Source: Ochromonas danica (lineage: Eukaryota > Sar > Chrysophyceae > Chromulinales > Chromulinaceae). From it: a stretch of 64,000 bases of DNA. The stretch lies in assembly GCA_015146655.1 (NCBI GenBank), contig VKHL01000009.1, positions 62,001 to 126,000 of the forward strand, written 5' to 3'. The position numbers and the translations under genes were made by a program. The notes under the pieces are model-generated. The model was not told where the DNA came from. It saw nothing but the letters and a program-made list of their open reading frames with translations, and did no database searches. Positions 1 to 64,000 of this stretch are shown here, piece after piece. Each line of letters opens with the position of its first letter. The stretch's first letter is position 1.

Positions 1-665
1 CTAATGTACTATGTATCAATATCGTAGATCATCAAACACACTACACAAGGTTATACTGTGTTCATGTTCACTGTAGCTATGTCAATGGTGAGGGTGACAC
101 CAGCTGTGTCATTACCCTTGTGACGGCTTCTCGCCACTACGAAGCTTGGGGTATTGATTTCCTCCATTGTCAGATAAGATTGCAAAGTATCAGATGTGGT
201 CGAGAGTTTCCCGGTTTATAATATTGATCATATTATGGTTGCTGCAGCTCTCTATCAATTGATCGATGTTGATCGAGGCACTAAGAGAAAGAAGGAAACC
301 AGCATTTTCCAATTCAACCTGGAATGTGAGCTAGCATAACATAGCCTAGCATAGCCTAGGAGGTTGTACTATCTACGAAGAACGAAAAGACAGACAGACA
401 GACAGACCCAACATTAGCTCCTCTTGGCATGAATAGACAGAGTGGGTGACTTTAGGGTGTTGTAGTCTCTAGGTGACTAACTATCTGTTGTAGCTTGTGG
501 ATCAATATAGCACTCATACAATTAGCGTAACAGAAGATACCCCTTCGTCTTTCCTATCCCATTATTCTGTTGATAAATTAGTCACGAGCACGATCAACGA
601 AGAGTCTTATATATTTCACTTCTTTATTTCTATTTCGTGCTAACTTAAGCAACATCACCAAGCGA
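1..665. other. Intergenic leader with a GACA microsatellite
   Basis: I see no certain gene here. A short perfect (GACA)n tract lies at about 388-407. On the minus strand a 38-codon frame (51-167) opens with ATG and has a little open frame above it; it could be a last exon of a gene whose body lies elsewhere, but I see no family signature. AT-rich sequence directly precedes the tRNA gene. Confidence 0.4.
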
Positions 666-736
666 GTGCCAATGGTGTAGTGGTAACATGTAACCCTTCC
701 AAGGTTGAGCTGGGGGTTCGATTCCCCCTTGGCGCA
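666..736 (+). tRNA. tRNA-Gly (anticodon UCC)
   Basis: A 71-nt cloverleaf can be drawn. The acceptor stem GTGCCAA (666-672) pairs with TTGGCGC (729-735) through one T-G wobble at the second pair, followed by discriminator A at 736. The anticodon stem TAACC/GGTTG encloses the loop CTTCCAA, which gives anticodon TCC and glycine. The T arm is GGGGG-TTCGATT-CCCCC. A run of T residues just downstream fits RNA polymerase III termination. There is no intron. An identical copy lies at 61,558-61,628. Confidence 0.96.
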
Positions 737-926
737 CTCATTTTGACATTTTAGATCATGGTACCAAACAAATCTATTTTTCTTTCAATAGACTGTTTAG
801 CTTTACACAGCAGTTAATTAACAACTTAACAATTCTATTTGGCTGCGATGGCAGAGAGTTCATGAAACACTTACAATTAAATAACAGTATGTACAACACA
901 ACATAGCAATAATAGAATGACTGTTA

Positions 927-2165
927 TCATAATCGCATCCTCTTGTTATCCTGTGTGTTACGTCTGATAGCAGAGAGATCACGAACTATCTCTCTATTTT
1001 TTGGTTTTCGAGGACGAAATCGTCCTTTCTTTTGTGAATTTTGCCTTGACATGTCCTGTCCGTTATTTCGTTCATCACTTTGATCATTTGATTGGTCGTG
1101 TTGATCTGGTCGGGAAGAATGGTGTTGGGGTCGTGACAATGGCTCTTGTGAGTTCAAAACAGACTGGTTATTTTGTCTTGTAATGATATCCTTGTGGTCA
1201 TCCAAGTAGTTGATGCGGAAGAGCCCCACATCATGGCCATAGGATTGCAGCAGATCTTGATATTGCTTAGACAGACAAGCACGCCAAGCCCATACCTCCA
1301 CCTTCCAGCCTTGCTGTAGTGCAAGTGTTGACGCCGAAAAGAATGAGGATCGACCATGATTGTCATTGCCGTCCCCAGTGAGAAGGGCGAGAGTGTGTTG
1401 GGGGTGTGGCGGGCTGGGGTAGCGCAGGACGGCATCATGAACTTGTGCAATCATGGCATCATCCACAAACTGCTCTCTTTGCCCGTGATGACGATGAGCA
1501 AGGTGAACTTCATAAGTGAAGTCCTCCCAGCGAGCCATCGCGACTCTTTCGTCCGCGTGACTGAACGATCCAAACAACAGCCTCTGCAGACACGGTCTGC
1601 CGCACTCGACTAGGGAGACAAGCGTATCCTCTACAAGCACATGATTCGAACCACATGCTTTCTTCGTGCCAATGGAGATGTTGGAATAGTCTACGAAGAC
1701 ATGCAGTCGCTCGCCGTCCAGCTGGCGCAGTTTCTCTGTCAGAGCGGGTGGATTGGTTAGGAGAGCTGAGAGCTCCAGCTGGGCAATGGAGATGATGTCT
1801 CTGTCTCCTTGGGGATGGTCCACTACCACCACAGCATGACCATCTTCTGACAGAGGGTCTGCACGTCGCACAGACAGGGTCACACCCATCTCAAAGGAGA
1901 AACAAGGCAGTATTCGAGTGAAAGAATCGACGAGGTCAGCTCTTAGGATGAGCTGAACTTGGTCTCCTCCACTTCCACTCGTCCCTCCTTCTCCAACCTT
2001 CAACCCCTTGACCTTGTCTTCTTCTTCGCTCTCGTTGTCTTTCCTCTCCGCCCTCTGGATAAACACATCATCCCAATCAACGGTGTCTTGACTGTCGACC
2101 CAATCATCATCGTCTGCAGTAAGGTCGACTACCACACCGGATAGCAGTTGAGAGTCTCTAGCCAT
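927..2165 (-). CDS. NYN (PIN-like) domain putative ribonuclease
   Basis: Predicted protein of 412 residues, probably an RNA-cleaving enzyme. The middle (about 152-320) reads as a NYN domain: VFVDYSN on the first strand, an acidic pair in FVDDAMI, and LLTGDGND followed by a serine/leucine-rich helix and a GWKVEVWAW strand. The spaced aspartates are those that bind the metal ion in NYN/PIN nucleases such as LabA and MARF1. Before the domain lies an acidic stretch with VVVDLTADDDD, which resembles a SUMO-interaction motif. The C-terminal 90 residues are glutamine-, asparagine- and arginine-rich and end in basic clusters that could bind RNA. I chose the ATG at 2165 because it directly precedes the acidic segment; the frame stays open upstream to about 2306, so a longer N-terminus is possible. 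No intron is needed. Confidence 0.72.
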   Translation of the reverse strand: MARDSQLLSGVVVDLTADDDDWVDSQDTVDWDDVFIQRAERKDNESEEEDKVKGLKVGEGGTSGSGGDQVQLILRADLVDSFTRILPCFSFEMGVTLSVRRADPLSEDGHAVVVVDHPQGDRDIISIAQLELSALLTNPPALTEKLRQLDGERLHVFVDYSNISIGTKKACGSNHVLVEDTLVSLVECGRPCLQRLLFGSFSHADERVAMARWEDFTYEVHLAHRHHGQREQFVDDAMIAQVHDAVLRYPSPPHPQHTLALLTGDGNDNHGRSSFFSASTLALQQGWKVEVWAWRACLSKQYQDLLQSYGHDVGLFRINYLDDHKDIITRQNNQSVLNSQEPLSRPQHHSSRPDQHDQSNDQSDERNNGQDMSRQNSQKKGRFRPRKPKNREIVRDLSAIRRNTQDNKRMRL

Positions 2166-2478
2166 TCTCAATCCTCCCCTTCTTTCTTGCTTTTGGTGGC
2201 TAATTGACATCATGCAAGACTCACTCAGAGCCAGATGACCAAATTCCCAGATCTGCTCCGGTGTGGAAATGAACAAACTTAGGAATGTTACTACAAGACA
2301 ACACATTGTAACAGTTTATTTTCAAAATTGGTTATTATCACAGCATTCACAGAAGAGACTGCAGACACCAAGTACACTACAGATCTCTTCGTCAACATCC
2401 CCAACCCACAGAGGTTTAGTCCATAGACTATCTACAACACATCCCATATACTTCTATTCTCGCGAAGCTATCAACCAC

Positions 2479-3644
2479 TTAATGATGTTCCTTGTCAGCA
2501 GGGTTGTGGAAGTGGAACTTCTCAGCACCGGTGAGGTCCATGACAACATCGAAGAGCAAGAACTGGCCAGCAGTCAAGGTACCAACCATGATGCAACGGG
2601 CACCAAGACCAACAGTGCACAACTTGAGGAAGCCAATCTCGCGGGCAATTCTGCCAAGGCGGGTCATGATAGGACCCTCTCCACCAGCACCAGCCTTGTT
2701 CACCTTGGACAAGAGGGTGTCAGCAGGATGGGAGACAATGGCGGCAGCAACACCGGCAATGACACCAGAGGCCAGAGACACACCAAGCTTCAAGCCACCC
2801 TGCAAGTCAGCAAGGTTCTGACCGATGGAAGCAGCGATCTTCTCAGCAGCCATACCCTGGACGGCGAACTTAGCCATGGTGTAAGGCACTTGCTTGAAGA
2901 GGATAGGACCGAAGCCAGAGTAGAATCCACGGAAGAAACCCTCCTCTCTCAACAAGCGAGAGGCAGCAGGGAAGAGTCCATCAGCGAAGGAAGGGTTGGA
3001 GACAAGGCGGATACGAGTGGCCTCGAGAGGGCACAAGAAGATATCAGCGATGAACTCAGCCATGGCAGAGGCACCCAAATAGATACCAGTGCGGTTGTCC
3101 CAAGCAGCCTGCTCACCAACAGCATGAGCAATGTTGACCTTAAAGAACTCAACACCACCGAACTTGAACCAACCTAATAAGGATTGAGAAAGATGAGAAG
3201 ATGTCTCAGCATTAAGTCATAACATAACGGGTGGATATGATAACTCACCCTGAACGAAGTAGCCAACCACGGTAGGGCCCAAACCAGTGGCCAGACCCTT
3301 AGTGCCTTCCTCAGCAATCACCTGCTTGAAGCCACCAATGAGACCCTTGTTGTACTTGACAGGGTCAAGCTGGATGCGGGTCTTCACCACGTCAACAGGG
3401 CTGAATGAACAAAATAAAATCACCCGTTAATAAATAAACTAATACCTTAAATAATTAGTGATAGTATTTACCAAAGACCACCGTGAGTGATAGCACAGCA
3501 GATACCACCGGCAAGAGCACCCTTGACGTAGTAAGCGAGGTCATAGGTCTGCTGAGAAGAAGTGGCCAAAATAGTCTTTTCAGACTTCTGCATCTTCTGA
3601 GCAAGAACACTCTGAGGGAGCATAAGAGAGCGAATACCTTCCAT
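2479..3644 (-). CDS. SLC25A3: Mitochondrial phosphate carrier (SLC25 family)
   Basis: Imports phosphate into the mitochondrial matrix for ATP synthesis. Three exons, 3644-3472, 3400-3249 and 3173-2479, join in phase to 339 residues. All three mitochondrial-carrier repeats are visible: PVDVVKTR in repeat 1, PLEATRIR in repeat 2 and HPADTLLSKVN in repeat 3. The run VGLGARCIMVGTLTAGQF near the C-terminus is typical of the PiC/MIR1 branch. The introns are 71 and 75 nt with GT-AG ends. The ATG at 3644 gives a short N-terminal extension of about 35 residues before the first helix. The gene faces the same way as the NYN gene downstream. Confidence 0.95.
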
Positions 3645-4334
3645 GGTTAAAGTGAGTGAGTGAAGTTGAGAGGAAAGCTGAGGGAAGACAGGGAGGATCT
3701 TCTGTTGTTCTGGTCTGTCAGTCCAAACGGGATGCAATGGTCACGTGGTGGTGGCAGTGGTCAGAGGGAGGCAGAAGGTGTGGTGCACAGGAATCTGTCC
3801 GTTAACTTCACCGACCACGTCAAAGAGGTGAAGCACTTCACTTCCCTCCCCTCCAACGATGATCTAGTGATTGTATGATGACGACATGTAAATGGTCGAA
3901 AAGAGAGTAGTCGTAGTTGTATGTATTATAAAAGATTGTAGGATATTGATTTGGTGAAAATTCATTCCTTCTAATTATAACAAAAAATAATATGTAACTT
4001 TATTCAATATCTGGTGTACAATCTATATCTAAATATTATGTCAACATTCATAGCAGTTTTAATTCCATTTGTCTTCCATGTTCTGGGTTACTGTACTGTC
4101 TCGTCTCGTCTGTATCACGAACCGTCAATGGAACAGCCCGCTGTGTTGCTGTGCATCCCAACCGCACCATGTCTGCATGGCAAACATTCCCTCTCTCTCT
4201 CTGTGTGTGTGTGGGTCTGGGTGTGTGGGTCTGGGTGTGTGTGTCTGTGGTGTGTGTGCGTGTGTTAGCTGCAAGAGAACAGGAATAAGACTGATGACCA
4301 TATTTTGTTGAGAACGGTTAGTCTTCACTGCTTG
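3645..4334. other. Intergenic region with a TG-rich microsatellite
   Basis: This stretch lies between divergent genes, the phosphate carrier (minus) and the RRM gene (plus), and probably holds both promoters. A (TG)n-rich imperfect microsatellite occupies about 4,195-4,265. I see no convincing gene; the open frames over the repeat are low-complexity. Confidence 0.5.
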
Positions 4335-5497
4335 ATGAACTTTGACTGTCGTAGCCTATTTGTTGGCGATTTGCCGAACTTCTGCAGTGAACACCATCTT
4401 CGTTCACTCTTTCAGCCTTTTCAACCTGTTTTGGCTGTCCATTTTCATGATGGAACTCTAAGTGGTCGTGATCGTTCGTATGCATTCGTCATGCTAGGCA
4501 GTTTTGAAGCTGTTGAAGCTGCTCGAAAACATCTTGATGGTTGTTTATTCTTGGGCGCTAAGATTAAGTGAGTTCCTGTCATCGATGTCATTTCTTTGTC
4601 TAATTCCTCTCATGCTGTTCTAGAGTTCGACGAGCAACCACAGCGCATTCCAAACATTTGTCTGGAGGTGCTTCTGCTAATAGTGTCTATGTTCGCTTCT
4701 CAACTTCGATTGTAAGCACTTCAATGAGCCTAATCGTGGTGCTGTAATAACAGAATTGTTTGGCTATCCCATAGGTTGACCAGAGAATCACAGAGTTCGA
4801 TCTGCATCGCATTTTCTCTCCGATAGGCTTGGTTCAAGATGTATTGGTGAAAGATTGCCATGTCGACCTCGCCATTGGTCAGCAATATGGATATGCATTT
4901 GTTCACTATGCTACCATCCAATCCGCACTCAAAGCTGCCGCGGAACTCTCAAACACGACAGTCGAGGGTCTTGCTTTGCACGTTGAACCTTCTCGTGGCC
5001 TTCTGCGCCAAGCGGGCATTCATCAACAGCTTCCTGTCGCTACTCCTGCGTTTCATGATGCTCATCCTCCAATGGCTGCCAATGGAATCAGAGAGGGTTG
5101 GAGAGGACGTCCTTTCGATGACAGCCGCCACTTCGCCGGAAGAGGTCCATCTGAAAGATTCCCTGCTCCTCGTTCTACTTCCTACCCTCCTTTGAACTAT
5201 GGAGTAACTCACGGAGAGTTTGATTTGGGGCAGAGCTACAAAGAGGAGAAACGAGGATTTGGCTGGTGTCAACCTCTGGACAATAATCCTCCATCTAGTC
5301 GAGACCTTCTTCGCCAACCTCTCTCTTCCTTTCCACCTTTCCTTGATGGATATCCTCAAAATTCATTGCTTTGGTCAATGAGCTCTGAATTGTCATTGTT
5401 GCCTATTTCTCTTAACGGCTCGAATGACATCTTCACCACTGCTTCTGATTCTGAGGAAGTTCTCTTCGCTAATGAGCCATCAACTACAGAGATGTGA
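4335..5497 (+). CDS. RNA-binding protein with two RRM domains
   Basis: Predicted 347-residue protein from three exons: 4335-4567, 4624-4711 and 4775-5497. RRM 1 (residues about 8-78) has RNP2 SLFVGDLP and RNP1 RSYAFVML. RRM 2 (about 96-185) has NSVYVRF and QYGYAFVHY. An intron falls inside the second RRM, and both domains become complete only after splicing. The C-terminal half is disordered, rich in proline, serine, arginine and aromatic residues, and ends in a short acidic tail. The protein may act in splicing, translation or mRNA transport, but no ortholog is clear to me. The ATG at 4335 sits six codons before RNP2, so the N-terminus is very short and an upstream exon cannot be excluded. 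Confidence 0.8.
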
Positions 5498-5806
5498 TCG
5501 AATTTTCATATTTTTCCATTTTGGTAATTATAGTCACCTTATCTAGCTGGGTTAATCAACCATTCTCTTTTGCTTCTATTATTGTTGGTGTACTTTTCTG
5601 GCTCGACATCTGCGAGCCACATTATTAGCGACACATAGAATTGAAATATGCGACATGAATGTAAAGCTAATTAATGGCTTTATTTATTTAGTTAATACTT
5701 GCTACATACATCCTATTACAAAGGAGACAGAGATGATGGAATAAACTTTGTCCAAACAATAGAACCAGACTAGTGCTGGTGCATTTCATTGCTTTCTTAT
5801 CTTATC
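5498..5806. other. Convergent 3' gap
   Basis: This 309-bp AT-rich gap separates the 3' ends of the RRM gene (plus) and the Na+/H+ exchanger (minus). It contains ATTAAT/TTTATTTA-type stretches suitable for polyadenylation on both strands. No gene is seen. Confidence 0.5.
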
Positions 5807-8452
5807 TTATCGATCATTCCTTCCAACAATCACAGAAACAGAGCGAGAAAGGAACGTGCGAATCTTGCCAATCAACTTCGTCAGGCGGTCTTCCCAACTC
5901 ACAGTCTCTATCTGCACTCTTCGATAGTCTTTGGCCAGCTCATCGAGTAGTGCCTCAGCATGATTCTCCGTGATGATGCCTTCTTCTTGAAACTCTTCAA
6001 TCAGATCTTCTTGACAACGCAAGATCATCTTCGCTACTTGCTTTGAGATCTGCCAACTAATAATCCGTGGATCGATTCCTGATAATCGATGGCTGGCCTT
6101 TGCAACTGAGGATTTCGATTCCGTCACAACAATCGCTTCCTCAGGTGTATCGATGACTTCTGACTCACCCAAATAGAATGGGATTTTAAGCTGAGCATGT
6201 TCATGGGCTTCAATAAAGCTTGACAACATATACACAAGTTGAGAATCTTGGTAACTTTTCAAAATATCATGATCGTAGAGATCGATTTGAACATCTTGGG
6301 CAGAATTTTGTTCAATCAGATTGCCACTTTCAGACAAGGCGACATTATCAACAACAGGCAATTGTTCACCTTGAGTCAAACGACTAATATCATCACAAAT
6401 TGCATCCCAGTCTTGTAAACCTGGAGTGTGAATGGTGTCCATTCCTACATCAATGGAATTCAATAAAGCACGTGCTGCATGTGAGTTACGAGGTAGACGG
6501 CCACTTTGAATATGTTTCCAATAGTTAACTCGAAGAACAGAGAGGAAAGCACGTCGAATAGCACAAAGCACTTCCTTATTCACAGCCTTGCGAGACAATG
6601 TCGAAGACAATCGCCGAGGAATGGCCACCAAATCTTCATCCAATATCTCGTCATCACGCTCTTCAATTATAGTTTGTAACGTCTCAGAAGGATCCGGGAA
6701 AGGCTCATATCCACTGCTTTGAGGAAGATTGATTGTGAGAACGGCGCCATCACTGAAGGAAAGTCGACGCATTGACGGTCTTTCTGGAAAGTGTTCACTG
6801 ATAGATGCTTCACGCTTGAACGACCCTTCTCTCTTCTCATCGGCCTGATCTCCCGAAGTTGAACGCTTTAAGAGTGGAATTGGAGGCTCTCCTAATACAG
6901 GGAGTTCTATCTCTTCCAGCGGTGCAGCAGCAGAGAGTACAGCGTGTTCAAAGATGGAACAAAACTTCATTACAATCAACGGATTCACCGTATGAGGTCT
7001 CAACTTCATCTGTTCTTCTAATAGTTTTACCGCTTGTTTGCGAATACGTTTCTTGACATAGTGTAACATGACGCGAGTCTCCAAAGCCTGCGGATCCTCC
7101 AACAGACCTAACCAGTTTAATACCCAACCAGAAGTGGTAGCATTACAGAGAAGGGTTAATGTAGCAACACCTCCAACGAAAAGAAAGACATGATGAGCGT
7201 CATATTCAGATATATTCGTTGATCCATTTTGTGTGCTTCTCAATAGGGAGAGTGCTAAGACCATCCCCACAGCACCTCTCAGCCCTCCCCAAATAGCAAA
7301 GGAGGCGTCTTGAAAACGATAAGATCGATTAAGCATCTTCAGAAATGGATAAAGGGCAATAATCATTATTACTCGCAGCACCATAGCCAATAGAAAGACA
7401 ACAACAACATAGCCAATATCCTCTCCCCTGATGTCATCCATCACACGAGAGCCAATCAAAACACCAGCCAAGGTGAAGATTAGCGTATTACCAATCCACT
7501 CAAATGCTGACCACACGGAGTGAACTGCTTCGGGTCGTAAAATCAATGGCGAGGCAAATGCAGCGAGAAAGACGCCCGCAGCACAGCAGCTGATCACTCC
7601 GCTGACGCCAACTTCATACTCCGCAATAAAGAAAGTCAAATAGGCACAACAAATGGTTATCGCCAGCTGAATAACACTGTCTTCTTCCTTAAGTCTCCGA
7701 TTGGCAATGATCAAGAAGAACAAAGCAACCGCAGCCATGGCCATCCCCAGCAATGGAGAGACGAAGATCACCTTGACAAAATAGACAACCACATCAACGG
7801 CAGTGAAGCTTTCTGAAGGATTCTTGATTAGAGTGTAGAGAAGGTTATACAGGACAAGTGCAGAGCCATCATTGAGCAGAGCCTCTCCGATAATCAAGTA
7901 AGTGAGTCGACTAGGCGCCCCTGCTTTCTTCAACAACGCCACCACAGCTTGACAACAATCTCTATTAGTCAGATCTAAGTCAAGTCAAAAGAAGAGGTAC
8001 TTACCCACAGGATCTGTGGCACAAAGGATCGCACCAAAGACAAAACATAAATTCCAATTCCAATTGTACGGGAGACAGTATTTCACTGCAGCAGCCATGG
8101 AGAAAGTCCCAAAGACTGCACCTGGTCCTGCTAAGACAACAGAAGGCCATATCGCTCCTTTGACATTGTGAATATTCAATGTCATGGCTTCGCCGAAGAG
8201 CAAGGCAGGGAGGAAGATGTAAAGGATGAGCTCGGGTTCAATATTGTCCCACATCTCCATGGAGGACTTTAATAAGTCATGCTCAGTCACCTTGATAAAG
8301 GCAACAGCAAAGAGAGCGCCGATGATAAAGAGTACTACAGTATAGGGCAGATCAGGAGCATAGCGCGAGAGCAGGAAAGTGACAATACATCCAACAAAGA
8401 GAGATACGAATAAGAAACAAATGACAATCTGTGAATGATCTGATGATGACAT
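5807..8452 (-). CDS. CPA1 Na+/H+ exchanger with long cytoplasmic tail (SOS1-like)
   Basis: Exchanges Na+ for H+ across a membrane, probably the plasma membrane. Two exons, 8452-8005 and 7947-5807, join to 862 residues; the splice rebuilds the conserved DPVAVVALL at the exon border. Other marks are FLPALLFGEA on an early helix, the GEALLNDGSA segment, whose ND pair is typical of electroneutral CPA1 exchangers, and WGGLRGAVG. About 12 hydrophobic helices fill residues 1-440. A soluble tail of about 420 residues follows, with a serine-rich stretch and YWKHIQSGRLP, which recalls plant SOS1/NHX7. The intron is 57 nt. I favour a regulated plasma-membrane exchanger, but the tail was assigned by eye only. 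Confidence 0.85.
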
Positions 8453-9076
8453 TCTTCTCTAAGACTACTAATGTCACGAATAGACACCAAGGAGTTAATA
8501 ATCAAAATAATCTTATTATTAGAGCTTCCCAATCTTCTTCATACAAACTAATCCAATATTTTGCTGTTCTGACTGCCTGTTGACTGGTGTATTTTACGTT
8601 TGTGACTAATAACTACGAATTTCATGTTTTCAGTAGTTGGAGTTGTAAGTTTGACACGAAATCTCTATCTCATCGCTAAAGGCCAAAGGGCAACTAAACA
8701 ATATTACAGTTGCTAACTAACAACTTTACTATCTTTATTGGAAGTTTGTAGTAGTATAGTTGTAAAACTGAAAAACTAGTTGAGATAGCTCAGTTAGCAT
8801 TCTGAAAATGCCCCTGAGCATCTCCAACAACGAATTGAAGTTGGCCTAACAAAACACTAGCGTTACAAAGCTAGCCAGCCGAAAGAAATAGTTGATAAAC
8901 GATGAAAGAATTGAGAGGTAGAGAGCAGGAATGGGAAGAAGGAGAGCATCTGAGAAGATGGATCACCTATGTCTACCCAAACCATTTCTCTCGCAAAAAT
9001 TGACGTAGTCGATCAAAAATAGTTCCCCAAGCTCAAAGAAAGTGAAAGACCTTCATGCTTATTATCATTAATGTCA
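8453..9076. other. Intergenic region
   Basis: AT-rich sequence of about 620 bp between the exchanger start and the LRR gene's stop. It should hold the exchanger promoter and the LRR gene's 3' UTR. A stretch near 8,780-8,800 resembles a tRNA D-arm, but no T-arm or matching acceptor stem follows. I see no gene. Confidence 0.45.
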
Positions 9077-12000
9077 CTAGGCGACACTATGAAGCGGATT
9101 GTCTGATGAAGATTCGCCACAGATCTTAACGACAGGATCATCTCGACCTGTCATTGTGGCACGCATCTCAATCAATACCTTTTCTCCCAGTTCATCCCCT
9201 TTGCTATCTTCTCGTGGTTTCTCATCCACATGTTTCTTCTTGAAAACAAGTCGTCCAATCGCAGTATACCGACTCCAGTTGAAAAACAAGAAGATACAAA
9301 GCAGGCAAAATCCCCAAAACGCCAACACAAAAAACAATCCCACCAAACCTCCACCTTGATCACCGGCAGTATCAAATAGATAGCACGAGTAGAACAAAGG
9401 TAACAAGATCACAATGGGTCGACATGCCTTGGCAATACCTGGCCCGATCATATCCACCTGCTCACCCAGCAGGATAATCTTCTGTCTAAGTTGTGGTATA
9501 GACAATAGCCGCACACTACGACCCTCCCCACCAGCTGTTTCCGTCTGATCATCTGTGGATGTGCGGTTTGCATAACGTTCCATGATATGCAACCAACCGA
9601 TTTGTGAAAGATAGGTATTCGCTGCAATACTGAAGCCAATCAAAACAGCCAGAAATGGTGCGACAGCGCCAAAGGTTAGTAAACACCCTAGCATCATCGT
9701 TAAGCGAATCACAAAATCTCCAGAAGAGAAGCAAAGGCGGCCAGAGGAAGGAGAGGAGGAGCTCCTTGATGAATTATGAGACGGAGGAGCCGACTTATCC
9801 CCAACGGATGCAGACGAAGCAACACGTAGTGAAGAAAAAGACGAAGACAGCGATGAAAATAATGACGACGACTGCGATGAATCATCTTTCCACCTCCACA
9901 TAGAAGGCAATAGCGTCTCCAACCAGATTGCTCGCTTGTCTCCATTCTTTCTCCTCCAGTCAGTATATAAGGCAATACCAAGGACAACGAAAGGGTAGAC
10001 AATTCCAATAATTACATATTTGTAAGCGAAAACATAAGCATAATCGACCAAAATAGCCGAGCTACACTGGAAACCGTAGTTAAAAGGAGGAGAGAATTCT
10101 GTTGACAGACTTGCCTCTTCATAGGTGGAGCAGCCCAGGTTAGCATATATCTCACACTGTGCAAAGGTATAAGAAGCCGTTATAGCAGGGGGAGATGCAA
10201 AGACATAGTAGAAACAATCCGAGCTGGCAATCATTGTTGCCAAGCAAGGAGCCACAATAGTGTTGAAGAGCATCAAACTGCTCATGAAACTCATATTAAC
10301 CTTGTGCAGATCTCCGTCCAAAGGTAACTGTTGTATTGGTTGTAACCAATGCACAACACTCAATTGAACAATCATGCTCCAACCAACTTTAAACAGCGAC
10401 AAGGCCAATGACAGCATAACAGCGCTCCATCGCTGCAGTTCCCTATAGACGTATACATAAAAGCCATTCACGACTAAAACTACAAGAATATTGACTACTA
10501 AAATAACGATCTTCATCAATAATACATTTTTGAATTTGATCACCTCCTCTTTACTAAATTTGGAACTGATTGAGGAAATAGAAAGAAACATGCTCGAATG
10601 CTCCCGCACTGTCACGCTTTCCACTGATATTTGATGTCCACTGACAACATGCAATGGATTAACAGAAGAACTGCTTGCAGACAACTTCTCTTGCAATGAT
10701 TTCTCTTGCAATGATTTCTCCTGCAATTTCCATCTTCTGAAATACCTATACAATAGAATACCTTCAATTCCTAACAAAATGATGAAATAACAAGCCAATA
10801 CAATTGCAGCTACTATGCCAGTAAGGTAGGCGGCGGACAAAGTCCATGCATATTCATTATCATAAGATCCGCTGAATATTGTGAGGCAGACATAGATCGG
10901 CCCACCTACGCATACCATGCAAATTCCAAGCCACAATGCATAAAACCGAATGTCATGCAGTAATCTCCCTGCATCATAAATCAGTCGTAAGCTCCTTTCT
11001 TCCTCTTCTTTAAATAAATCGCCACTATTCGCATTAAATTGGTTCTGACTGTCTTCTGACCAAATCGAATGCTTCCACTTCAATATATCACAATTGTAAA
11101 GATCACTGCCATCTGGCAAAGATTCGTGCCAAAGTGATAACACTTTATTCCATCTTGCCAACAAATCAGCACCAAAGAAATTACTCTTGATAAAACGATA
11201 ACAAGTAAAGTGATTGTCTCTGTCACTGGTACTTGCTTGTGGTGCAGGTATTGAAGGGACTTTCTCGCAATCAGTCTTTGTTGCATCATTAGCATTATCA
11301 GAAGGGGAAACAATCTTCTCATCAGTCTCAGTTGTTTCGTTAGTTCGATTCCTCCTCTTTCTTCTTCTTTCATAAGCTATCACAAGAAATAACACACCAA
11401 TCATCCCAAATACCAAGCCTGCCCAGACAATTAATGAACTATTGAGATTATCGGATCCGCAGTCATACTGTTGATTGTAAGAATCACTTCGAGGGAGATC
11501 ATTCTCACCATCTGTTGTTGGACATGCAAACATATTTCCTCGTAGCATATCCAGGTTTCCTCCTGTCATGTCATAGTAGAAACCTGGGATACGACCTGAG
11601 AATCGATTGATACTCAAATAAATCGAAGCATTGGCTGGAAAACCGCATCCCGTCTGATAGATGGTTTGATTACGGGAAGTTTTTAATTCTCCCTTGAGCT
11701 TGTTGTAGCTCACATCGAGTGCTTTCCACCTCATTCCTCCTCTTAACGGGGCGGGAAGGGTACCTGTCAACAAGTTATGCGACAATGAGATGTCATTCAA
11801 CTGACTTCCCAAGTCACTTTCCTCTTTCACAGGGATGCTTCCTCTCAGACCATTTCCAGCAAGATGCAAAGTCTTTAATCTGGGCATACGGAAGAGGCAA
11901 TCAGGAATACTCCCATGGATGGCACTAGACTTCAAAGAGTACGAATGAATCCGAGGGAACACATTAGACAAGATTGGACTGCGACAAGTCTTGGCAGTCG

Positions 12001-13897
12001 ACAGACCATCCAACGCCAACACTTCCAACGACGTAATATTACAAAAGCTATCCGGAATCGTTCCCGTAAAACAATTCTGAATGGCTGCAAAGGATTTCAA
12101 CACAACTCCGGTGCCAATTTGAAATTGGCTTGGAATGGACCCCGTGAGCAGATTATTGCTAATATCCACATTCTGCAACAGAGCATGCACTCCTTGAGAG
12201 AATAAGTTTTCAATTGAACCCACTAGAAAGTTAGACTGTGCAAAGAGGAAGAGTAGAGATGCCATGCTGGAAATGTCGGGTAGTGGTCCGCTGAGCAGAT
12301 TGAAGGAGATGTCAAGCACTTGAGAGGCTGGAGCATATGATAGAACAGAGAGATTGCCACTGAAGTAATTAAGGCTAACATTGACATACTGAAAATGAAC
12401 AGCTGATTTTGCTGTAAAAGAGAGTGATCCAGTGAATAGACAATCCTGCAACTGTAGCATGTTGAGGTTACTGAAATTGGACCATTCCAGATTGGCGGGA
12501 CCGGTGAAGGCATTCGTGCCTAAACCCAAACTAATCATTCGTGTGAGGCTACTGAGCGCATAGGGGACAGTTCCATACAAGAGGTTATGGTCTAGAATGA
12601 GGTAAGCCAGATTGCTTATTCGGCCGATATCGTTTGGCAGAGTCCCTGTGAGAAGATTGGTACCCAATAACAGACCAACCAACGCCGTCGAATCATAAAA
12701 ACTCTCCGGAATACTCCCCTCTATTAAGTTATAGCTAATATCAAGGTAATTGAACCAAGGTAGCTTCCCCAAGCCTGCAGGAATGGGGCCAGTGTAAAGT
12801 GACTTGGCCATGGAGAGAATTTGTAGAGAAGTGCAGTTGACTAAGGTCACAGGCAAAGTACCCGTAAAGAAAGCATAGCTGGCATCTAAAACACTCAGGT
12901 AAGACAATTTGCCTAAGCTGCTAGGCAAAGTTCCGTTCATCAAGCTATAGCCAATATAGATGTTGGCCAACTGACTGAGATTGCCCACAGCAGTGTCCAA
13001 AGTACCCGACAAGGTATTATATTCCACACTTAACTGTCTCAAATGAGTAAGAGAATAGATATCCATTGGAATGGTCCCAGACAATACATTGAACTCCACA
13101 ATAATATCTTGGATAATAGCACTTCGCCAATCCTCTGGCAGTGGACCGCTCAAAGAGTTGTCCGAGAGAGAGAAAGTGGTCAAGTTAATAATATTATACA
13201 CAAGTTGAGGCGGAATGGTTCCAGTGAAGGAGTTGCTTGCCAAGGAAAGATAGCTCAAAGATGTGAGCTGGGACAGTTCTGCGGGAATTGTACCCTCGAG
13301 AAACATGGTTTCGAAAGACAAAACCGTCAATTGAGTCATTAGAGAGATGTTTCTTGAAATATTTCCATTCAAAGTTAGACTTTGAAGATACCAAAAGGTC
13401 AGATTGGAAAGACCGCTGTAGAATGCCTCGGGAATAGTGCCAGACAGTGACAAATAGCTCAATTGCAACACTTGCAGGTTGCGCAACTCACTCAGAGCAC
13501 TTGGAATAGTTCCCGTTAGGGACAAAGTATCAAGAATAAGAGTGTTTAAAGTGGTCAGATTGGCCAAACTGTGTGGAATGGTTCCAAAGAGACCCTCGCT
13601 GCTCTCGATATCCAATATCTTCAATGCTGAGAAGTTGCCAAGAGATTCAGGCAACGTTCCATTGAGAGTGAAGTATTGTAGCGAAATTTCAACGATTTCT
13701 TGTTGACACTTCAGCACAGAACAATCCAAGCTACAAGTAACACCTGCCCAATCTTCCTCGCAGGGATTGGGATGAGCCTGAGAGAAATTCCACGGATTGC
13801 CATCATCAATTGTCCACTGATCTCCATTTGTAGCAAGATAAAGATCATAGAGAATGTCAATATCACTATCAATAGGGGGATCCTCGTCTATTTCCAT
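9077..13897 (-). CDS. Giant leucine-rich-repeat protein with multi-span membrane C-terminus
   Basis: Predicted protein of 1,606 residues in one exon. Residues about 10-60 hold an LRR N-terminal cap: WAGVTC and flanking cysteines, as in plant-type LRR ectodomains. About 25 repeats follow to residue 800, of the plant-like L-x-G-T-I-P type, ending in a cysteine cap. A first membrane helix (about 825-847, followed by RRRKRR) is followed by a linker of about 140 residues, and then by some eight more hydrophobic segments between about 985 and 1545. The tail is charged. An outward LRR sensor fused to a multi-pass module is the natural reading; ligand and output are unknown. The ATG at 13,897 follows an in-frame upstream stop and gives no signal peptide, so a missed upstream exon or a damaged 5' end is possible. 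Its first 190 bp lie inside tandem-duplication unit A. Confidence 0.8.
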   Translation of the reverse strand: MEIDEDPPIDSDIDILYDLYLATNGDQWTIDDGNPWNFSQAHPNPCEEDWAGVTCSLDCSVLKCQQEIVEISLQYFTLNGTLPESLGNFSALKILDIESSEGLFGTIPHSLANLTTLNTLILDTLSLTGTIPSALSELRNLQVLQLSYLSLSGTIPEAFYSGLSNLTFWYLQSLTLNGNISRNISLMTQLTVLSFETMFLEGTIPAELSQLTSLSYLSLASNSFTGTIPPQLVYNIINLTTFSLSDNSLSGPLPEDWRSAIIQDIIVEFNVLSGTIPMDIYSLTHLRQLSVEYNTLSGTLDTAVGNLSQLANIYIGYSLMNGTLPSSLGKLSYLSVLDASYAFFTGTLPVTLVNCTSLQILSMAKSLYTGPIPAGLGKLPWFNYLDISYNLIEGSIPESFYDSTALVGLLLGTNLLTGTLPNDIGRISNLAYLILDHNLLYGTVPYALSSLTRMISLGLGTNAFTGPANLEWSNFSNLNMLQLQDCLFTGSLSFTAKSAVHFQYVNVSLNYFSGNLSVLSYAPASQVLDISFNLLSGPLPDISSMASLLFLFAQSNFLVGSIENLFSQGVHALLQNVDISNNLLTGSIPSQFQIGTGVVLKSFAAIQNCFTGTIPDSFCNITSLEVLALDGLSTAKTCRSPILSNVFPRIHSYSLKSSAIHGSIPDCLFRMPRLKTLHLAGNGLRGSIPVKEESDLGSQLNDISLSHNLLTGTLPAPLRGGMRWKALDVSYNKLKGELKTSRNQTIYQTGCGFPANASIYLSINRFSGRIPGFYYDMTGGNLDMLRGNMFACPTTDGENDLPRSDSYNQQYDCGSDNLNSSLIVWAGLVFGMIGVLFLVIAYERRRKRRNRTNETTETDEKIVSPSDNANDATKTDCEKVPSIPAPQASTSDRDNHFTCYRFIKSNFFGADLLARWNKVLSLWHESLPDGSDLYNCDILKWKHSIWSEDSQNQFNANSGDLFKEEEERSLRLIYDAGRLLHDIRFYALWLGICMVCVGGPIYVCLTIFSGSYDNEYAWTLSAAYLTGIVAAIVLACYFIILLGIEGILLYRYFRRWKLQEKSLQEKSLQEKLSASSSSVNPLHVVSGHQISVESVTVREHSSMFLSISSISSKFSKEEVIKFKNVLLMKIVILVVNILVVLVVNGFYVYVYRELQRWSAVMLSLALSLFKVGWSMIVQLSVVHWLQPIQQLPLDGDLHKVNMSFMSSLMLFNTIVAPCLATMIASSDCFYYVFASPPAITASYTFAQCEIYANLGCSTYEEASLSTEFSPPFNYGFQCSSAILVDYAYVFAYKYVIIGIVYPFVVLGIALYTDWRRKNGDKRAIWLETLLPSMWRWKDDSSQSSSLFSSLSSSFSSLRVASSASVGDKSAPPSHNSSRSSSSPSSGRLCFSSGDFVIRLTMMLGCLLTFGAVAPFLAVLIGFSIAANTYLSQIGWLHIMERYANRTSTDDQTETAGGEGRSVRLLSIPQLRQKIILLGEQVDMIGPGIAKACRPIVILLPLFYSCYLFDTAGDQGGGLVGLFFVLAFWGFCLLCIFLFFNWSRYTAIGRLVFKKKHVDEKPREDSKGDELGEKVLIEMRATMTGRDDPVVKICGESSSDNPLHSVA

Positions 13898-14059
13898 TTT
13901 CAACGTCTGCCTGCCACTTCTGATTGTTTGCGTCTCGCAATCGGATGGGCAGAAGGGTAAAAGTCAAAATAAACAAAGCTGGGCAAAATGGCGCGCCTTG
14001 ATTGCCCTCCCATGAACAAAAGGGTCGAGTCTCTGTAATAAATTTTACATCCGATTCAG

Positions 14060-17000
14060 CACAACATCATCAAACTGGCTGCTATACGATCTCTCGTTGA
14101 CTTTGTCCAGCAAAACCTTGCTAACAAGGCTCTTCCTTCACCAGAGGATCTGGAAGAATATCTCTCTGGTATTCAGACTTCCACGACTTCTCCAAGCGAG
14201 AGGATATCACAATTATCATCATCATCCTCGTCCTCCCCTACAGAAGCTCTAACCCCTAAACAGAACATAATCACTTCTTCTCATAACTTGAAAAGTACTT
14301 TGGAAGATAAGGATCGTGCTGTTTTGGTCAACTCTTTCACGAAGTTTTTCGTTCTGTTCAACAAACTGATCGACCTCTTATGTAAATCATCTTTCCATGG
14401 TTGGCTAGCTTTCGCAAGTTTTCTCCATTTCTTGTTATACCATCAACTATCTTCTAGCGCTCTCGGTGGCTTTGGGTGGTTCCGAAGGCAGCTGACTTTC
14501 CTTCGACATAGTAATGATAATTTGGCTTTGGAGGAGATTCTCGAGAGAATGCTAGCAAGACAATTTCATTTCGAATTTTATTACTGTCTGAGAGTGCTTT
14601 TGGAATCTTGTGGTAAGTAGGCTATGACTATCTCTGCACCCGTGCTTTCTGATCTGTTCCGATGACGCAACAGACTGGCCGGAAATATCATTTCCTTCTA
14701 TCAGAAGACGCATTACTTTGCTAAGTGAATCGTGTAGCTTCGGAACGCTTGGTCCAATGGACTTTCTAGACGGGTTATTTCGTCTTAAAATCACCAACGT
14801 GGCTCCCATAGAGCGCATGAGCAAGTTGCAAACACTGTTGCAGCTGATTCCCTCCAACTGCCACAATCTCCACGCCGACATCCTACTTTATATGGGACCG
14901 TGCAAACTGTCTTCCAAGCCAAAGCAGGACCGTCTTCATCAGGTCTTTATGGCCAAGGGGCGATGGATATGTGGCGCCGTGAACTCTTTGGACTCACTTC
15001 TGCTTGAAAAGAAAGAGAAAATTATGAGATCGACTACTCACTTGAGCGACCCACTTGATGATCTCGAAAAGAAGGAAGACAAGAGTTTAGACAATCGTAA
15101 TCGATTGAGTCTACAAGCACCAGCACTTGTTGAACTCTCACCATCGCAGCCGCAACCAAGTCAACCACCTTTGGATCAGAGACGAGACCAGCCGTCTAAG
15201 CCACCCGCTAAGCAGGGACCAATAGCTCAGCAACAGTCTAGTCGTCCAGCTACTGAGCAGGGACCAACAGTTCAGCAGCAGCAGCAGCAGCCTCAAACCC
15301 AATCACTACTGAGTCGTTCATCTGCTGAGCAGAGACCAACAGCTCAGCAACAGTCTAGTCGTCCAGCTACTGAGCAGGGACCAACAGCTCAGCAACGGTC
15401 TAGTCGTCCAGCTATTGAGCAGAGACCAGCAGCTCGGCAGCAGCCTCAGACCAAATCACAACTGAGCCGTCCACCTGCTGAACAGAGACCAACAACTCAA
15501 CCTCAGACCCAATCACAACTGAGCCGTCCACCTGCTGAGCAGAGACCAGCAGCTCAGCAGCAGCGGCAGCAGCCTCAAACCCTATCACAACTGAGCCGTC
15601 CACCTGCTGAACAGAGACCAGCAGCTCAGCAACAGACTCTGTCACACACGCAGATCGGGGAGAGACGAGAGGCTTCAGCTTCATCTCCCTTCAGTTCTAA
15701 TCGAAATATGTCGCCAGGCGGCCACAAACAATCAAACGATGATGCAATAAACCTGTCCGGAAAACGCCTTCGCTCTGAGGAAGAAGAGCAGCACAATTCA
15801 TCAAACGAAGGCAAACAACACAAGAGGAAACGTACTAGTCAAGAAATATTGGAGCCTGTACCAGCACAGCATGTCATAAGAAGGGAAGAAACCATACCCG
15901 ATGGAGAGGATGTATCTGTGCTTTGGATGGATGGGACGGTGGTTGACCGCAAAGAAGTGGAAGATAAGCTAGCGCAGGCTTTAGACAAGCTTAAGACTTG
16001 CTACAGCGATGAACAGCGTTTTCACAATTGTCAAGCAGACGCAACAGCACTTCTGGAGGCTTTCTTTGATAGATCCAAGACCGACAATGACATCCTCGAA
16101 CTCTGCAAGAAGATGAACAGCAAACATGTCCCTCCTAGTTGCTTGGAGATGAGAGGTAAATTCCGAGCGTTTTTCCCTTCGCGACAGTTTGTGGTGACGC
16201 CGCGATTTCGAACCATTGTGATAACCGAATCTGTCACCGATCCTCTTCCTCAACGACCAATGGAAGAAAGTACGACCGAGGAGGAAGAGGAAGATGTTAG
16301 TGATGATGAAAATCGGGGAAATATGGATGTCAGCAAAGGTGAAGAGTCTAATGACGTTATGAAAAATAAAGAGCCGTTCACTCCAGTATCATTACAGCAA
16401 GGTTTGAGCATCCCCGTTCGGAACGATTTCTCTATATCAACTTCACCGCGAGATAATCAAAGGCCTCTCTCCAGTCCAGTAGATAACAGCCGACCAAGCC
16501 AACATTCGACAACATCGTCAACATCGAGCGATCAAGTTCGACTACCGTCAACGGACAACACGGCTGCCTCATCAAACGTTGCAGGGAAGCTGCAAGGTGC
16601 TGAAGCTTCGGTTGTTTTTGGGTCATCTATTTCAAATGGCGCCCTTGGCATCAGTCTCGCACCAGCACCATTGTCTTGGACTACAGACCATTCCCATGGG
16701 ACAAAAGATTACCTTTCAAGACTTTCAAATGAGAGCGCACAGAAAGAGAGACAATCGCCTGCAATCTCAGTGGTTTCAAAGTCGAAGACTATTGACTCCT
16801 CTCTGGGATCCTCTTCCAGCCTCTCCACTTCTATGAAAGCAGACCAACGCTCTCTTCCAGATCAAGGATTAGAACCATCCTCTCTCTTGAAGACCCCTAT
16901 TGAGCGGCTTCCCTCTTCCTCTTCCTCTGCCGCTGGCGTTATCGATCTCACTGCAGAAACAAACCAGGCAGCTCAAACGGATAGGAAAGCACAGTCAATC

Positions 17001-18076
17001 CCTCCTTCCCCGCAAGTCTCTTCAAGAACAACTTCTCAACCTCTGCCTTCTTTGGAAGGGGATTCTCGTTCTATACCCACTTCATCGAATACCGTCTCAA
17101 TGCGGGAATTGCTTCCTACACCAGAGCAATATCAAGAATTGAGCTATTTTTTCTGCTGCTATATTGCTGCGATTCCTTTGCTTTATTTCAGATATAATGA
17201 AGACTTGCGAGCCGCTGTGGGGAGAGCTGTTGCGGCGGTACTCAGAGTAAATAGCGTCGGTGAGATTGAACGACAAGCATCTGCACATAATATCATGAGC
17301 GAGACTCTGGAGCGTTTTATCTCATTGGCTCGCAGATATATGTCAAGAGCGTGGAAGATGCACTTAAAGGAACATCTTTTGTTGGCGCAAGCACATCAGA
17401 TATTAATGAGAGAACCACTATCTTCGTTTTTGCCAAGGTCTCTTTATCAACCGCAAAACCAATCCGCAGCAGGAAATATTATGAGTCCTGCAGAGGAGCA
17501 TCAAACTCAACCACAAGTACATCAGCAATCTCATTCCACCGGGTTGGTCCAGAATACTGCCATTGGACCTCGTCGAATTGTTGAACAGTTTAATGGTCAA
17601 GTTCCCGTACAGAACTCGAACCGGCCACAGCAGCTGCCATTCACACCTTCAATGTAGGTACATTCCTTTGCATTCTTTCTGGCTATTTGCATTTTGATTC
17701 TTAAGTGCGCTTGACTACGTCTTCTTGTAGAGCTAACAATCCTCCACGAGCAGCTCCGATATATTACCCTCCAGCATATCCCATACATCAAACACCAGCA
17801 TGGAGCAGCACAGGGTCATCTGGAAATGACTTTTTCTATAACCGCGCTTCTATGCAAACATTTTCGGCACATTCTCAGAATAATGGAGCTCCCCTCTCAT
17901 CAATTCAAAATGCGCCACCACACAACACCTCCTTTTTGAACATACAGCCTCCTGGCCCTCGAGCGTACCCTTTGAATCCGATGCTAAATCAACCTCAAAC
18001 AAATGCTCCAAGCTCGAGATCACAAGAAACACAACCAACTAACCCACAAGAAGCACAATGGCCGATGTGGCGATAG
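14060..18076 (+). CDS. Glutamine/proline-rich disordered protein, copy A
   Basis: I do not recognise this family. Three exons, up to 14612, 14674-17653 and 17731-18076, join in phase to about 1,292 residues. The N-terminal exon is helical and aromatic-rich. A Q/P/S minisatellite follows, then a basic KHKRKRTS stretch suited to nuclear import, a folded-looking acidic segment with VSVLWMDGTVVD and FRAFFPSRQFVVTPRFR, a serine-rich region, VIDLTAE (a SUMO-interaction-like motif), and a helical block around residues 1,000-1,100. The end is P/N/Q-rich. A nuclear adaptor or transcription-related role is only a guess. No ATG opens the first exon in frame: the frame runs open from a double stop at 14,036-14,041. 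I place the start at the CAG acceptor candidate (14,057-14,059); an upstream ATG at about 13,944 with a GTAAAA donor would join in frame but is absent from copy B. Confidence 0.72.
15196..15640 (+). repeat. Coding minisatellite (Q/P/S repeats), copy A
   Basis: Imperfect tandem repeats encode units such as SRPPAEQRPAAQQQ and SRPATEQGPTAQQ, with CAG-rich glutamine runs between them. The array stays in frame. It is longer than the matching tract in copy B (about 20,725-21,005), which explains most of the 60-residue length difference between the two proteins. Repeat slippage or unequal exchange is the likely cause. Confidence 0.85.
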
Positions 18077-18222
18077 CTCCCGCTCACTTGAGACTTGTGA
18101 CTTTTATTTATGGAGATTTATTATTGACTTCATTTCATCAATATATGAAGAACAATGATAGGGGATCAACAATTTGGATGTACCTATAATTGTACTGAAC
18201 TATCATTAGATAGTCAGTTAAC

Positions 18223-19262
18223 TTACACTTCATGGTATATACAGAATACACAGACTTTACAGCCTTCCAGGAGCTCCAACAATCGATCAGCGGTCCATCC
18301 ACCTTTCTTGCGTGATATTCCCTCTTTACGTTCAATTTTTCTCACCACATGAGCAAGAATTCGCTCGTTCATTCGTGCTGAGGTAGCAGATGGTGGCATG
18401 CTGCGATTCTTGATCTCCTGGTAGGTTGCGGCTGACTTTGGTCTTCTGCTGTCTACTCCACTTCGATTTGTTCGCATGGAGGGAATTGTACTGACCGCCA
18501 TTTTCCTTCTTGACTAACTTGATCTGCTTCATGAAGTGATCTCGAGTGACATCTAATTTACCTCGTAATTCCAGATATTTCTCATCCATGAGTTTTAGCT
18601 GGTCTTCCAATACTTTACTTCCTTCATTCACTTCATGCAATGCCCTAATCACAAGACAAGTCGTCAGGGTATGTGGCGGTTTGACTGTTTTGATTGACTC
18701 TCACCGTTGCTGTGTGGCGATAATTCGTTGTTGACGATCGATCTTGGCCTGCAAAGCTCCATCTTCTTTCTCGTTTTTACGGCTCTCTTCAATAATCTTC
18801 AAACGCTTGGCTGACTCGATCTTGAGTGCTTTCATGAGCTTCTCCACGTGATCGACGAGGACGGTGATCTTCTTGTTCTGAGACTGGATGAAGTCCTCAA
18901 GGACGGAGTGCTGACTCTTCTCCTTCTGTAGCTTCCCTGCCAGTCGTTTGTACTTGAGATACCAGTCATCTTTCTTGTCAACTTGCTGTAAGGTTTGGAG
19001 GATTTCTGCTTCGAAGTGTTTGCTCTTCTCGATGATTGCTCGCTCTTGTTTAGTCAGGCGGCCAGAAGGATAAGAGGAAGAGGAGGAGGCTGGAGGATGT
19101 TGCTCCAATGGAACAGTTTGTTTAGAGAGAAGAGAAATGGAGATTTCGATCACTTGGCGATAGTCTTCCTCAGTGGCCAAGCTGTCGGACATGTTCACCT
19201 GGTGAGCAAGCTGGCAGAGACATTGATGAAGAGTGGATGAGAGAGGGGCTGAGGTTCTATCA
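18223..19262 (-). pseudogene. Broken copy of the coiled-coil gene (unit A)
   Basis: This is the unit A copy of the gene intact at 23,616-25,229. Three lesions are visible. The 5' end is cut at the duplication junction (19,263), so the first roughly 55 codons and the promoter are lost. An internal 454-bp stretch, equivalent to 23,842-24,295, is replaced by 11 bp at 18,485-18,495, a net loss of 443 bp that shifts the frame. Near the 3' end 12 bp present in the intact copy are absent, which removes the normal stop codon. The intron and remaining exon sequence match closely, so decay is recent. It might still be transcribed but cannot make the full protein. Confidence 0.9.
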
Positions 19263-19460
19263 TCAGGATAGAACAGTCCAAGCTACAAGTAACACCTGCC
19301 CAATCTTCCTCGAAGGGATTGGGATGAGCCTGAGAGAAATTCCACGGATTGCCATCATCAATTGTCCACTGATCTCCATTTGTAGCAAGATAAAGATCAT
19401 AGAGAATGTCAATATCACTATCAATAGGGGGATCCTCGTCAATACTACTTTCAACGTCTG
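19263..19460 (-). pseudogene. 5' fragment of the LRR gene (unit B)
   Basis: This is a duplicated stub of the LRR gene's N-terminal coding region; the intact gene carries the matching sequence at 13,711-13,897. It encodes the start of the LRR cap (DIDILYDLYLATNGDQW) and stops at the duplication junction, where it runs into coiled-coil gene sequence. Upstream on the minus strand, in this copy only, a hydrophobic run (AILTFTLLF) is in frame with the cap and looks like the core of a signal peptide, although I find no ATG for it. The stub is non-functional as a receptor. Confidence 0.85.
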
Positions 19461-19584
19461 CCTGCCACTTCGAGAATAGAAGGGTAAAAGTCAAAATAGC
19501 GGGACAAGCAAAGCCGGGCAAAATGGCGCGCCTTGATTGAACAAAAGGGTCGAGTCTCTGTAATAAATTTTGCGTCCTATTCAG

Positions 19585-20916
19585 CACAACATCATCAAAC
19601 TGGCTGCTATACGATCTCTCGTTGGCTTTGTCCAGCAAAACCTTGCTAACAAGGCTCTTCCTTCACCAGAGGATCTGGAAGAATATCTCTCTGGTATTCA
19701 GACTTCCACGACTTCTCCAAGCGAGAGGATATCACAATTATCATCATCATCCTCGTCCTCCCCTACAGAAGCTCTAACCCCTAAACAGAACATAATCACT
19801 TCTTCTCATAACTTGAAAAGTACTTTGGAAGATAAGGATCGTGCTGTTTTGGTCAACTCTTTCACGAAGTTTTTCGTTCTGTTCAACAAACTGATCGACC
19901 TCTTATGTAAATCATCTTTCCATGGTTGGCTAGCTTTCGCAAGTTTTCTCCATTTCTTGTTATACCATCAACTATCTTCTAGCGCTCTCGGTGGCTTTGG
20001 GTGGTTCCGAAGGCAGCTGACTTTCCTTCGACATAGTAATGATAATTTGGCTTTGGAGGAGATTCTCGAGAGAATGCTAGCAAGACAATTTCATTTCGAA
20101 TTTTATTACTGTCTGAGAGTGCTTTTGGAATCTTGTGGTAAGTAGGCTATGACTATCTCTGCACCCGTGCTTTCTGATCTGTTCCGATGACGCAACAGAC
20201 TGGCCGGAAATATCATTTCCTTCTATCAGAAGACGCATTACTTTGCTAAGTGAATCGTGTAGCTTCGGAACGCTTGGTCCAATGGACTTTCTAGACGGGT
20301 TATTTCGTCTTAAAATCACCAACGTGGCTCCCATAGAGCGCATGAGCAAGTTGCAAACACTGTTGCAGCTGATTCCCTCCAACTGCCACAATCTCCACGC
20401 CGACATCCTACTTTATATGGGACCGTGCAAACTGTCTTCCAAGCCAAAGCAGGACCGTCTTCATCAGGTCTTTATGGCCAAGGGGCGATGGATATGTGGC
20501 GCCGTGAACTCTTTGGACTCACTTCTGCTTGAAAAGAAAGAGAAAATTATGAGATCGACTACTCACTTGAGCGACCCACTTGATGATCTCGAAAAGAAGG
20601 AAGACAAGAGTTTAGACAATCGTAATCGATTGAGTCTACAAGCACCAGCACTTGTTGAACTCTCACCATCGCAGCCACAACCAAGTCAACCACCTTTAGA
20701 TCAGAGACGAGACCAGCCGTCTAAGCCACCTGCTGAGCAAAGACTAACAGCTCAGCAGCAGCAGCAGCCTCAAACCCAATCACAACTGAGTCGTTCACCT
20801 GCTGAGCAGAGACCAACAACTCAGAAACAGTCTAGTCGTCCAGCTACAGAGCAGGGACCAACAGCTCAGCAACAGTTTAGCCGTCCAGCTAATGAGCAGA
20901 GACCAGCAGCCCGGCG

Positions 20917-20947
<31 letters not shown>

Positions 20948-23421
20948 CAGACCCAATCACAACCTAGCCGTCCACCTGCTGAGCAGAGACCAGCAGCTCA
21001 GCAACAGACTCTGTCACACACGCAGATCGGGGAGAGACGAGAGGCTTCAGCTTCATCTCCCTTCAGTTCTAATCGAAATATGTCGCCAGGCGGCCACAAA
21101 CAATCAAACGATGATGCAATAAACCTGTCCGGAAAACGCCTTCGCTCTGAGGAAGAAGAGCAGCACAATTCATCAAACGAAGGCAAACAACACAAGAGGA
21201 AACGTACTAGTCAAGAAATATTGGAGCCTGTACCAGCACAGCATGTCATAAGAAGGGAAGAAACCATACCCGATGGAGAGGATGTATCTGTGCTTTGGAT
21301 GGATGGGACGGTGGTTGACCGCAAAGAAGTGGAAGATAAGCTAGCGCAGGCTTTAGACAAGCTTAAGACTTGCTACAGCGATGAACAGCGTTTTCACAAT
21401 TGTCAAGCAGACGCAACAGCACTTCTGGAGGCTTTCTTTGATAGATCCAAGACCGACAATGACATCCTCGAACTCTGCAAGAAGATGAACAGCAAACATG
21501 TCCCTCCTAGTTGCTTGGAGATGAGAGGTAAATTCCGAGCGTTTTTCCCTTCGCGACAGTTTGTGGTGACGCCGCGATTTCGAACCATTGTGATAACCGA
21601 ATCTGTCACCGATCCTCTTCCTCAACGACCAATGGAAGAAAGTACGACCGAGGAGGAAGAGGAAGATGTTAGTGATGATGAAAATCGGGGAAATATGGAT
21701 GTCAGCAAAGGTGAAGAGTCTAATGACGTTATGAAAAATAAAGAGCCGTTCACTCCAGTATCATTACAGCAAGGTTTGAGCATCCCCGTTCGGAACGATT
21801 TCTCTATATCAACTTCACCGCGAGATAATCAAAGGCCTCTCTCCAGTCCAGTAGATAACAGCCGACCAAGCCAACATTCGACAACATCGTCAACATCGAG
21901 CGATCAAGTTCGACTACCGTCAACGGACAACACGGCTGCCTCATCAAACGTTGCAGGGAAGCTGCAAGGTGCTGAAGCTTCGGTTGTTTTTGGGTCATCT
22001 ATTTCAAATGGCGCCCTTGGCATCAGTCTCGCACCAGCACCATTGTCTTGGACTACAGACCATTCCCATGGGACAAAAGATTACCTTTCAAGACTTTCAA
22101 ATGAGAGCGCACAGAAAGAGAGACAATCGCCTGCAATCTCAGTGGTTTCAAAGTCGAAGACTATTGACTCCTCTCTGGGATCCTCTTCCAGCCTCTCCAC
22201 TTCTATGAAAGCAGACCAACGCTCTCTTCCAGATCAAGGATTAGAACCATCCTCTCTCTTGAAGACCCCTATTGAGCGGCTTCCCTCTTCCTCTTCCTCT
22301 GCCGCTGGCGTTATCGATCTCACTGCAGAAACAAACCAGGCAGCTCAAACGGATAGGAAAGCACAGTCAATCCCTCCTTCCCCGCAAGTCTCTTCAAGAA
22401 CAACTTCTCAACCTCTTCCTTCTTTGGAAGGGGATTCTCGTTCTATACCCACTTCATCGAATACCGTCTCAATGCGGGAATTGCATCCTACACCAGAGCA
22501 ATATCAAGAATTGAGCTATTTTTTCTGCTGCTATATTGCTGCGATTCCTTTGCATTATTTTGGATATAGCGAAGAGGTACGAGCCGCTGTGGGGAGAGCT
22601 GTTGCGGCGGTACTCAGAGTAAATAGCTTCCATGAAGTTGAACGACAAGCATCTGTACATAATATCACGAGCGAGACACTTGAGCGTTTTATCAATATGG
22701 GTCGTGAATACATGATAAGTCTCTTTAGTATGCACTTAAACGAACATTTTTCGTTGGCACAGGCGCATCAGATATTAATGAGAGAACTACTATCTTTTTT
22801 GCCAAGGTCTCTTTATCAACCGCAAAACCAATCCGCAGCAGGAAATATTATTAGTCCACAAGTACATCAGCAATCTCATTCCACCGGGTTGGTCCAGAAT
22901 ACTGCCATTGGACCTCGTCGAATTGTTGAACAGTTTAATGGTCAAGTTCCCGTACAGAACTCGAACCGGCCACAGCAGCTGCCATTCACACCTTCAATGT
23001 AGGTACATTCCTTTGCATTCTTTCTGGCTATTTGCATTTTGATTCTTAAGTGCGCTTGACTACGTCTTCTTGTAGAGCTAACAATCCTCCACGAGCAGCT
23101 CCGATATATTACCCTCCAGCATATCCCATACATCAAACACCAGCATGGAGCAGCACAGGGTCATCTGGAAATGACTTTTTCTATAACCGCGCTTCTATGC
23201 AAACATTTTCGGCACATTCTCAGAATAATGGAGCTCCCCTCTCATCAATTCAAAATGCGCCACCACACAACACCTCCTTTTTGAACATACAGCCTCCTGG
23301 CCCTCGAGCGTACCCTTTGAATCCGATGCTAAATCAACCTCAAACAAATGCTCCAAGCTCGAGATCACAAGAAACACAACCAACTAACCCACAAGAAGCA
23401 CAATGGCCGATGTGGCGATAG
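19585..23421 (+). CDS. Glutamine/proline-rich disordered protein, copy B
   Basis: Paralog of the 14,060-18,076 gene with the same three-exon plan (19585-20137, 20199-22998, 23076-23421) and about 1,232 residues. Exon 1, intron 1 and most of exon 2 match copy A nearly perfectly. The Q/P repeat tract is shorter and carries a longer pure CAG run (about 20,922-20,943). The helical block encoded by about 22,485-22,856 is strongly diverged from copy A: for example RAWKMHLKEHLLL in A is ISLFSMHLNEHFSL-like in B. The VIDLTAE motif and the basic region are kept. As in copy A the start codon is unresolved: no in-frame ATG is found between the upstream stops and the body of exon 1, and the possible upstream ATG seen for copy A is missing here. 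Both copies look open throughout, so both may be expressed. Confidence 0.7.
20725..21005 (+). repeat. Coding minisatellite (Q/P/S repeats), copy B
   Basis: In-frame imperfect repeats encode PPAEQR/PATEQGPTAQQQ units and glutamine runs, including eight or more consecutive CAG codons near 20,922-20,943. The array is shorter than the matching one in copy A. Confidence 0.85.
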
Positions 23422-23615
23422 CTCCCGCTCACTTGAGACTTGTGACTTTTATTTATGGAGATTTATTATTGACTTCATTTCATCAATATATGAAGAACAA
23501 TGATAGGGGATCAACAATTTGGATGTACCTATAATTGTACTGAACTATCATTAGATAGTCAGTTAACTTACACTTCATGGTATATACAGAATACACAGAC
23601 TTTACAAACACTGTT

Positions 23616-25229
23616 CTAGCCTTCCAGGAGCTCCAACAATCGATCAGCGGTCCATCCACCTTTCTTGCGTGATATTCCCTCTTTACGTTCAATTTTTCTC
23701 ACCACATGAGCAAGAATTCGCTCGTTCATTCGTGCTGAGGTAGCAGATGGTGGCATGCTGCGATTCTTGATCTCCTGGTAGGTTGCGGCTGACTTTGGTC
23801 TTCTGCTGTCTACTCCACTTCGATTTGTTCGCATGGAGGGAGAGCCTGGAGTCATTGCCCGACCCGTAGCCATAGGACTTGCAGTGCGCGTATCAGGTTG
23901 AGAAGAACAGGCAGATTTCGCGCTGAGGCCGAATGCAGATGGTACAGCCGACAATGGTGGAGGAAGGCCAGCCTTCAATCCCCCCAAGAAGTTATGCTGC
24001 ATCTGCATCTGTTCCGCCGTCATTAACGTGCGAATAACAGGACTGGGAGTACGTCCACCGCTATTGCCTTGAAGTGCAATTCCTTGAGAAGCCAGGTCAA
24101 CCGATTTCGCACGATTCTGTCGGAATGTCTTCAATGCATCCAGATCAGACAATGCTGCCTGGAAGGTGTTGATGGGTGGCGGCTGAGACGACATTTCCAT
24201 TATAGCAGTGATAGCATGCTGCTGACGAGAGGCGTCTGGTCGCGCTTTGTCCAACAGAGCACCGCCAGTCATTGCGGCATACTTTGCGCGTAGATCGCCA
24301 TTTTCCTTCTTGACTAACTTGATCTGCTTCATGAAGTGATCTCGAGTGACATCTAATTTACCTCGTAATTCCAGATATTTCTCATCCATGAGTTTTAGCT
24401 GGTCTTCCAATACTTTACTTCCTTCATTCACTTCATGCAATGCCCTAATCACAAGACAAGTCGTCAGGGTATGTGGCGGTTTGACTGTTTTGATTGACTC
24501 TCACCGTTGCTGTGTGGCGATAATTCGTTGTTGACGATCGATCTTGGCCTGCAAAGCTCCATCTTCTTTCTCGTTTTTACGGCTCTCTTCAATAATCTTC
24601 AAACGCTTGGCTGACTCGATCTTGAGTGCTTTCATGAGCTTCTCCACGTGATCGACGAGGACGGTGATCTTCTTGTTCTGAGACTGGATGAAGTCCTCAA
24701 GGACGGAGTGCTGACTCTTCTCCTTCTGTAGCTTCCCTGCCAGTCGTTTGTACTTGAGATACCAGTCATCTTTCTTGTCAACTTGCTGTAAGGTTTGGAG
24801 GATTTCTGCTTCGAAGTGTTTGCTCTTCTCGATGATTGCTCGCTCTTGTTTAGTCAGGCGGCCAGAAGGATAAGAAGAAGAAGAGGAGGCTGGAGGATGT
24901 TGCTCCAATGGAACAGTTTGTTTGGAGAGAAGAGAAATGGAGGTTTCGATCACTTGGCGATAGTCTTCCTCAGTGGCCAAGCTGTCGGACATGTTCACCT
25001 GGCTAGCGAGCTGACAGAGCCATTGATGAAGAGTAGATGAGAGAGGGGCTGAGGTTCTATCATCAGCCTTAGTGCGGGTGATGACAGTGGCAGCAGTGTT
25101 ATTGTTATTGTTAGTGTTAGCAGAGGTAGCGTTAGTCGTGGTAGCAGAGGTTGTGATCGCCCAGCCCTGCGCCTTTCTGTCACTCTCTTGAGACAAAACA
25201 TCTTCTACTGAACTTTCCTGAAGATCCAT
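23616..25229 (-). CDS. Coiled-coil protein, intact copy
   Basis: Predicted 517-residue protein from two exons, 25229-24505 and 24444-23616, separated by a 60-nt intron. The N-terminal 55 residues are low-complexity (T, N, A). Residues about 110-300 form a long coiled coil rich in K, E, Q and L heptads (KITVLVDHVEKLMKALKIE, QAKIDRQQRIIATQQR, EDQLKLMDEKYLELRGKLD). A proline/serine/threonine linker and a basic conserved-looking end (ERILAHVVRKIERKEG, TADRLLELLEG) follow. I do not recognise the family. The layout fits centrosomal or axonemal proteins, and the divergent neighbour is an FOP-like centriolar gene, so a ciliary role is a reasonable guess. The ATG at 25,229 is followed by an open frame. 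Unit A contains a broken duplicate. Confidence 0.75.
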
Positions 25230-25525
25230 TTCAATAAAATACCTCTTTCGATGGGAAGGATAGGTAGTAAGTTAGAAATAAATAAAAGCCAGAAAGTCGG
25301 AAAGAGAAAACGAGATGAAAGAATGAACTGTTACATCTCCCTCTTAAGTTAACTCCAATGGAATCCATGGAATCCATTGGAGTTTTTACAACGTTACTCT
25401 CAGCTTGCAGACAAAATATCAGTTGAAAGTGATGGTTATTGAGGTTTAAAAGCGTAATAGTGGACTTTTCTGTCAGTGAAGGAAAGCAGTTCGAGGTTTG
25501 AATCAATTTGACAAGTACAGTATGT
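25230..25525. promoter_or_regulatory. Divergent promoter region, coiled-coil gene / FOP-like gene
   Basis: This 296-bp gap separates two genes that start in opposite directions, so it must hold both promoters. It contains a short inverted stretch around 25,360-25,385 (CCATGGAATCCATTGG), but I recognise no named element. Confidence 0.45.
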
Positions 25526-28303
25526 ATGATGGTGAATGCAGATCTCATTGAAGCAGTTCAACGATCTCTTGAACGAGAAGGTTCTCTTCAGGTATTCCTT
25601 TTCAATCCCACCATTGAGTTAATTGATTTCTAATTTGATGTTTTCAATGTCAGACCATTCGAGCGCAATTGAGAAGAAATGTTCTCCAAGTCCTCTCGCA
25701 ACAATCCGCTGGCCTTCCAAAGCAGCAAGAAAATGAAGTCTTTCGATCTCTTTCTTCCACTGAGAAAGGTTTTCAAATTCCCAACTTGTTAATCCCTTGA
25801 ACAACACAAAGTCTTCCGTGACATTTCGTCATGTTGCTATCGTGTTGTTGTTGTTCGCATTCGACAGGAAGGGTGATGCTCTGGGTGGTGAGAGACTTCC
25901 TCGAGCGTGTGGGTTTGAAAGAGACCTTGCTGGTCTTCGATGCCGAGTCCAACTGCCAGGTCAGCCTCGCATAGGACCACATCATCACCTTGTGATATAT
26001 GCCCATATAGTAGTTGTAGACACATGTCCCCTTGGTCTGTGCTCTGCTTGACTCTAGCTTTCTCTGTCTATTTGTAGAGGCCCAGCAACAGCGATCTCGA
26101 GGTTTTGATGCAAAAGGTCGGACCACTTGATCAGTCGAGCTCCTTGCTTGAAGCAGTCGTGCTCTTTCTCCATCGCCCCACTGCCGAGGTCGGAGGTGGA
26201 GGCGGAGGAGGAGTGCAGAGAGCAGAGGCCAAGATCTCCAGTCCCAAGCAGCTCTCTCCCATCGAGAAGAAAAGCAAAGGCTTCGACTACAAGCAGTTCC
26301 TGGAACAAGAATCTCCTCCTTCTTCTCCTCCTGCTTTACGATCACACGCACACACTTTGAATCCTATCAGCAACAGCAACAAAAGCCTCGACTCGCCAGA
26401 GGAGCGAATGGCAGAGGACAGCAAGGATCAAGACTCCTTAGGCAGCAGCCAGGAGCTGGACGCTCTCTTAGCGCTGAGTGGGCAGAGCTTGACACGGCGA
26501 CCGATTGGCGGCAGATCGACTCTCGCTCCTCTGCCAAGTGTCAAGCCTAAGGCAGTGCCAGAGCTAGCAGATAGCAGTCTGGATGAGTCCTCCTCATTCC
26601 TCCAACCTTCCCCCGAGAAGCCGAAGGAAGAAGAGAAAGTGGACCGTGACCGTGCTGCCATCTCTCGTGGTGAAGAGAAAGGACAAGAGGAAGAGGGCAA
26701 ACACAAGGAAGAAGAAGAGTCAGAGATCGAAGAAGTGGAGGACGAAATCGAGGAGTTGAATGAAGAAGAAGAAGACAACGAAAGTCATCATAGCATGGAC
26801 AGACGAGAGGAGGAGAAGAAGGAGGAAGAGGTCAGGGGAGTGAGAGGGCAGAAAGATGTGTTAGTCGAGGAGGAGGAGGAGGAGGAGGAGGAGGAGAAAA
26901 GACCCGAGGTGGAGGAAGACTCTGATGCTGGCCCTGAGCACGACAGCGAGGAGGAAAAGGAGAAGGAAGAGGTTCGCAGCAGTTCTCTGAGAGGAGGACC
27001 TCGTGTGGTGGCTGTGAGGGAGACTTCTCGCGATGAGGAAGAGAATGACGACAGCGAGGAGGAGGTCAGCCTGCCTAACAACTCTGACAATGCATTGCGA
27101 GGAAGAGCTCAGATCTCTCGCTTAGGATCCGCTGCAGTCACTCGCTCAGTGGGTGGATGGGATCGTCTGTCACGCAGCGCTGCTAATGACCTGCACAGCC
27201 ACGATGACAACGACGATGACAGAGATGATGATAGCAGTCCCAGCCCTCCTCCAGTCAGAAGCCGCGACCAACAAGCAGCACAGTCTTCTACCTCTATGAT
27301 GGATGCCAGCAGTTCCTTTGAAGAGAGCGCAGATGCCATGGGCATGTCATCAGCTGTCTTGCAGGTGAGCTACCGCAGCAATCAAGATGAAGAAGAAGAG
27401 GATCATGATGATCTTCGTGGCAGAGGGAAGGTCGTGAAGCCTCGAGAGGATGACTTCGATTACGAGGAAGAGTTCCTGTCTGAGGAAGAAGTCATCCATC
27501 ATCCCGAGGACGAGGAAGAAGAAGAAAAAGAAGAACCAACTCGTCCTAATGCTAATGCTAGTGCTGCTCCTGTCTCTGTAGCAGCAAAGAGTCAGTCGCC
27601 ACAGCGCATGTTTTCAGCTGGACGACACAACCTCAGCATGCAATCCGAAGACTATGACTATGGCGAAGACTTCGAGGAAGACGAAGAAGACGAGGAGGAG
27701 GATCAGAAGGAGCAGCGAAGAGGAAGAGCTAACCAGGATGAGGACGAGGAAGACGAAGACGCAGCGGGCACTTTTCGATTGTCTTCACAAGACAAACCTG
27801 CTGTACCTCGTCAGGCTGATGCACGTGAGGAGAAGGAGGAGGAGAGTCAGGGGGAGGAGTTGGAGGAGAGCATAGAAGAAGAGGTACCTGAGGAGATGTC
27901 TGTGGGCCAGGAGAGCGAGGATGAGGAGGAGCGAGGTAGTGGTGGAGGTGGTGGAGGTAGTGGTGCTAGTTGGGGTGGAAAGAGACAAAGCGATGACTCT
28001 GGAGGTCTCTTTCGTCAGCGATCAGGACTCTTACCTGGTGCCAACAATAGACCATCTGCCCATGCATACCTCGACGACTTGGATGATGATGACGATGATG
28101 ACGAGGGAGGCTTCAATCCCAGCTCCTACCTTTCCTCTGCAGTCCAGGCCAGAGCTCCGGCAGTTATGAAGCATGAGGAGGAGGAGGACGAAGATGTCCC
28201 TGCTTCTCCGCCACTGGCTACTCGACGAGAAGAGAAATCCTTCCAATCGGATGAGTTCAGTGCTGGGGGAGGAGATAGCGAGGATGACATCCATGACTTC
28301 TAA
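25526..28303 (+). CDS. CEP43: FOP-like (CEP43) centriolar LisH protein with acidic tail
   Basis: Four exons, 25526-25591, 25654-25768, 25868-25959 and 26078-28303, join in phase to 832 residues. The first three short exons build an N-terminal TOF-LisH dimerisation domain: TIRAQLRRNVLQVLSQQ, SSTEKGRVMLWVVRDFLERVG, LKETLLVFDAES. This layout is that of FOP/FGFR1OP, FOR20 and plant TON1, which act at centrioles, basal bodies or cortical microtubule arrays. KGFDYKQFLE follows near residue 150. The remaining roughly 650 residues are extremely acidic, with glutamate/aspartate runs broken by serine, glycine and short aromatic motifs (DDFDYEEEFLSEEE, EDYDYGEDFEED), and are surely disordered. The tail is far longer and more acidic than in FOP. 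I chose the second ATG of the local pair, at 25,526, because the first gives a frame that stops. Confidence 0.78.
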
Positions 28304-28617
28304 ACGGCTTCTTTGGCTTGTTTATCTCTGTCTTGACGTGTGTGTGTATGTGTGTTGATGTGTAATGAAATAACGTTAGTTTACCTTATATATTCTTTCT
28401 ATACAATACAGTCTTCGAGTATTTGCTAAATTCGAGCTACTGTAACCAAACTCTCACAAGTCATCTCTTTTAAGTTAACATTCTAGATCTGGCGGTCTGG
28501 AGGTCTGGCTCTCCTCTGTCTCTGAAGGGAAACGCAAGCAACAAGGCTGGAAGGAAGGCAAAGGCTTTGTTTGGACCATTTGACTGCGATAACTACCAGC
28601 AGACCCTGTCGTCAATC

Positions 28618-31162
28618 ATGAGCGCTAAGCCTGATGAGACTGTCAAAGTTGTGGTGAGAATTCGTCCCATGAGCTCTGAAGAGCAACGAAATGGAAATTT
28701 AGTGTAAGTCACCATTCCAGTTCATTCCAACACATTTTGTTTTTGAATTTCCCCTCCCTTGTTGTTGTCTTCTAGTGCGGCAGAGGCGTATTCTGATCGT
28801 GGGTTGATCTCTATAAAGAACCCTAAAAGTGGTGAGAGCGAGCCTTCTAAGGACTTCTTCTTCGACGCAGTTTTTGGTCCCAATGCTGAGCAGAAGAACA
28901 TTTATGACATTTGTGCTTCTGGTGTGGTGGAAAGTGTCTTAAATGGATATAATGGGACTATCTTTGCCTATGGACAGGTTAGTGTTTCTCTCTCTCATAG
29001 TCACTCACTCACTTACTCACGGACTGACTGACTGTGTGTATTCCATGTTGACGACATTCTCGCTGTGCGTGTTAACCTGATATAGACTGGATCAGGCAAG
29101 GTGAGATAGGCTTGTTTTGCGGACATCTCTCTCTCTCTTAGCGTATCTCACTCACTATTGTCGTCTGTTTTTGTCATTCAGACGCACACGATGGAAGGTC
29201 GACCTGATCCTCCGTATCTACGAGGCATTATCCCTAACTCTTTCCAACATATCTTTGAATATGTTTCCTCTGCGCAAGATAGACAATTCCTTGTCCGTGC
29301 TTCTTATCTTGAGATCTATAATGAAGATATTCGTGACTTGTTATCAAAAGACCCGAAAAACTCTTTAGATATCAAAGAGAATATTGACACGGGTGTCTAT
29401 GTCAAAGGCTTGACCTCTCTTGTTGTGAAGAATGTCGCTGAGATTGACCATGTCATGCAAGCAGGGAAGAAGAATCGTTCAGTTGGAGAGACCTTGATGA
29501 ACAAGACGTCTTCTCGATCCCATTCCATCTTCACTATTGTTGTTGAATGTGCAGAGAATAATGGCGAGCATATTCGTGTTGGCAAGCTGAACTTGGTGGA
29601 CTTGGCTGGGTCTGAGAGACAGAGCAAGGTCAGCAAACACGTCTCTCCCTCTCTCTACCTCTCCTTGTTGGATGCCATGGCTTAGCTACTGTGATTGATT
29701 GATTGATAATCGATAGACTGGAGCCACGGGTGATCGTTTGAAAGAAGCTAACAATATCAACCTTTCCCTCGCAGCACTGGGTAATGTGATCACTGCCTTG
29801 GTCGATGGCAAGTCCACCTACATCCCTTATCGTGACAGTAAACTCACTCGTTTACTACAAAACTCTCTTGGAGGCAATGCCAAGACTGTAATGTGTGCCA
29901 ATTGTGGTCCTGCTGACTACAACTACGACGAAACATTGAGTACCTTGAGGTCATCATCGTCATCATCATAATCCTACACAATCTTGACATGTGTGTGTGA
30001 GAGAGAATATGAAACTAACCAATTGCATGGTGATGGTTGTTGTTATTTTCTAGATATGCTAATCGTGCTAAGAATATCAAGAATAAGCCGAAGATCAATG
30101 AAGATCCTAAAGATGCTATGCTTCGTGAGTATCAAGATCAGATTCGTGCATTGAAAGAGCAGTTAGAAGCCACAAAACGTGGTGTCATGATTGATGAGCA
30201 TGGTCAAGCTGTGCCGATTCATAATGCTCGGCAAGAGATTGTGGAGAAGATTGTGGAGCGAGAAGTGGTGAAGGAAGTCAAGGTGGGCATTTCAGAGGAG
30301 GAGATGGAAGAGATTCGTCGTAAAGCTGTTGAAGAGAAGCAATTCCTAATGAAACAAGCAGCTGAAGATATGAAGGCATTGATTGATCAACAATCACGCA
30401 CAGCACAGGTACGACAAACAGATGAGATGAGATAACACATCATGTGATACCATCTGATGGTTGATTGATTGTCTATGTACTGATGATGATAATGGGATAG
30501 GAACGTGCGGAGTTACAAGCTGCTTTAGATCGCGAAGCAGAAGATCGTCGTCTGCTTGAATCTCAGCAAAAGGCTTTGCAGGACAAGCTGCGCGGTATGG
30601 AAGAGAAGTTGATCAAAGGCGGTGAGGTCTTGACCAAAGCCTCAAAACAAGAAGCGTTGCTTCGCAAGGCAGAACAAGAGCTTCGACAACGACAAATCCA
30701 AGAAGCTGAACTAGCTCGTGAGTTAGCAGAGAAGGAAGAAGCGAATCTTCAACTAGAAGAACATTTCTCCTCCTTACAGGAAGAAGTGGAAGTCAAGACG
30801 AAGAAGTTAAAGAAGTTATGGAATAAATACCAGGGTGCATTGAAAGAATCACAAGATCTACAGCAAGAGTTCCAGTCAGAGAGGACGGATATGTTGGATT
30901 CCATTCGACAATTAACTCGTACGATCAAGTTGAAAGATCTGATTATCTCGAACTTTATCCCTGAGGAGCTGTCCAAAGCGATTGAGAAACGAGCTCAATA
31001 TGTCGAGGAGGAAGATGTTTGGGTTGTGCCTCGTGTTGAGTTGGCTGGAAACAATGTCAAGGCTTCTGTCTCTCGTCCCATGGCCACGAAAGGTCGACGA
31101 CCTGAGACTGATTTCTCTAAGCAACGGAAGCAATTCGATGCCAATCCAAGGTAATGAATACA

Positions 31163-31219
<57 letters not shown>

Positions 31220-31814
31220 TGTGTGTGTGTGTGTGCTGTCATCCATGAGGTATATCAAAATACATGATAATGTGATATGTTGTGTATTCAGATATAAGGT
31301 TGACAATATCCTCAACCTCGAATTGGATGGACCTGAGAGAACAACTCAAGAATTCGCAGGACCTGGAATGGTTTCTAAAGTAGATCCTGTGCTTGACATG
31401 GACTTCAATGGTGGCGGAGATGGAGATGATGTTGCCTTTGATGGTTCAGTTGCTCAACCCATTAGTTCGCCTTACTTGTCCTATGGCGGTCTGGCAGGAG
31501 AAGGAGGAGATGATCGAAGCATTCGCAATACCTCTGAGAAGTCTGTCTCTCGACCCAAGACAGGCAAGAAGCGTTCATCAGAAGCCAAGGCCGCGGCTCC
31601 TAGTAATGGGGGAGGGGCAGACTACTACGGCGGAGGGTCTGGTGGAGGCAGCAATGGTAATGGTAATGGTAGTGCCATGGCACGTCCTAAAAGCGCTTCA
31701 CGTCGTCGTGAGCCTGAAGGCAACGGTAGCAGTCGTGGCGATGACTATGGGGGAGGAGGATACCAGCAGGAGGACATGGTGTATCCAACTTCTCGTGGCT
31801 TGGTGAGGAAGTAG
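28618..31814 (+). CDS. KIF3: Kinesin-2 motor subunit (KIF3/FLA-like)
   Basis: Plus-end microtubule motor of intraflagellar transport. Eight exons: 28618-28703, 28776-28977, 29086-29100, 29182-29628, 29717-29949, 30054-30408, 30501-31150, 31292-31814. They join in phase to 836 residues. The motor domain fills about 1-340: [25 protein letters not shown] (Walker A), SSRSHSIF (switch I), LVDLAGSE (switch II) and a neck [27 protein letters not shown], which is diagnostic of kinesin-2. A coiled-coil stalk runs to about 650, and a glycine-rich, basic tail closes the protein. Exon 3 is a 15-nt microexon coding only TGSGK. The intron before the last exon contains a long GT microsatellite. The last codons and 3' UTR are tandemly repeated downstream. 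Confidence 0.95.
31166..31235 (+). repeat. GT microsatellite in the last kinesin intron
   Basis: About 70 bp of almost pure (TG)n with one A interruption lie directly after the splice donor of intron 7 (GTAATG at 31,151). The tract is expected to be length-variable and could influence splicing of the final exon. Confidence 0.95.
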
Positions 31815-32603
31815 CCTGACATGACATGGTGATGATGACTGTGTGTTTCGTGCAACACGATCAAAGCGTTCAATCAATTACATGGTATGTAATTAAATAA
31901 AGCTTGCAGCAACCTTTTCATTCTTCTTTCCTCTTAATCTTTATGGTTTTATCTGCCAAGTCAAAGCCATTCGTATTGAAACTATACAAAGGAACATTCG
32001 AGATTAATCCCGACGCAAACGAAGTGAGTGATTTTCTTATGGTAATGGTAGTGCCATGGCACGTCCTAAAAGCGCTTCACGTCGTCGTGAGCCTGAAGGC
32101 AACGGTAGCAGTCGTGGCGATGACTATGGGGGAGGAGGATACCAGCAGGAGGACATGGTGTATCCAACTTCTCGTGGCTTGGTGAGGAAGTAGCCTGACA
32201 TGACATGGTGATGATGACTGTGTGTTTCGTGCAACACGATCAAAGCGTTCAATCAATTACATGGTATGTAATTAAATAAAGCTTGCAGCAACCTTTTCAT
32301 TCTTCTTTCCTCTTAATCTTTATGGTTTTATCTGCCAAGTCAAAGCCATTCGTATTGAAACTATACAAAGGAACATTCGAGATTAATCCCGACGCAAACG
32401 AAGTGAGTGATTTTCTTATGGTAATGGTAGTGCCATGGCACGTCCTAAAAGCGCTTCACGTCGTCGTGAGCCTGAAGGCAACGGTAGCAGTCGTGGCGAT
32501 GACTATGGGGGAGGAGGATACCAGCAGGAGGACATGGTGTATCCAACTTCTCGTGGCTTGGTGAGGAAGTAGCCTGACATGACATGGTGATGATGACTGT
32601 GTG
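31660..32603 (+). repeat. 379-bp tandem repeat spanning the kinesin 3' end
   Basis: About 2.5 direct copies at an exact 379-bp period: AGTGCCATGG recurs at 31,671, 32,050 and 32,429. Each unit holds the last roughly 50 kinesin codons with stop, the 3' UTR with an AATAAA-like signal, and about 120 bp of further sequence with a first-exon-like frame. The third copy stops shortly after the kinesin stop codon, near 32,603. Copies look identical by eye, so the array is very young or is an assembly artefact. The extra kinesin ends lack an upstream splice acceptor and cannot act as exons by themselves. Confidence 0.92.
31943..32023 (+). pseudogene. Orphan first exon, repeated at 32,322-32,402
   Basis: An 81-nt frame opens with ATG, codes 27 residues (MVLSAKSKPFVLKLYKGTFE then INPDANE) and ends at a strong donor, GTGAGTG, in phase 0. 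The sequence recalls the N-terminus of dynamin-like large GTPases (guanylate-binding/atlastin group), but it is too short to be sure. Both copies sit in the 379-bp array, and no second exon follows on the plus strand before the opposite-facing sedolisin gene. It is best read as the stranded first exon of a gene whose body was lost or moved. Confidence 0.45.
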
Positions 32604-32769
32604 ATGATTAGAAGACTTTAATAAAAGATGATTATTGTTGCATGACTAAGTTTCCCATCCATGCATAGTTAGAAGATTTACAAAAAAAGATTCTAACCAA
32701 TATTATAAGTGTGTTCACAGTTCATAAGAAATGTGAAAATGACAAATATGAAGCTAATGACTAGAGTGT

Positions 32770-34473
32770 TTAAAGGTTGAAGAAGGTGTTATAGAACTTC
32801 TTGTAGTCAACAGAGCCGAAGCCGGTGAGAGGATCCCAACCGGAAGTGGCAGTGAAACCTTGATCGCAGCAAACAACCTTGCCACGACCAGCGCAGCAGT
32901 TATTCTTGCCAGAGGTGATATCGTTGGTGAGTGAAGATCCATACTTGTAGATAGCAGGGTTAACATAACCAAGAGCAGACTTGCCGGCCTTAAGACGGGC
33001 AGCGTTGACAAGGGAGATGAAGCCAGCAATGACAGGAGCAGAGGCGGAGGTTCCAGAAACAGCAGCAACAGAGCCACCAATGACGACCTCGTAGTTGTAG
33101 GCAGCAATGGAGACATCAGGATAACCTCTTCCAGTGGTGGAGTATCCGCTGACAGGCTTGTTAGCAGAAGTGAGACCATTGAAGTAGCCGCTGATAGCAG
33201 AGCTCTGGAAAGAAGGAGCAGTGAACTTAGTGGAGAATCCACCACCAGTTGTGATGATGCCACCATTGTCACTGGTGCAAGCAACTTCGGTCTTTCCACT
33301 CTCAGGGCCTTGAGTTCCACCGACAGCAACAACGTAAGGAGAGGTAGCAGGGAAAGAAGGGTTGTAGCCGCACTTCTTGGAGTTGCTGCGGGCCTGGAAG
33401 TTGGCGACACCATCATCACCAGAGCTGACAACAATGGTAACACCTTGGACACCAAGCTTCTGAGCCTCAGTGTTGAAGGAGTTGGCCATAGAGGTAGGGA
33501 TCTCGGGCTCAACAGCACCGTAAGACATGGAGTGAACCAAAGGAGGGTTCTCAGTCGCAGCAACGGATTTGATCCAGTGGAGGAAAGCATCCGATGATCC
33601 ATCATACCAGTAAGTGGTAGGAATACCCTGAGCAACAGCCATGATGTACTGAACATCCAAGTTGGCCTCAGCACAGTTGTTGCTGTCCTCGACACACTTG
33701 TCATCGCTGACGTAACCTCCAATATCGTTAGCAACAGCCTCGACGGGGATGTTGTACTTCTTCTGGAAGGTGGTCAGATCGTTAGGAGAGTAGTACTGCT
33801 CAAGGGACTCATAGAGACTCTGGCTGGCGAGACTGTTGCCAGTGTTGGAGGTGATGTGGTAGTAAGAGTTGAGGGTGGCAGGGACAATGGTTCCAGAAGC
33901 AGTGGAGTTCAACTCGCGAGGGTAGTGGAAAGCCTGGAAGTTGGAGCGAGGAGGAAGTTGCACGGTGTTGAATACAGCCTCGACGTGAGCAGAGATATCG
34001 GTGGGCACGGAGTAGTGCAGCGCGCGAGGAACGGAGGTCTTCTTCTCAACATGCTCGAACTCGTAGAAAGTGGTGGCGAAGAGCTTCTGCCAGAGAGAGA
34101 TAGGAGCCAAGGCAGTGATGTACTCGCCATAGGGAGTAGTGCGGATCACAGTAACACCTTGAGCCTCGAGGAACTGTTGGACAGCAGCGGTGCCGTCACG
34201 GTTGGCAGTGATGGCACCAACCTCACGGCGAGTGAGGTACTTGCCATACTTAGGGTTAGTAGGATCGGAGACTTCCATCAAGATTCTGTTGATCTGGTCC
34301 ATGTTCTTTTGCTTCACAGCAATGACAACCTCATGGAACTTCTCAGTATCAGCTTGTTGCTTGCGGACGTAGTCATCACGGAGCTCATGAAGAGAGCTTT
34401 CCATCTGCACATATTGTAAAGCAGAGGAGACCACAGCAAGAGCCAAGAGGACAAAGGCAGAGAACTTCTTCAT
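32770..34473 (-). CDS. TPP1: Sedolisin (tripeptidyl-peptidase 1-like) serine-carboxyl protease
   Basis: Acid protease, secreted or lysosomal, of MEROPS family S53; 567 residues in one exon. A signal peptide (KKFSAFVLLALAVVSSA) is followed by an activation propeptide to about residue 190 (SDPTNPKYGKYLTRREV is typical). The catalytic domain shows the glutamate-aspartate pair in EANLDVQYIMA, the oxyanion aspartate in VSSGDDG, and the serine in SGTSASAPV (about residue 474). The C-terminal GWDPLTGFGSVD with the preceding ND segment forms the Ca2+ site. Length matches human TPP1. The even, C-rich codon choice suggests high expression, as expected for a digestive enzyme in a phagotroph. It shares a 260-bp divergent promoter with the dynein light-chain gene. 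Confidence 0.95.
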   Translation of the reverse strand: MKKFSAFVLLALAVVSSALQYVQMESSLHELRDDYVRKQQADTEKFHEVVIAVKQKNMDQINRILMEVSDPTNPKYGKYLTRREVGAITANRDGTAAVQQFLEAQGVTVIRTTPYGEYITALAPISLWQKLFATTFYEFEHVEKKTSVPRALHYSVPTDISAHVEAVFNTVQLPPRSNFQAFHYPRELNSTASGTIVPATLNSYYHITSNTGNSLASQSLYESLEQYYSPNDLTTFQKKYNIPVEAVANDIGGYVSDDKCVEDSNNCAEANLDVQYIMAVAQGIPTTYWYDGSSDAFLHWIKSVAATENPPLVHSMSYGAVEPEIPTSMANSFNTEAQKLGVQGVTIVVSSGDDGVANFQARSNSKKCGYNPSFPATSPYVVAVGGTQGPESGKTEVACTSDNGGIITTGGGFSTKFTAPSFQSSAISGYFNGLTSANKPVSGYSTTGRGYPDVSIAAYNYEVVIGGSVAAVSGTSASAPVIAGFISLVNAARLKAGKSALGYVNPAIYKYGSSLTNDITSGKNNCCAGRGKVVCCDQGFTATSGWDPLTGFGSVDYKKFYNTFFNL

Positions 34474-34733
34474 TGTTTGGATGGGAAGGGGATGGGATTT
34501 GATTATGATCCACCAGGTGAAGCCAAACAGTGCGAACTTGAGGTGAAGAAGAAGTCCCGGATCCGGGAAGAAGACGGCCCAGCTGGGGGACTTCCCCGAA
34601 ATCTTCTTGGGATTTCACGCCGTTCTCATGGTTCGTTTGTCCATCTGCGAAAAGCGCGTTTATTTTCCAATGGGGAAGAAACGGTTTCATGGGACGGATA
34701 GACATCGTCTCAGTCAATTGAGCTGCTGTTGTC
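34474..34733. promoter_or_regulatory. Divergent promoter, sedolisin / dynein light chain
   Basis: This 260-bp gap separates opposite-facing genes. It holds a perfect 12-bp palindrome, CCCGGATCCGGG (34,557-34,568), plus purine-rich stretches. The palindrome could be a transcription-factor site, but no factor is named. Confidence 0.45.
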
Positions 34734-35165
34734 ATGGATGAAACTTCTGATGAGGTTAGCCTTCTCCTTTGCTTCTTGTATACTCTCTGTCTGTATGAAC
34801 TGTGGTTAACTTTGATAATGACTGAGTAGGTAACATTTATCCCGGAGACTGTCGAGCCCATCTGTTATGATGCTATCGAGGCAGTCATCAAGGACAAGAC
34901 CTACAATGAGGCCTTAGTGGCCAAGTGGGTGGATGATATCTGTTCGCGTATTACCAAAGAGCTTGTAGAGATGAACAAGCCCTTCAAGTATCTTGTCTCT
35001 TGTATGATCATGCAGAAGAACGGCGCGGGTGTGCATCTGGCGCATTCTTGTTTCTGGGACCGCACCAATGACAACACTGTGGTGGCCAAGTGGCCAAGCG
35101 ATCGGCGGAAAGATCCCAACGCTCGTATGGTGGCCATTGTCACTATCTTTGGCGTGGCATTCTAA
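34734..35165 (+). CDS. DYNLT1: Dynein light chain, Tctex-type
   Basis: Light chain of cytoplasmic dynein, which moves cargo to microtubule minus ends and, with dynein-2, returns IFT trains. Two exons (34734-34754 and 34830-35165) give 118 residues, close to the family's 113. The conserved core KPFKYLVSCMIMQKNGAGVH followed by SCFWD is nearly that of animal DYNLT1, and the end IVTIFGVAF matches the last beta-strand. The first exon codes only seven residues (MDETSDE). Confidence 0.95.
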
Positions 35166-35246
35166 TGCCATGTCTGCCCCTGCTGTACAAATAAACCAAT
35201 CAATCACTCTGTCTACGGTGTCTACATCACAACAATCTTCTTAGGA

Positions 35247-37010
35247 TTACCACTTGCGCGAAGCGAAACCGCCTCTGCCGCCAAAATTTCCACCTCCTCC
35301 ACCACCATAACTACCTCCGCTACCGAAACCACCTCCTCGTCCTCCACCACCTCTTCCACGGCCTCCGCCTCCTCTTCCGCCACGACCGCCTCCGAATCCC
35401 CGGCCGTAACCTCCTCCTCCACCGCCACCACGACGACGATCGAACCGTAGGAGTTCATCAGGAACCTCTTGACCAGCTCGATTGAGGACACCAATGAGCT
35501 CCGAACCGCGCTTTGCATCGCCCTCGGTGAAAAAGGTGTAGGCCTTGCCCTCCGCTCCGCCACGAGCAGTTCGTCCAATGCGATGCACATAATCCTCCAC
35601 GCCATTCATACCGCCAGGGAAGTCATAGTTAATGACCACTTCAATGTCCTTGACATCAAGACCTCGAGCAGCAACATCGGTGGCAACAAGGATGGTAAGA
35701 CGTCCCCGCTTGAAGGAGTCCATGACACGAGTTCGCTGGAACTGTTGCTTGTCGCCATGAAGGGAGTCAACAGAGTAACCTGCCTGCCACAACTCATTCG
35801 CCAAGTGATCACAAGAAGACTTGCGAGAGACGAAAATGATTGTCTTGGGAGCCTTGAGAGGATCGCCGCTGGCATTGAGCTCTTTCAGAACTTCCTTGAG
35901 CTTGCCGCTCTTTTCGTCCTCCCTCACCACCAAGACCTTCTGCAAGATGGCCTTGTTAGCATTGAGATTATTTATGTCTCCGAAGCGAATCTCCACGGGA
36001 TTAGTGAGGAAATCGCGAGCCAGTGTCTGAACCTCACGTGGCCAGGTGGCGGTGAAGAACATCGTCTGCCTCTGTGCGGGCACCTTGGCGATAATGGTGC
36101 GAATCTGAGGTTCAAATCCCATATCCAACATACGATCTGCCTCGTCAAGGACAAGAAAGAGCACCTTCGAGAGATCGACTGCCCTCATCTCGATGATATC
36201 GTTCAGACGGCCAGGTGTAGCAATGAGAATCTCCACACCCTGACGAAGTCTCTGGATTTGCAGGGTTTTCGGTGATCCACCATAGACACAAGCAGAACGA
36301 ATATCAGAAGTACGACCGAACTTGACCGCTTCCTCCTGAATTTGGACAGCCAACTCGCGTGTAGGGGCTAAGACAAGGATGCCAGGAGGACCACGAGGAC
36401 GACCGTGAGAATGAGTCAATAAACGATGGAAAGCAGGTAACAAAAATCCACAAGTCTTGCCAGATCCTGTTTTAGCAACAGTGATAACATCTCGACCTTG
36501 TAGAGCGATGGGCCAGGATTGTGCTTGAGTGGGTGTGGGATGTTCAAAACCCGCGGCATCCAAAGCACGACGAATATGTGCGGAAAAAGGTGTGTCCGTA
36601 AAGGACGTCATTGGGTTAGGACAACTGAAATCGCCTCTCTCATCAGCGTCCTTACCCAAGACAGTGATCTGATGCAGGCGACGGAAATCATCGCCATCTT
36701 GGGAAGGTAACAATCGGAAATGCTCATCAGCATCAGACATTGACCTTGTACGCACTCTTCGACTGAGGTGCTCATCTTGTTGACCTTCTTCAGCTAATTC
36801 TTTGTCGGCAGACTTTCTTTTTTTCTCTTTAGGCTTCTCAGTGGTGGACGAGTTATTCGACGATGAAGGACGAGATTCTTCTTCTTCTTCTTCATCACGC
36901 TTCCGCTTCTTCTTTTCCTTGCGGGAAGAGTCTTCATCTGTACGATCAATAATAGCTTCAGACTTCTCTGAAGACTGCTTCCTCTTCTTCTTCTCTTCTT
37001 TGTCACTCAT
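35247..37010 (-). CDS. DBP2: DEAD-box RNA helicase (DDX5/DBP2 group)
   Basis: ATP-dependent RNA helicase of 587 residues in one exon. Residues 1-80 are charged and low-complexity (K, E, R and S runs). The Q motif with PTPTQAQSWPIALQGRD leads to Walker A AKTGSGKT (about 175), APTRELAVQ, TPGRLND, DEADRML (about 290) and FFTATWP; this last motif, with T for S, replaces SAT. The second RecA domain has VSRKSSCDHLA, ATDVAARGLDV and HRIGRTARGG (about 476). The last 70 residues are a glycine-rich RGG tail that binds RNA. The layout matches DDX5/DBP2, which acts in transcription, splicing and ribosome assembly. The start is taken at MSDKEEKK. Confidence 0.95.
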   Translation of the reverse strand: MSDKEEKKKRKQSSEKSEAIIDRTDEDSSRKEKKKRKRDEEEEEESRPSSSNNSSTTEKPKEKKRKSADKELAEEGQQDEHLSRRVRTRSMSDADEHFRLLPSQDGDDFRRLHQITVLGKDADERGDFSCPNPMTSFTDTPFSAHIRRALDAAGFEHPTPTQAQSWPIALQGRDVITVAKTGSGKTCGFLLPAFHRLLTHSHGRPRGPPGILVLAPTRELAVQIQEEAVKFGRTSDIRSACVYGGSPKTLQIQRLRQGVEILIATPGRLNDIIEMRAVDLSKVLFLVLDEADRMLDMGFEPQIRTIIAKVPAQRQTMFFTATWPREVQTLARDFLTNPVEIRFGDINNLNANKAILQKVLVVREDEKSGKLKEVLKELNASGDPLKAPKTIIFVSRKSSCDHLANELWQAGYSVDSLHGDKQQFQRTRVMDSFKRGRLTILVATDVAARGLDVKDIEVVINYDFPGGMNGVEDYVHRIGRTARGGAEGKAYTFFTEGDAKRGSELIGVLNRAGQEVPDELLRFDRRRGGGGGGGYGRGFGGGRGGRGGGGRGRGGGGRGGGFGSGGSYGGGGGGNFGGRGGFASRKW

Positions 37011-37303
37011 GGTTGTTGTTTGTTGGTTGTGAGGGATGCAGAGGTTTTGGCGATGAGAATTGAATGGAGCGGCCAAGAGCCGTTTTTCCAGAAGCTTCTC
37101 CTTCTCTCCAGCTGTTTATTAACTTAATAGCGTCCAAACAATACGCACATAGACATGTTGAATATAGTACTTTAGGTCACCATCCCCACACCAACCATCA
37201 TTATCAAACATCATTCCATGGAAAAGAAATGTCGCCTTCACAGCGTTCATTTATCTCGTATTACCTCGACACACATCACCACCCACATCACTCACCGATA
37301 GTT

Positions 37304-39522
37304 TCAGAGATTGAACTGGCATAAAGCCAAGGCAAAGGCTTGCACGGCATTGAAAGGTGCTTTGTAATCCAAATGGAAGACATCTTCGTCAACCTTACCG
37401 AATTGACAAAGCACGTTGTCAATGTTGCTACTGTGGACAATCTGGAAATTCTTGACAGAGGGAAGATTGACACGACCGAAGAAGTTCAGACGATAGTTAC
37501 CATTCTCTAGCACTGGCTCCTTCGTTTCCATCATCATCAAGCCATCGGGAATAGCTCTTCGATTATCTAAGATCTCTAGTAGCAGGTCTGGTAGAGACTC
37601 TACCCCATAGTTGGCTTGTGCACTCACACCCTCTACTGTACCAGTCACTTCACACGGAACAGGAACAAGAATCTTCATTTTACGCGGTTGATTTCCATCC
37701 TTCAACTGGCCCAATAATGTCACTCGATCAAATGATATGCCAGCTATTTCCTCTTTGTCCGCCTTGTGACTAAGAAGAGAATACTCCGTGCGGTTGGTAT
37801 TTTTGGCCCGTAGCTTTCCCAGATAGTTGCCTGCTTTCTTGGACAACTTCGATCCAGCTTGACCACGAGTCATGTCAAAAAGGTGATAATTGGAGGTGCG
37901 ATTAAGACTCATTTTTCGAGCAATAATGAGTGTACGACGAGGCTCTTCCAAAACGAGCTCGTACTGTGGGTAGAGCTTTCCTTGCATGGAGGTGCGATCG
38001 CGCAGTACCGTGCATTGAATATGTTGACACCGAAGGCCTCGCGGATGAGCAACCAAGACAAACGAAGGCTTGCCCTGCCCACTGCTGCTGGGTGCAGTTG
38101 TTCCTGCTGTGTTATTGCTCTGCTCTCCCAACTCTTCTTCCTGTGGTTGAGCTTTACCAGAGAGCGAAGGAGGATTCCAAACACGATGAAACATGCCATC
38201 CGCCGGTACGCGACCAGGCTTGTTCATTGTGTCAGGAGTCTCGTTACTGCTGCCACGGGGCCTGTTACCAAATGTGACATGGCTGACTCCAATCTGTGCT
38301 CCTCGATCGTCTTCACTTCCACGCCGCTTGGTAGCATAATCCTCCAACGGCTTGTTCGATGCTCGTTGGGAGGGTTCGTTAGAACCAGACTCGTCAATCT
38401 CCTCGAAATCATTCTCATCTTCTCCTTCATCTTCTCCATTCGCAATGTTTCTATCCTCCTCATCACTAACCTCCTTATCTCGTTCCTTCCTCTCTCTCCC
38501 ACCTTTCACTACTTTTCCAGTTGATAGATCTTCGTCTCGACTGTAACGATCATGCTGATCACGACGATGTCTGCTGATAGGTGCTGTGGATTGCTTCGGC
38601 TTCTCTGGACGATAATTCTCATCTAACAAAGCACTGCCTCGAGGACGTCTACGATCTGTATTATCCCGTCCAGACCCACTTTCGACTTCTCTCTCTTCAT
38701 CACGCAGACGACGACCCACCTCACTGTCCGTGCGCTTCCTAGGTCGAGGAGGTGTCCCCAAATCTGCTTGAGCAGCAGCCCAAGCGTTCGACTTGGTCCA
38801 GCTCTGCCCGCTGCCTCGAAGATCTCCTGCCTTCCCATCTTCACCTCCATCTTCATGCTCTTCCTCATCATGGGAGTCTTTAGATTTACGCATTCCTCCA
38901 TTCTTTGTCCATTCATTGGAACGACGATTCTGATTTTGGTTTTGGTTTTGATCGCGATAGTTCACGGCCTCTACTCCCTCAGAGGCGAGCGACTTTGACC
39001 TGGGCGGTCGCTCATAAGGTTGAGCAGACCTGGGGACAAAAGTAGCCGATCGCTCCTTTGTCTCTATGCGGCTCTGAGGACGAGGTAGAGTGCGCACCCG
39101 AGTAGGAACAGCTTCTGCCTCATCTTGTCCTACCATGGTATCACTGCGTCCATTTTTATGAGGAATCTCATGGCGAGAGTTGGTTTGACGGGGACTGCCA
39201 TCATCATTCCTGCCAGTCGAAGCTGAGGGTCTGCGTCGTCCACCAGGTCCACCAGGTCCACGATGATGTTTGTTGTTGTCATCGGAGTCGTTGGAAGAGT
39301 GCGCGTCTCGGTGCTGCGAAGATCCTGCTCGATCTCTGCTCGTGTTCGCAGATAATGACTTGCGATTGTTACGCCCAGTTTCCTCCTCTTCATCAGAATC
39401 ATCTTGAAATTTATTTATCCTGCAGAGAGTTCAAATTGAGCAAAAGACAAACTTTAGTCATTCAAATAATAAAAACAAAGCAGAAATAATACACCTCACC
39501 ATCTCCCTTGACCTCTTGACAT
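37304..39522 (-). CDS. TULP: Tubby-like protein
   Basis: Phosphoinositide-binding protein of 712 residues that, in animals, carries membrane proteins into cilia with IFT-A. A tiny first exon (39522-39500, MSRGQGRW) joins in phase to one long exon (39419-37304). Residues 8-450 are disordered and highly charged, with R, S, D, E and Q-rich runs and NQNQNQN. The tubby domain fills about 457-712: FVLVAHPRGLRCQHIQCTVL, RRTLIIARKMSLNRTSNYHL, and the end DVFHLDYKAPFNAVQAFALA, which forms the buried helix and last strand. A start at the internal ATG 39,136 is also possible, but the spliced start keeps one frame from an ATG at the divergent promoter. Confidence 0.93.
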
Positions 39523-39779
39523 CTCTATGAAAGACTTATTGGATGGGGATGGCCTTCTTCCTCTTCTTTTGTTGAGGTTGTTGAGTGGAAGCAACAAATC
39601 AAATTCAATGCTTTTGTTGGGATTGCATCAGCTTGGCAACGGACTGACGAAAAACGAAAAAGTCACCCGATGAGGCCAAAAACGCATTGGATATTGCGCG
39701 GGAAGTAATAACTGCCGCAGGAAACCAAAACCAACAATGAAAATGAGCATAATTCGTTTGTTGTGAAGAAGCTGACTCA
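39523..39779. promoter_or_regulatory. Divergent promoter, tubby gene / unknown gene
   Basis: This 257-bp gap separates the tubby start from an opposite-facing gene. It is AT-rich in its right half. It must contain both promoters; I see no named element. Confidence 0.4.
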
Positions 39780-40532
39780 ATGAGTGATCAGAGAAGTGAA
39801 GAAGATTGGGAATCTTTATTAAATGGGGAGTGGATGGACTGGTCTCCTTCAATGCCAATGCTTCCCAATCTTGATCCTCCTCCAAAGAAGCGTGTTCGAA
39901 GAGTTAATCGCAGTCCCTTCCCACGTATTGTGAAGGCCGATATACGGCGTAAATACCCAACGATGTTTGTGAACGTGCTGAATATGGTAGATGCTGATGC
40001 ATCAAGGAAGTTCTTTGAAACCTATTGTGTAGGCAGCTGTCAGCTTATCGATACTGTGGATGGGGAGTCAGGTCATGGAACTTCTTTGGGAATGAAGCCT
40101 GTCATAAAGACTGGTATCGATGGACTTCTTTATTTCGTTAAAACCTTCACTTGGATCTCTGATGCGATTGTGACAAAAGAACGGTCTGTAATTGAGCAGG
40201 AATTGTACATGCCGGGTTGTAAAGTGAGAATTGGGAACAGATGGAAAGTTACTTTACCTCCTTCCTATGATGTGGAGTATATCGATATCGAAGGAAATCG
40301 TCAAGTAATTCCTGAATATTGTATCGATACCCTTCGTTTCAATGGTCGTATCCACCCGCAGTCCACTATCACTCCAATCCGCAATACTCGAAGTACCAGC
40401 TTTGCGTGCATTGAAATAAGCGGTGAGATGATCTTACATCTTGACAACGACCACCGCATCTATAAGATCGAAAATAGTGGCGTGGTGGTGTCTTGTGTGA
40501 ACAAGTCCGCTGCAGAGTTACAAGTAAAGTAA
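39780..40532 (+). CDS. Unrecognised 250-residue protein
   Basis: One-exon gene for 250 residues. The first 45 residues are acidic and then basic (PPPKKRVRRVNRSPFPR, a possible nuclear signal). The rest looks folded: KADIRRKYPTMFVNVLNMVD, then a helix with FFETYC, then alternating hydrophobic strands (LLYFVKTFTWISDAIV, ACIEISGEMILHLDNDHRI). The helix-then-curved-sheet order recalls NTF2/SnoaL-like folds, where FFxxY opens the cone, but this is a weak guess. No membrane segment or signal peptide is present. It is divergent from the tubby gene. Confidence 0.65.
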   Translation: MSDQRSEEDWESLLNGEWMDWSPSMPMLPNLDPPPKKRVRRVNRSPFPRIVKADIRRKYPTMFVNVLNMVDADASRKFFETYCVGSCQLIDTVDGESGHGTSLGMKPVIKTGIDGLLYFVKTFTWISDAIVTKERSVIEQELYMPGCKVRIGNRWKVTLPPSYDVEYIDIEGNRQVIPEYCIDTLRFNGRIHPQSTITPIRNTRSTSFACIEISGEMILHLDNDHRIYKIENSGVVVSCVNKSAAELQVK

Positions 40533-41359
40533 TGGCTGCATGTGATTTCTACGTATTATGAAATGAGATGATAAATTTTGATGCTTATATGCTTATTTTA
40601 TGTAGTTATGTGAGGTCATTTGATTGTGTGGTCTTTTCTTGTGAGTTAAGTCAACTCTTTAGTGCTTGTGAGGGTGTTAAGGTTTTGACTTTCTATTCAC
40701 TTCTCATTTCTTTGGGAGCTTCTAGCAGAGCCCGTTTTCGCTTAATTAACAAAAGCTGCTGTATTCTGACTGACTGACTGAAGTTGATCTGCTTTGTTTG
40801 CATTAACTAATATCACTGCTGGCTCGGATGGACTGGTGCGGTATGATTTAGCTCTCACACAGAGTACCCTGCAGAAAATATGTAATATGCCTTTTCCAAT
40901 AAACACATTTCGATAGCGTTTCTGCAAGACAGTGGAGTCCTCTTAAGTTAACAGCTGATCTTACGCTAAAAATAGATATCAACAATAGATGGATTTATCT
41001 AACATTACGTGCATTATACAGCATTGACCATAAATTCCTTGCAAGGTGCAAACACAAGTTGTCTTGAGTTTATCGAAGGTTTTAAGATGGAAAACGCGTT
41101 GTTTCCTCCACCTCTTCCTAGAAACATCTAATCATCTAATCCAATCAGATCTCAAAATATCAGATCTCATTTCGATTTCACTTTCTCAAACAAAACATCT
41201 TAACAGTAGCACCCCTTGTTGGACGGTTTAACTGATATTGTGATGGAAGAAAGAGAAATGCACTGCATTCTACCCGCATTGATCTGGAGAATAAAACACA
41301 ATTGAAATCCTTCCCATTCTCAAGATAGTTATCAATAACAAACATCGAAATAAAACAAA
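40533..41359. other. Intergenic region before the reductase gene
   Basis: About 830 bp without a clear gene. The right part carries one copy (41,069-41,132) of an element found again before the QPRT gene. The left part holds the 3' UTR of the 250-residue protein's gene. Confidence 0.5.
41069..41132 (+). promoter_or_regulatory. Upstream 64-bp element with AACGCGTT, copy 1
   Basis: By eye about 86 percent identical to 42,589-42,652. Shared cores are AACGCGTT, then TTCCTCCACCTCTTCC, then CATCTAAT. It lies 228 bp before the reductase ATG. ACGCGT is the core of the yeast MCB site; whether a similar factor works here is unknown. Confidence 0.6.
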
Positions 41360-42406
41360 ATGGTTCTTTCAAAGAGTTTGATTCTTGCAGAACATGTGGA
41401 TGAAGGAATCCCTCAAAATCATCATTTTCGCGTTGAAGAGAAAGAAGTCAACATTGAAGATCTCAAGGCATCTCTCACAGAAGAAAGTATTCTAGTGCAT
41501 CTTTCTGTTGTATCTGCTGATCCTTATCTTCGTGGAACCATCAAGAACACTGGCACTATTAAACCAGGCCATCCTATGGCTTGCTATACTGCTGGAATCG
41601 TGCTAGCTTCCAAAAATCCCGCCTGGGTTGAAGGTGATTTCATTGGTGCTAATTTGCCTGTTATTAGCGTGCAAATCGTGACCGCGGAGATGCTTGCACG
41701 CACTCGCGTCTGGAAGTTGACTGGATATGTCGACAACTCTAACATCTCTTATGGTATTGGCATCTTGGGTTCAACTGGATCAACTGCCTACGGTGGCATT
41801 GAAGGCATCTTACGTCCTAATCCAGGAGAGACGATCTTCATCTCTGCTGCCTCTGGTGCGGTGGGTGGTCTGGCGGGTATGATTGCTAAGCATAAGTATG
41901 GTTGCAAGGTGATCGGGTCTGCTGGAGGCCCTGAGAAGTGTGCCTTTGTGAAGTCTTTCTATGGTTATGACCATTGTATTGACTACAAGGAGGTCTATAG
42001 TGCTGAAGATCTTATCGCCAAGGTGAGAGAAGTGGCTCCTGAAGGCATTGACATGTACTTTGAGAATGTTGGAGGCATTCATTTCGAAGCAGCTCTGAAG
42101 CTGTTGCGTCCTCGTGGCCGCATTGCTATTTGTGGTCAGATTGCTGAATACAACAAGAAGGATATCCCAACTTATCAGTTGAACACCATGGGTATGATCT
42201 ATACCCAGCAACGCATTGAAGGATTTGTTTGTGGTGAGTGGTTGACTGGACAAAAAGGCAATTTCCACGCAGACATGTCTGCTTGGTTAAAGGAAGGCAA
42301 GGTTCGTGCTCAAGAGACTGTCTTCCATGGTCTTCAAGCTTGGCCTGAGGCTTTCCAGTCCTTGTTCACTGGAAAGAGCCTGGGCAAAGTGGTGGTCTTT
42401 ATTTAA
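41360..42406 (+). CDS. Medium-chain NADP-dependent oxidoreductase (PTGR / alkenal reductase type)
   Basis: Predicted 348-residue soluble enzyme that reduces carbon-carbon double bonds of enals or enones with NADPH, as leukotriene B4 12-hydroxydehydrogenase and plant double-bond reductases do. The N-terminal GroES-like fold has LSVVSADPYLRGTI. The Rossmann part has ISAASGAVGGLAGMIAKH (the AxxGxxG nucleotide loop), GSAGGPEKCAF, GIDMYFENVGG and GRIAICGQIAEYN; these are family signatures. No zinc ligands are seen, as expected for this branch. The gene has one exon and the ATG at 41,360 follows an A-rich leader (TAAAACAAAATGG). Confidence 0.93.
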   Translation: MVLSKSLILAEHVDEGIPQNHHFRVEEKEVNIEDLKASLTEESILVHLSVVSADPYLRGTIKNTGTIKPGHPMACYTAGIVLASKNPAWVEGDFIGANLPVISVQIVTAEMLARTRVWKLTGYVDNSNISYGIGILGSTGSTAYGGIEGILRPNPGETIFISAASGAVGGLAGMIAKHKYGCKVIGSAGGPEKCAFVKSFYGYDHCIDYKEVYSAEDLIAKVREVAPEGIDMYFENVGGIHFEAALKLLRPRGRIAICGQIAEYNKKDIPTYQLNTMGMIYTQQRIEGFVCGEWLTGQKGNFHADMSAWLKEGKVRAQETVFHGLQAWPEAFQSLFTGKSLGKVVVFI

Positions 42407-42588
42407 AACAGACTGAAGTGAATAGGTAGTGTAACTAGTAGGCCACTTAGCTTAGGGTAGCTTAGCTTGGGACCGTGACTTTTTTTAATTGTAAATAAGT
42501 TTAGTTCATACCTTCTTACTAAATTTCCTTCTTGGAATCGAGATGGACTCCACGTGAGTCGCACGTTTAACCTCCACATAGAATGTTG

Positions 42589-42652
42589 TTTATTGAAGGT
42601 TTCAAGCTGTTAAACGCGTTATTCCTCCACCTCTTCCCAGTAGCATCTAATT
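42589..42652 (+). promoter_or_regulatory. Upstream 64-bp element with AACGCGTT, copy 2
   Basis: Second copy of the element at 41,069-41,132, here only 28 bp before the QPRT start codon. Sharing it between two metabolic genes suggests common control or a duplicated promoter piece. Confidence 0.6.
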
Positions 42653-42679
42653 TTCATTGTGGACTTACTCGTCAGTAGA

Positions 42680-43712
42680 ATGACTGAACTGGTTCATCTT
42701 CTTCCTCTATCTTTTCGTGATGAAGCTATTCAGTGGCTAAAGGATGACTGCCCCTCTTTTGATGTGGGAGGATTTGTGGTAGGAGACAAAGAAGAGTTGG
42801 CACATCTCTTCTGCAAGGAGAGCTGTGTCTTGGCTGGTGTGCCCTATGCCACCGCCATCTTCGACCATTTAGGCTTATCTTACACCTGGAATTATGAAGA
42901 AGGGTCTGCTATTTCTTGTGCCACGACAGGCAAGGTGTTGGTGGGGACTGTGAGGGGGCCATGCAACAAGTTGCTGCTGGCAGAAAGAACTGCCTTGAAC
43001 ATCCTTAGCCGAGCTAGCGGCGTTGCTACAGCAGCAAGAAGGGCTGTACAAGTGAAAGAAGAGTATCACTGGCATGGCTTTGTTGCTGGCACGAGGAAGA
43101 CCACCCCTGGATTCCGCAACGTTGAGAAATACGCCCTGCTAGTTGGAGGAGCTGCTACTCATCGCCTGGATCTGTCACAGATGGTTATGCTCAAGGATAA
43201 TCATATCTGGAGTGCTGGAAACATCACAAATGCAGTAAAGACTGCGAAATTGGCAGCAGGGTTCTCCATTAAGATCGAGGTGGAGTGCCAAAGTGTCGCA
43301 GAAGCGCTTGAAGCTGCCGAGGCTGGCGCTGATATTGTCATGCTGGACAACTTCACATCTGAAACCATTCATGCTGCCGCTGCAGCAGTCAAAGAGAAGT
43401 TTCCTCATCTCCTTATCGAGGCCTCTGGGGTGCGTCCTTCTCTCACCCTGCTGGCTGCACAAACATCTTACTATACTAACGTCATCACTGCAATGCTTTG
43501 CTTATTCTTTCTATCAGGGAATCACAGAGGAGACTATGGGTAGTTTCATGTCAAAGCATGTGGACATCATCTCTCGAGGATCCCTCACGCAAGGTTAGTG
43601 GTGGTTCTAGGCGGAAAGACATTGTATTGATCTCTTGCTTTTTGTCTCAGGATACAAGTGCATGGACTTCTCAATGAAGGTTCAGCCGCAATCGACTTGT
43701 AGTGCGAGATGA
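42680..43712 (+). CDS. QPRT: Quinolinate phosphoribosyltransferase
   Basis: Makes nicotinate mononucleotide from quinolinate and PRPP in de novo NAD synthesis. Three exons (42680-43429, 43518-43593, 43651-43712) give 295 residues, the usual length. Marks are [39 protein letters not shown] with its substrate-binding [46 protein letters not shown] and EASGGITEE, which is rebuilt across the first splice. The C-terminal strand MDFSMKV matches the family's DFSLK end. The in-frame sequence upstream of 42,680 lies in the shared promoter element, so I start at the ATG of MTELVHLLP. Confidence 0.95.
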
Positions 43713-43855
43713 TTGCTGCCCTAAAGCACGAGTGGGATTAACAGATGCTTGCCTTCTTGGTCTTGAGTGTAACAGCGAAGCCACTCCACATATCTTACAT
43801 TTCACATATAGTACCACAATGTCACTATACCGTCTAGTCTATCCGGTGGATGTTG

Positions 43856-44527
43856 TCAGGAAGAGAGAGACATGCTCTGGGCCAGGGCGGGATGGAAGCG
43901 TTGAATATACTCTGTCAGCACTTGAGCATGATCGAAGGCAAGGTTCAAAGAAAATACATCCTTCAGATAGACTGCTCGAACTTCCTTAGCATCATCTCCA
44001 CTATGCAAGTCGGCCATGTTCTGCACGAGACAGCGATAGACCAGCGTGGCGCTCTGTCTGCGCTTGTCCTTCATGGGATCAGAAAACATCTTGAATTGCT
44101 CCAGTTTCGATATAGTGAGATTCGTTTCTTCCTTCATCTCTCGAAGCACTGCCATGTCAGTGGATTCGCCCAGTTCGACGAAGCCGCCAGGGATGGCAAA
44201 GGTGTCAACGGGCGCTTCACGCCTCACCACCAACACCACTTTGCAGCGACTGCAGTCAGCAGCGCTTTCATCTTCATTATACTCTACTAGACCTTCTACT
44301 GCTAAGCTTGGTGTGCACATGCAGTAGGAGTCGTTCTGACCGCACCAACACGATCCTTTGTGAAGAGGTGATCCGCCATGCCATTTGTAGGGGCATGGTG
44401 GCTCAGGCGACGATTGAAAAACATAGCGATAGGTCGTTGAAGCATAGAGAATAGCAAAAGAGGATAGAGCAATAAAGAAAACTGCCAACAGCAAAGCCGT
44501 GAAATACCGCCGATTCATCGTGATCAT
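43856..44527 (-). CDS. Membrane-anchored Nudix hydrolase
   Basis: Predicted 223-residue protein. An N-terminal hydrophobic helix (about 9-30) looks like a signal anchor. Next comes a cysteine cluster, CPYKWHGG, then GSCWCGQNDSYCMC, recalling the zinc ribbon that precedes the Nudix fold in some NADH-pyrophosphatase-like enzymes. The Nudix box GGFVELGESTDMAVLREMKEETNL (about 111-134) keeps the catalytic REMKEE glutamates, but the usual glycine after EExx is an asparagine. The substrate is unknown; it is a nucleoside diphosphate linked to another group. If the anchor is real, the enzyme faces the secretory lumen or sits on the membrane surface. ATG at 44,527; a second ATG three codons later is equally possible. 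Confidence 0.82.
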   Translation of the reverse strand: MITMNRRYFTALLLAVFFIALSSFAILYASTTYRYVFQSSPEPPCPYKWHGGSPLHKGSCWCGQNDSYCMCTPSLAVEGLVEYNEDESAADCSRCKVVLVVRREAPVDTFAIPGGFVELGESTDMAVLREMKEETNLTISKLEQFKMFSDPMKDKRRQSATLVYRCLVQNMADLHSGDDAKEVRAVYLKDVFSLNLAFDHAQVLTEYIQRFHPALAQSMSLSS

Positions 44528-44728
44528 CTTGTTTTATGTTCTCATCAATATTTTCATTTCGTCCTGTCAAAACATGTTAAAATATGGACAAAAGGCGCAA
44601 AGTAGGTAAAAGTAAGACGCGGATGATTTGGACAAGGATTAGAATAATTGCAGTTGATAGAAGGCAGCATCAAGCATTTCTTCCTTATTTCCGCTTAATC
44701 TGGAAAGAGAGGAGAAAATAAGAATAAA

Positions 44729-47700
44729 ATGGATCCTTTAGAAGCCTTACGGCTGGAACTGGATGATGCTTCCATTGATTTTTCGTCCGAGCAATCCATC
44801 ATCTTCGGGATCTTCCGTCATGTGACCTTGCCAGAGGTGAGAAATGACTTTCACCCTTCTCCTCACACTATCTATGCTCATTTATGATGTGTATATTGTT
44901 TACCTAGCCGAGTTTGAGTAAAAGAGGAAAGATCTGCTTTCCCGAGAAATTCTCTATTCAGGTGAGTTGTGGTCAAGCAGTGGCAGTCTAGATTCGTTTG
45001 TATGCCTCGTAATACTGAATTACTCACTATGGATGATTTGTTTTCTATGTGAAAATAGATGGGTGGGAGTCGAAATGTGCTCAAACTGCTCATGCAGCCT
45101 GACATTCTCTTGGCCTTGCCAGTGAAAATGGTGAAGTGCGTGCTGGATGTCATCATCTTTCTCTTGCATCGACAGCCATATGATATCATACGCTTTCAGT
45201 TTAATGACATGATACCAACCTCATCAGAATCACCTGTCGTGGTCAAGTTGTTGATGCGATTGTTGGAGATCATGAGCAAAGACAGTCGGATGCTCAGCCT
45301 CACGAAAAGAGTCATCCATCTCATTGGTATCACTGCCTCGGTAGGCATATCAGTGCAGGATATGAAGAAGTTTATGATGTTTTTGCGAAGTCCATCAAGT
45401 ATCTCTCTCTCAATCCTGCAGGCGTTGAACACGATGATCAAAGTGGATATCGGACATATAAAAGCCAGCCCCAGATCCTTCTTTAGTTTCGGAGGACCAG
45501 GTGCAGGCATACATGTTCATATTCCCTCTTTTCCCTTCCAGCGTGAATATCAATTTATGACATGGTTTCGTGTTGAAAACTTTGACAGTGACGCTAGCAA
45601 TGACAATCAACATAAGGCACAACAGCATCATTCGATGGGTCATCATCATGGAGCGAAAGCTTTCAATAGTAATCATGAAAGTGCACAACATCTATTCCTT
45701 TGGCAGAATCCTTCTCACAAAGGCCTGGACGTATACTTGGAAAACAATAATTTAATGGTCGCAGTCTCCAATCACAGTAAAGCAGAACCGACAATCATCA
45801 AAATAACCGGCCAACCGCTGCGAAAAGGTGTTTGGTATCATCTTTCTGTGAGACATAGCAAACCACGAGTGGCGCTCTTCTCCAGCGATGAATTGTCCAT
45901 CTCCTTGGATCAAATTGTAGTTTATCAAGATGTTGTGCGTTTTCCCAATTTAGGAAATCTAATAGATACTGAATTCCATGTGGGATTGAATTTTGATGGG
46001 CAAATGAGTCCTATTTATCTCTTCCAAGAAGCATTGTCTCCTGTGGCCATGGAGGCGCTGATTTGTATGGATGGACAGCTGGAAAGCGATCTACTGGAGA
46101 GCAATTTGATCAACATAAACTTCAATCATGTTGCTGGTGATCTTCTTTCTTCGGTAACATCACCTGACCGTAAGCAACATGGTATTTTGGAGAAGTTGAC
46201 CATGGCATTTCACCCTAAGAGATGTTTTGGTCAATTTGTGTTGGATATTCATTCTGGACGACATGCACGGATGAGTAACATCACCCAGCCGTGGCATATG
46301 ATAAACCCAAGGGATCTTCTCTCAACAATGGGTGGAGTAAATTGTTTGTTGCCACTATTCCCTAGGCTCTTGGTAGAGAACGAAAATCTGAGCATTAATA
46401 ATGCCAGCCATAACAGCTCCATGTATAGCATTGAGCTGACTCCAATTGCTGGCTCGAAGCGATTAAGTGGCGATCGAGAGAGCATCGAGGCACTAGGCTA
46501 TGGGCTGGGTACATCTATGGTGAACACAGGAGATGATGGATACGCTTCTACTTATCTTGACTACACTGTCATTCAATCTTTCAGGAGTAGAAATGAAGAA
46601 TTTCAAGGAGATGGAAGCATTAGTTTATTGTTCAACATATTAGCCAAATGCATTCATAACCATCGACCACACCAACTTGAAATATTACAATTTGGAGCCA
46701 TTGAACTAATAGAATATGCTATTTCGTGTGTTCCTCCGGAGATTATGTTAGCAGAGGGAGAGAAAGCTGTTTTGGCTCTCTTGCAATTGAAGTCTTCTTC
46801 CGCCAGTCTCCCACAACTCGAACTACGAGTAGCAAAGCTGTTGCTCTGCAATATCGCTTTGTGGAGCGGTGCTTCGTTTGCGTTCTTGAGTAGCTTATTG
46901 CCTCTTATGCTTGCGGCTATAAAAGCCCAATCAGAAACATTTCTGCGACTTTTAGGGATTAAGCCATTTCTTGATGCTTTGGACATATTTGGTAATTTCG
47001 AGTACAGTGATGGTGAAGTCAGTGTACCAACTTCTCCGCAGACAGATGGTATTGTTCCTGCCAGGGCTCAAGAAAGCGAACGAAGTACTGATAAAGGCAC
47101 CGAAAACAATAACTCAAATGTGCAATCTGTTAGTAAATTAGCTATTAGTCAACCTGCTGCTACGACCTCCCTGTTCACATCCGACAATGTGGTCAGCACG
47201 GTGGATTCCACGGAAACAAGTGTAAGTCCAGTGGCAATCAGTAGTAACAAAGGCCTTACGACAAGTATACCCCCGATCGTGACTTTCAGCCGGAGCTCGA
47301 CAGCTGCTAGTGATGCACTCAGTCCAACAGAAGCTTCCAGTGTCTCTTTGAGCAATCAGGTGACGGGTCGTAAAGGCGTCAAGTTTTGGGCCGAAGACTC
47401 TGTTTCCTCCAATGGTCTCACGCCTTCCAAAATCAAAACACCTCGCAGTGGGAATCAGAAAGCTCATAAAATGCGAAAATTGAAAAGTTTTAAAATGGCT
47501 CTCAGCGAGGCAATGTATGAAGAAGAAGAAGAAGAAACTGTTGTAAGTCCTTCAGGAGGGAAGCCAGTGAGCGGCAGTGCTCCTCTTGAAGCAATATCTG
47601 AGGCAGATTGCAAGGATGGCCGTGGTGAAGACGCAGAAAAGGTGATCACATTTATAACCAGAGATGTTGATACAAGCCTTCCACTTTCTGTTGATACAAA

Positions 47701-50700
47701 CAGTGAGTTCTCTCCAAGACGCTTAGAAGCACATGGATCTGACCTCAGCAACCACTCGTTATCTGATTTGCGATTAATGGATATGGAATCTGCTGATAAG
47801 GCGGTAGTAGATTCCCCACAAACCCCTCAAACCAATAATCAGCGGAAACAGTTAAGAGAGCATTTGTTGCAAATGGTTCTTACACTTATATTGCAAGGTG
47901 GGGGAGAGCGAGAATTAGCGCCTCTGGTGGAATACATGGCCAGCTGTAAGGACAAGATCGTTCTCAATGAAGTAACTCAAGCACTTCTGTATCTGATCGT
48001 AGAAGGATCAAGCAAGATGATCAACGCACTCATTCTCGCTTGCTCGGGAACGGAGGAATTTGCTTCCTTTGTCATGGTCTATCTCATCCACCAGGAGAAT
48101 GAAGAGCTGCGTTGTTCTGGCATTCATTTATTGACACAATTCTACCTTCGAGTTGATCAAGCCACACCATATGCGCTCAATTTATCGATGAAGAAAAGGA
48201 AGAATTCAACTCTTGCAAAGGCCATTAATACATGGACACAAAGTTACAGCACGGGACTTCAACGGTTACAAATATGTGGAGGATTGGCATTACTGTGTGA
48301 AGTGATTAGTTCCCACTGTCGCTTTTCGTCTGAACAAACGTATTCAGCTTTATTAGAATTGTTGATGACTAAGCCAGGTGGAGGTGTTGATCCAAGAGAC
48401 TTCTCACAGTCGCAACCGTTGATGTTCTCTTCCATGACAAGCGGTCGATCCAGTAGAATGCCAACCTTGGCAACTGCTTTGCCATCAGATCTTCCACTTT
48501 TTGTTGGAGTAAAGCAAGTTAAGACTGCGATTTATTATTTGATGCTTGACCGCGTTCATGATGATTCCTTCGATTTGATCAATCCGATCGTCCTGCCGAT
48601 CTTTTTCGATTTGGTCCCAAAGCTGCCAGTCTTTGTTCAGGAGATGATCTACACTGACTTTCTTACTATTTTAAAGCACAGCAGCGCGTTTCGACAAGCT
48701 TTTGTGAATTGTCCTTCATGGCACCTATGTATGTTTGGTCTCGTCTCTCAGCTCACCAGTAACGAAGAGGCAGTTAGTCCGCCTCGTTCCTTTCACACTG
48801 TTGACATATCTGCAGAGCTGGAGCGATGGACTGGTATAGATGTTGAAGTTCCGCCCCTTCAAGCAGAAGAGAAAAAACGTCTTAGAGGAAGGAGTGCCAG
48901 CACTTTGCTTCGAGCTTGGAATAACTCTAACGCTTCAGAAGCATTGGATCGGAGCAATAACAATGATTCAGTGCACAACAGTGGACGCAGCGTTGTTATT
49001 CGAACTAGTCCAAAGCTAGACGGGGAAAGAGACTCTCTTTCTCAGTTTGATCTGTGGTTTGATTTGGGTATGAAAGTTTATTCCACGCTCTTGCTGCATG
49101 CTTTGGAGAATAAGCATGGTTGGAAAGAATTAGACCGTTGTATGGCTCTTTCCATCAGTAATGAAGGCTATTCAGTTGCTCAGACGATTCTCAGTCACTT
49201 GCTCAATGAAATGACTTTCAAAATGAGGCCTAAATATAAAGAGCTGCAGAAACTGGCCAAATCGAGCAATACTGTAGACAAAGAAGTGGCAACTGACAAG
49301 TTGGAGAACTTTCTGTCAATTATGCTCACTGCCAGTCATGTTGCATTGTATGATCAACAGTGTGTTTGTGGAAGGATCAACCATTTTGCAGTTTGTAAGT
49401 TGCGTGTTCATATTTTCAATGCATTAGCCAGAAAGACTTCGCAAAAGAAGAATGAGTTGCTGAAGACGGTAGATACAGGTTCAGATCTCTATTCTTCCAC
49501 CAAAAGTTCGGATGATATCAACAACTTGACACCTGGGGAAATTCGAGCTTTGTTAGAGGAGACAGAAATACAATTGCAGGCAAGGATTGATGACTATAAA
49601 TTAGCCGCAAAAGATGGCACATCGTTGTATGATCCAGACAGCGCTGAGCTAACCAATGTGGAGGAGTTTGTAGATTTCTTCTATTATTGGCAGGATATTG
49701 GGCAACCTCCCAATTCTTCCACCGTTGCTTTCCCTAATGGATTCGCGGTGAACACGCAATCCTTGCCAAATTCGTCCTCTAACAGTACTATCAACCAAAC
49801 GGTTCAAACCAATCCCTACAAATCCATCGAAGAATTGCTTCATCCCCTAGGTCGAGTACATGATACCGTGATGGGCAAACTAACTATTATCCTGCAGACG
49901 TTACGATTGTTTGATATCATATTTTGGCCTCATTCAGATGCTACTGTCAGAAACACTGATATGCTACGCTTCAGTAAAGATATTCCATCCTCTCCTGCCA
50001 ACACCTACCACAAGCAAAGCTCGCAGCAACAACAGCAGCAGCAAGATGACAGTAATCGTATACAAATGACTATGTACAGTGCTGTGATGAGAATGGGTTT
50101 GTATTGCTTGAATACTCTTCTTCCCACCACATATCTCGCAGTATTGAACATAAAGCGCGTCAAAGCTCTGATTGGTAGTATTGATCGTATATCAACTTAC
50201 AACACACCTACTCATGACTGGTTATTAGCCACTGTGGCGACAATCACCTTGCACTTACAGCGTTTAATCATGATCATCGAACCAGCCTTTAATATCATAG
50301 GCATCCATGACGTCAATCTGAAGGTTCGAACTGTTGGTCCATGGTCTGATTCCTATGATGATTACGATCGTCTCACTACGGACGATGCTTCCAGTATATT
50401 TGAAGCATTAGAAGATAAAGAAAAGCTAAAGAAATTGAGCAATTATTTTAATTCTACTCCAGGGAGGAATCTGGTGAGGAATATTCGCGCAAGCTTGTAC
50501 TTATTAATTGATGCCTTTGAAAACCATCATTCCAAGCTGAGTAACTCTTTGGAAGAAAGGTCTTATCGATCATTGTGGATCTTAATTGAGCAAATTAAAG
50601 CAGATGCATTATCTGCGCGAGATGGCGGGTTGACGATGCCCTCGTCATCTTCTCCTGCAACAATTCCTGTATTTGCATCTTCTCCTACAGCACCTTTTGC

Positions 50701-53700
50701 TTCCGCTGCTGTGGGGAGATCAACTTCGAAGGCAATGTCTACGAGACTAGACGATGCGGTGGATGCGGCGGGGGATATCTTTGAAGCGCCTTCCTTCTCC
50801 CCATTGGCTTCTTTGACCAGCTTCAAGCATCGATCTTTCTCTGTCTATAGTGAAAGTAGCTGTGATCAGGCTTCAAATCACGAGCCCAATAACAACTACT
50901 TGGATAGCAATAGTCAAGATGTCCCATTAGCCACGCTGACTTATGAGAATTTTGTTGAAGACTCCTTCACTGGACATGATCTGGTCTTAATGTTGAAATG
51001 GTTGCGCTATCCTTATTTTTCCAGCAATATCTTGCGATCGATTCGTGTTATCCAAGCTTTGGATGCCTTAGATTTCTTGGAAGACAGATCAGTCTCACGC
51101 TTTGCCAAAGCAAACTTGGCCTATAGACAAGAAGTTGAGAATCATCGTGACGTGGCCATCAAGTCTGTAGAAGAGATGACAGAGCTGAAGGAATTGTCTA
51201 GAGAAGTCTGTGAAATGATGATTGAACGCGCTGATAATAGACAACATCTCGTTCGTTTGTCAGAGAGTATTAAAATGAAGAATATCGCGGCGAAATGGTA
51301 TGATTGTCTACAGAGCTATGAAGCCGATTGGTCTCTATGGACGATTGATCCTTCTACACCCAACACTCCCTATCATCCCAATCCAGGAGTCGCTTATTTT
51401 GAGTTGGGCAAGCATCGTGACGGAAAATTCCGTAATATGTTATTGACCAAGCTGCCAGAGCCTATCGGACATCTGGAGGCTGCTTACTTCGATAGCAAAG
51501 CGAAAGACCAATTAACCTTTGAATTGTCTCAACAGCAGCAGCAGCAAGGTGAGGGAAATGTTCTAGCGAGTAGTAGCAGCCATACAAGTACAAAAGAAAG
51601 AGCGCTCTCACTGGGGAAAGATGACCTCAACTCCAACAGCATGGACAGCAATCCAGGAACCGTAAAGCCATTCAAGATGCTGGCTTTAACGAACACATCA
51701 AACCTTCGATCGGGTTTAAGCAAAGATGGGAGAGATCCTTCCACAGCTGTGACCAATCCATGGGATGATGAAGGTGCTGAAGAAGAAGAGTACAGCAATA
51801 TAGCAGCAGGTGATCTCTCTTCCTCATCCACTTCAGTGGCTGGAAGCAGTTCTGCTTATTCTTCTGCTGTTCGACTCTCCTCGTCAGATGGTGGCCAGTC
51901 TCAGCTATTAGGTGGTATTGCAGATGTCACGAAGATATTTTCTTCTTTCCAAACGAACGAAAAACGTCCAACTTGGACCTTAGTATTCAATTGGTCCATT
52001 GATGAGCGTGTACTCTGTCTCATGGAGGTGACGCAGATTACTCTCAGCAATTCCATTGTGGGCACGATTTGTCTTACCAATAAGTGTATCTATTTCCATT
52101 ATCGTAAAGCATATGAAACCTATAGCAATCCTCATAAATCATCCGGATTTCAAGCTTTAAAGCCTTTTGTTGATCAACGCTATTATCTGGACCGCTTGAT
52201 TGAAGCCTACAGTCGTCGATATCTGTTAAAGAATTGTGCTATCGAGTTATTCTTTTTAGACCATACAGAGCTATTCTTGGCTTTTAATTCACTGTCCGAT
52301 TTACAAAAGTTCTTCAAGATTTTGAAAAATCAGAACTTGCCCTTGCTAACCACTCCCAAGTATCTCAACCCGAAGGTCGTCTTTAAACATTCCTCTTACA
52401 CTGAACTATGGAAGCGAAGACTCATTTCCAATTTTGATTACTTAATACATTTGAATATCATTGCTGGACGATCTTACAGTGATATTACTCAATACCCTAT
52501 TTTCCCCTGGGTCATCGCGGATTACCGTTCCCCCAGTATTGATACAACGAATCGTGATATTTATCGTAATCTCACATTACCTATGGGAGCGTTAAATCCT
52601 ACTAGATTACAAGAGTTCCTTGATCGTTACCATACCTTTGATGATGAGAATATCCCCAAGTTTATGTTTGGGTCCCATTACAGTAGTGCAGGTATTGTCC
52701 TGTACTACCTTGTGAGACAGGAACCATACACTTCCTTAGCCATCGCATTACAAAATGGTCGATTTGATTGTCCAGATCGCATGTTCTTTAATATGGAAAA
52801 GACATGGATTGGATGTAATTCCTCGATGTCTGATGTCAAGGAGATGATTCCTGAACTCTATTATAATCCTAACGTCTTTCTTAACAGTAATCAACTCCCA
52901 TTGGGTGAGTTACAAGAAGGAGGAGAAGTAGCTGATGTTGTGCTACCTCCTTGGACAGGTGGAAGCGCCTATGAATTCGTGCGTATTCATCGTGAAGCAT
53001 TGGAGAGTGACTATGTATCTGAACATTTGCATGCTTGGATTGATTTAATTTTTGGGTATAAACAAACAGGACCTGCTGCAGTGCAAGCTAGGAATGTTTT
53101 CTATTATCTCACCTATGAGAATGCCATCAATATTGATAGTATTGAAGATCAATTGGAGAAAGAGGCTGCTAAGGTAAGTGTTTGTTTGCACTAATCGTGT
53201 CTGTGGTATACATCTCACCCTCTCATTTCATAGGCACAAGTGACTCATTTCGGACAAACACCTTCCCAACTATTAAAGAAAGAACATCCACGTCGATTAC
53301 CAAAAGAGGAATGCATGCAACCACTTGTGGCAGATGCTAAAGCAGTGCAACGAGCATGTCTCTACACTCTGCCAGATAACCGACAAGCTGGAAGAGGTCT
53401 AGGCGCAGCATTGGCAATTCGTTGTAATGCTGATAAAGTTGTTGTGCTTCACAGCAACTTACAGATCTGTTACTATCGATGGTCTGCTTTCCCTGAAGCC
53501 GATGGAACTCCCTTCACCATTAAACCAGAGAAGGCTAAGATTCTCCCCAGTGTAGGTTTAGCATGTGCTGAAGATATGCTCAAAGGATTGCAACCTTCTC
53601 CTCAGGAAGAAGCATCAAGTCGTGAGATGAGATTGCCATCTCCCGTGGAATCTGCTTCTCAATCTTCCACGAGCTTATTAAGCCAATGGAAGAACTCTTT

Positions 53701-55051
53701 CAGAGGATTGGGCAAGTCCAGGACCATGTCTTCTCAATCGCTCATGTCGACCAGTTCTCATCATTATTCTTCCGCCCCCATCACGCCTAATCAATTGGAT
53801 ATTCTGAGGAAGAAGGCCAGTCAAGACCTTCCAATAGAGGTGAGCACGAGCCTCTACAATGCGACCAGACTGGAGCAGCGTGGTAATGGAAACCAATCGA
53901 GCAAAGAGCGCGATAGGCCGACTTCCATCCATCTCGTGAAGAGCCAGCACAGCACAGTACTGACTCGTCGAGCTTCGGTCAATCTCACTCCGCTTAAAGC
54001 ATTGGAGCACAAGCATATCGCGCTTATTTTACCCGATCTCATATCCAATGGTCGCGCTGTTACTTGTGGATACTGGGATGACAGCTTGAAAGTGCACGGA
54101 TTGGATAGTTTGAAAGAAATCGCGTCGACCATTAATGGACACATCGGTGGCATCACTTGCTTACAACAAGGTTACTACTATGGCAATTTGATCATCACTG
54201 GTGGTGTGGATTGCACAGTTCGTGTTTGGGTGTTAGAAAAGCCTTCCCTAGCGGCTGCTCTTAGTCCAGAGCCTTTCTATGGAGAACCTTTGAGTGAAGA
54301 ATTGGGAGGGATGAGCACCACGGTGGTCGATCAACCTGCCGTGTCGCCTCTAACCTGCTTGCATGTGTTATGGGGACATAACTCTGCTATCTCATGTGTT
54401 GCCTACTCGGTTGATCTTGATATTATCTTTTCTGGTGGAAGTGACGGATTGCTTTGTCTTCATACGGCACGGAAGGGTAGCTATGTACGAACCATTAATA
54501 GTCTCTTGGGAGCTTCTGTGGATGCTGTTCTAGCCACCCAGCCAGGATACCTTATTGCGCATTCGTGGAGTTCTTTACAAGTGCAAATCTTTTGGGTGAA
54601 TGGACAGCTCTTGGTATCAACTGTTTTAGAAGATAGGTAAGTGTTGACTGTTCATAGTTCTGTCATCTTCCCTGACTGACTTCTATGGATGATGTTCTTC
54701 AGGATTGATTGCATGGTAGCAGCGGCGGGAGGAAACATTATTGTCTGTGGAATGTCAACGGGAAGAATATCTTTCCGAGAAACTCATAGTTTCAAGGAGA
54801 TTCGCAGTATCGATCTGGCGGATCATGGTGCTGTGCGATCACTTTGGTTCAGTGAAGGTAACTAAATGGATTTTCCCTGGCCCCAGCATTGCATTGCTCA
54901 TCAAGACTCTCTCTATCTTGTCTTAGACCAACAATTCCTCTTTGTGGGCTCTGCTGATGGTAGCTTCAGTGTATTGGCAGATCCCGAGGCGAGAATGCGT
55001 CTCTTGAACGTGGCATTGCAGAAGACGCCATTGCTCGGGTCTGGCCTCTAA
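44729..55051 (+). CDS. BEACH-WD40 scaffold protein (neurobeachin/LvsA-like)
   Basis: Giant scaffold for membrane traffic or lysosome handling, 3,319 residues from six exons: 44729-44836, 44908-44961, 45059-53173, 53234-54636, 54703-54857, 54927-55051. Exon 3 alone is 8.1 kb. A concanavalin-A-like lectin domain lies at about 200-390 (REYQFMTWFRVEN, GVWYHLSVRHS, HVGLNFDGQMSPIYLF). Alpha-helical armadillo-like regions and disordered serine-rich linkers follow. The PH-BEACH domain (about 2365-2480, TICLTNKCIYFHYR) leads into BEACH (about 2508-2790: RLISNFDYLIHLNIIAGRSY, YPIFPWVIADY, GSHYSSAGIVLYYLVRQEP). WD40 repeats close the protein (VTCGYWDDSLKVH, IITGGVDCTVRVWVL, FSGGSDGLLCLH). All splice phases agree. 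Confidence 0.93.
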
Positions 55052-56159
55052 ACACAACCAGGCCAAGCTACGCCATTATGATAACTAGTAGTAGATCAGA
55101 TAGCCTCGCAGTTAAAGTAGTGTATATAATATGATTGACCACATGTTCAACATTAGCATTAGCAATGAAACACCTACAAGCCTAATTCAAGCAAACAACA
55201 GAAGATTGGCTTTGACAGCATAGTTTGCTAACGTGTCAAGGCAAGTTTGAATGCATATGCTTCCTCTAATGCAAATCGCACAACTGAGGACGCATAGACA
55301 GGGAACAGACAATAAGCTTCACGAAGATTGCGGGGTCTTCGACTCAATTATTTTGATATAGTGAGGGCTCTTTCTCGAACACACCAGGGTACGCACGATC
55401 ATCCTTCCATAAATAAAACAAAATCACTCACAGGAATTTGCAAACGAGAACAACGAGACTGGAAGTGCAATCACTAATTCCAGACCAGTTTGTTCAACAG
55501 CCAATAGATCGCGCCCATTAGAGAAATATATAAATATATATATGAATCACGCCTTCAAAAACAAAGCCAGTGGTTCACAGCTTACAGTTGTAAGGGGGCT
55601 CTTCAATTAACCAAAATCACGAAGATATAAGGTCCATCGATCAACGCTAAGTACAAGGCTTACAGTCTACAAGAGAAGACACGCTTAGTTTGTGCAAAAA
55701 ATTCAACAAAAATATAAGCCAATTGCCAAACAACAATCATGAACAAAAAACACTAACTACCCGGAACACACAAGACTATCACTACTAATAAACTACTACA
55801 GTAGAGATAGGAGGAAGTTGAAAGAGTTTAAAGGGAATGGTAACGAGAAGGCAGGAGGAAGGGACAAGTGAAGGGGGACAGAGAGGCAAATATATACTGC
55901 ACGTATATATGAATGGCGGACGACGACGATATCGCTAGCTAATTAGTGGAAATGACTGAGCACCACTGGATAAACACACTAGCCTTCTCTAAGAATAGCA
56001 GCTAAAAGAAGTAGTCTAATCTTGGGAATGGGCTTGAATTTCACTAAGACGGAGTGATGATTTTGAGAGAACAAGGACCGCAGGAAATGCAAAGATACAT
56101 AGATCCTCGGAAAATACTTATATCACCAAAACGGTGTATTTCCTTAACGGAGAATTGAT
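55052..56159. other. Long intergenic gap, convergent 3' ends
   Basis: About 1.1 kb of AT-rich sequence between the stop codons of the BEACH gene (plus) and the Myb gene (minus). A TATA-rich tract lies at about 55,528-55,545. I find no coding frame, tRNA or clear repeat. The length is unusual in this compact region and could hide an RNA gene or long 3' UTRs. Confidence 0.45.
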
Positions 56160-56804
56160 TTAGCGACGCTCCATGCTGGCAGCTACAGGACCTGCAGTGT
56201 GATAGCAATTGGTGCTGTCATATTGCTGAAGAAAAAAGGGCATTTGATGATGGCTAAGATGATCGAACTTTACCCGCTTTGCTCCTCGCAGTCTCTTAGC
56301 AGTATCGCTATCATCATGTTCGTCGTTTCCCTCTTCTTCCCCGTCATGTTCTTCCACATCAGTGTCGTCGTCTAGGTGGCTATTAATGGTGTCCGTTTCG
56401 GATACCAAATCAGTATTTGAGGTACCGGACGTAATATTGCACATCTCATCACGCTTCATCTTCATCTTCTTAAGGATAGAGCCCATAATATCAAGTACCA
56501 CCATAGCATTGAGATTCTTGGACATAGGTTGGGCTGACATTGACCACAACTCGTTCTCATGAAGTCTCTCTAGGTCTTCACTCTTAGAGAGCTTCAAGAA
56601 ATATTTTTGTGCATGGGAGCGAACCTGAGCTAAAGAGCGGGTCTTGACAACCGCTTGAACCTTATCCCACTCACGCCCAAACTGATTGACCGCTTCGATG
56701 AAGCGACGATGTTCGTCCGCGCTCCAACGACCTTGATTACTTTGACTCTCTTCCTCAGAGGCATGATAAACATAAATAGTCTTTTCCTTCATTCTGTCTG
56801 ACAT
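56160..56804 (-). CDS. Single-Myb SHAQKYF transcription factor
   Basis: Predicted 214-residue nuclear DNA-binding protein. Residues about 22-75 are one Myb/SANT repeat: QGRWSADEHRRFIEAVNQFGREWDKV, then RSLAQVRSHAQKYFLKL. The exact SHAQKYF motif defines the subgroup known from plant clock factors and many protists; these bind GATA- or I-box-like DNA. An acidic stretch (DDDTDVEEHDGEEEGNDEHDDSD) and a basic patch (KRLRGAKRVK) follow, fitting activation and nuclear-import roles. One exon; the ATG at 56,804 was chosen because the frame above it has no ATG. Confidence 0.9.
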   Translation of the reverse strand: MSDRMKEKTIYVYHASEEESQSNQGRWSADEHRRFIEAVNQFGREWDKVQAVVKTRSLAQVRSHAQKYFLKLSKSEDLERLHENELWSMSAQPMSKNLNAMVVLDIMGSILKKMKMKRDEMCNITSGTSNTDLVSETDTINSHLDDDTDVEEHDGEEEGNDEHDDSDTAKRLRGAKRVKFDHLSHHQMPFFLQQYDSTNCYHTAGPVAASMERR

Positions 56805-58631
56805 TTTTTCCGGTATTAATTGCAACAGCTCGCTTCTTCCAACTGAACAAATCTAGTAGTAGTCTAGGATCAAAAGGAGAACAATTTCAGTCTCCCTTTC
56901 AAACACTAAAGACATTCTATTCTACTTACCTTTTCACAACAAACAAGCAAACAAACAAATCCTAGTAAGAAAAATGATCTAACGAGCACTTTCCAATCTC
57001 ACAAGGTACTGTAGGAGTTAATTCTGAACGGAACAGGAAGAAATTCGACCTGGTTTTGGGCGGGTCACTGCCACTGCCACACTCACCGCAACACAGTCAG
57101 ACGGTGCAGCAGCACAGCGCACAACAGCAGCAAGTGGCGCTGCTCCCCTTGCAGGAGTGGGTCAAGGCGGAGTGGCGGGGGGCCACACTGGCATGCACTT
57201 GGGCTGAATGAGAGCGACACGGTTGGCGGTGCAACCCGCGCGGGTTGAACTTTCGCCTGCCACGCGGAAAGTGCAACTCAGAACAAGCAGAAGCGCAGGC
57301 GATTGGACGAGAAGCACGCAGAGGTTGAACTTTGGCTCCGACTCAAAGGCATTGAATGAGGATCTTGCTTATCCACTGCTCGGATCTTACGCACCAATTC
57401 GGGAGGACGAATGGAAAGGAGAGTGGGTTGAAGGTTTGAAATGCGCACGGAAAGAATCTTTCTGGTTGATTCCGACGAATCTCACGCTGCAATTCGGGAG
57501 GATGAATGGGTTGAAGAATTTTTCCAGTTGATTCCTGAAGAGGCAAAAATGGCACGGTGTTCATACAGTACCTTTTGATCGTTGTGTGTTGCGGCATCTT
57601 TCATTGTGAACCAAACAAGAACCAATAATGAAAATGGCGTTGCTAAATAAGGATTGGGATCGGGATACTGTCGAAGGAAAATTAATAGCAAGCAAGACCA
57701 AGTAGCACAAGCTTCCTTTCAAATATCCCAATGAGATCATCAGAAGTTCCAAGCACAATTCTTGTCCTGCTTAAAATAAACCGATTCTATGGGTGAGACA
57801 GAGTCCTGAAGGAAGAACAAAAGAAAGCGCGATAGCAGCAATAAGGACATCATCCGTCTTGTCTCTCTCTCATCCTGCGACAGACAGGAGCTGAGGGCAC
57901 AATCTAAGGGTAATAAAGATCCCAACAAAATCTCGCGGTGATTCGAATTCCGCTTCCTCCCACAAATTCTGCATGCGGGCATTCCTACTAGTATCTTGTA
58001 TGCAATAGAGTAATTGTTGATCTCATGGTATTATTGGATCCCATTTTTCAAGCTCAACTTTGTCCCCGATCCAATCTCAACCATTAACTTCGGATATCGC
58101 GTCCCATGAACACTTACTTAATGTCGGTCAGGATTTATTACTGATAGTATTATTTTCATATTGTCAACACGAGTCCTGCTGAGGGAGGTCCAGGTTTTGA
58201 TCTGATCTCCATAGCACAAATTTTGATCCTTGACATATCACATGGCTCACAGCTGTACTAGTGGTTAACTGTAATAAGTCTGGAAGATGCTCCTCTATTA
58301 TGCCTATCGGTATCTCTTGTGGTTGAGACTGATCTACAAGCTCTTTTGCATAACTTGTTGATAGTTTAGCATGCATTGTTGAATTAAGGTGATCTATTCC
58401 CGCTTGGTGATCATGATGGATCATCGAGCGAGTTAATGATGTAATTAAATGTGCCCAACTTATAGTTAAATTAACCAACTTAATAGTGCAACTAACTTGT
58501 AGTAACGTACGAAATTCGTTATTCCGTACATTTTATGTTGGATGACCAAACCTGCTGTTCCCTCGCATCACAACAATACATAACTCTTCATATCAGAACT
58601 TTGTTCGGATCAGAGAGTAGGAGGGAGTGGA
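56805..58631. other. Long intergenic region with a GC-rich island
   Basis: About 1.8 kb without a gene I can name. The part at 57,040-57,345 is GC-rich for this window and contains a perfect 16-bp palindrome at 57,232-57,247. From 57,210 to 57,570 short coding-like pieces appear in two plus-strand frames, for example RRRLDEKHAEVELWLRLKGI and YPLLGSYAPIREDEW. A diverged direct repeat (CAATTCGGGAGGAYGAATGG at about 57,395 and 57,491) is also present. This may be a decayed gene. The rest looks like plain promoter or spacer. Confidence 0.4.
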
Positions 58632-60729
58632 ATGATTGGATCTTTGTCATCTTCCTCTAGTGGGGCATTATTGACTTTAGCTATTTTGACCTTTCTTTAT
58701 TTTTTGGAGAATTTCGATCGCTATCTCATTGCAGTGTCTCCGATCCCTTATATTGACTTCACCTCCTATGAGTACTCGCTCATTGCCGGCCCAGCCTTCA
58801 CAGTCATTTACACTTTTGGAGGACTCGCATTTGCTCTCTATTACTCCGATGATAGCCGATTCGAGTCTTCCTCGTCTTCGACGACCTCCAAGTGGAGGCT
58901 GTCCAAGCTGGGCATTCTCAGCCTCTGTTCAGCTATTTTCTCTGTAGTTTTCACTTCCACAGCTTTATGTACGGAATTTTGGCAGCAGGTTATTATTCGC
59001 CTTGTCATGGGCTTGTCCCAATCTGTGATAACTCCTTTCTCAACCAGCATTATCAAAGACCTCTTCCCGCCCAGTGCGTGTGGAGCAGCTTTTGGCATCT
59101 TTAACTCTGGCACTTACTTCGCTTTCTCTTTCTCCCTGTCAATGGGCACTTATATTTATAATGAATATGGTTGGAAGGCTGGTTATTTTCTATTTGGTAT
59201 TATTGGACTTGGTGTGTCCTTGTTCTTGCCTTGTATGCGCCGTTGCTACAGTCCATTGGTGGAACAGAAGAATCCATATGGATTGTTGACGTCAGATGAC
59301 CAAGAGTCTACTAATCGCGAATCTCACTTGACTGTTAACAACTTGCTTCATGGGGCAGATGATACCTGTAATCACCCTCGTGTTGATGTGGTAGATGATG
59401 TCTCTTCGTCAACTTCTGGTCGGCATCACAGCAATAGTAACAGCAGTCACAGCAGCGCCATGAGTGCTGCCATGTCATCCACACAAGCGCGATATCTCGT
59501 TAGCCCTTTCTTAGCTGACAGTGATGCTACTGTGCAGACGTCTCTCAGTCTGAGAGCCGCTTTGGGCGATAAAGAAGTTGAATTCGACAGTCCTAACCCA
59601 TCCTCAACAATGCCCCGAATGACTAAAGTTTTAAATGATACTATCAAGAAATGGTTGGCCCAACCAGCTATATTGGTTGTTTGTCTGGCTACTGGTGTGC
59701 GGTTAGGCGGTGGATATATTTGGTCCAACTACACGGGGGTGTTTTATTCTCCTCTCTTCACGACGGATAGTGACGGTGGCAGTAACAGTTGTCATTATTC
59801 GTATAATAGCACAATAGGAGGAGTATCCTCGATGTGTGATTCAGACTATCCGTACTGTGTGAGTGATGAGTGCTCAGCTTTGTCCTCCTACCCATGGCAT
59901 AATACAGTAGGTTCTCTTGTGCTGTCTTGTTTTAGTGAATCGCACACTCACTCATTGAATTTTCAGGGAATGGATGCTATTAAAGTTGAAGAATTTATGT
60001 CCTGGGTGCCTATTGCTGGGTCTGCCTTGGGAAGCACTCTGGGTGGCTTCTTATCGGACTATCTGGTCAAAAAGTTTGACAATGATCACGGTAGATTTAT
60101 CCTTTTCTCATCGAACTCTATAACCAATTATAACGATAATTTATTGAAATGTACTTGATGCTCGTGCATAGAATCTGTTGGAACACTTGGAGTGCGGGCT
60201 TTGTTGTCAGGCATCGGCAATTTGCTTGCTCTGCCCCTTATAGTTTGGTCTTTCTTTCTGCCATTTCCAGGATGTTTCCTTATTTATATTGCCAGCGGAA
60301 TGGTAAGTTTTTATGTTTTATTCAAAGCAAGTCTTATGGATGAAATGGATGGATGCACAGGTTGGGGAAATCTATTTCAGCCAAGCTCTGGCGATGGTCA
60401 GTGACCATCGAATTGTTGCACGCGATCTGGTTACCTCCAGCGTTGCCTTGTTTATGCTCATCGTTACAATCATGGGAGGAAACGCACCTTTGCTCATACC
60501 GTGTCTCATGCCACTCGTGGGCTATGACGAGCAGGTGACTCTGCACTTCACTGCTTCTTCATCAGACCCATCTTCCCCTCCTGTCGACGAGCAATTTTCG
60601 GTGTCGAACGACGATGCTCAAAAACTCCAACGTGTTTTGTTATATGGTCTGGGCGGCTGTTACCTCCTATCAGGTGTGCTCTACTTGTTGGCCTACTTCA
60701 TTATGAGACAGGGCAAGGCTTCGAAGTAA
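58632..60729 (+). CDS. Major facilitator superfamily transporter (spinster-like)
   Basis: Predicted 632-residue, 12-helix membrane carrier from exons 58632-59906, 59967-60090, 60172-60302 and 60361-60729. The first half reads ENFDRYLIAVSPIPY, IIRLVMGLSQSVITPFSTSIIKDLFPP and AAFGIFNSGTYFAFSFSLSMG, in the style of spinster/SPNS lipid transporters, where a helix-4 signature precedes a proline-containing loop. A hydrophilic serine/histidine-rich loop (about 215-340) separates the halves. The second half contains FMSWVPIAGSALGSTLGGFLSDYLVKK, the usual MFS repeat of the helix 2-3 motif. Substrate unknown. The first intron (59,907-59,966) is 60 nt and stop-free, so it may be retained. Confidence 0.82.
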
Positions 60730-60819
60730 GAGATACTTTATTAATAGATCCATAGGATATATGTTATATAGATCGTGTATATAGCTACAGTTTTGATTCA
60801 ATGCGTTGTGTGGTTATCA

Positions 60820-61475
60820 TCAAAATACATAACTCGCCGCCACTTGATCGCCCTCGAAAACAACACCCTCTTCCTCTAAGAGACTCTTCTTCTCTCGCAA
60901 AGCAGAGCACATTACGTCAGTGTGTCCCTTAAATCCACCTTCGGGTAGAAAGAGGAGACCAACAATCAGCAACAAGTGCAAATCACTTTGAGTGGGAATT
61001 CTGAAGACTCACCGAGTGTGCGGTCAGAAGCTACCACGCGATGACAAGGAACCTGAAGAAACAAGAGATAGAAAACATATTGTTGATCAGGGGAGATAAG
61101 TCTCCACACAGCATGCTTCTCTGACCTGTGGAGCATAAGGATTCTGTCGCAAAGCAGAGCCAACCGCCCGAAAAGCTCTTGGGTGACCAATCGCTTCCGC
61201 TAAGCTCTTATATGTCATCACCTTTCCTGGAGAATCAATAATAGATTCAATATAAGATTCAAATGTTATTGAGAGTGAAAGGGTGATGAGGAGAGAGTCT
61301 GCTCCTAGGTCATGACTGCACCTCTGGGTATCTTTCTGCAGGCCTCGTAAACCAGACTATGGAAGACAGTCTTGCCAGCAAATGCTTCCTTCTTCTCAGT
61401 AGAGACACAAGATGACACAGCATCTCCAGACAATCCACTAGCAGCTTTTTTCAATGACTTGCGGACACACACCAT
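60820..61475 (-). CDS. MGMT: O6-alkylguanine-DNA alkyltransferase
   Basis: Suicide repair protein that takes alkyl groups from O6-guanine onto its own cysteine. Four short exons (61475-61322, 61226-61126, 61052-61013, 60938-60820) join in phase to 137 residues. The join rebuilds VYEACRKIPRGKVMTYKSLAEAIG, then HPRAFRAVGSALRQNPYAP (arginine-finger helix), VPCHRVVASDRTLGGF with the acceptor cysteine (about residue 88), and an end KKSLLEEEGVVF. The cysteine is present, so this is an active-type enzyme and not a tryptophan-bearing ATL. It consists of the DNA-binding domain alone with a short lead. Convergent with the MFS gene, 90 bp apart. Confidence 0.9.
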
Positions 61476-61557
61476 TTCTTTGGGAAATGACAAAAAGGGA
61501 TTTGCGATCCGTTTAATTCATAATGTTTATATTATTATTTTATCTGAAAATTAATGT

Positions 61558-61628
61558 GTGCCAATGGTGTAGTGGTAACATGTAACCCTTCCAAGGTTGA
61601 GCTGGGGGTTCGATTCCCCCTTGGCGCA
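61558..61628 (+). tRNA. tRNA-Gly (anticodon UCC), second copy
   Basis: Base-for-base identical to 666-736 over all 71 nt, while the flanks differ. TTTT follows within a few bases. It lies between the alkyltransferase promoter and the sulfotransferase gene. Confidence 0.96.
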
Positions 61629-61750
61629 TCTTTTGTTGGCTTTTTGTCTTTGTGTCCAACGCATGCTGAGAGTTTTGGAATGAGTTGGACCGCTTTAGCT
61701 TACTGATCAGTACCGGTAGTGGTTGGATCATTTTGTTCTGTGCATGCACT

Positions 61751-62854
61751 ATGAGGACTGTCTCTTTGTCTCTGCTCGTTATTCTCTCTTTATCGCTATG
61801 GGATCTGATTTTTGCGATCAAAACTCTTTATATTCATATCGGACCCCACAAAAGCGGATCAACCCATATTCAAACGGTCTTAACTCGCCTTGCGGCGAAT
61901 TTATCAGAGTATGGTGTATGTTGGGCAGCTGAAGATGCAAAATTATTTCATCCGCTTGCCGTCAAGTTGTTCGAAGGTGAGCGCTTAAATCGCAGCAACA
62001 GTGACTTGTTTGCTGGGATTAACAATTGTCTGGCTCACCATCCCGTCACTATTGTCTCCTCGGAAACTTTCGTCAAGTTAAATCCTGAAGCTATTCGTCA
62101 TCTGCGTAACTTATTTCCTTCTCAAGAGGTCCAAATTCGTATCGTAGCGGTCTATCGGGATTGGTTTATGCGATTGTATTCTGCTTACGGAGAATTTGCC
62201 AAGAGGGCCTATTCCACATTGTGCACTTTCCAGTATTTCTTATCTGTTATATTTGAGCCAGGCCCTCGAGTTTTTTATTCCAATGATTTAAAGATATTGA
62301 AGAAGTATGAAGATGTCTTTGGACATGATGCACTAACTATTATCGATTATGCTGGAGCCAGTGCCGCCGGAAAGGACTTAGCGGCGATCCTAATATGTGA
62401 GATGTTGAAAGTGCCTTGTGATGAACTTCCGGACGTTTTTCATGAACGAGAAAATGCTGCAAGAGAGAAGAGGGCGTATGAAGTCTTGATGTTATTTCGA
62501 GAGCTGGCTTGGATGAGAGGATGCGCAATCAACCCCGTCTATAATGCGGTTGATAAATTGGATGAACTAGCTCGTGAATATGTGAGTTATCTTGATCTTC
62601 TTCCCACTTTTCGTTCTAAGTTTGAACAGTGGAAGGAGTTAAGTGTAAAGAAGAGAAAAGAGTTTGATTCACTTTATGCAAATCGAACTTTGTATGGCAA
62701 TTCTCAGGCCGCTTTGCCCAGTTTGATGCATTTCTCTCTGCCAGTGATTGATTATGATTTGTTGTATGGCAATATCACTTTTCAACACATGTTGAAAATG
62801 GAAGTATCTAACCTGATCTCTCGTTTTGTATTTGTCAATTGTAGTGATGTTTGA
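61751..62854 (+). CDS. Sulfotransferase-like type II membrane protein
   Basis: Predicted 367-residue protein. A hydrophobic N-terminal segment (LSLLVILSLSLWDLIFAI) looks like a Golgi signal anchor or signal peptide. Directly after it, YIHIGPHKSGSTHIQ (about 28-42) is the PAPS 5'-phosphosulfate loop, and TIVSSETFVKL followed by IRIVAVYRDWFMRLYSAY gives the 3'-phosphate site with its conserved arginine and serine. It would transfer sulfate to a glycan or protein in the Golgi; the acceptor is unknown. ATG at 61,751; the frame is open further up without another ATG. One exon. Confidence 0.8.
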   Translation: MRTVSLSLLVILSLSLWDLIFAIKTLYIHIGPHKSGSTHIQTVLTRLAANLSEYGVCWAAEDAKLFHPLAVKLFEGERLNRSNSDLFAGINNCLAHHPVTIVSSETFVKLNPEAIRHLRNLFPSQEVQIRIVAVYRDWFMRLYSAYGEFAKRAYSTLCTFQYFLSVIFEPGPRVFYSNDLKILKKYEDVFGHDALTIIDYAGASAAGKDLAAILICEMLKVPCDELPDVFHERENAAREKRAYEVLMLFRELAWMRGCAINPVYNAVDKLDELAREYVSYLDLLPTFRSKFEQWKELSVKKRKEFDSLYANRTLYGNSQAALPSLMHFSLPVIDYDLLYGNITFQHMLKMEVSNLISRFVFVNCSDV

Positions 62855-63416
62855 TTTATTTGTTGATCATTGTGATGGCCTCGTTAATCTCCTTCGGCAC
62901 AGCACTGGCACTCGCCCCTGATAGGCCAGAGCCACTGGTGCTGTTGAGCACGAGAGCGGTAGCATGAAGCCATCCTGTTTGTTGAACGATATTTTGCACG
63001 CGAACATCGCTTTGCACAGTATTATATTGAAGAAAGAAATGTCTCAACTGAGATTTCGTTCTGTCTTTGTTGTGTTCTATTTATATGTGAATTGATTATC
63101 TGATAAGTGATTGGGTTGATTGATTGTCGCCCTGTCCTTATTGCTATCATCCAATCATTCGACGACTCAGTATGCTGATTATGAGGAATGAGCGTTGTTG
63201 AGATATAGAAGACTCTGCACTGGCCTCGCATGAATCTGATCATTGCTTTTGAGAATGAATCATCGACAATTGTTTCTCGAAACTGATCCATCAGTTGGAG
63301 GTCAATGTATGCTGTAAAACCTAACAATTCATGCCAAAATGATACCGCTATAAGCCGTTATCTCGTTGAAGCCTGTCACTCTGTCGTAGACCTTTAAACT
63401 AAGGTCGAGGCTAAGG
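62855..63416. other. Downstream region with unresolved minus-strand frames
   Basis: Minus-strand open stretches at about 63,047-62,856 (ending SASAVPKEINEAITMINK) and 63,311-63,221 (LQLMDQFRETIVDDSFSKAM) look protein-like and have splice-like edges. However, their phases do not join with the acceptor I can see. They may be the last exons of a gene that I cannot resolve. Confidence 0.25.
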
Positions 63417-63518
63417 TTTAGAAAACCCAGATTTTCCTAGATAAAACTCTTTTTGAAGAAGGGAGAAATGCTCGTTTTCAAAGAAGAGTTTTATCTACGA
63501 AAATCTGGGTTTTCTAAA
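63417..63518. repeat. Near-perfect foldback (inverted repeat)
   Basis: Two 35-bp arms (63,417-63,451 and 63,484-63,518) are reverse complements with a single mismatch, and surround a loop of about 32 nt. The RNA would form a long hairpin. Possible identities are a foldback MITE relic, a small-RNA precursor or a terminator-like structure. Flanking target-site repeats are not clear. Confidence 0.85.
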
Positions 63519-64000
63519 TTTATGTATTTCCTTAACACGATTGAGGTATTTCCTCACTAGATTTATGTATTTTCTCTGTGTAACTTAGCTACCCATGGAT
63601 AAAGTCTCAAAATGCGAGGTTTAACTCAACTATTATCACCTCTCAAGAGGCGAGGGTGTGGCGAACTCCCAACTGCGCTGGCTTGGTCAAGTTCCGAGTT
63701 CATTCAATCCAGAATTAGGAATGACATCTGCACCCTATCTAGCAATACTTGACTCCACGGAAGAAGATGGACTGTGGTATGAAATGAGTAAGTAGACTAT
63801 GCTGTTGTGGATATCAGCAGTATATTGTAGGTATCGTACCATTACATGTTGATGATTTCGATGATCAGAGTTTCCATCCATCTTTCTGATGATAATTGTT
63901 TCCTTGTCTCTGCAACTAGTTGATATGCTGAATGATAGATCCAATATAAGCACTCCTTCCAGTTCTTCTCCGGTGAGCAGTAACTACCAAGTGGAAATGA
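63519..64000. other. Right-edge sequence
   Basis: After the foldback, ATTTATGTATTTCCT and similar words recur (63,518-63,575). From about 63,650 the sequence may begin a plus-strand gene (splice-like signals near 63,790 and 63,920), but it leaves the window before any family mark appears. Confidence 0.3.

Follow-up and report, generated by a model that had tools for sequence, protein, structure and literature searches.

A diverged block in tandemly duplicated glutamine-rich genes of Ochromonas danica, probably a remnant left unconverted by gene conversion

In hypervariable recognition and allorecognition genes, amino-acid differences are locally concentrated. Local divergence is also described for duplicated genes of several other kinds. 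In a review, exon 5 of the human red and green opsins is presented as a divergence peak around selected sites (PMC3924837). For the Drosophila duplicates CG18281/CG17637, a simulation is reported in which a peak above 15% within 1,600 bp is very unlikely without selection (P<0.0001; PMC2588116). For the GOT1 paralogs of Tigriopus, the author weighs neutral against selective readings and describes the data as suggestive of selection for one pair (PMC3728101). According to the same review, conversion proceeds at a rate that varies with divergence, and its restriction brings concerted evolution to an end (PMC3924837); ineffective conversion around the edges is described for Drosophila duplicates (PMC2588116).

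Here we describe a tandem pair of glutamine-rich genes, named A and B, whose near-identity is broken by a diverged block. The pair lies in a 64-kb stretch of DNA (the window, contig C9, 62001-126000) from an assembly of 31.19 Mb in 337 contigs. As in hypervariable recognition genes, the amino-acid differences of the A/B block are locally concentrated; unlike those genes, the block yielded no known domain in searches, has a dN/dS of 0.59 (0.31-1.22), not significantly above 1, and comes from one genome. The locus resembles opsin exon 5 and CG18281/CG17637, as these are described (PMC3924837, PMC2588116), in its local coding peak with homogenised flanks. It differs from the opsins, for which functional sites are established, in that the block is known from sequence alone. 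The locus also recalls the account of Tigriopus GOT1, in which highly diverged islands in exons stand within paralogs that are otherwise more alike and population data show further conversion events (PMC3728101), whereas the present data come from a single genome with mosaics in several unrelated families.

The duplication is about 5.5 kb in size, and its two units lie in tandem. In the unit of copy A (13711-19266, + strand; self-BLAST and alignment), glutamine-rich gene A is accompanied by the 5' part of a - strand LRR gene and by a truncated remnant of the neighbouring coiled-coil gene, also on the - strand. The unit of copy B (19263-25066, + strand; self-BLAST, alignment and open frames) contains an LRR-gene remnant, glutamine-rich gene B and most of the coiled-coil gene, a name assigned by eye, whose open frame extends past the unit to 25271. 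The LRR part in copy B and the coiled-coil part in copy A are both remnants. At the duplication junction (19263-19266, no strand), self-BLAST finds 4 bp common to both parent ends, which suggests microhomology at the junction. Gene A (14042-18076, + strand) was delimited by open frames, by splice sites placed by eye and by alignment of exon 1 with a paralog on contig C15; its exon 1 runs from 14042 to about 14612, exon 2 from about 14674 to 17653 and exon 3 from about 17731 to 18076. Gene B (19567-23421, + strand) has the same exon layout, from open frames and splice sites by eye. Head-to-head with gene A lies the LRR gene (9077-13963, - strand), an open frame of 1,628 codons from stop to stop. 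The coiled-coil remnant of copy A (18486-19266, - strand; alignment) is without 443 bp of B at 18485, yet 580 bp of it (18496-19075) are identical to B; it is also without 12 bp at 18260, which overlap the stop codon in B. An in-frame ATG is absent from the first part of exon 1 in both glutamine-rich genes (14042-14110; 19567-19635). The CTG at 14075 in A lies opposite the initiating ATG of the predicted C15 protein, which makes a non-AUG start, or an upstream exon outside the gene model, possible.

The two units were compared by a global alignment from end to end, which holds 123 substitutions. The counts given here cover 91 of them. The remaining 32, of which 24 lie in 13889-14029 and 8 in 18485-18495, are badly aligned beside indels and were omitted. 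At the 5' end (13711-13888 and 14030-14100), 8 of 249 sites differ, and the intervening 13889-14029 aligns poorly, with its 24 substitutions and indels of 1, 16 and 10 bp. The next 1,051 sites (14101-15151) are identical. The glutamine-rich repeat (15152-15611 in copy A, + strand; self-BLAST and alignment) is a second diverged internal stretch, with 27/307 sites different and indels of 48 and 105 bp. It is followed by a near-identical tract on the + strand (15612-17181) in which 2 of 1,570 sites differ, at 17045 and 17113. The core of the diverged block, placed by alignment at 17182-17510 in copy A and 22554-22855 in copy B (both + strand), has 44 substitutions in the 299 sites to 17483, a 3-bp indel at 17424 and a 24-bp indel at 17487-17510. 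From 17484 to 18484, 0 of 977 aligned sites differ, intron and 3' UTR included, and one 12-bp indel interrupts the identical + strand tract 3' of the block (17511-18484) at 18260. Beyond the 443-bp gap of copy A at 18485, which is flanked by 8 substitutions, 18496-19075 differs at 0/580 sites and the 3' end (19076-19266) at 10/191.

Three levels of divergence are found: 2/4,178 aligned sites in the four pooled interior tracts, 18/440 at the ends and 44/299 in the block. Fisher tests give P of about 5e-17 for ends against interior and about 5e-7 for block against ends, with tract borders set after the data were seen and the badly aligned substitutions in 13889-14029 and 18485-18495 excluded. 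Between 15612 and 19075 (3,426 aligned sites, 18485-18495 omitted), 44 of the 46 substitutions fall in one 310-bp window, while at most 15 did so in 2,000 shuffles. The changes are also patchy inside the block, where 19 lie within 36 bp (0/10,000 shuffles); an unchanged run of 63 aligned sites occurs (P 0.0006), and the longest run in the core to 17416 is 48. A templated origin of the densest cluster was rejected: when 13-mers were compared over the whole window, A had three matches, at two places, and B had none. The duplicate pair shows near-identical tracts, non-coding sequence included, broken by diverged stretches, which is the pattern by which interlocus conversion is recognised.

Much of a preliminary description of this DNA agrees with the alignment. 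Its count by eye of about 45 substitutions corresponds to the 44 in 17182-17483 and the one at 17113, and its two indels are present. The near-perfect match of about 1.4 kb before the block holds, with one substitution (17045) between 15612 and 17112, as does the match of more than 0.5 kb after it, and the proposed contrast between unequally diverged parts of the copies is borne out. The block itself, first drawn at 17113-17508, has a diverged core that begins later, since 17114-17181 is identical. The copies are not "otherwise identical", in that the glutamine-rich repeat, both duplication ends and the flanks of the 443-bp gap differ too.

The block differs at synonymous as well as nonsynonymous sites. 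Its dS is 0.25 (0.13-0.42), with about 15 differences in 71 synonymous sites, and its dN is 0.15 (0.10-0.22), whereas the coding flank on the 5' side (15613-17170) has a dS of 0.003 and a dN of 0.001. In the bootstrap of the block dN/dS, 7% of replicates exceed 1, and dN is not significantly above dS in the block; the densest 14 codons have a dN/dS of 0.69/0.71. Selection on amino acids alone, acting on a young background, lifts dN only; since dS is raised too, either the block predates the identity seen in its flanks or its mutation rate is locally raised, and the divergence of the block looks older than that identity. The replacements shift the charge strongly: at the variable positions A has 5 basic residues and 1 acidic, and B has 0 basic, 2 acidic and 3 His. 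All four indels within the open frame (48, 105, 3 and 24 bp) are multiples of three. Pfam gave no domain for the block, and for exon 2 only a low-complexity Extensin_1 match below its cut-off (E 1.3e-5) and FZ_RECK at 0.046. The best E among PDB sequences was 0.85 with the block, while the two family alignments reached 1.1 and 6.7, none of them credible. The changes had been placed in two helical segments; counting helices longer than four residues, an AlphaFold model of the two-sequence block alignment weakly predicts four, with lengths above ten residues, at a pLDDT of 49.7.

A third paralog had been proposed as the source of the block, to be checked by a search of the genome for a copy with a matching block. 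Searches of the whole 31.2-Mb assembly with the DNA and protein sequences of the block retrieved no copy besides A and B. The paralog on C15 is a clear third member of the family, with N-terminal parts of about 35-38% identity to A/B, and it ends before the block region. A third copy as block donor was rejected for this assembly on these results. Searching the genome with exon 2 added two weak matches: one on C65, at E 0.008, covers residues 780-863 and has three stops, and the other, on C4, has an E of 0.85. Neither came back when the block alone was the query, with E values allowed to reach 10. In a protein collection, residues 810-1009 found no relative among proteins of about 555-1,766 aa; an earlier search with A, using words from the first 500 residues that hardly covered the block, returned none among lengths of about 359-1,143 aa. 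These protein searches with A, within the same length ranges, did not return even A's own protein, though the C15 protein is in the collection, and the C15 query matched only its own predicted protein there (source eukprot). The C15 paralog (L010:3745-5570, + strand) lies head-to-head with an LRR-bearing open frame (L010:1204-3594, - strand), like gene A. This arrangement may be chance, LRR matches being common here: LRR_8 alone has at least 138 matches in the genome, several per gene, with 150 of 436 candidates scored.

Other tandem or closely placed paralogs of the genome were profiled as controls at eight loci, comprising LRR genes (C35; C137 vs C292), S53 peptidases (C72, C1), ABC transporters (C63, C13, C55) and a P450 pair (C144). 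They gave 20 comparisons (7 + 8 + 5), which are not independent within C72, C35 and C137/C292, and the profiles cover the longer matches in the control stretches. In 11 of the 20 comparisons and at 5 of the 8 loci (C35, C72, C1, C13, C144), 100-bp windows of 10 or more differences occurred alongside an identical run of 500 bp or longer. All loci except C144, and except the 5 further C137/C292 comparisons, had been picked by equal domain scores, a selection that biases toward identical tracts and not by itself toward adjoining deep divergence. The mosaic loci comprise LRR genes, S53 peptidases, one of the three ABC pairs and the P450 pair, which are unrelated families (L021-L023, L026-L029, L032-L034, L038). 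The combination was lacking in C63 and C55, both of them nearly uniform (C55 has 2 substitutions), in a short piece of C35, and in C137/C292, both in its main piece and in the 5 further comparisons. In C13 the diverged windows lie only at the ends. As in A/B, identical tracts of at least 200 bp enclose a diverged stretch on both sides at C35, C72, C1 and C144. The P450 pair, which was not picked by score, shows 18 and 33 differences per 100 bp over some 200 bp, flanked by identical tracts of 218 and 660 bp. A local divergence peak in coding sequence amid homogenised flanks is present at the block and also at other loci in this genome.

Shuffle tests covered 13 of the 20 control comparisons. 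In 8 of them, the longest runs were reached in 0/500 shuffles for 7 and in 3/500 for C55. The 5 further C137/C292 comparisons have longest runs of only 91-248 bp, still with 0/300 shuffles, and a further C137 stretch gave no self-match above 900 bp. The dN/dS of the islands in the controls ranges from 0.21 to 0.77. It is 0.65, 0.68 and 0.77 in C72 (the last from C72 2-3, of 21 codons only), 0.57, 0.38 and 0.38 in C35, 0.26 in C1 and 0.21 in C144. The A/B block is like C72 and one C35 pair, and above C1 and C144.

We consider it probable that the block is a remnant of older divergence left unconverted by interlocus gene conversion between the tandem copies. The involvement of conversion in the A/B mosaic, common to both origins offered in the preliminary description, is well supported; one of these origins, import from a third paralog, is not supported by this assembly, in which the block was found only in A and B. 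A 5.5-kb tandem duplication carries two copies of the glutamine-rich gene, which would have diverged after it. Recent interlocus conversion would then have made most of the interior uniform, the intron, the 3' UTR and the dead gene remnant among it, while the repeat, the C-terminal block and both edges would have stayed unconverted. The block would have been spared since conversion declines where substitutions and indels already separate the copies. This is the simplest account, in that two copies and one known process suffice. We infer these conversion events, their direction and the divergence barrier as the cause of the sparing, and all ages are relative. The ends are more diverged than the interior, which points to a duplication older than its identical tracts suggest and would not be expected of a recent duplication alone, and the higher edge divergence would fit ineffective conversion at the edges. 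Because the intron, 3' UTR and pseudogenic DNA are homogenised too, constraint is not the cause of the identity. The earlier statement that neutral drift does not give such contrast is right for drift alone, but drift combined with divergence-limited conversion can produce it in principle. Several points weigh against a remnant left unconverted: controls chosen by equal domain scores favour identical tracts, several control comparisons lack the mosaic, the block is more diverged than the edges, several tracts need recent conversion, each ending at the block, a neutral remnant need not show so strong a charge change, and the Drosophila simulation makes such a peak very unlikely without selection (PMC2588116).

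One alternative, which we regard as unlikely, is that selection protects the block: the different jobs of the two copies would reside there, and products of levelling conversion would be removed, as in the human red and green opsins. A divergence peak of this kind is a described signature of selection, and the Drosophila simulation finds it unlikely otherwise (PMC3924837, PMC2588116). The in-frame lengths of all four indels, the swing in charge and a block dN/dS above the P450 and C1 islands point the same way, the last also counting against an unconverted remnant. Yet the ratio of 0.59 lies within the range of other islands, with few replicates above 1, and since islands recur in the genome, one more needs no special cause. 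A related idea has little chance of being right: strong local conversion might leave tandem paralogs either levelled or escaped at 10-35%, the islands being sites of separate functions and the charge-switched segment giving A and B different partners. Diversifying selection on the block, suggested earlier, is not shown: the upper limit of its dN/dS is 1.22, dS is raised as well (0.25 vs 0.003), and the ratio lies among those of islands in other pairs. A recognition or specificity role has no positive support, an LRR neighbour being weak evidence in a genome so rich in LRR_8 matches. The recurrence of islands and a block dN/dS within their range favour neutral escape from conversion over selective protection, though the data are not decisive.

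It is also quite improbable that the block was imported, either given to one copy by a diverged allele or a lost or unassembled paralog, or brought in by a duplication that joined haplotypes already differing there. The block is more diverged than the edges, both in total and at synonymous sites, unlike the prediction for a duplication of a single age, so it may predate the duplication and could have come from an unseen allele. Import leaves the diverged edges unexplained, and no third copy was found, as DNA or protein, in the 31.2-Mb assembly, and the protein collection gave no relative among the protein lengths that were searched. Very unlikely is an assembly effect, in which consensus or polishing levelled real low-level differences in the flanks and inflated the contrast. 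The few flank differences do sit near diverged anchors (17045, 17113, 19076-19143), and the windows over 11 comparisons mostly have 0 differences (237) or 3 and more (57 at 3-9, 41 at 10 or more), with few (18) at 1-2. Polishing, however, cannot create the diverged block itself; no N occurs in the 64-kb window or in the control stretches scanned for it; and the identical 5.6-kb tract of C13 is placed twice in one contig with distinct edges.

These observations suggest that, where gene conversion is active, paralogs of a genome can have a striking local contrast as a usual state, so that other duplicates of that genome should be consulted before a divergence peak is taken for selection. The assembly has 47 matches to the chlorophyll a/b-binding family, which indicate a photosynthetic alga, and mosaic pairs would make this alga usable as a test of when duplicates escape conversion. 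Four of the chlorophyll a/b-binding matches, at C224:8673-16382, score equally and follow one another at intervals of exactly 2,407 bp; they are apparently near-identical tandem units. Elsewhere in the window, self-BLAST finds a 379-bp unit in tandem at 31660-32603, in about 2.5 copies that are 100% identical.
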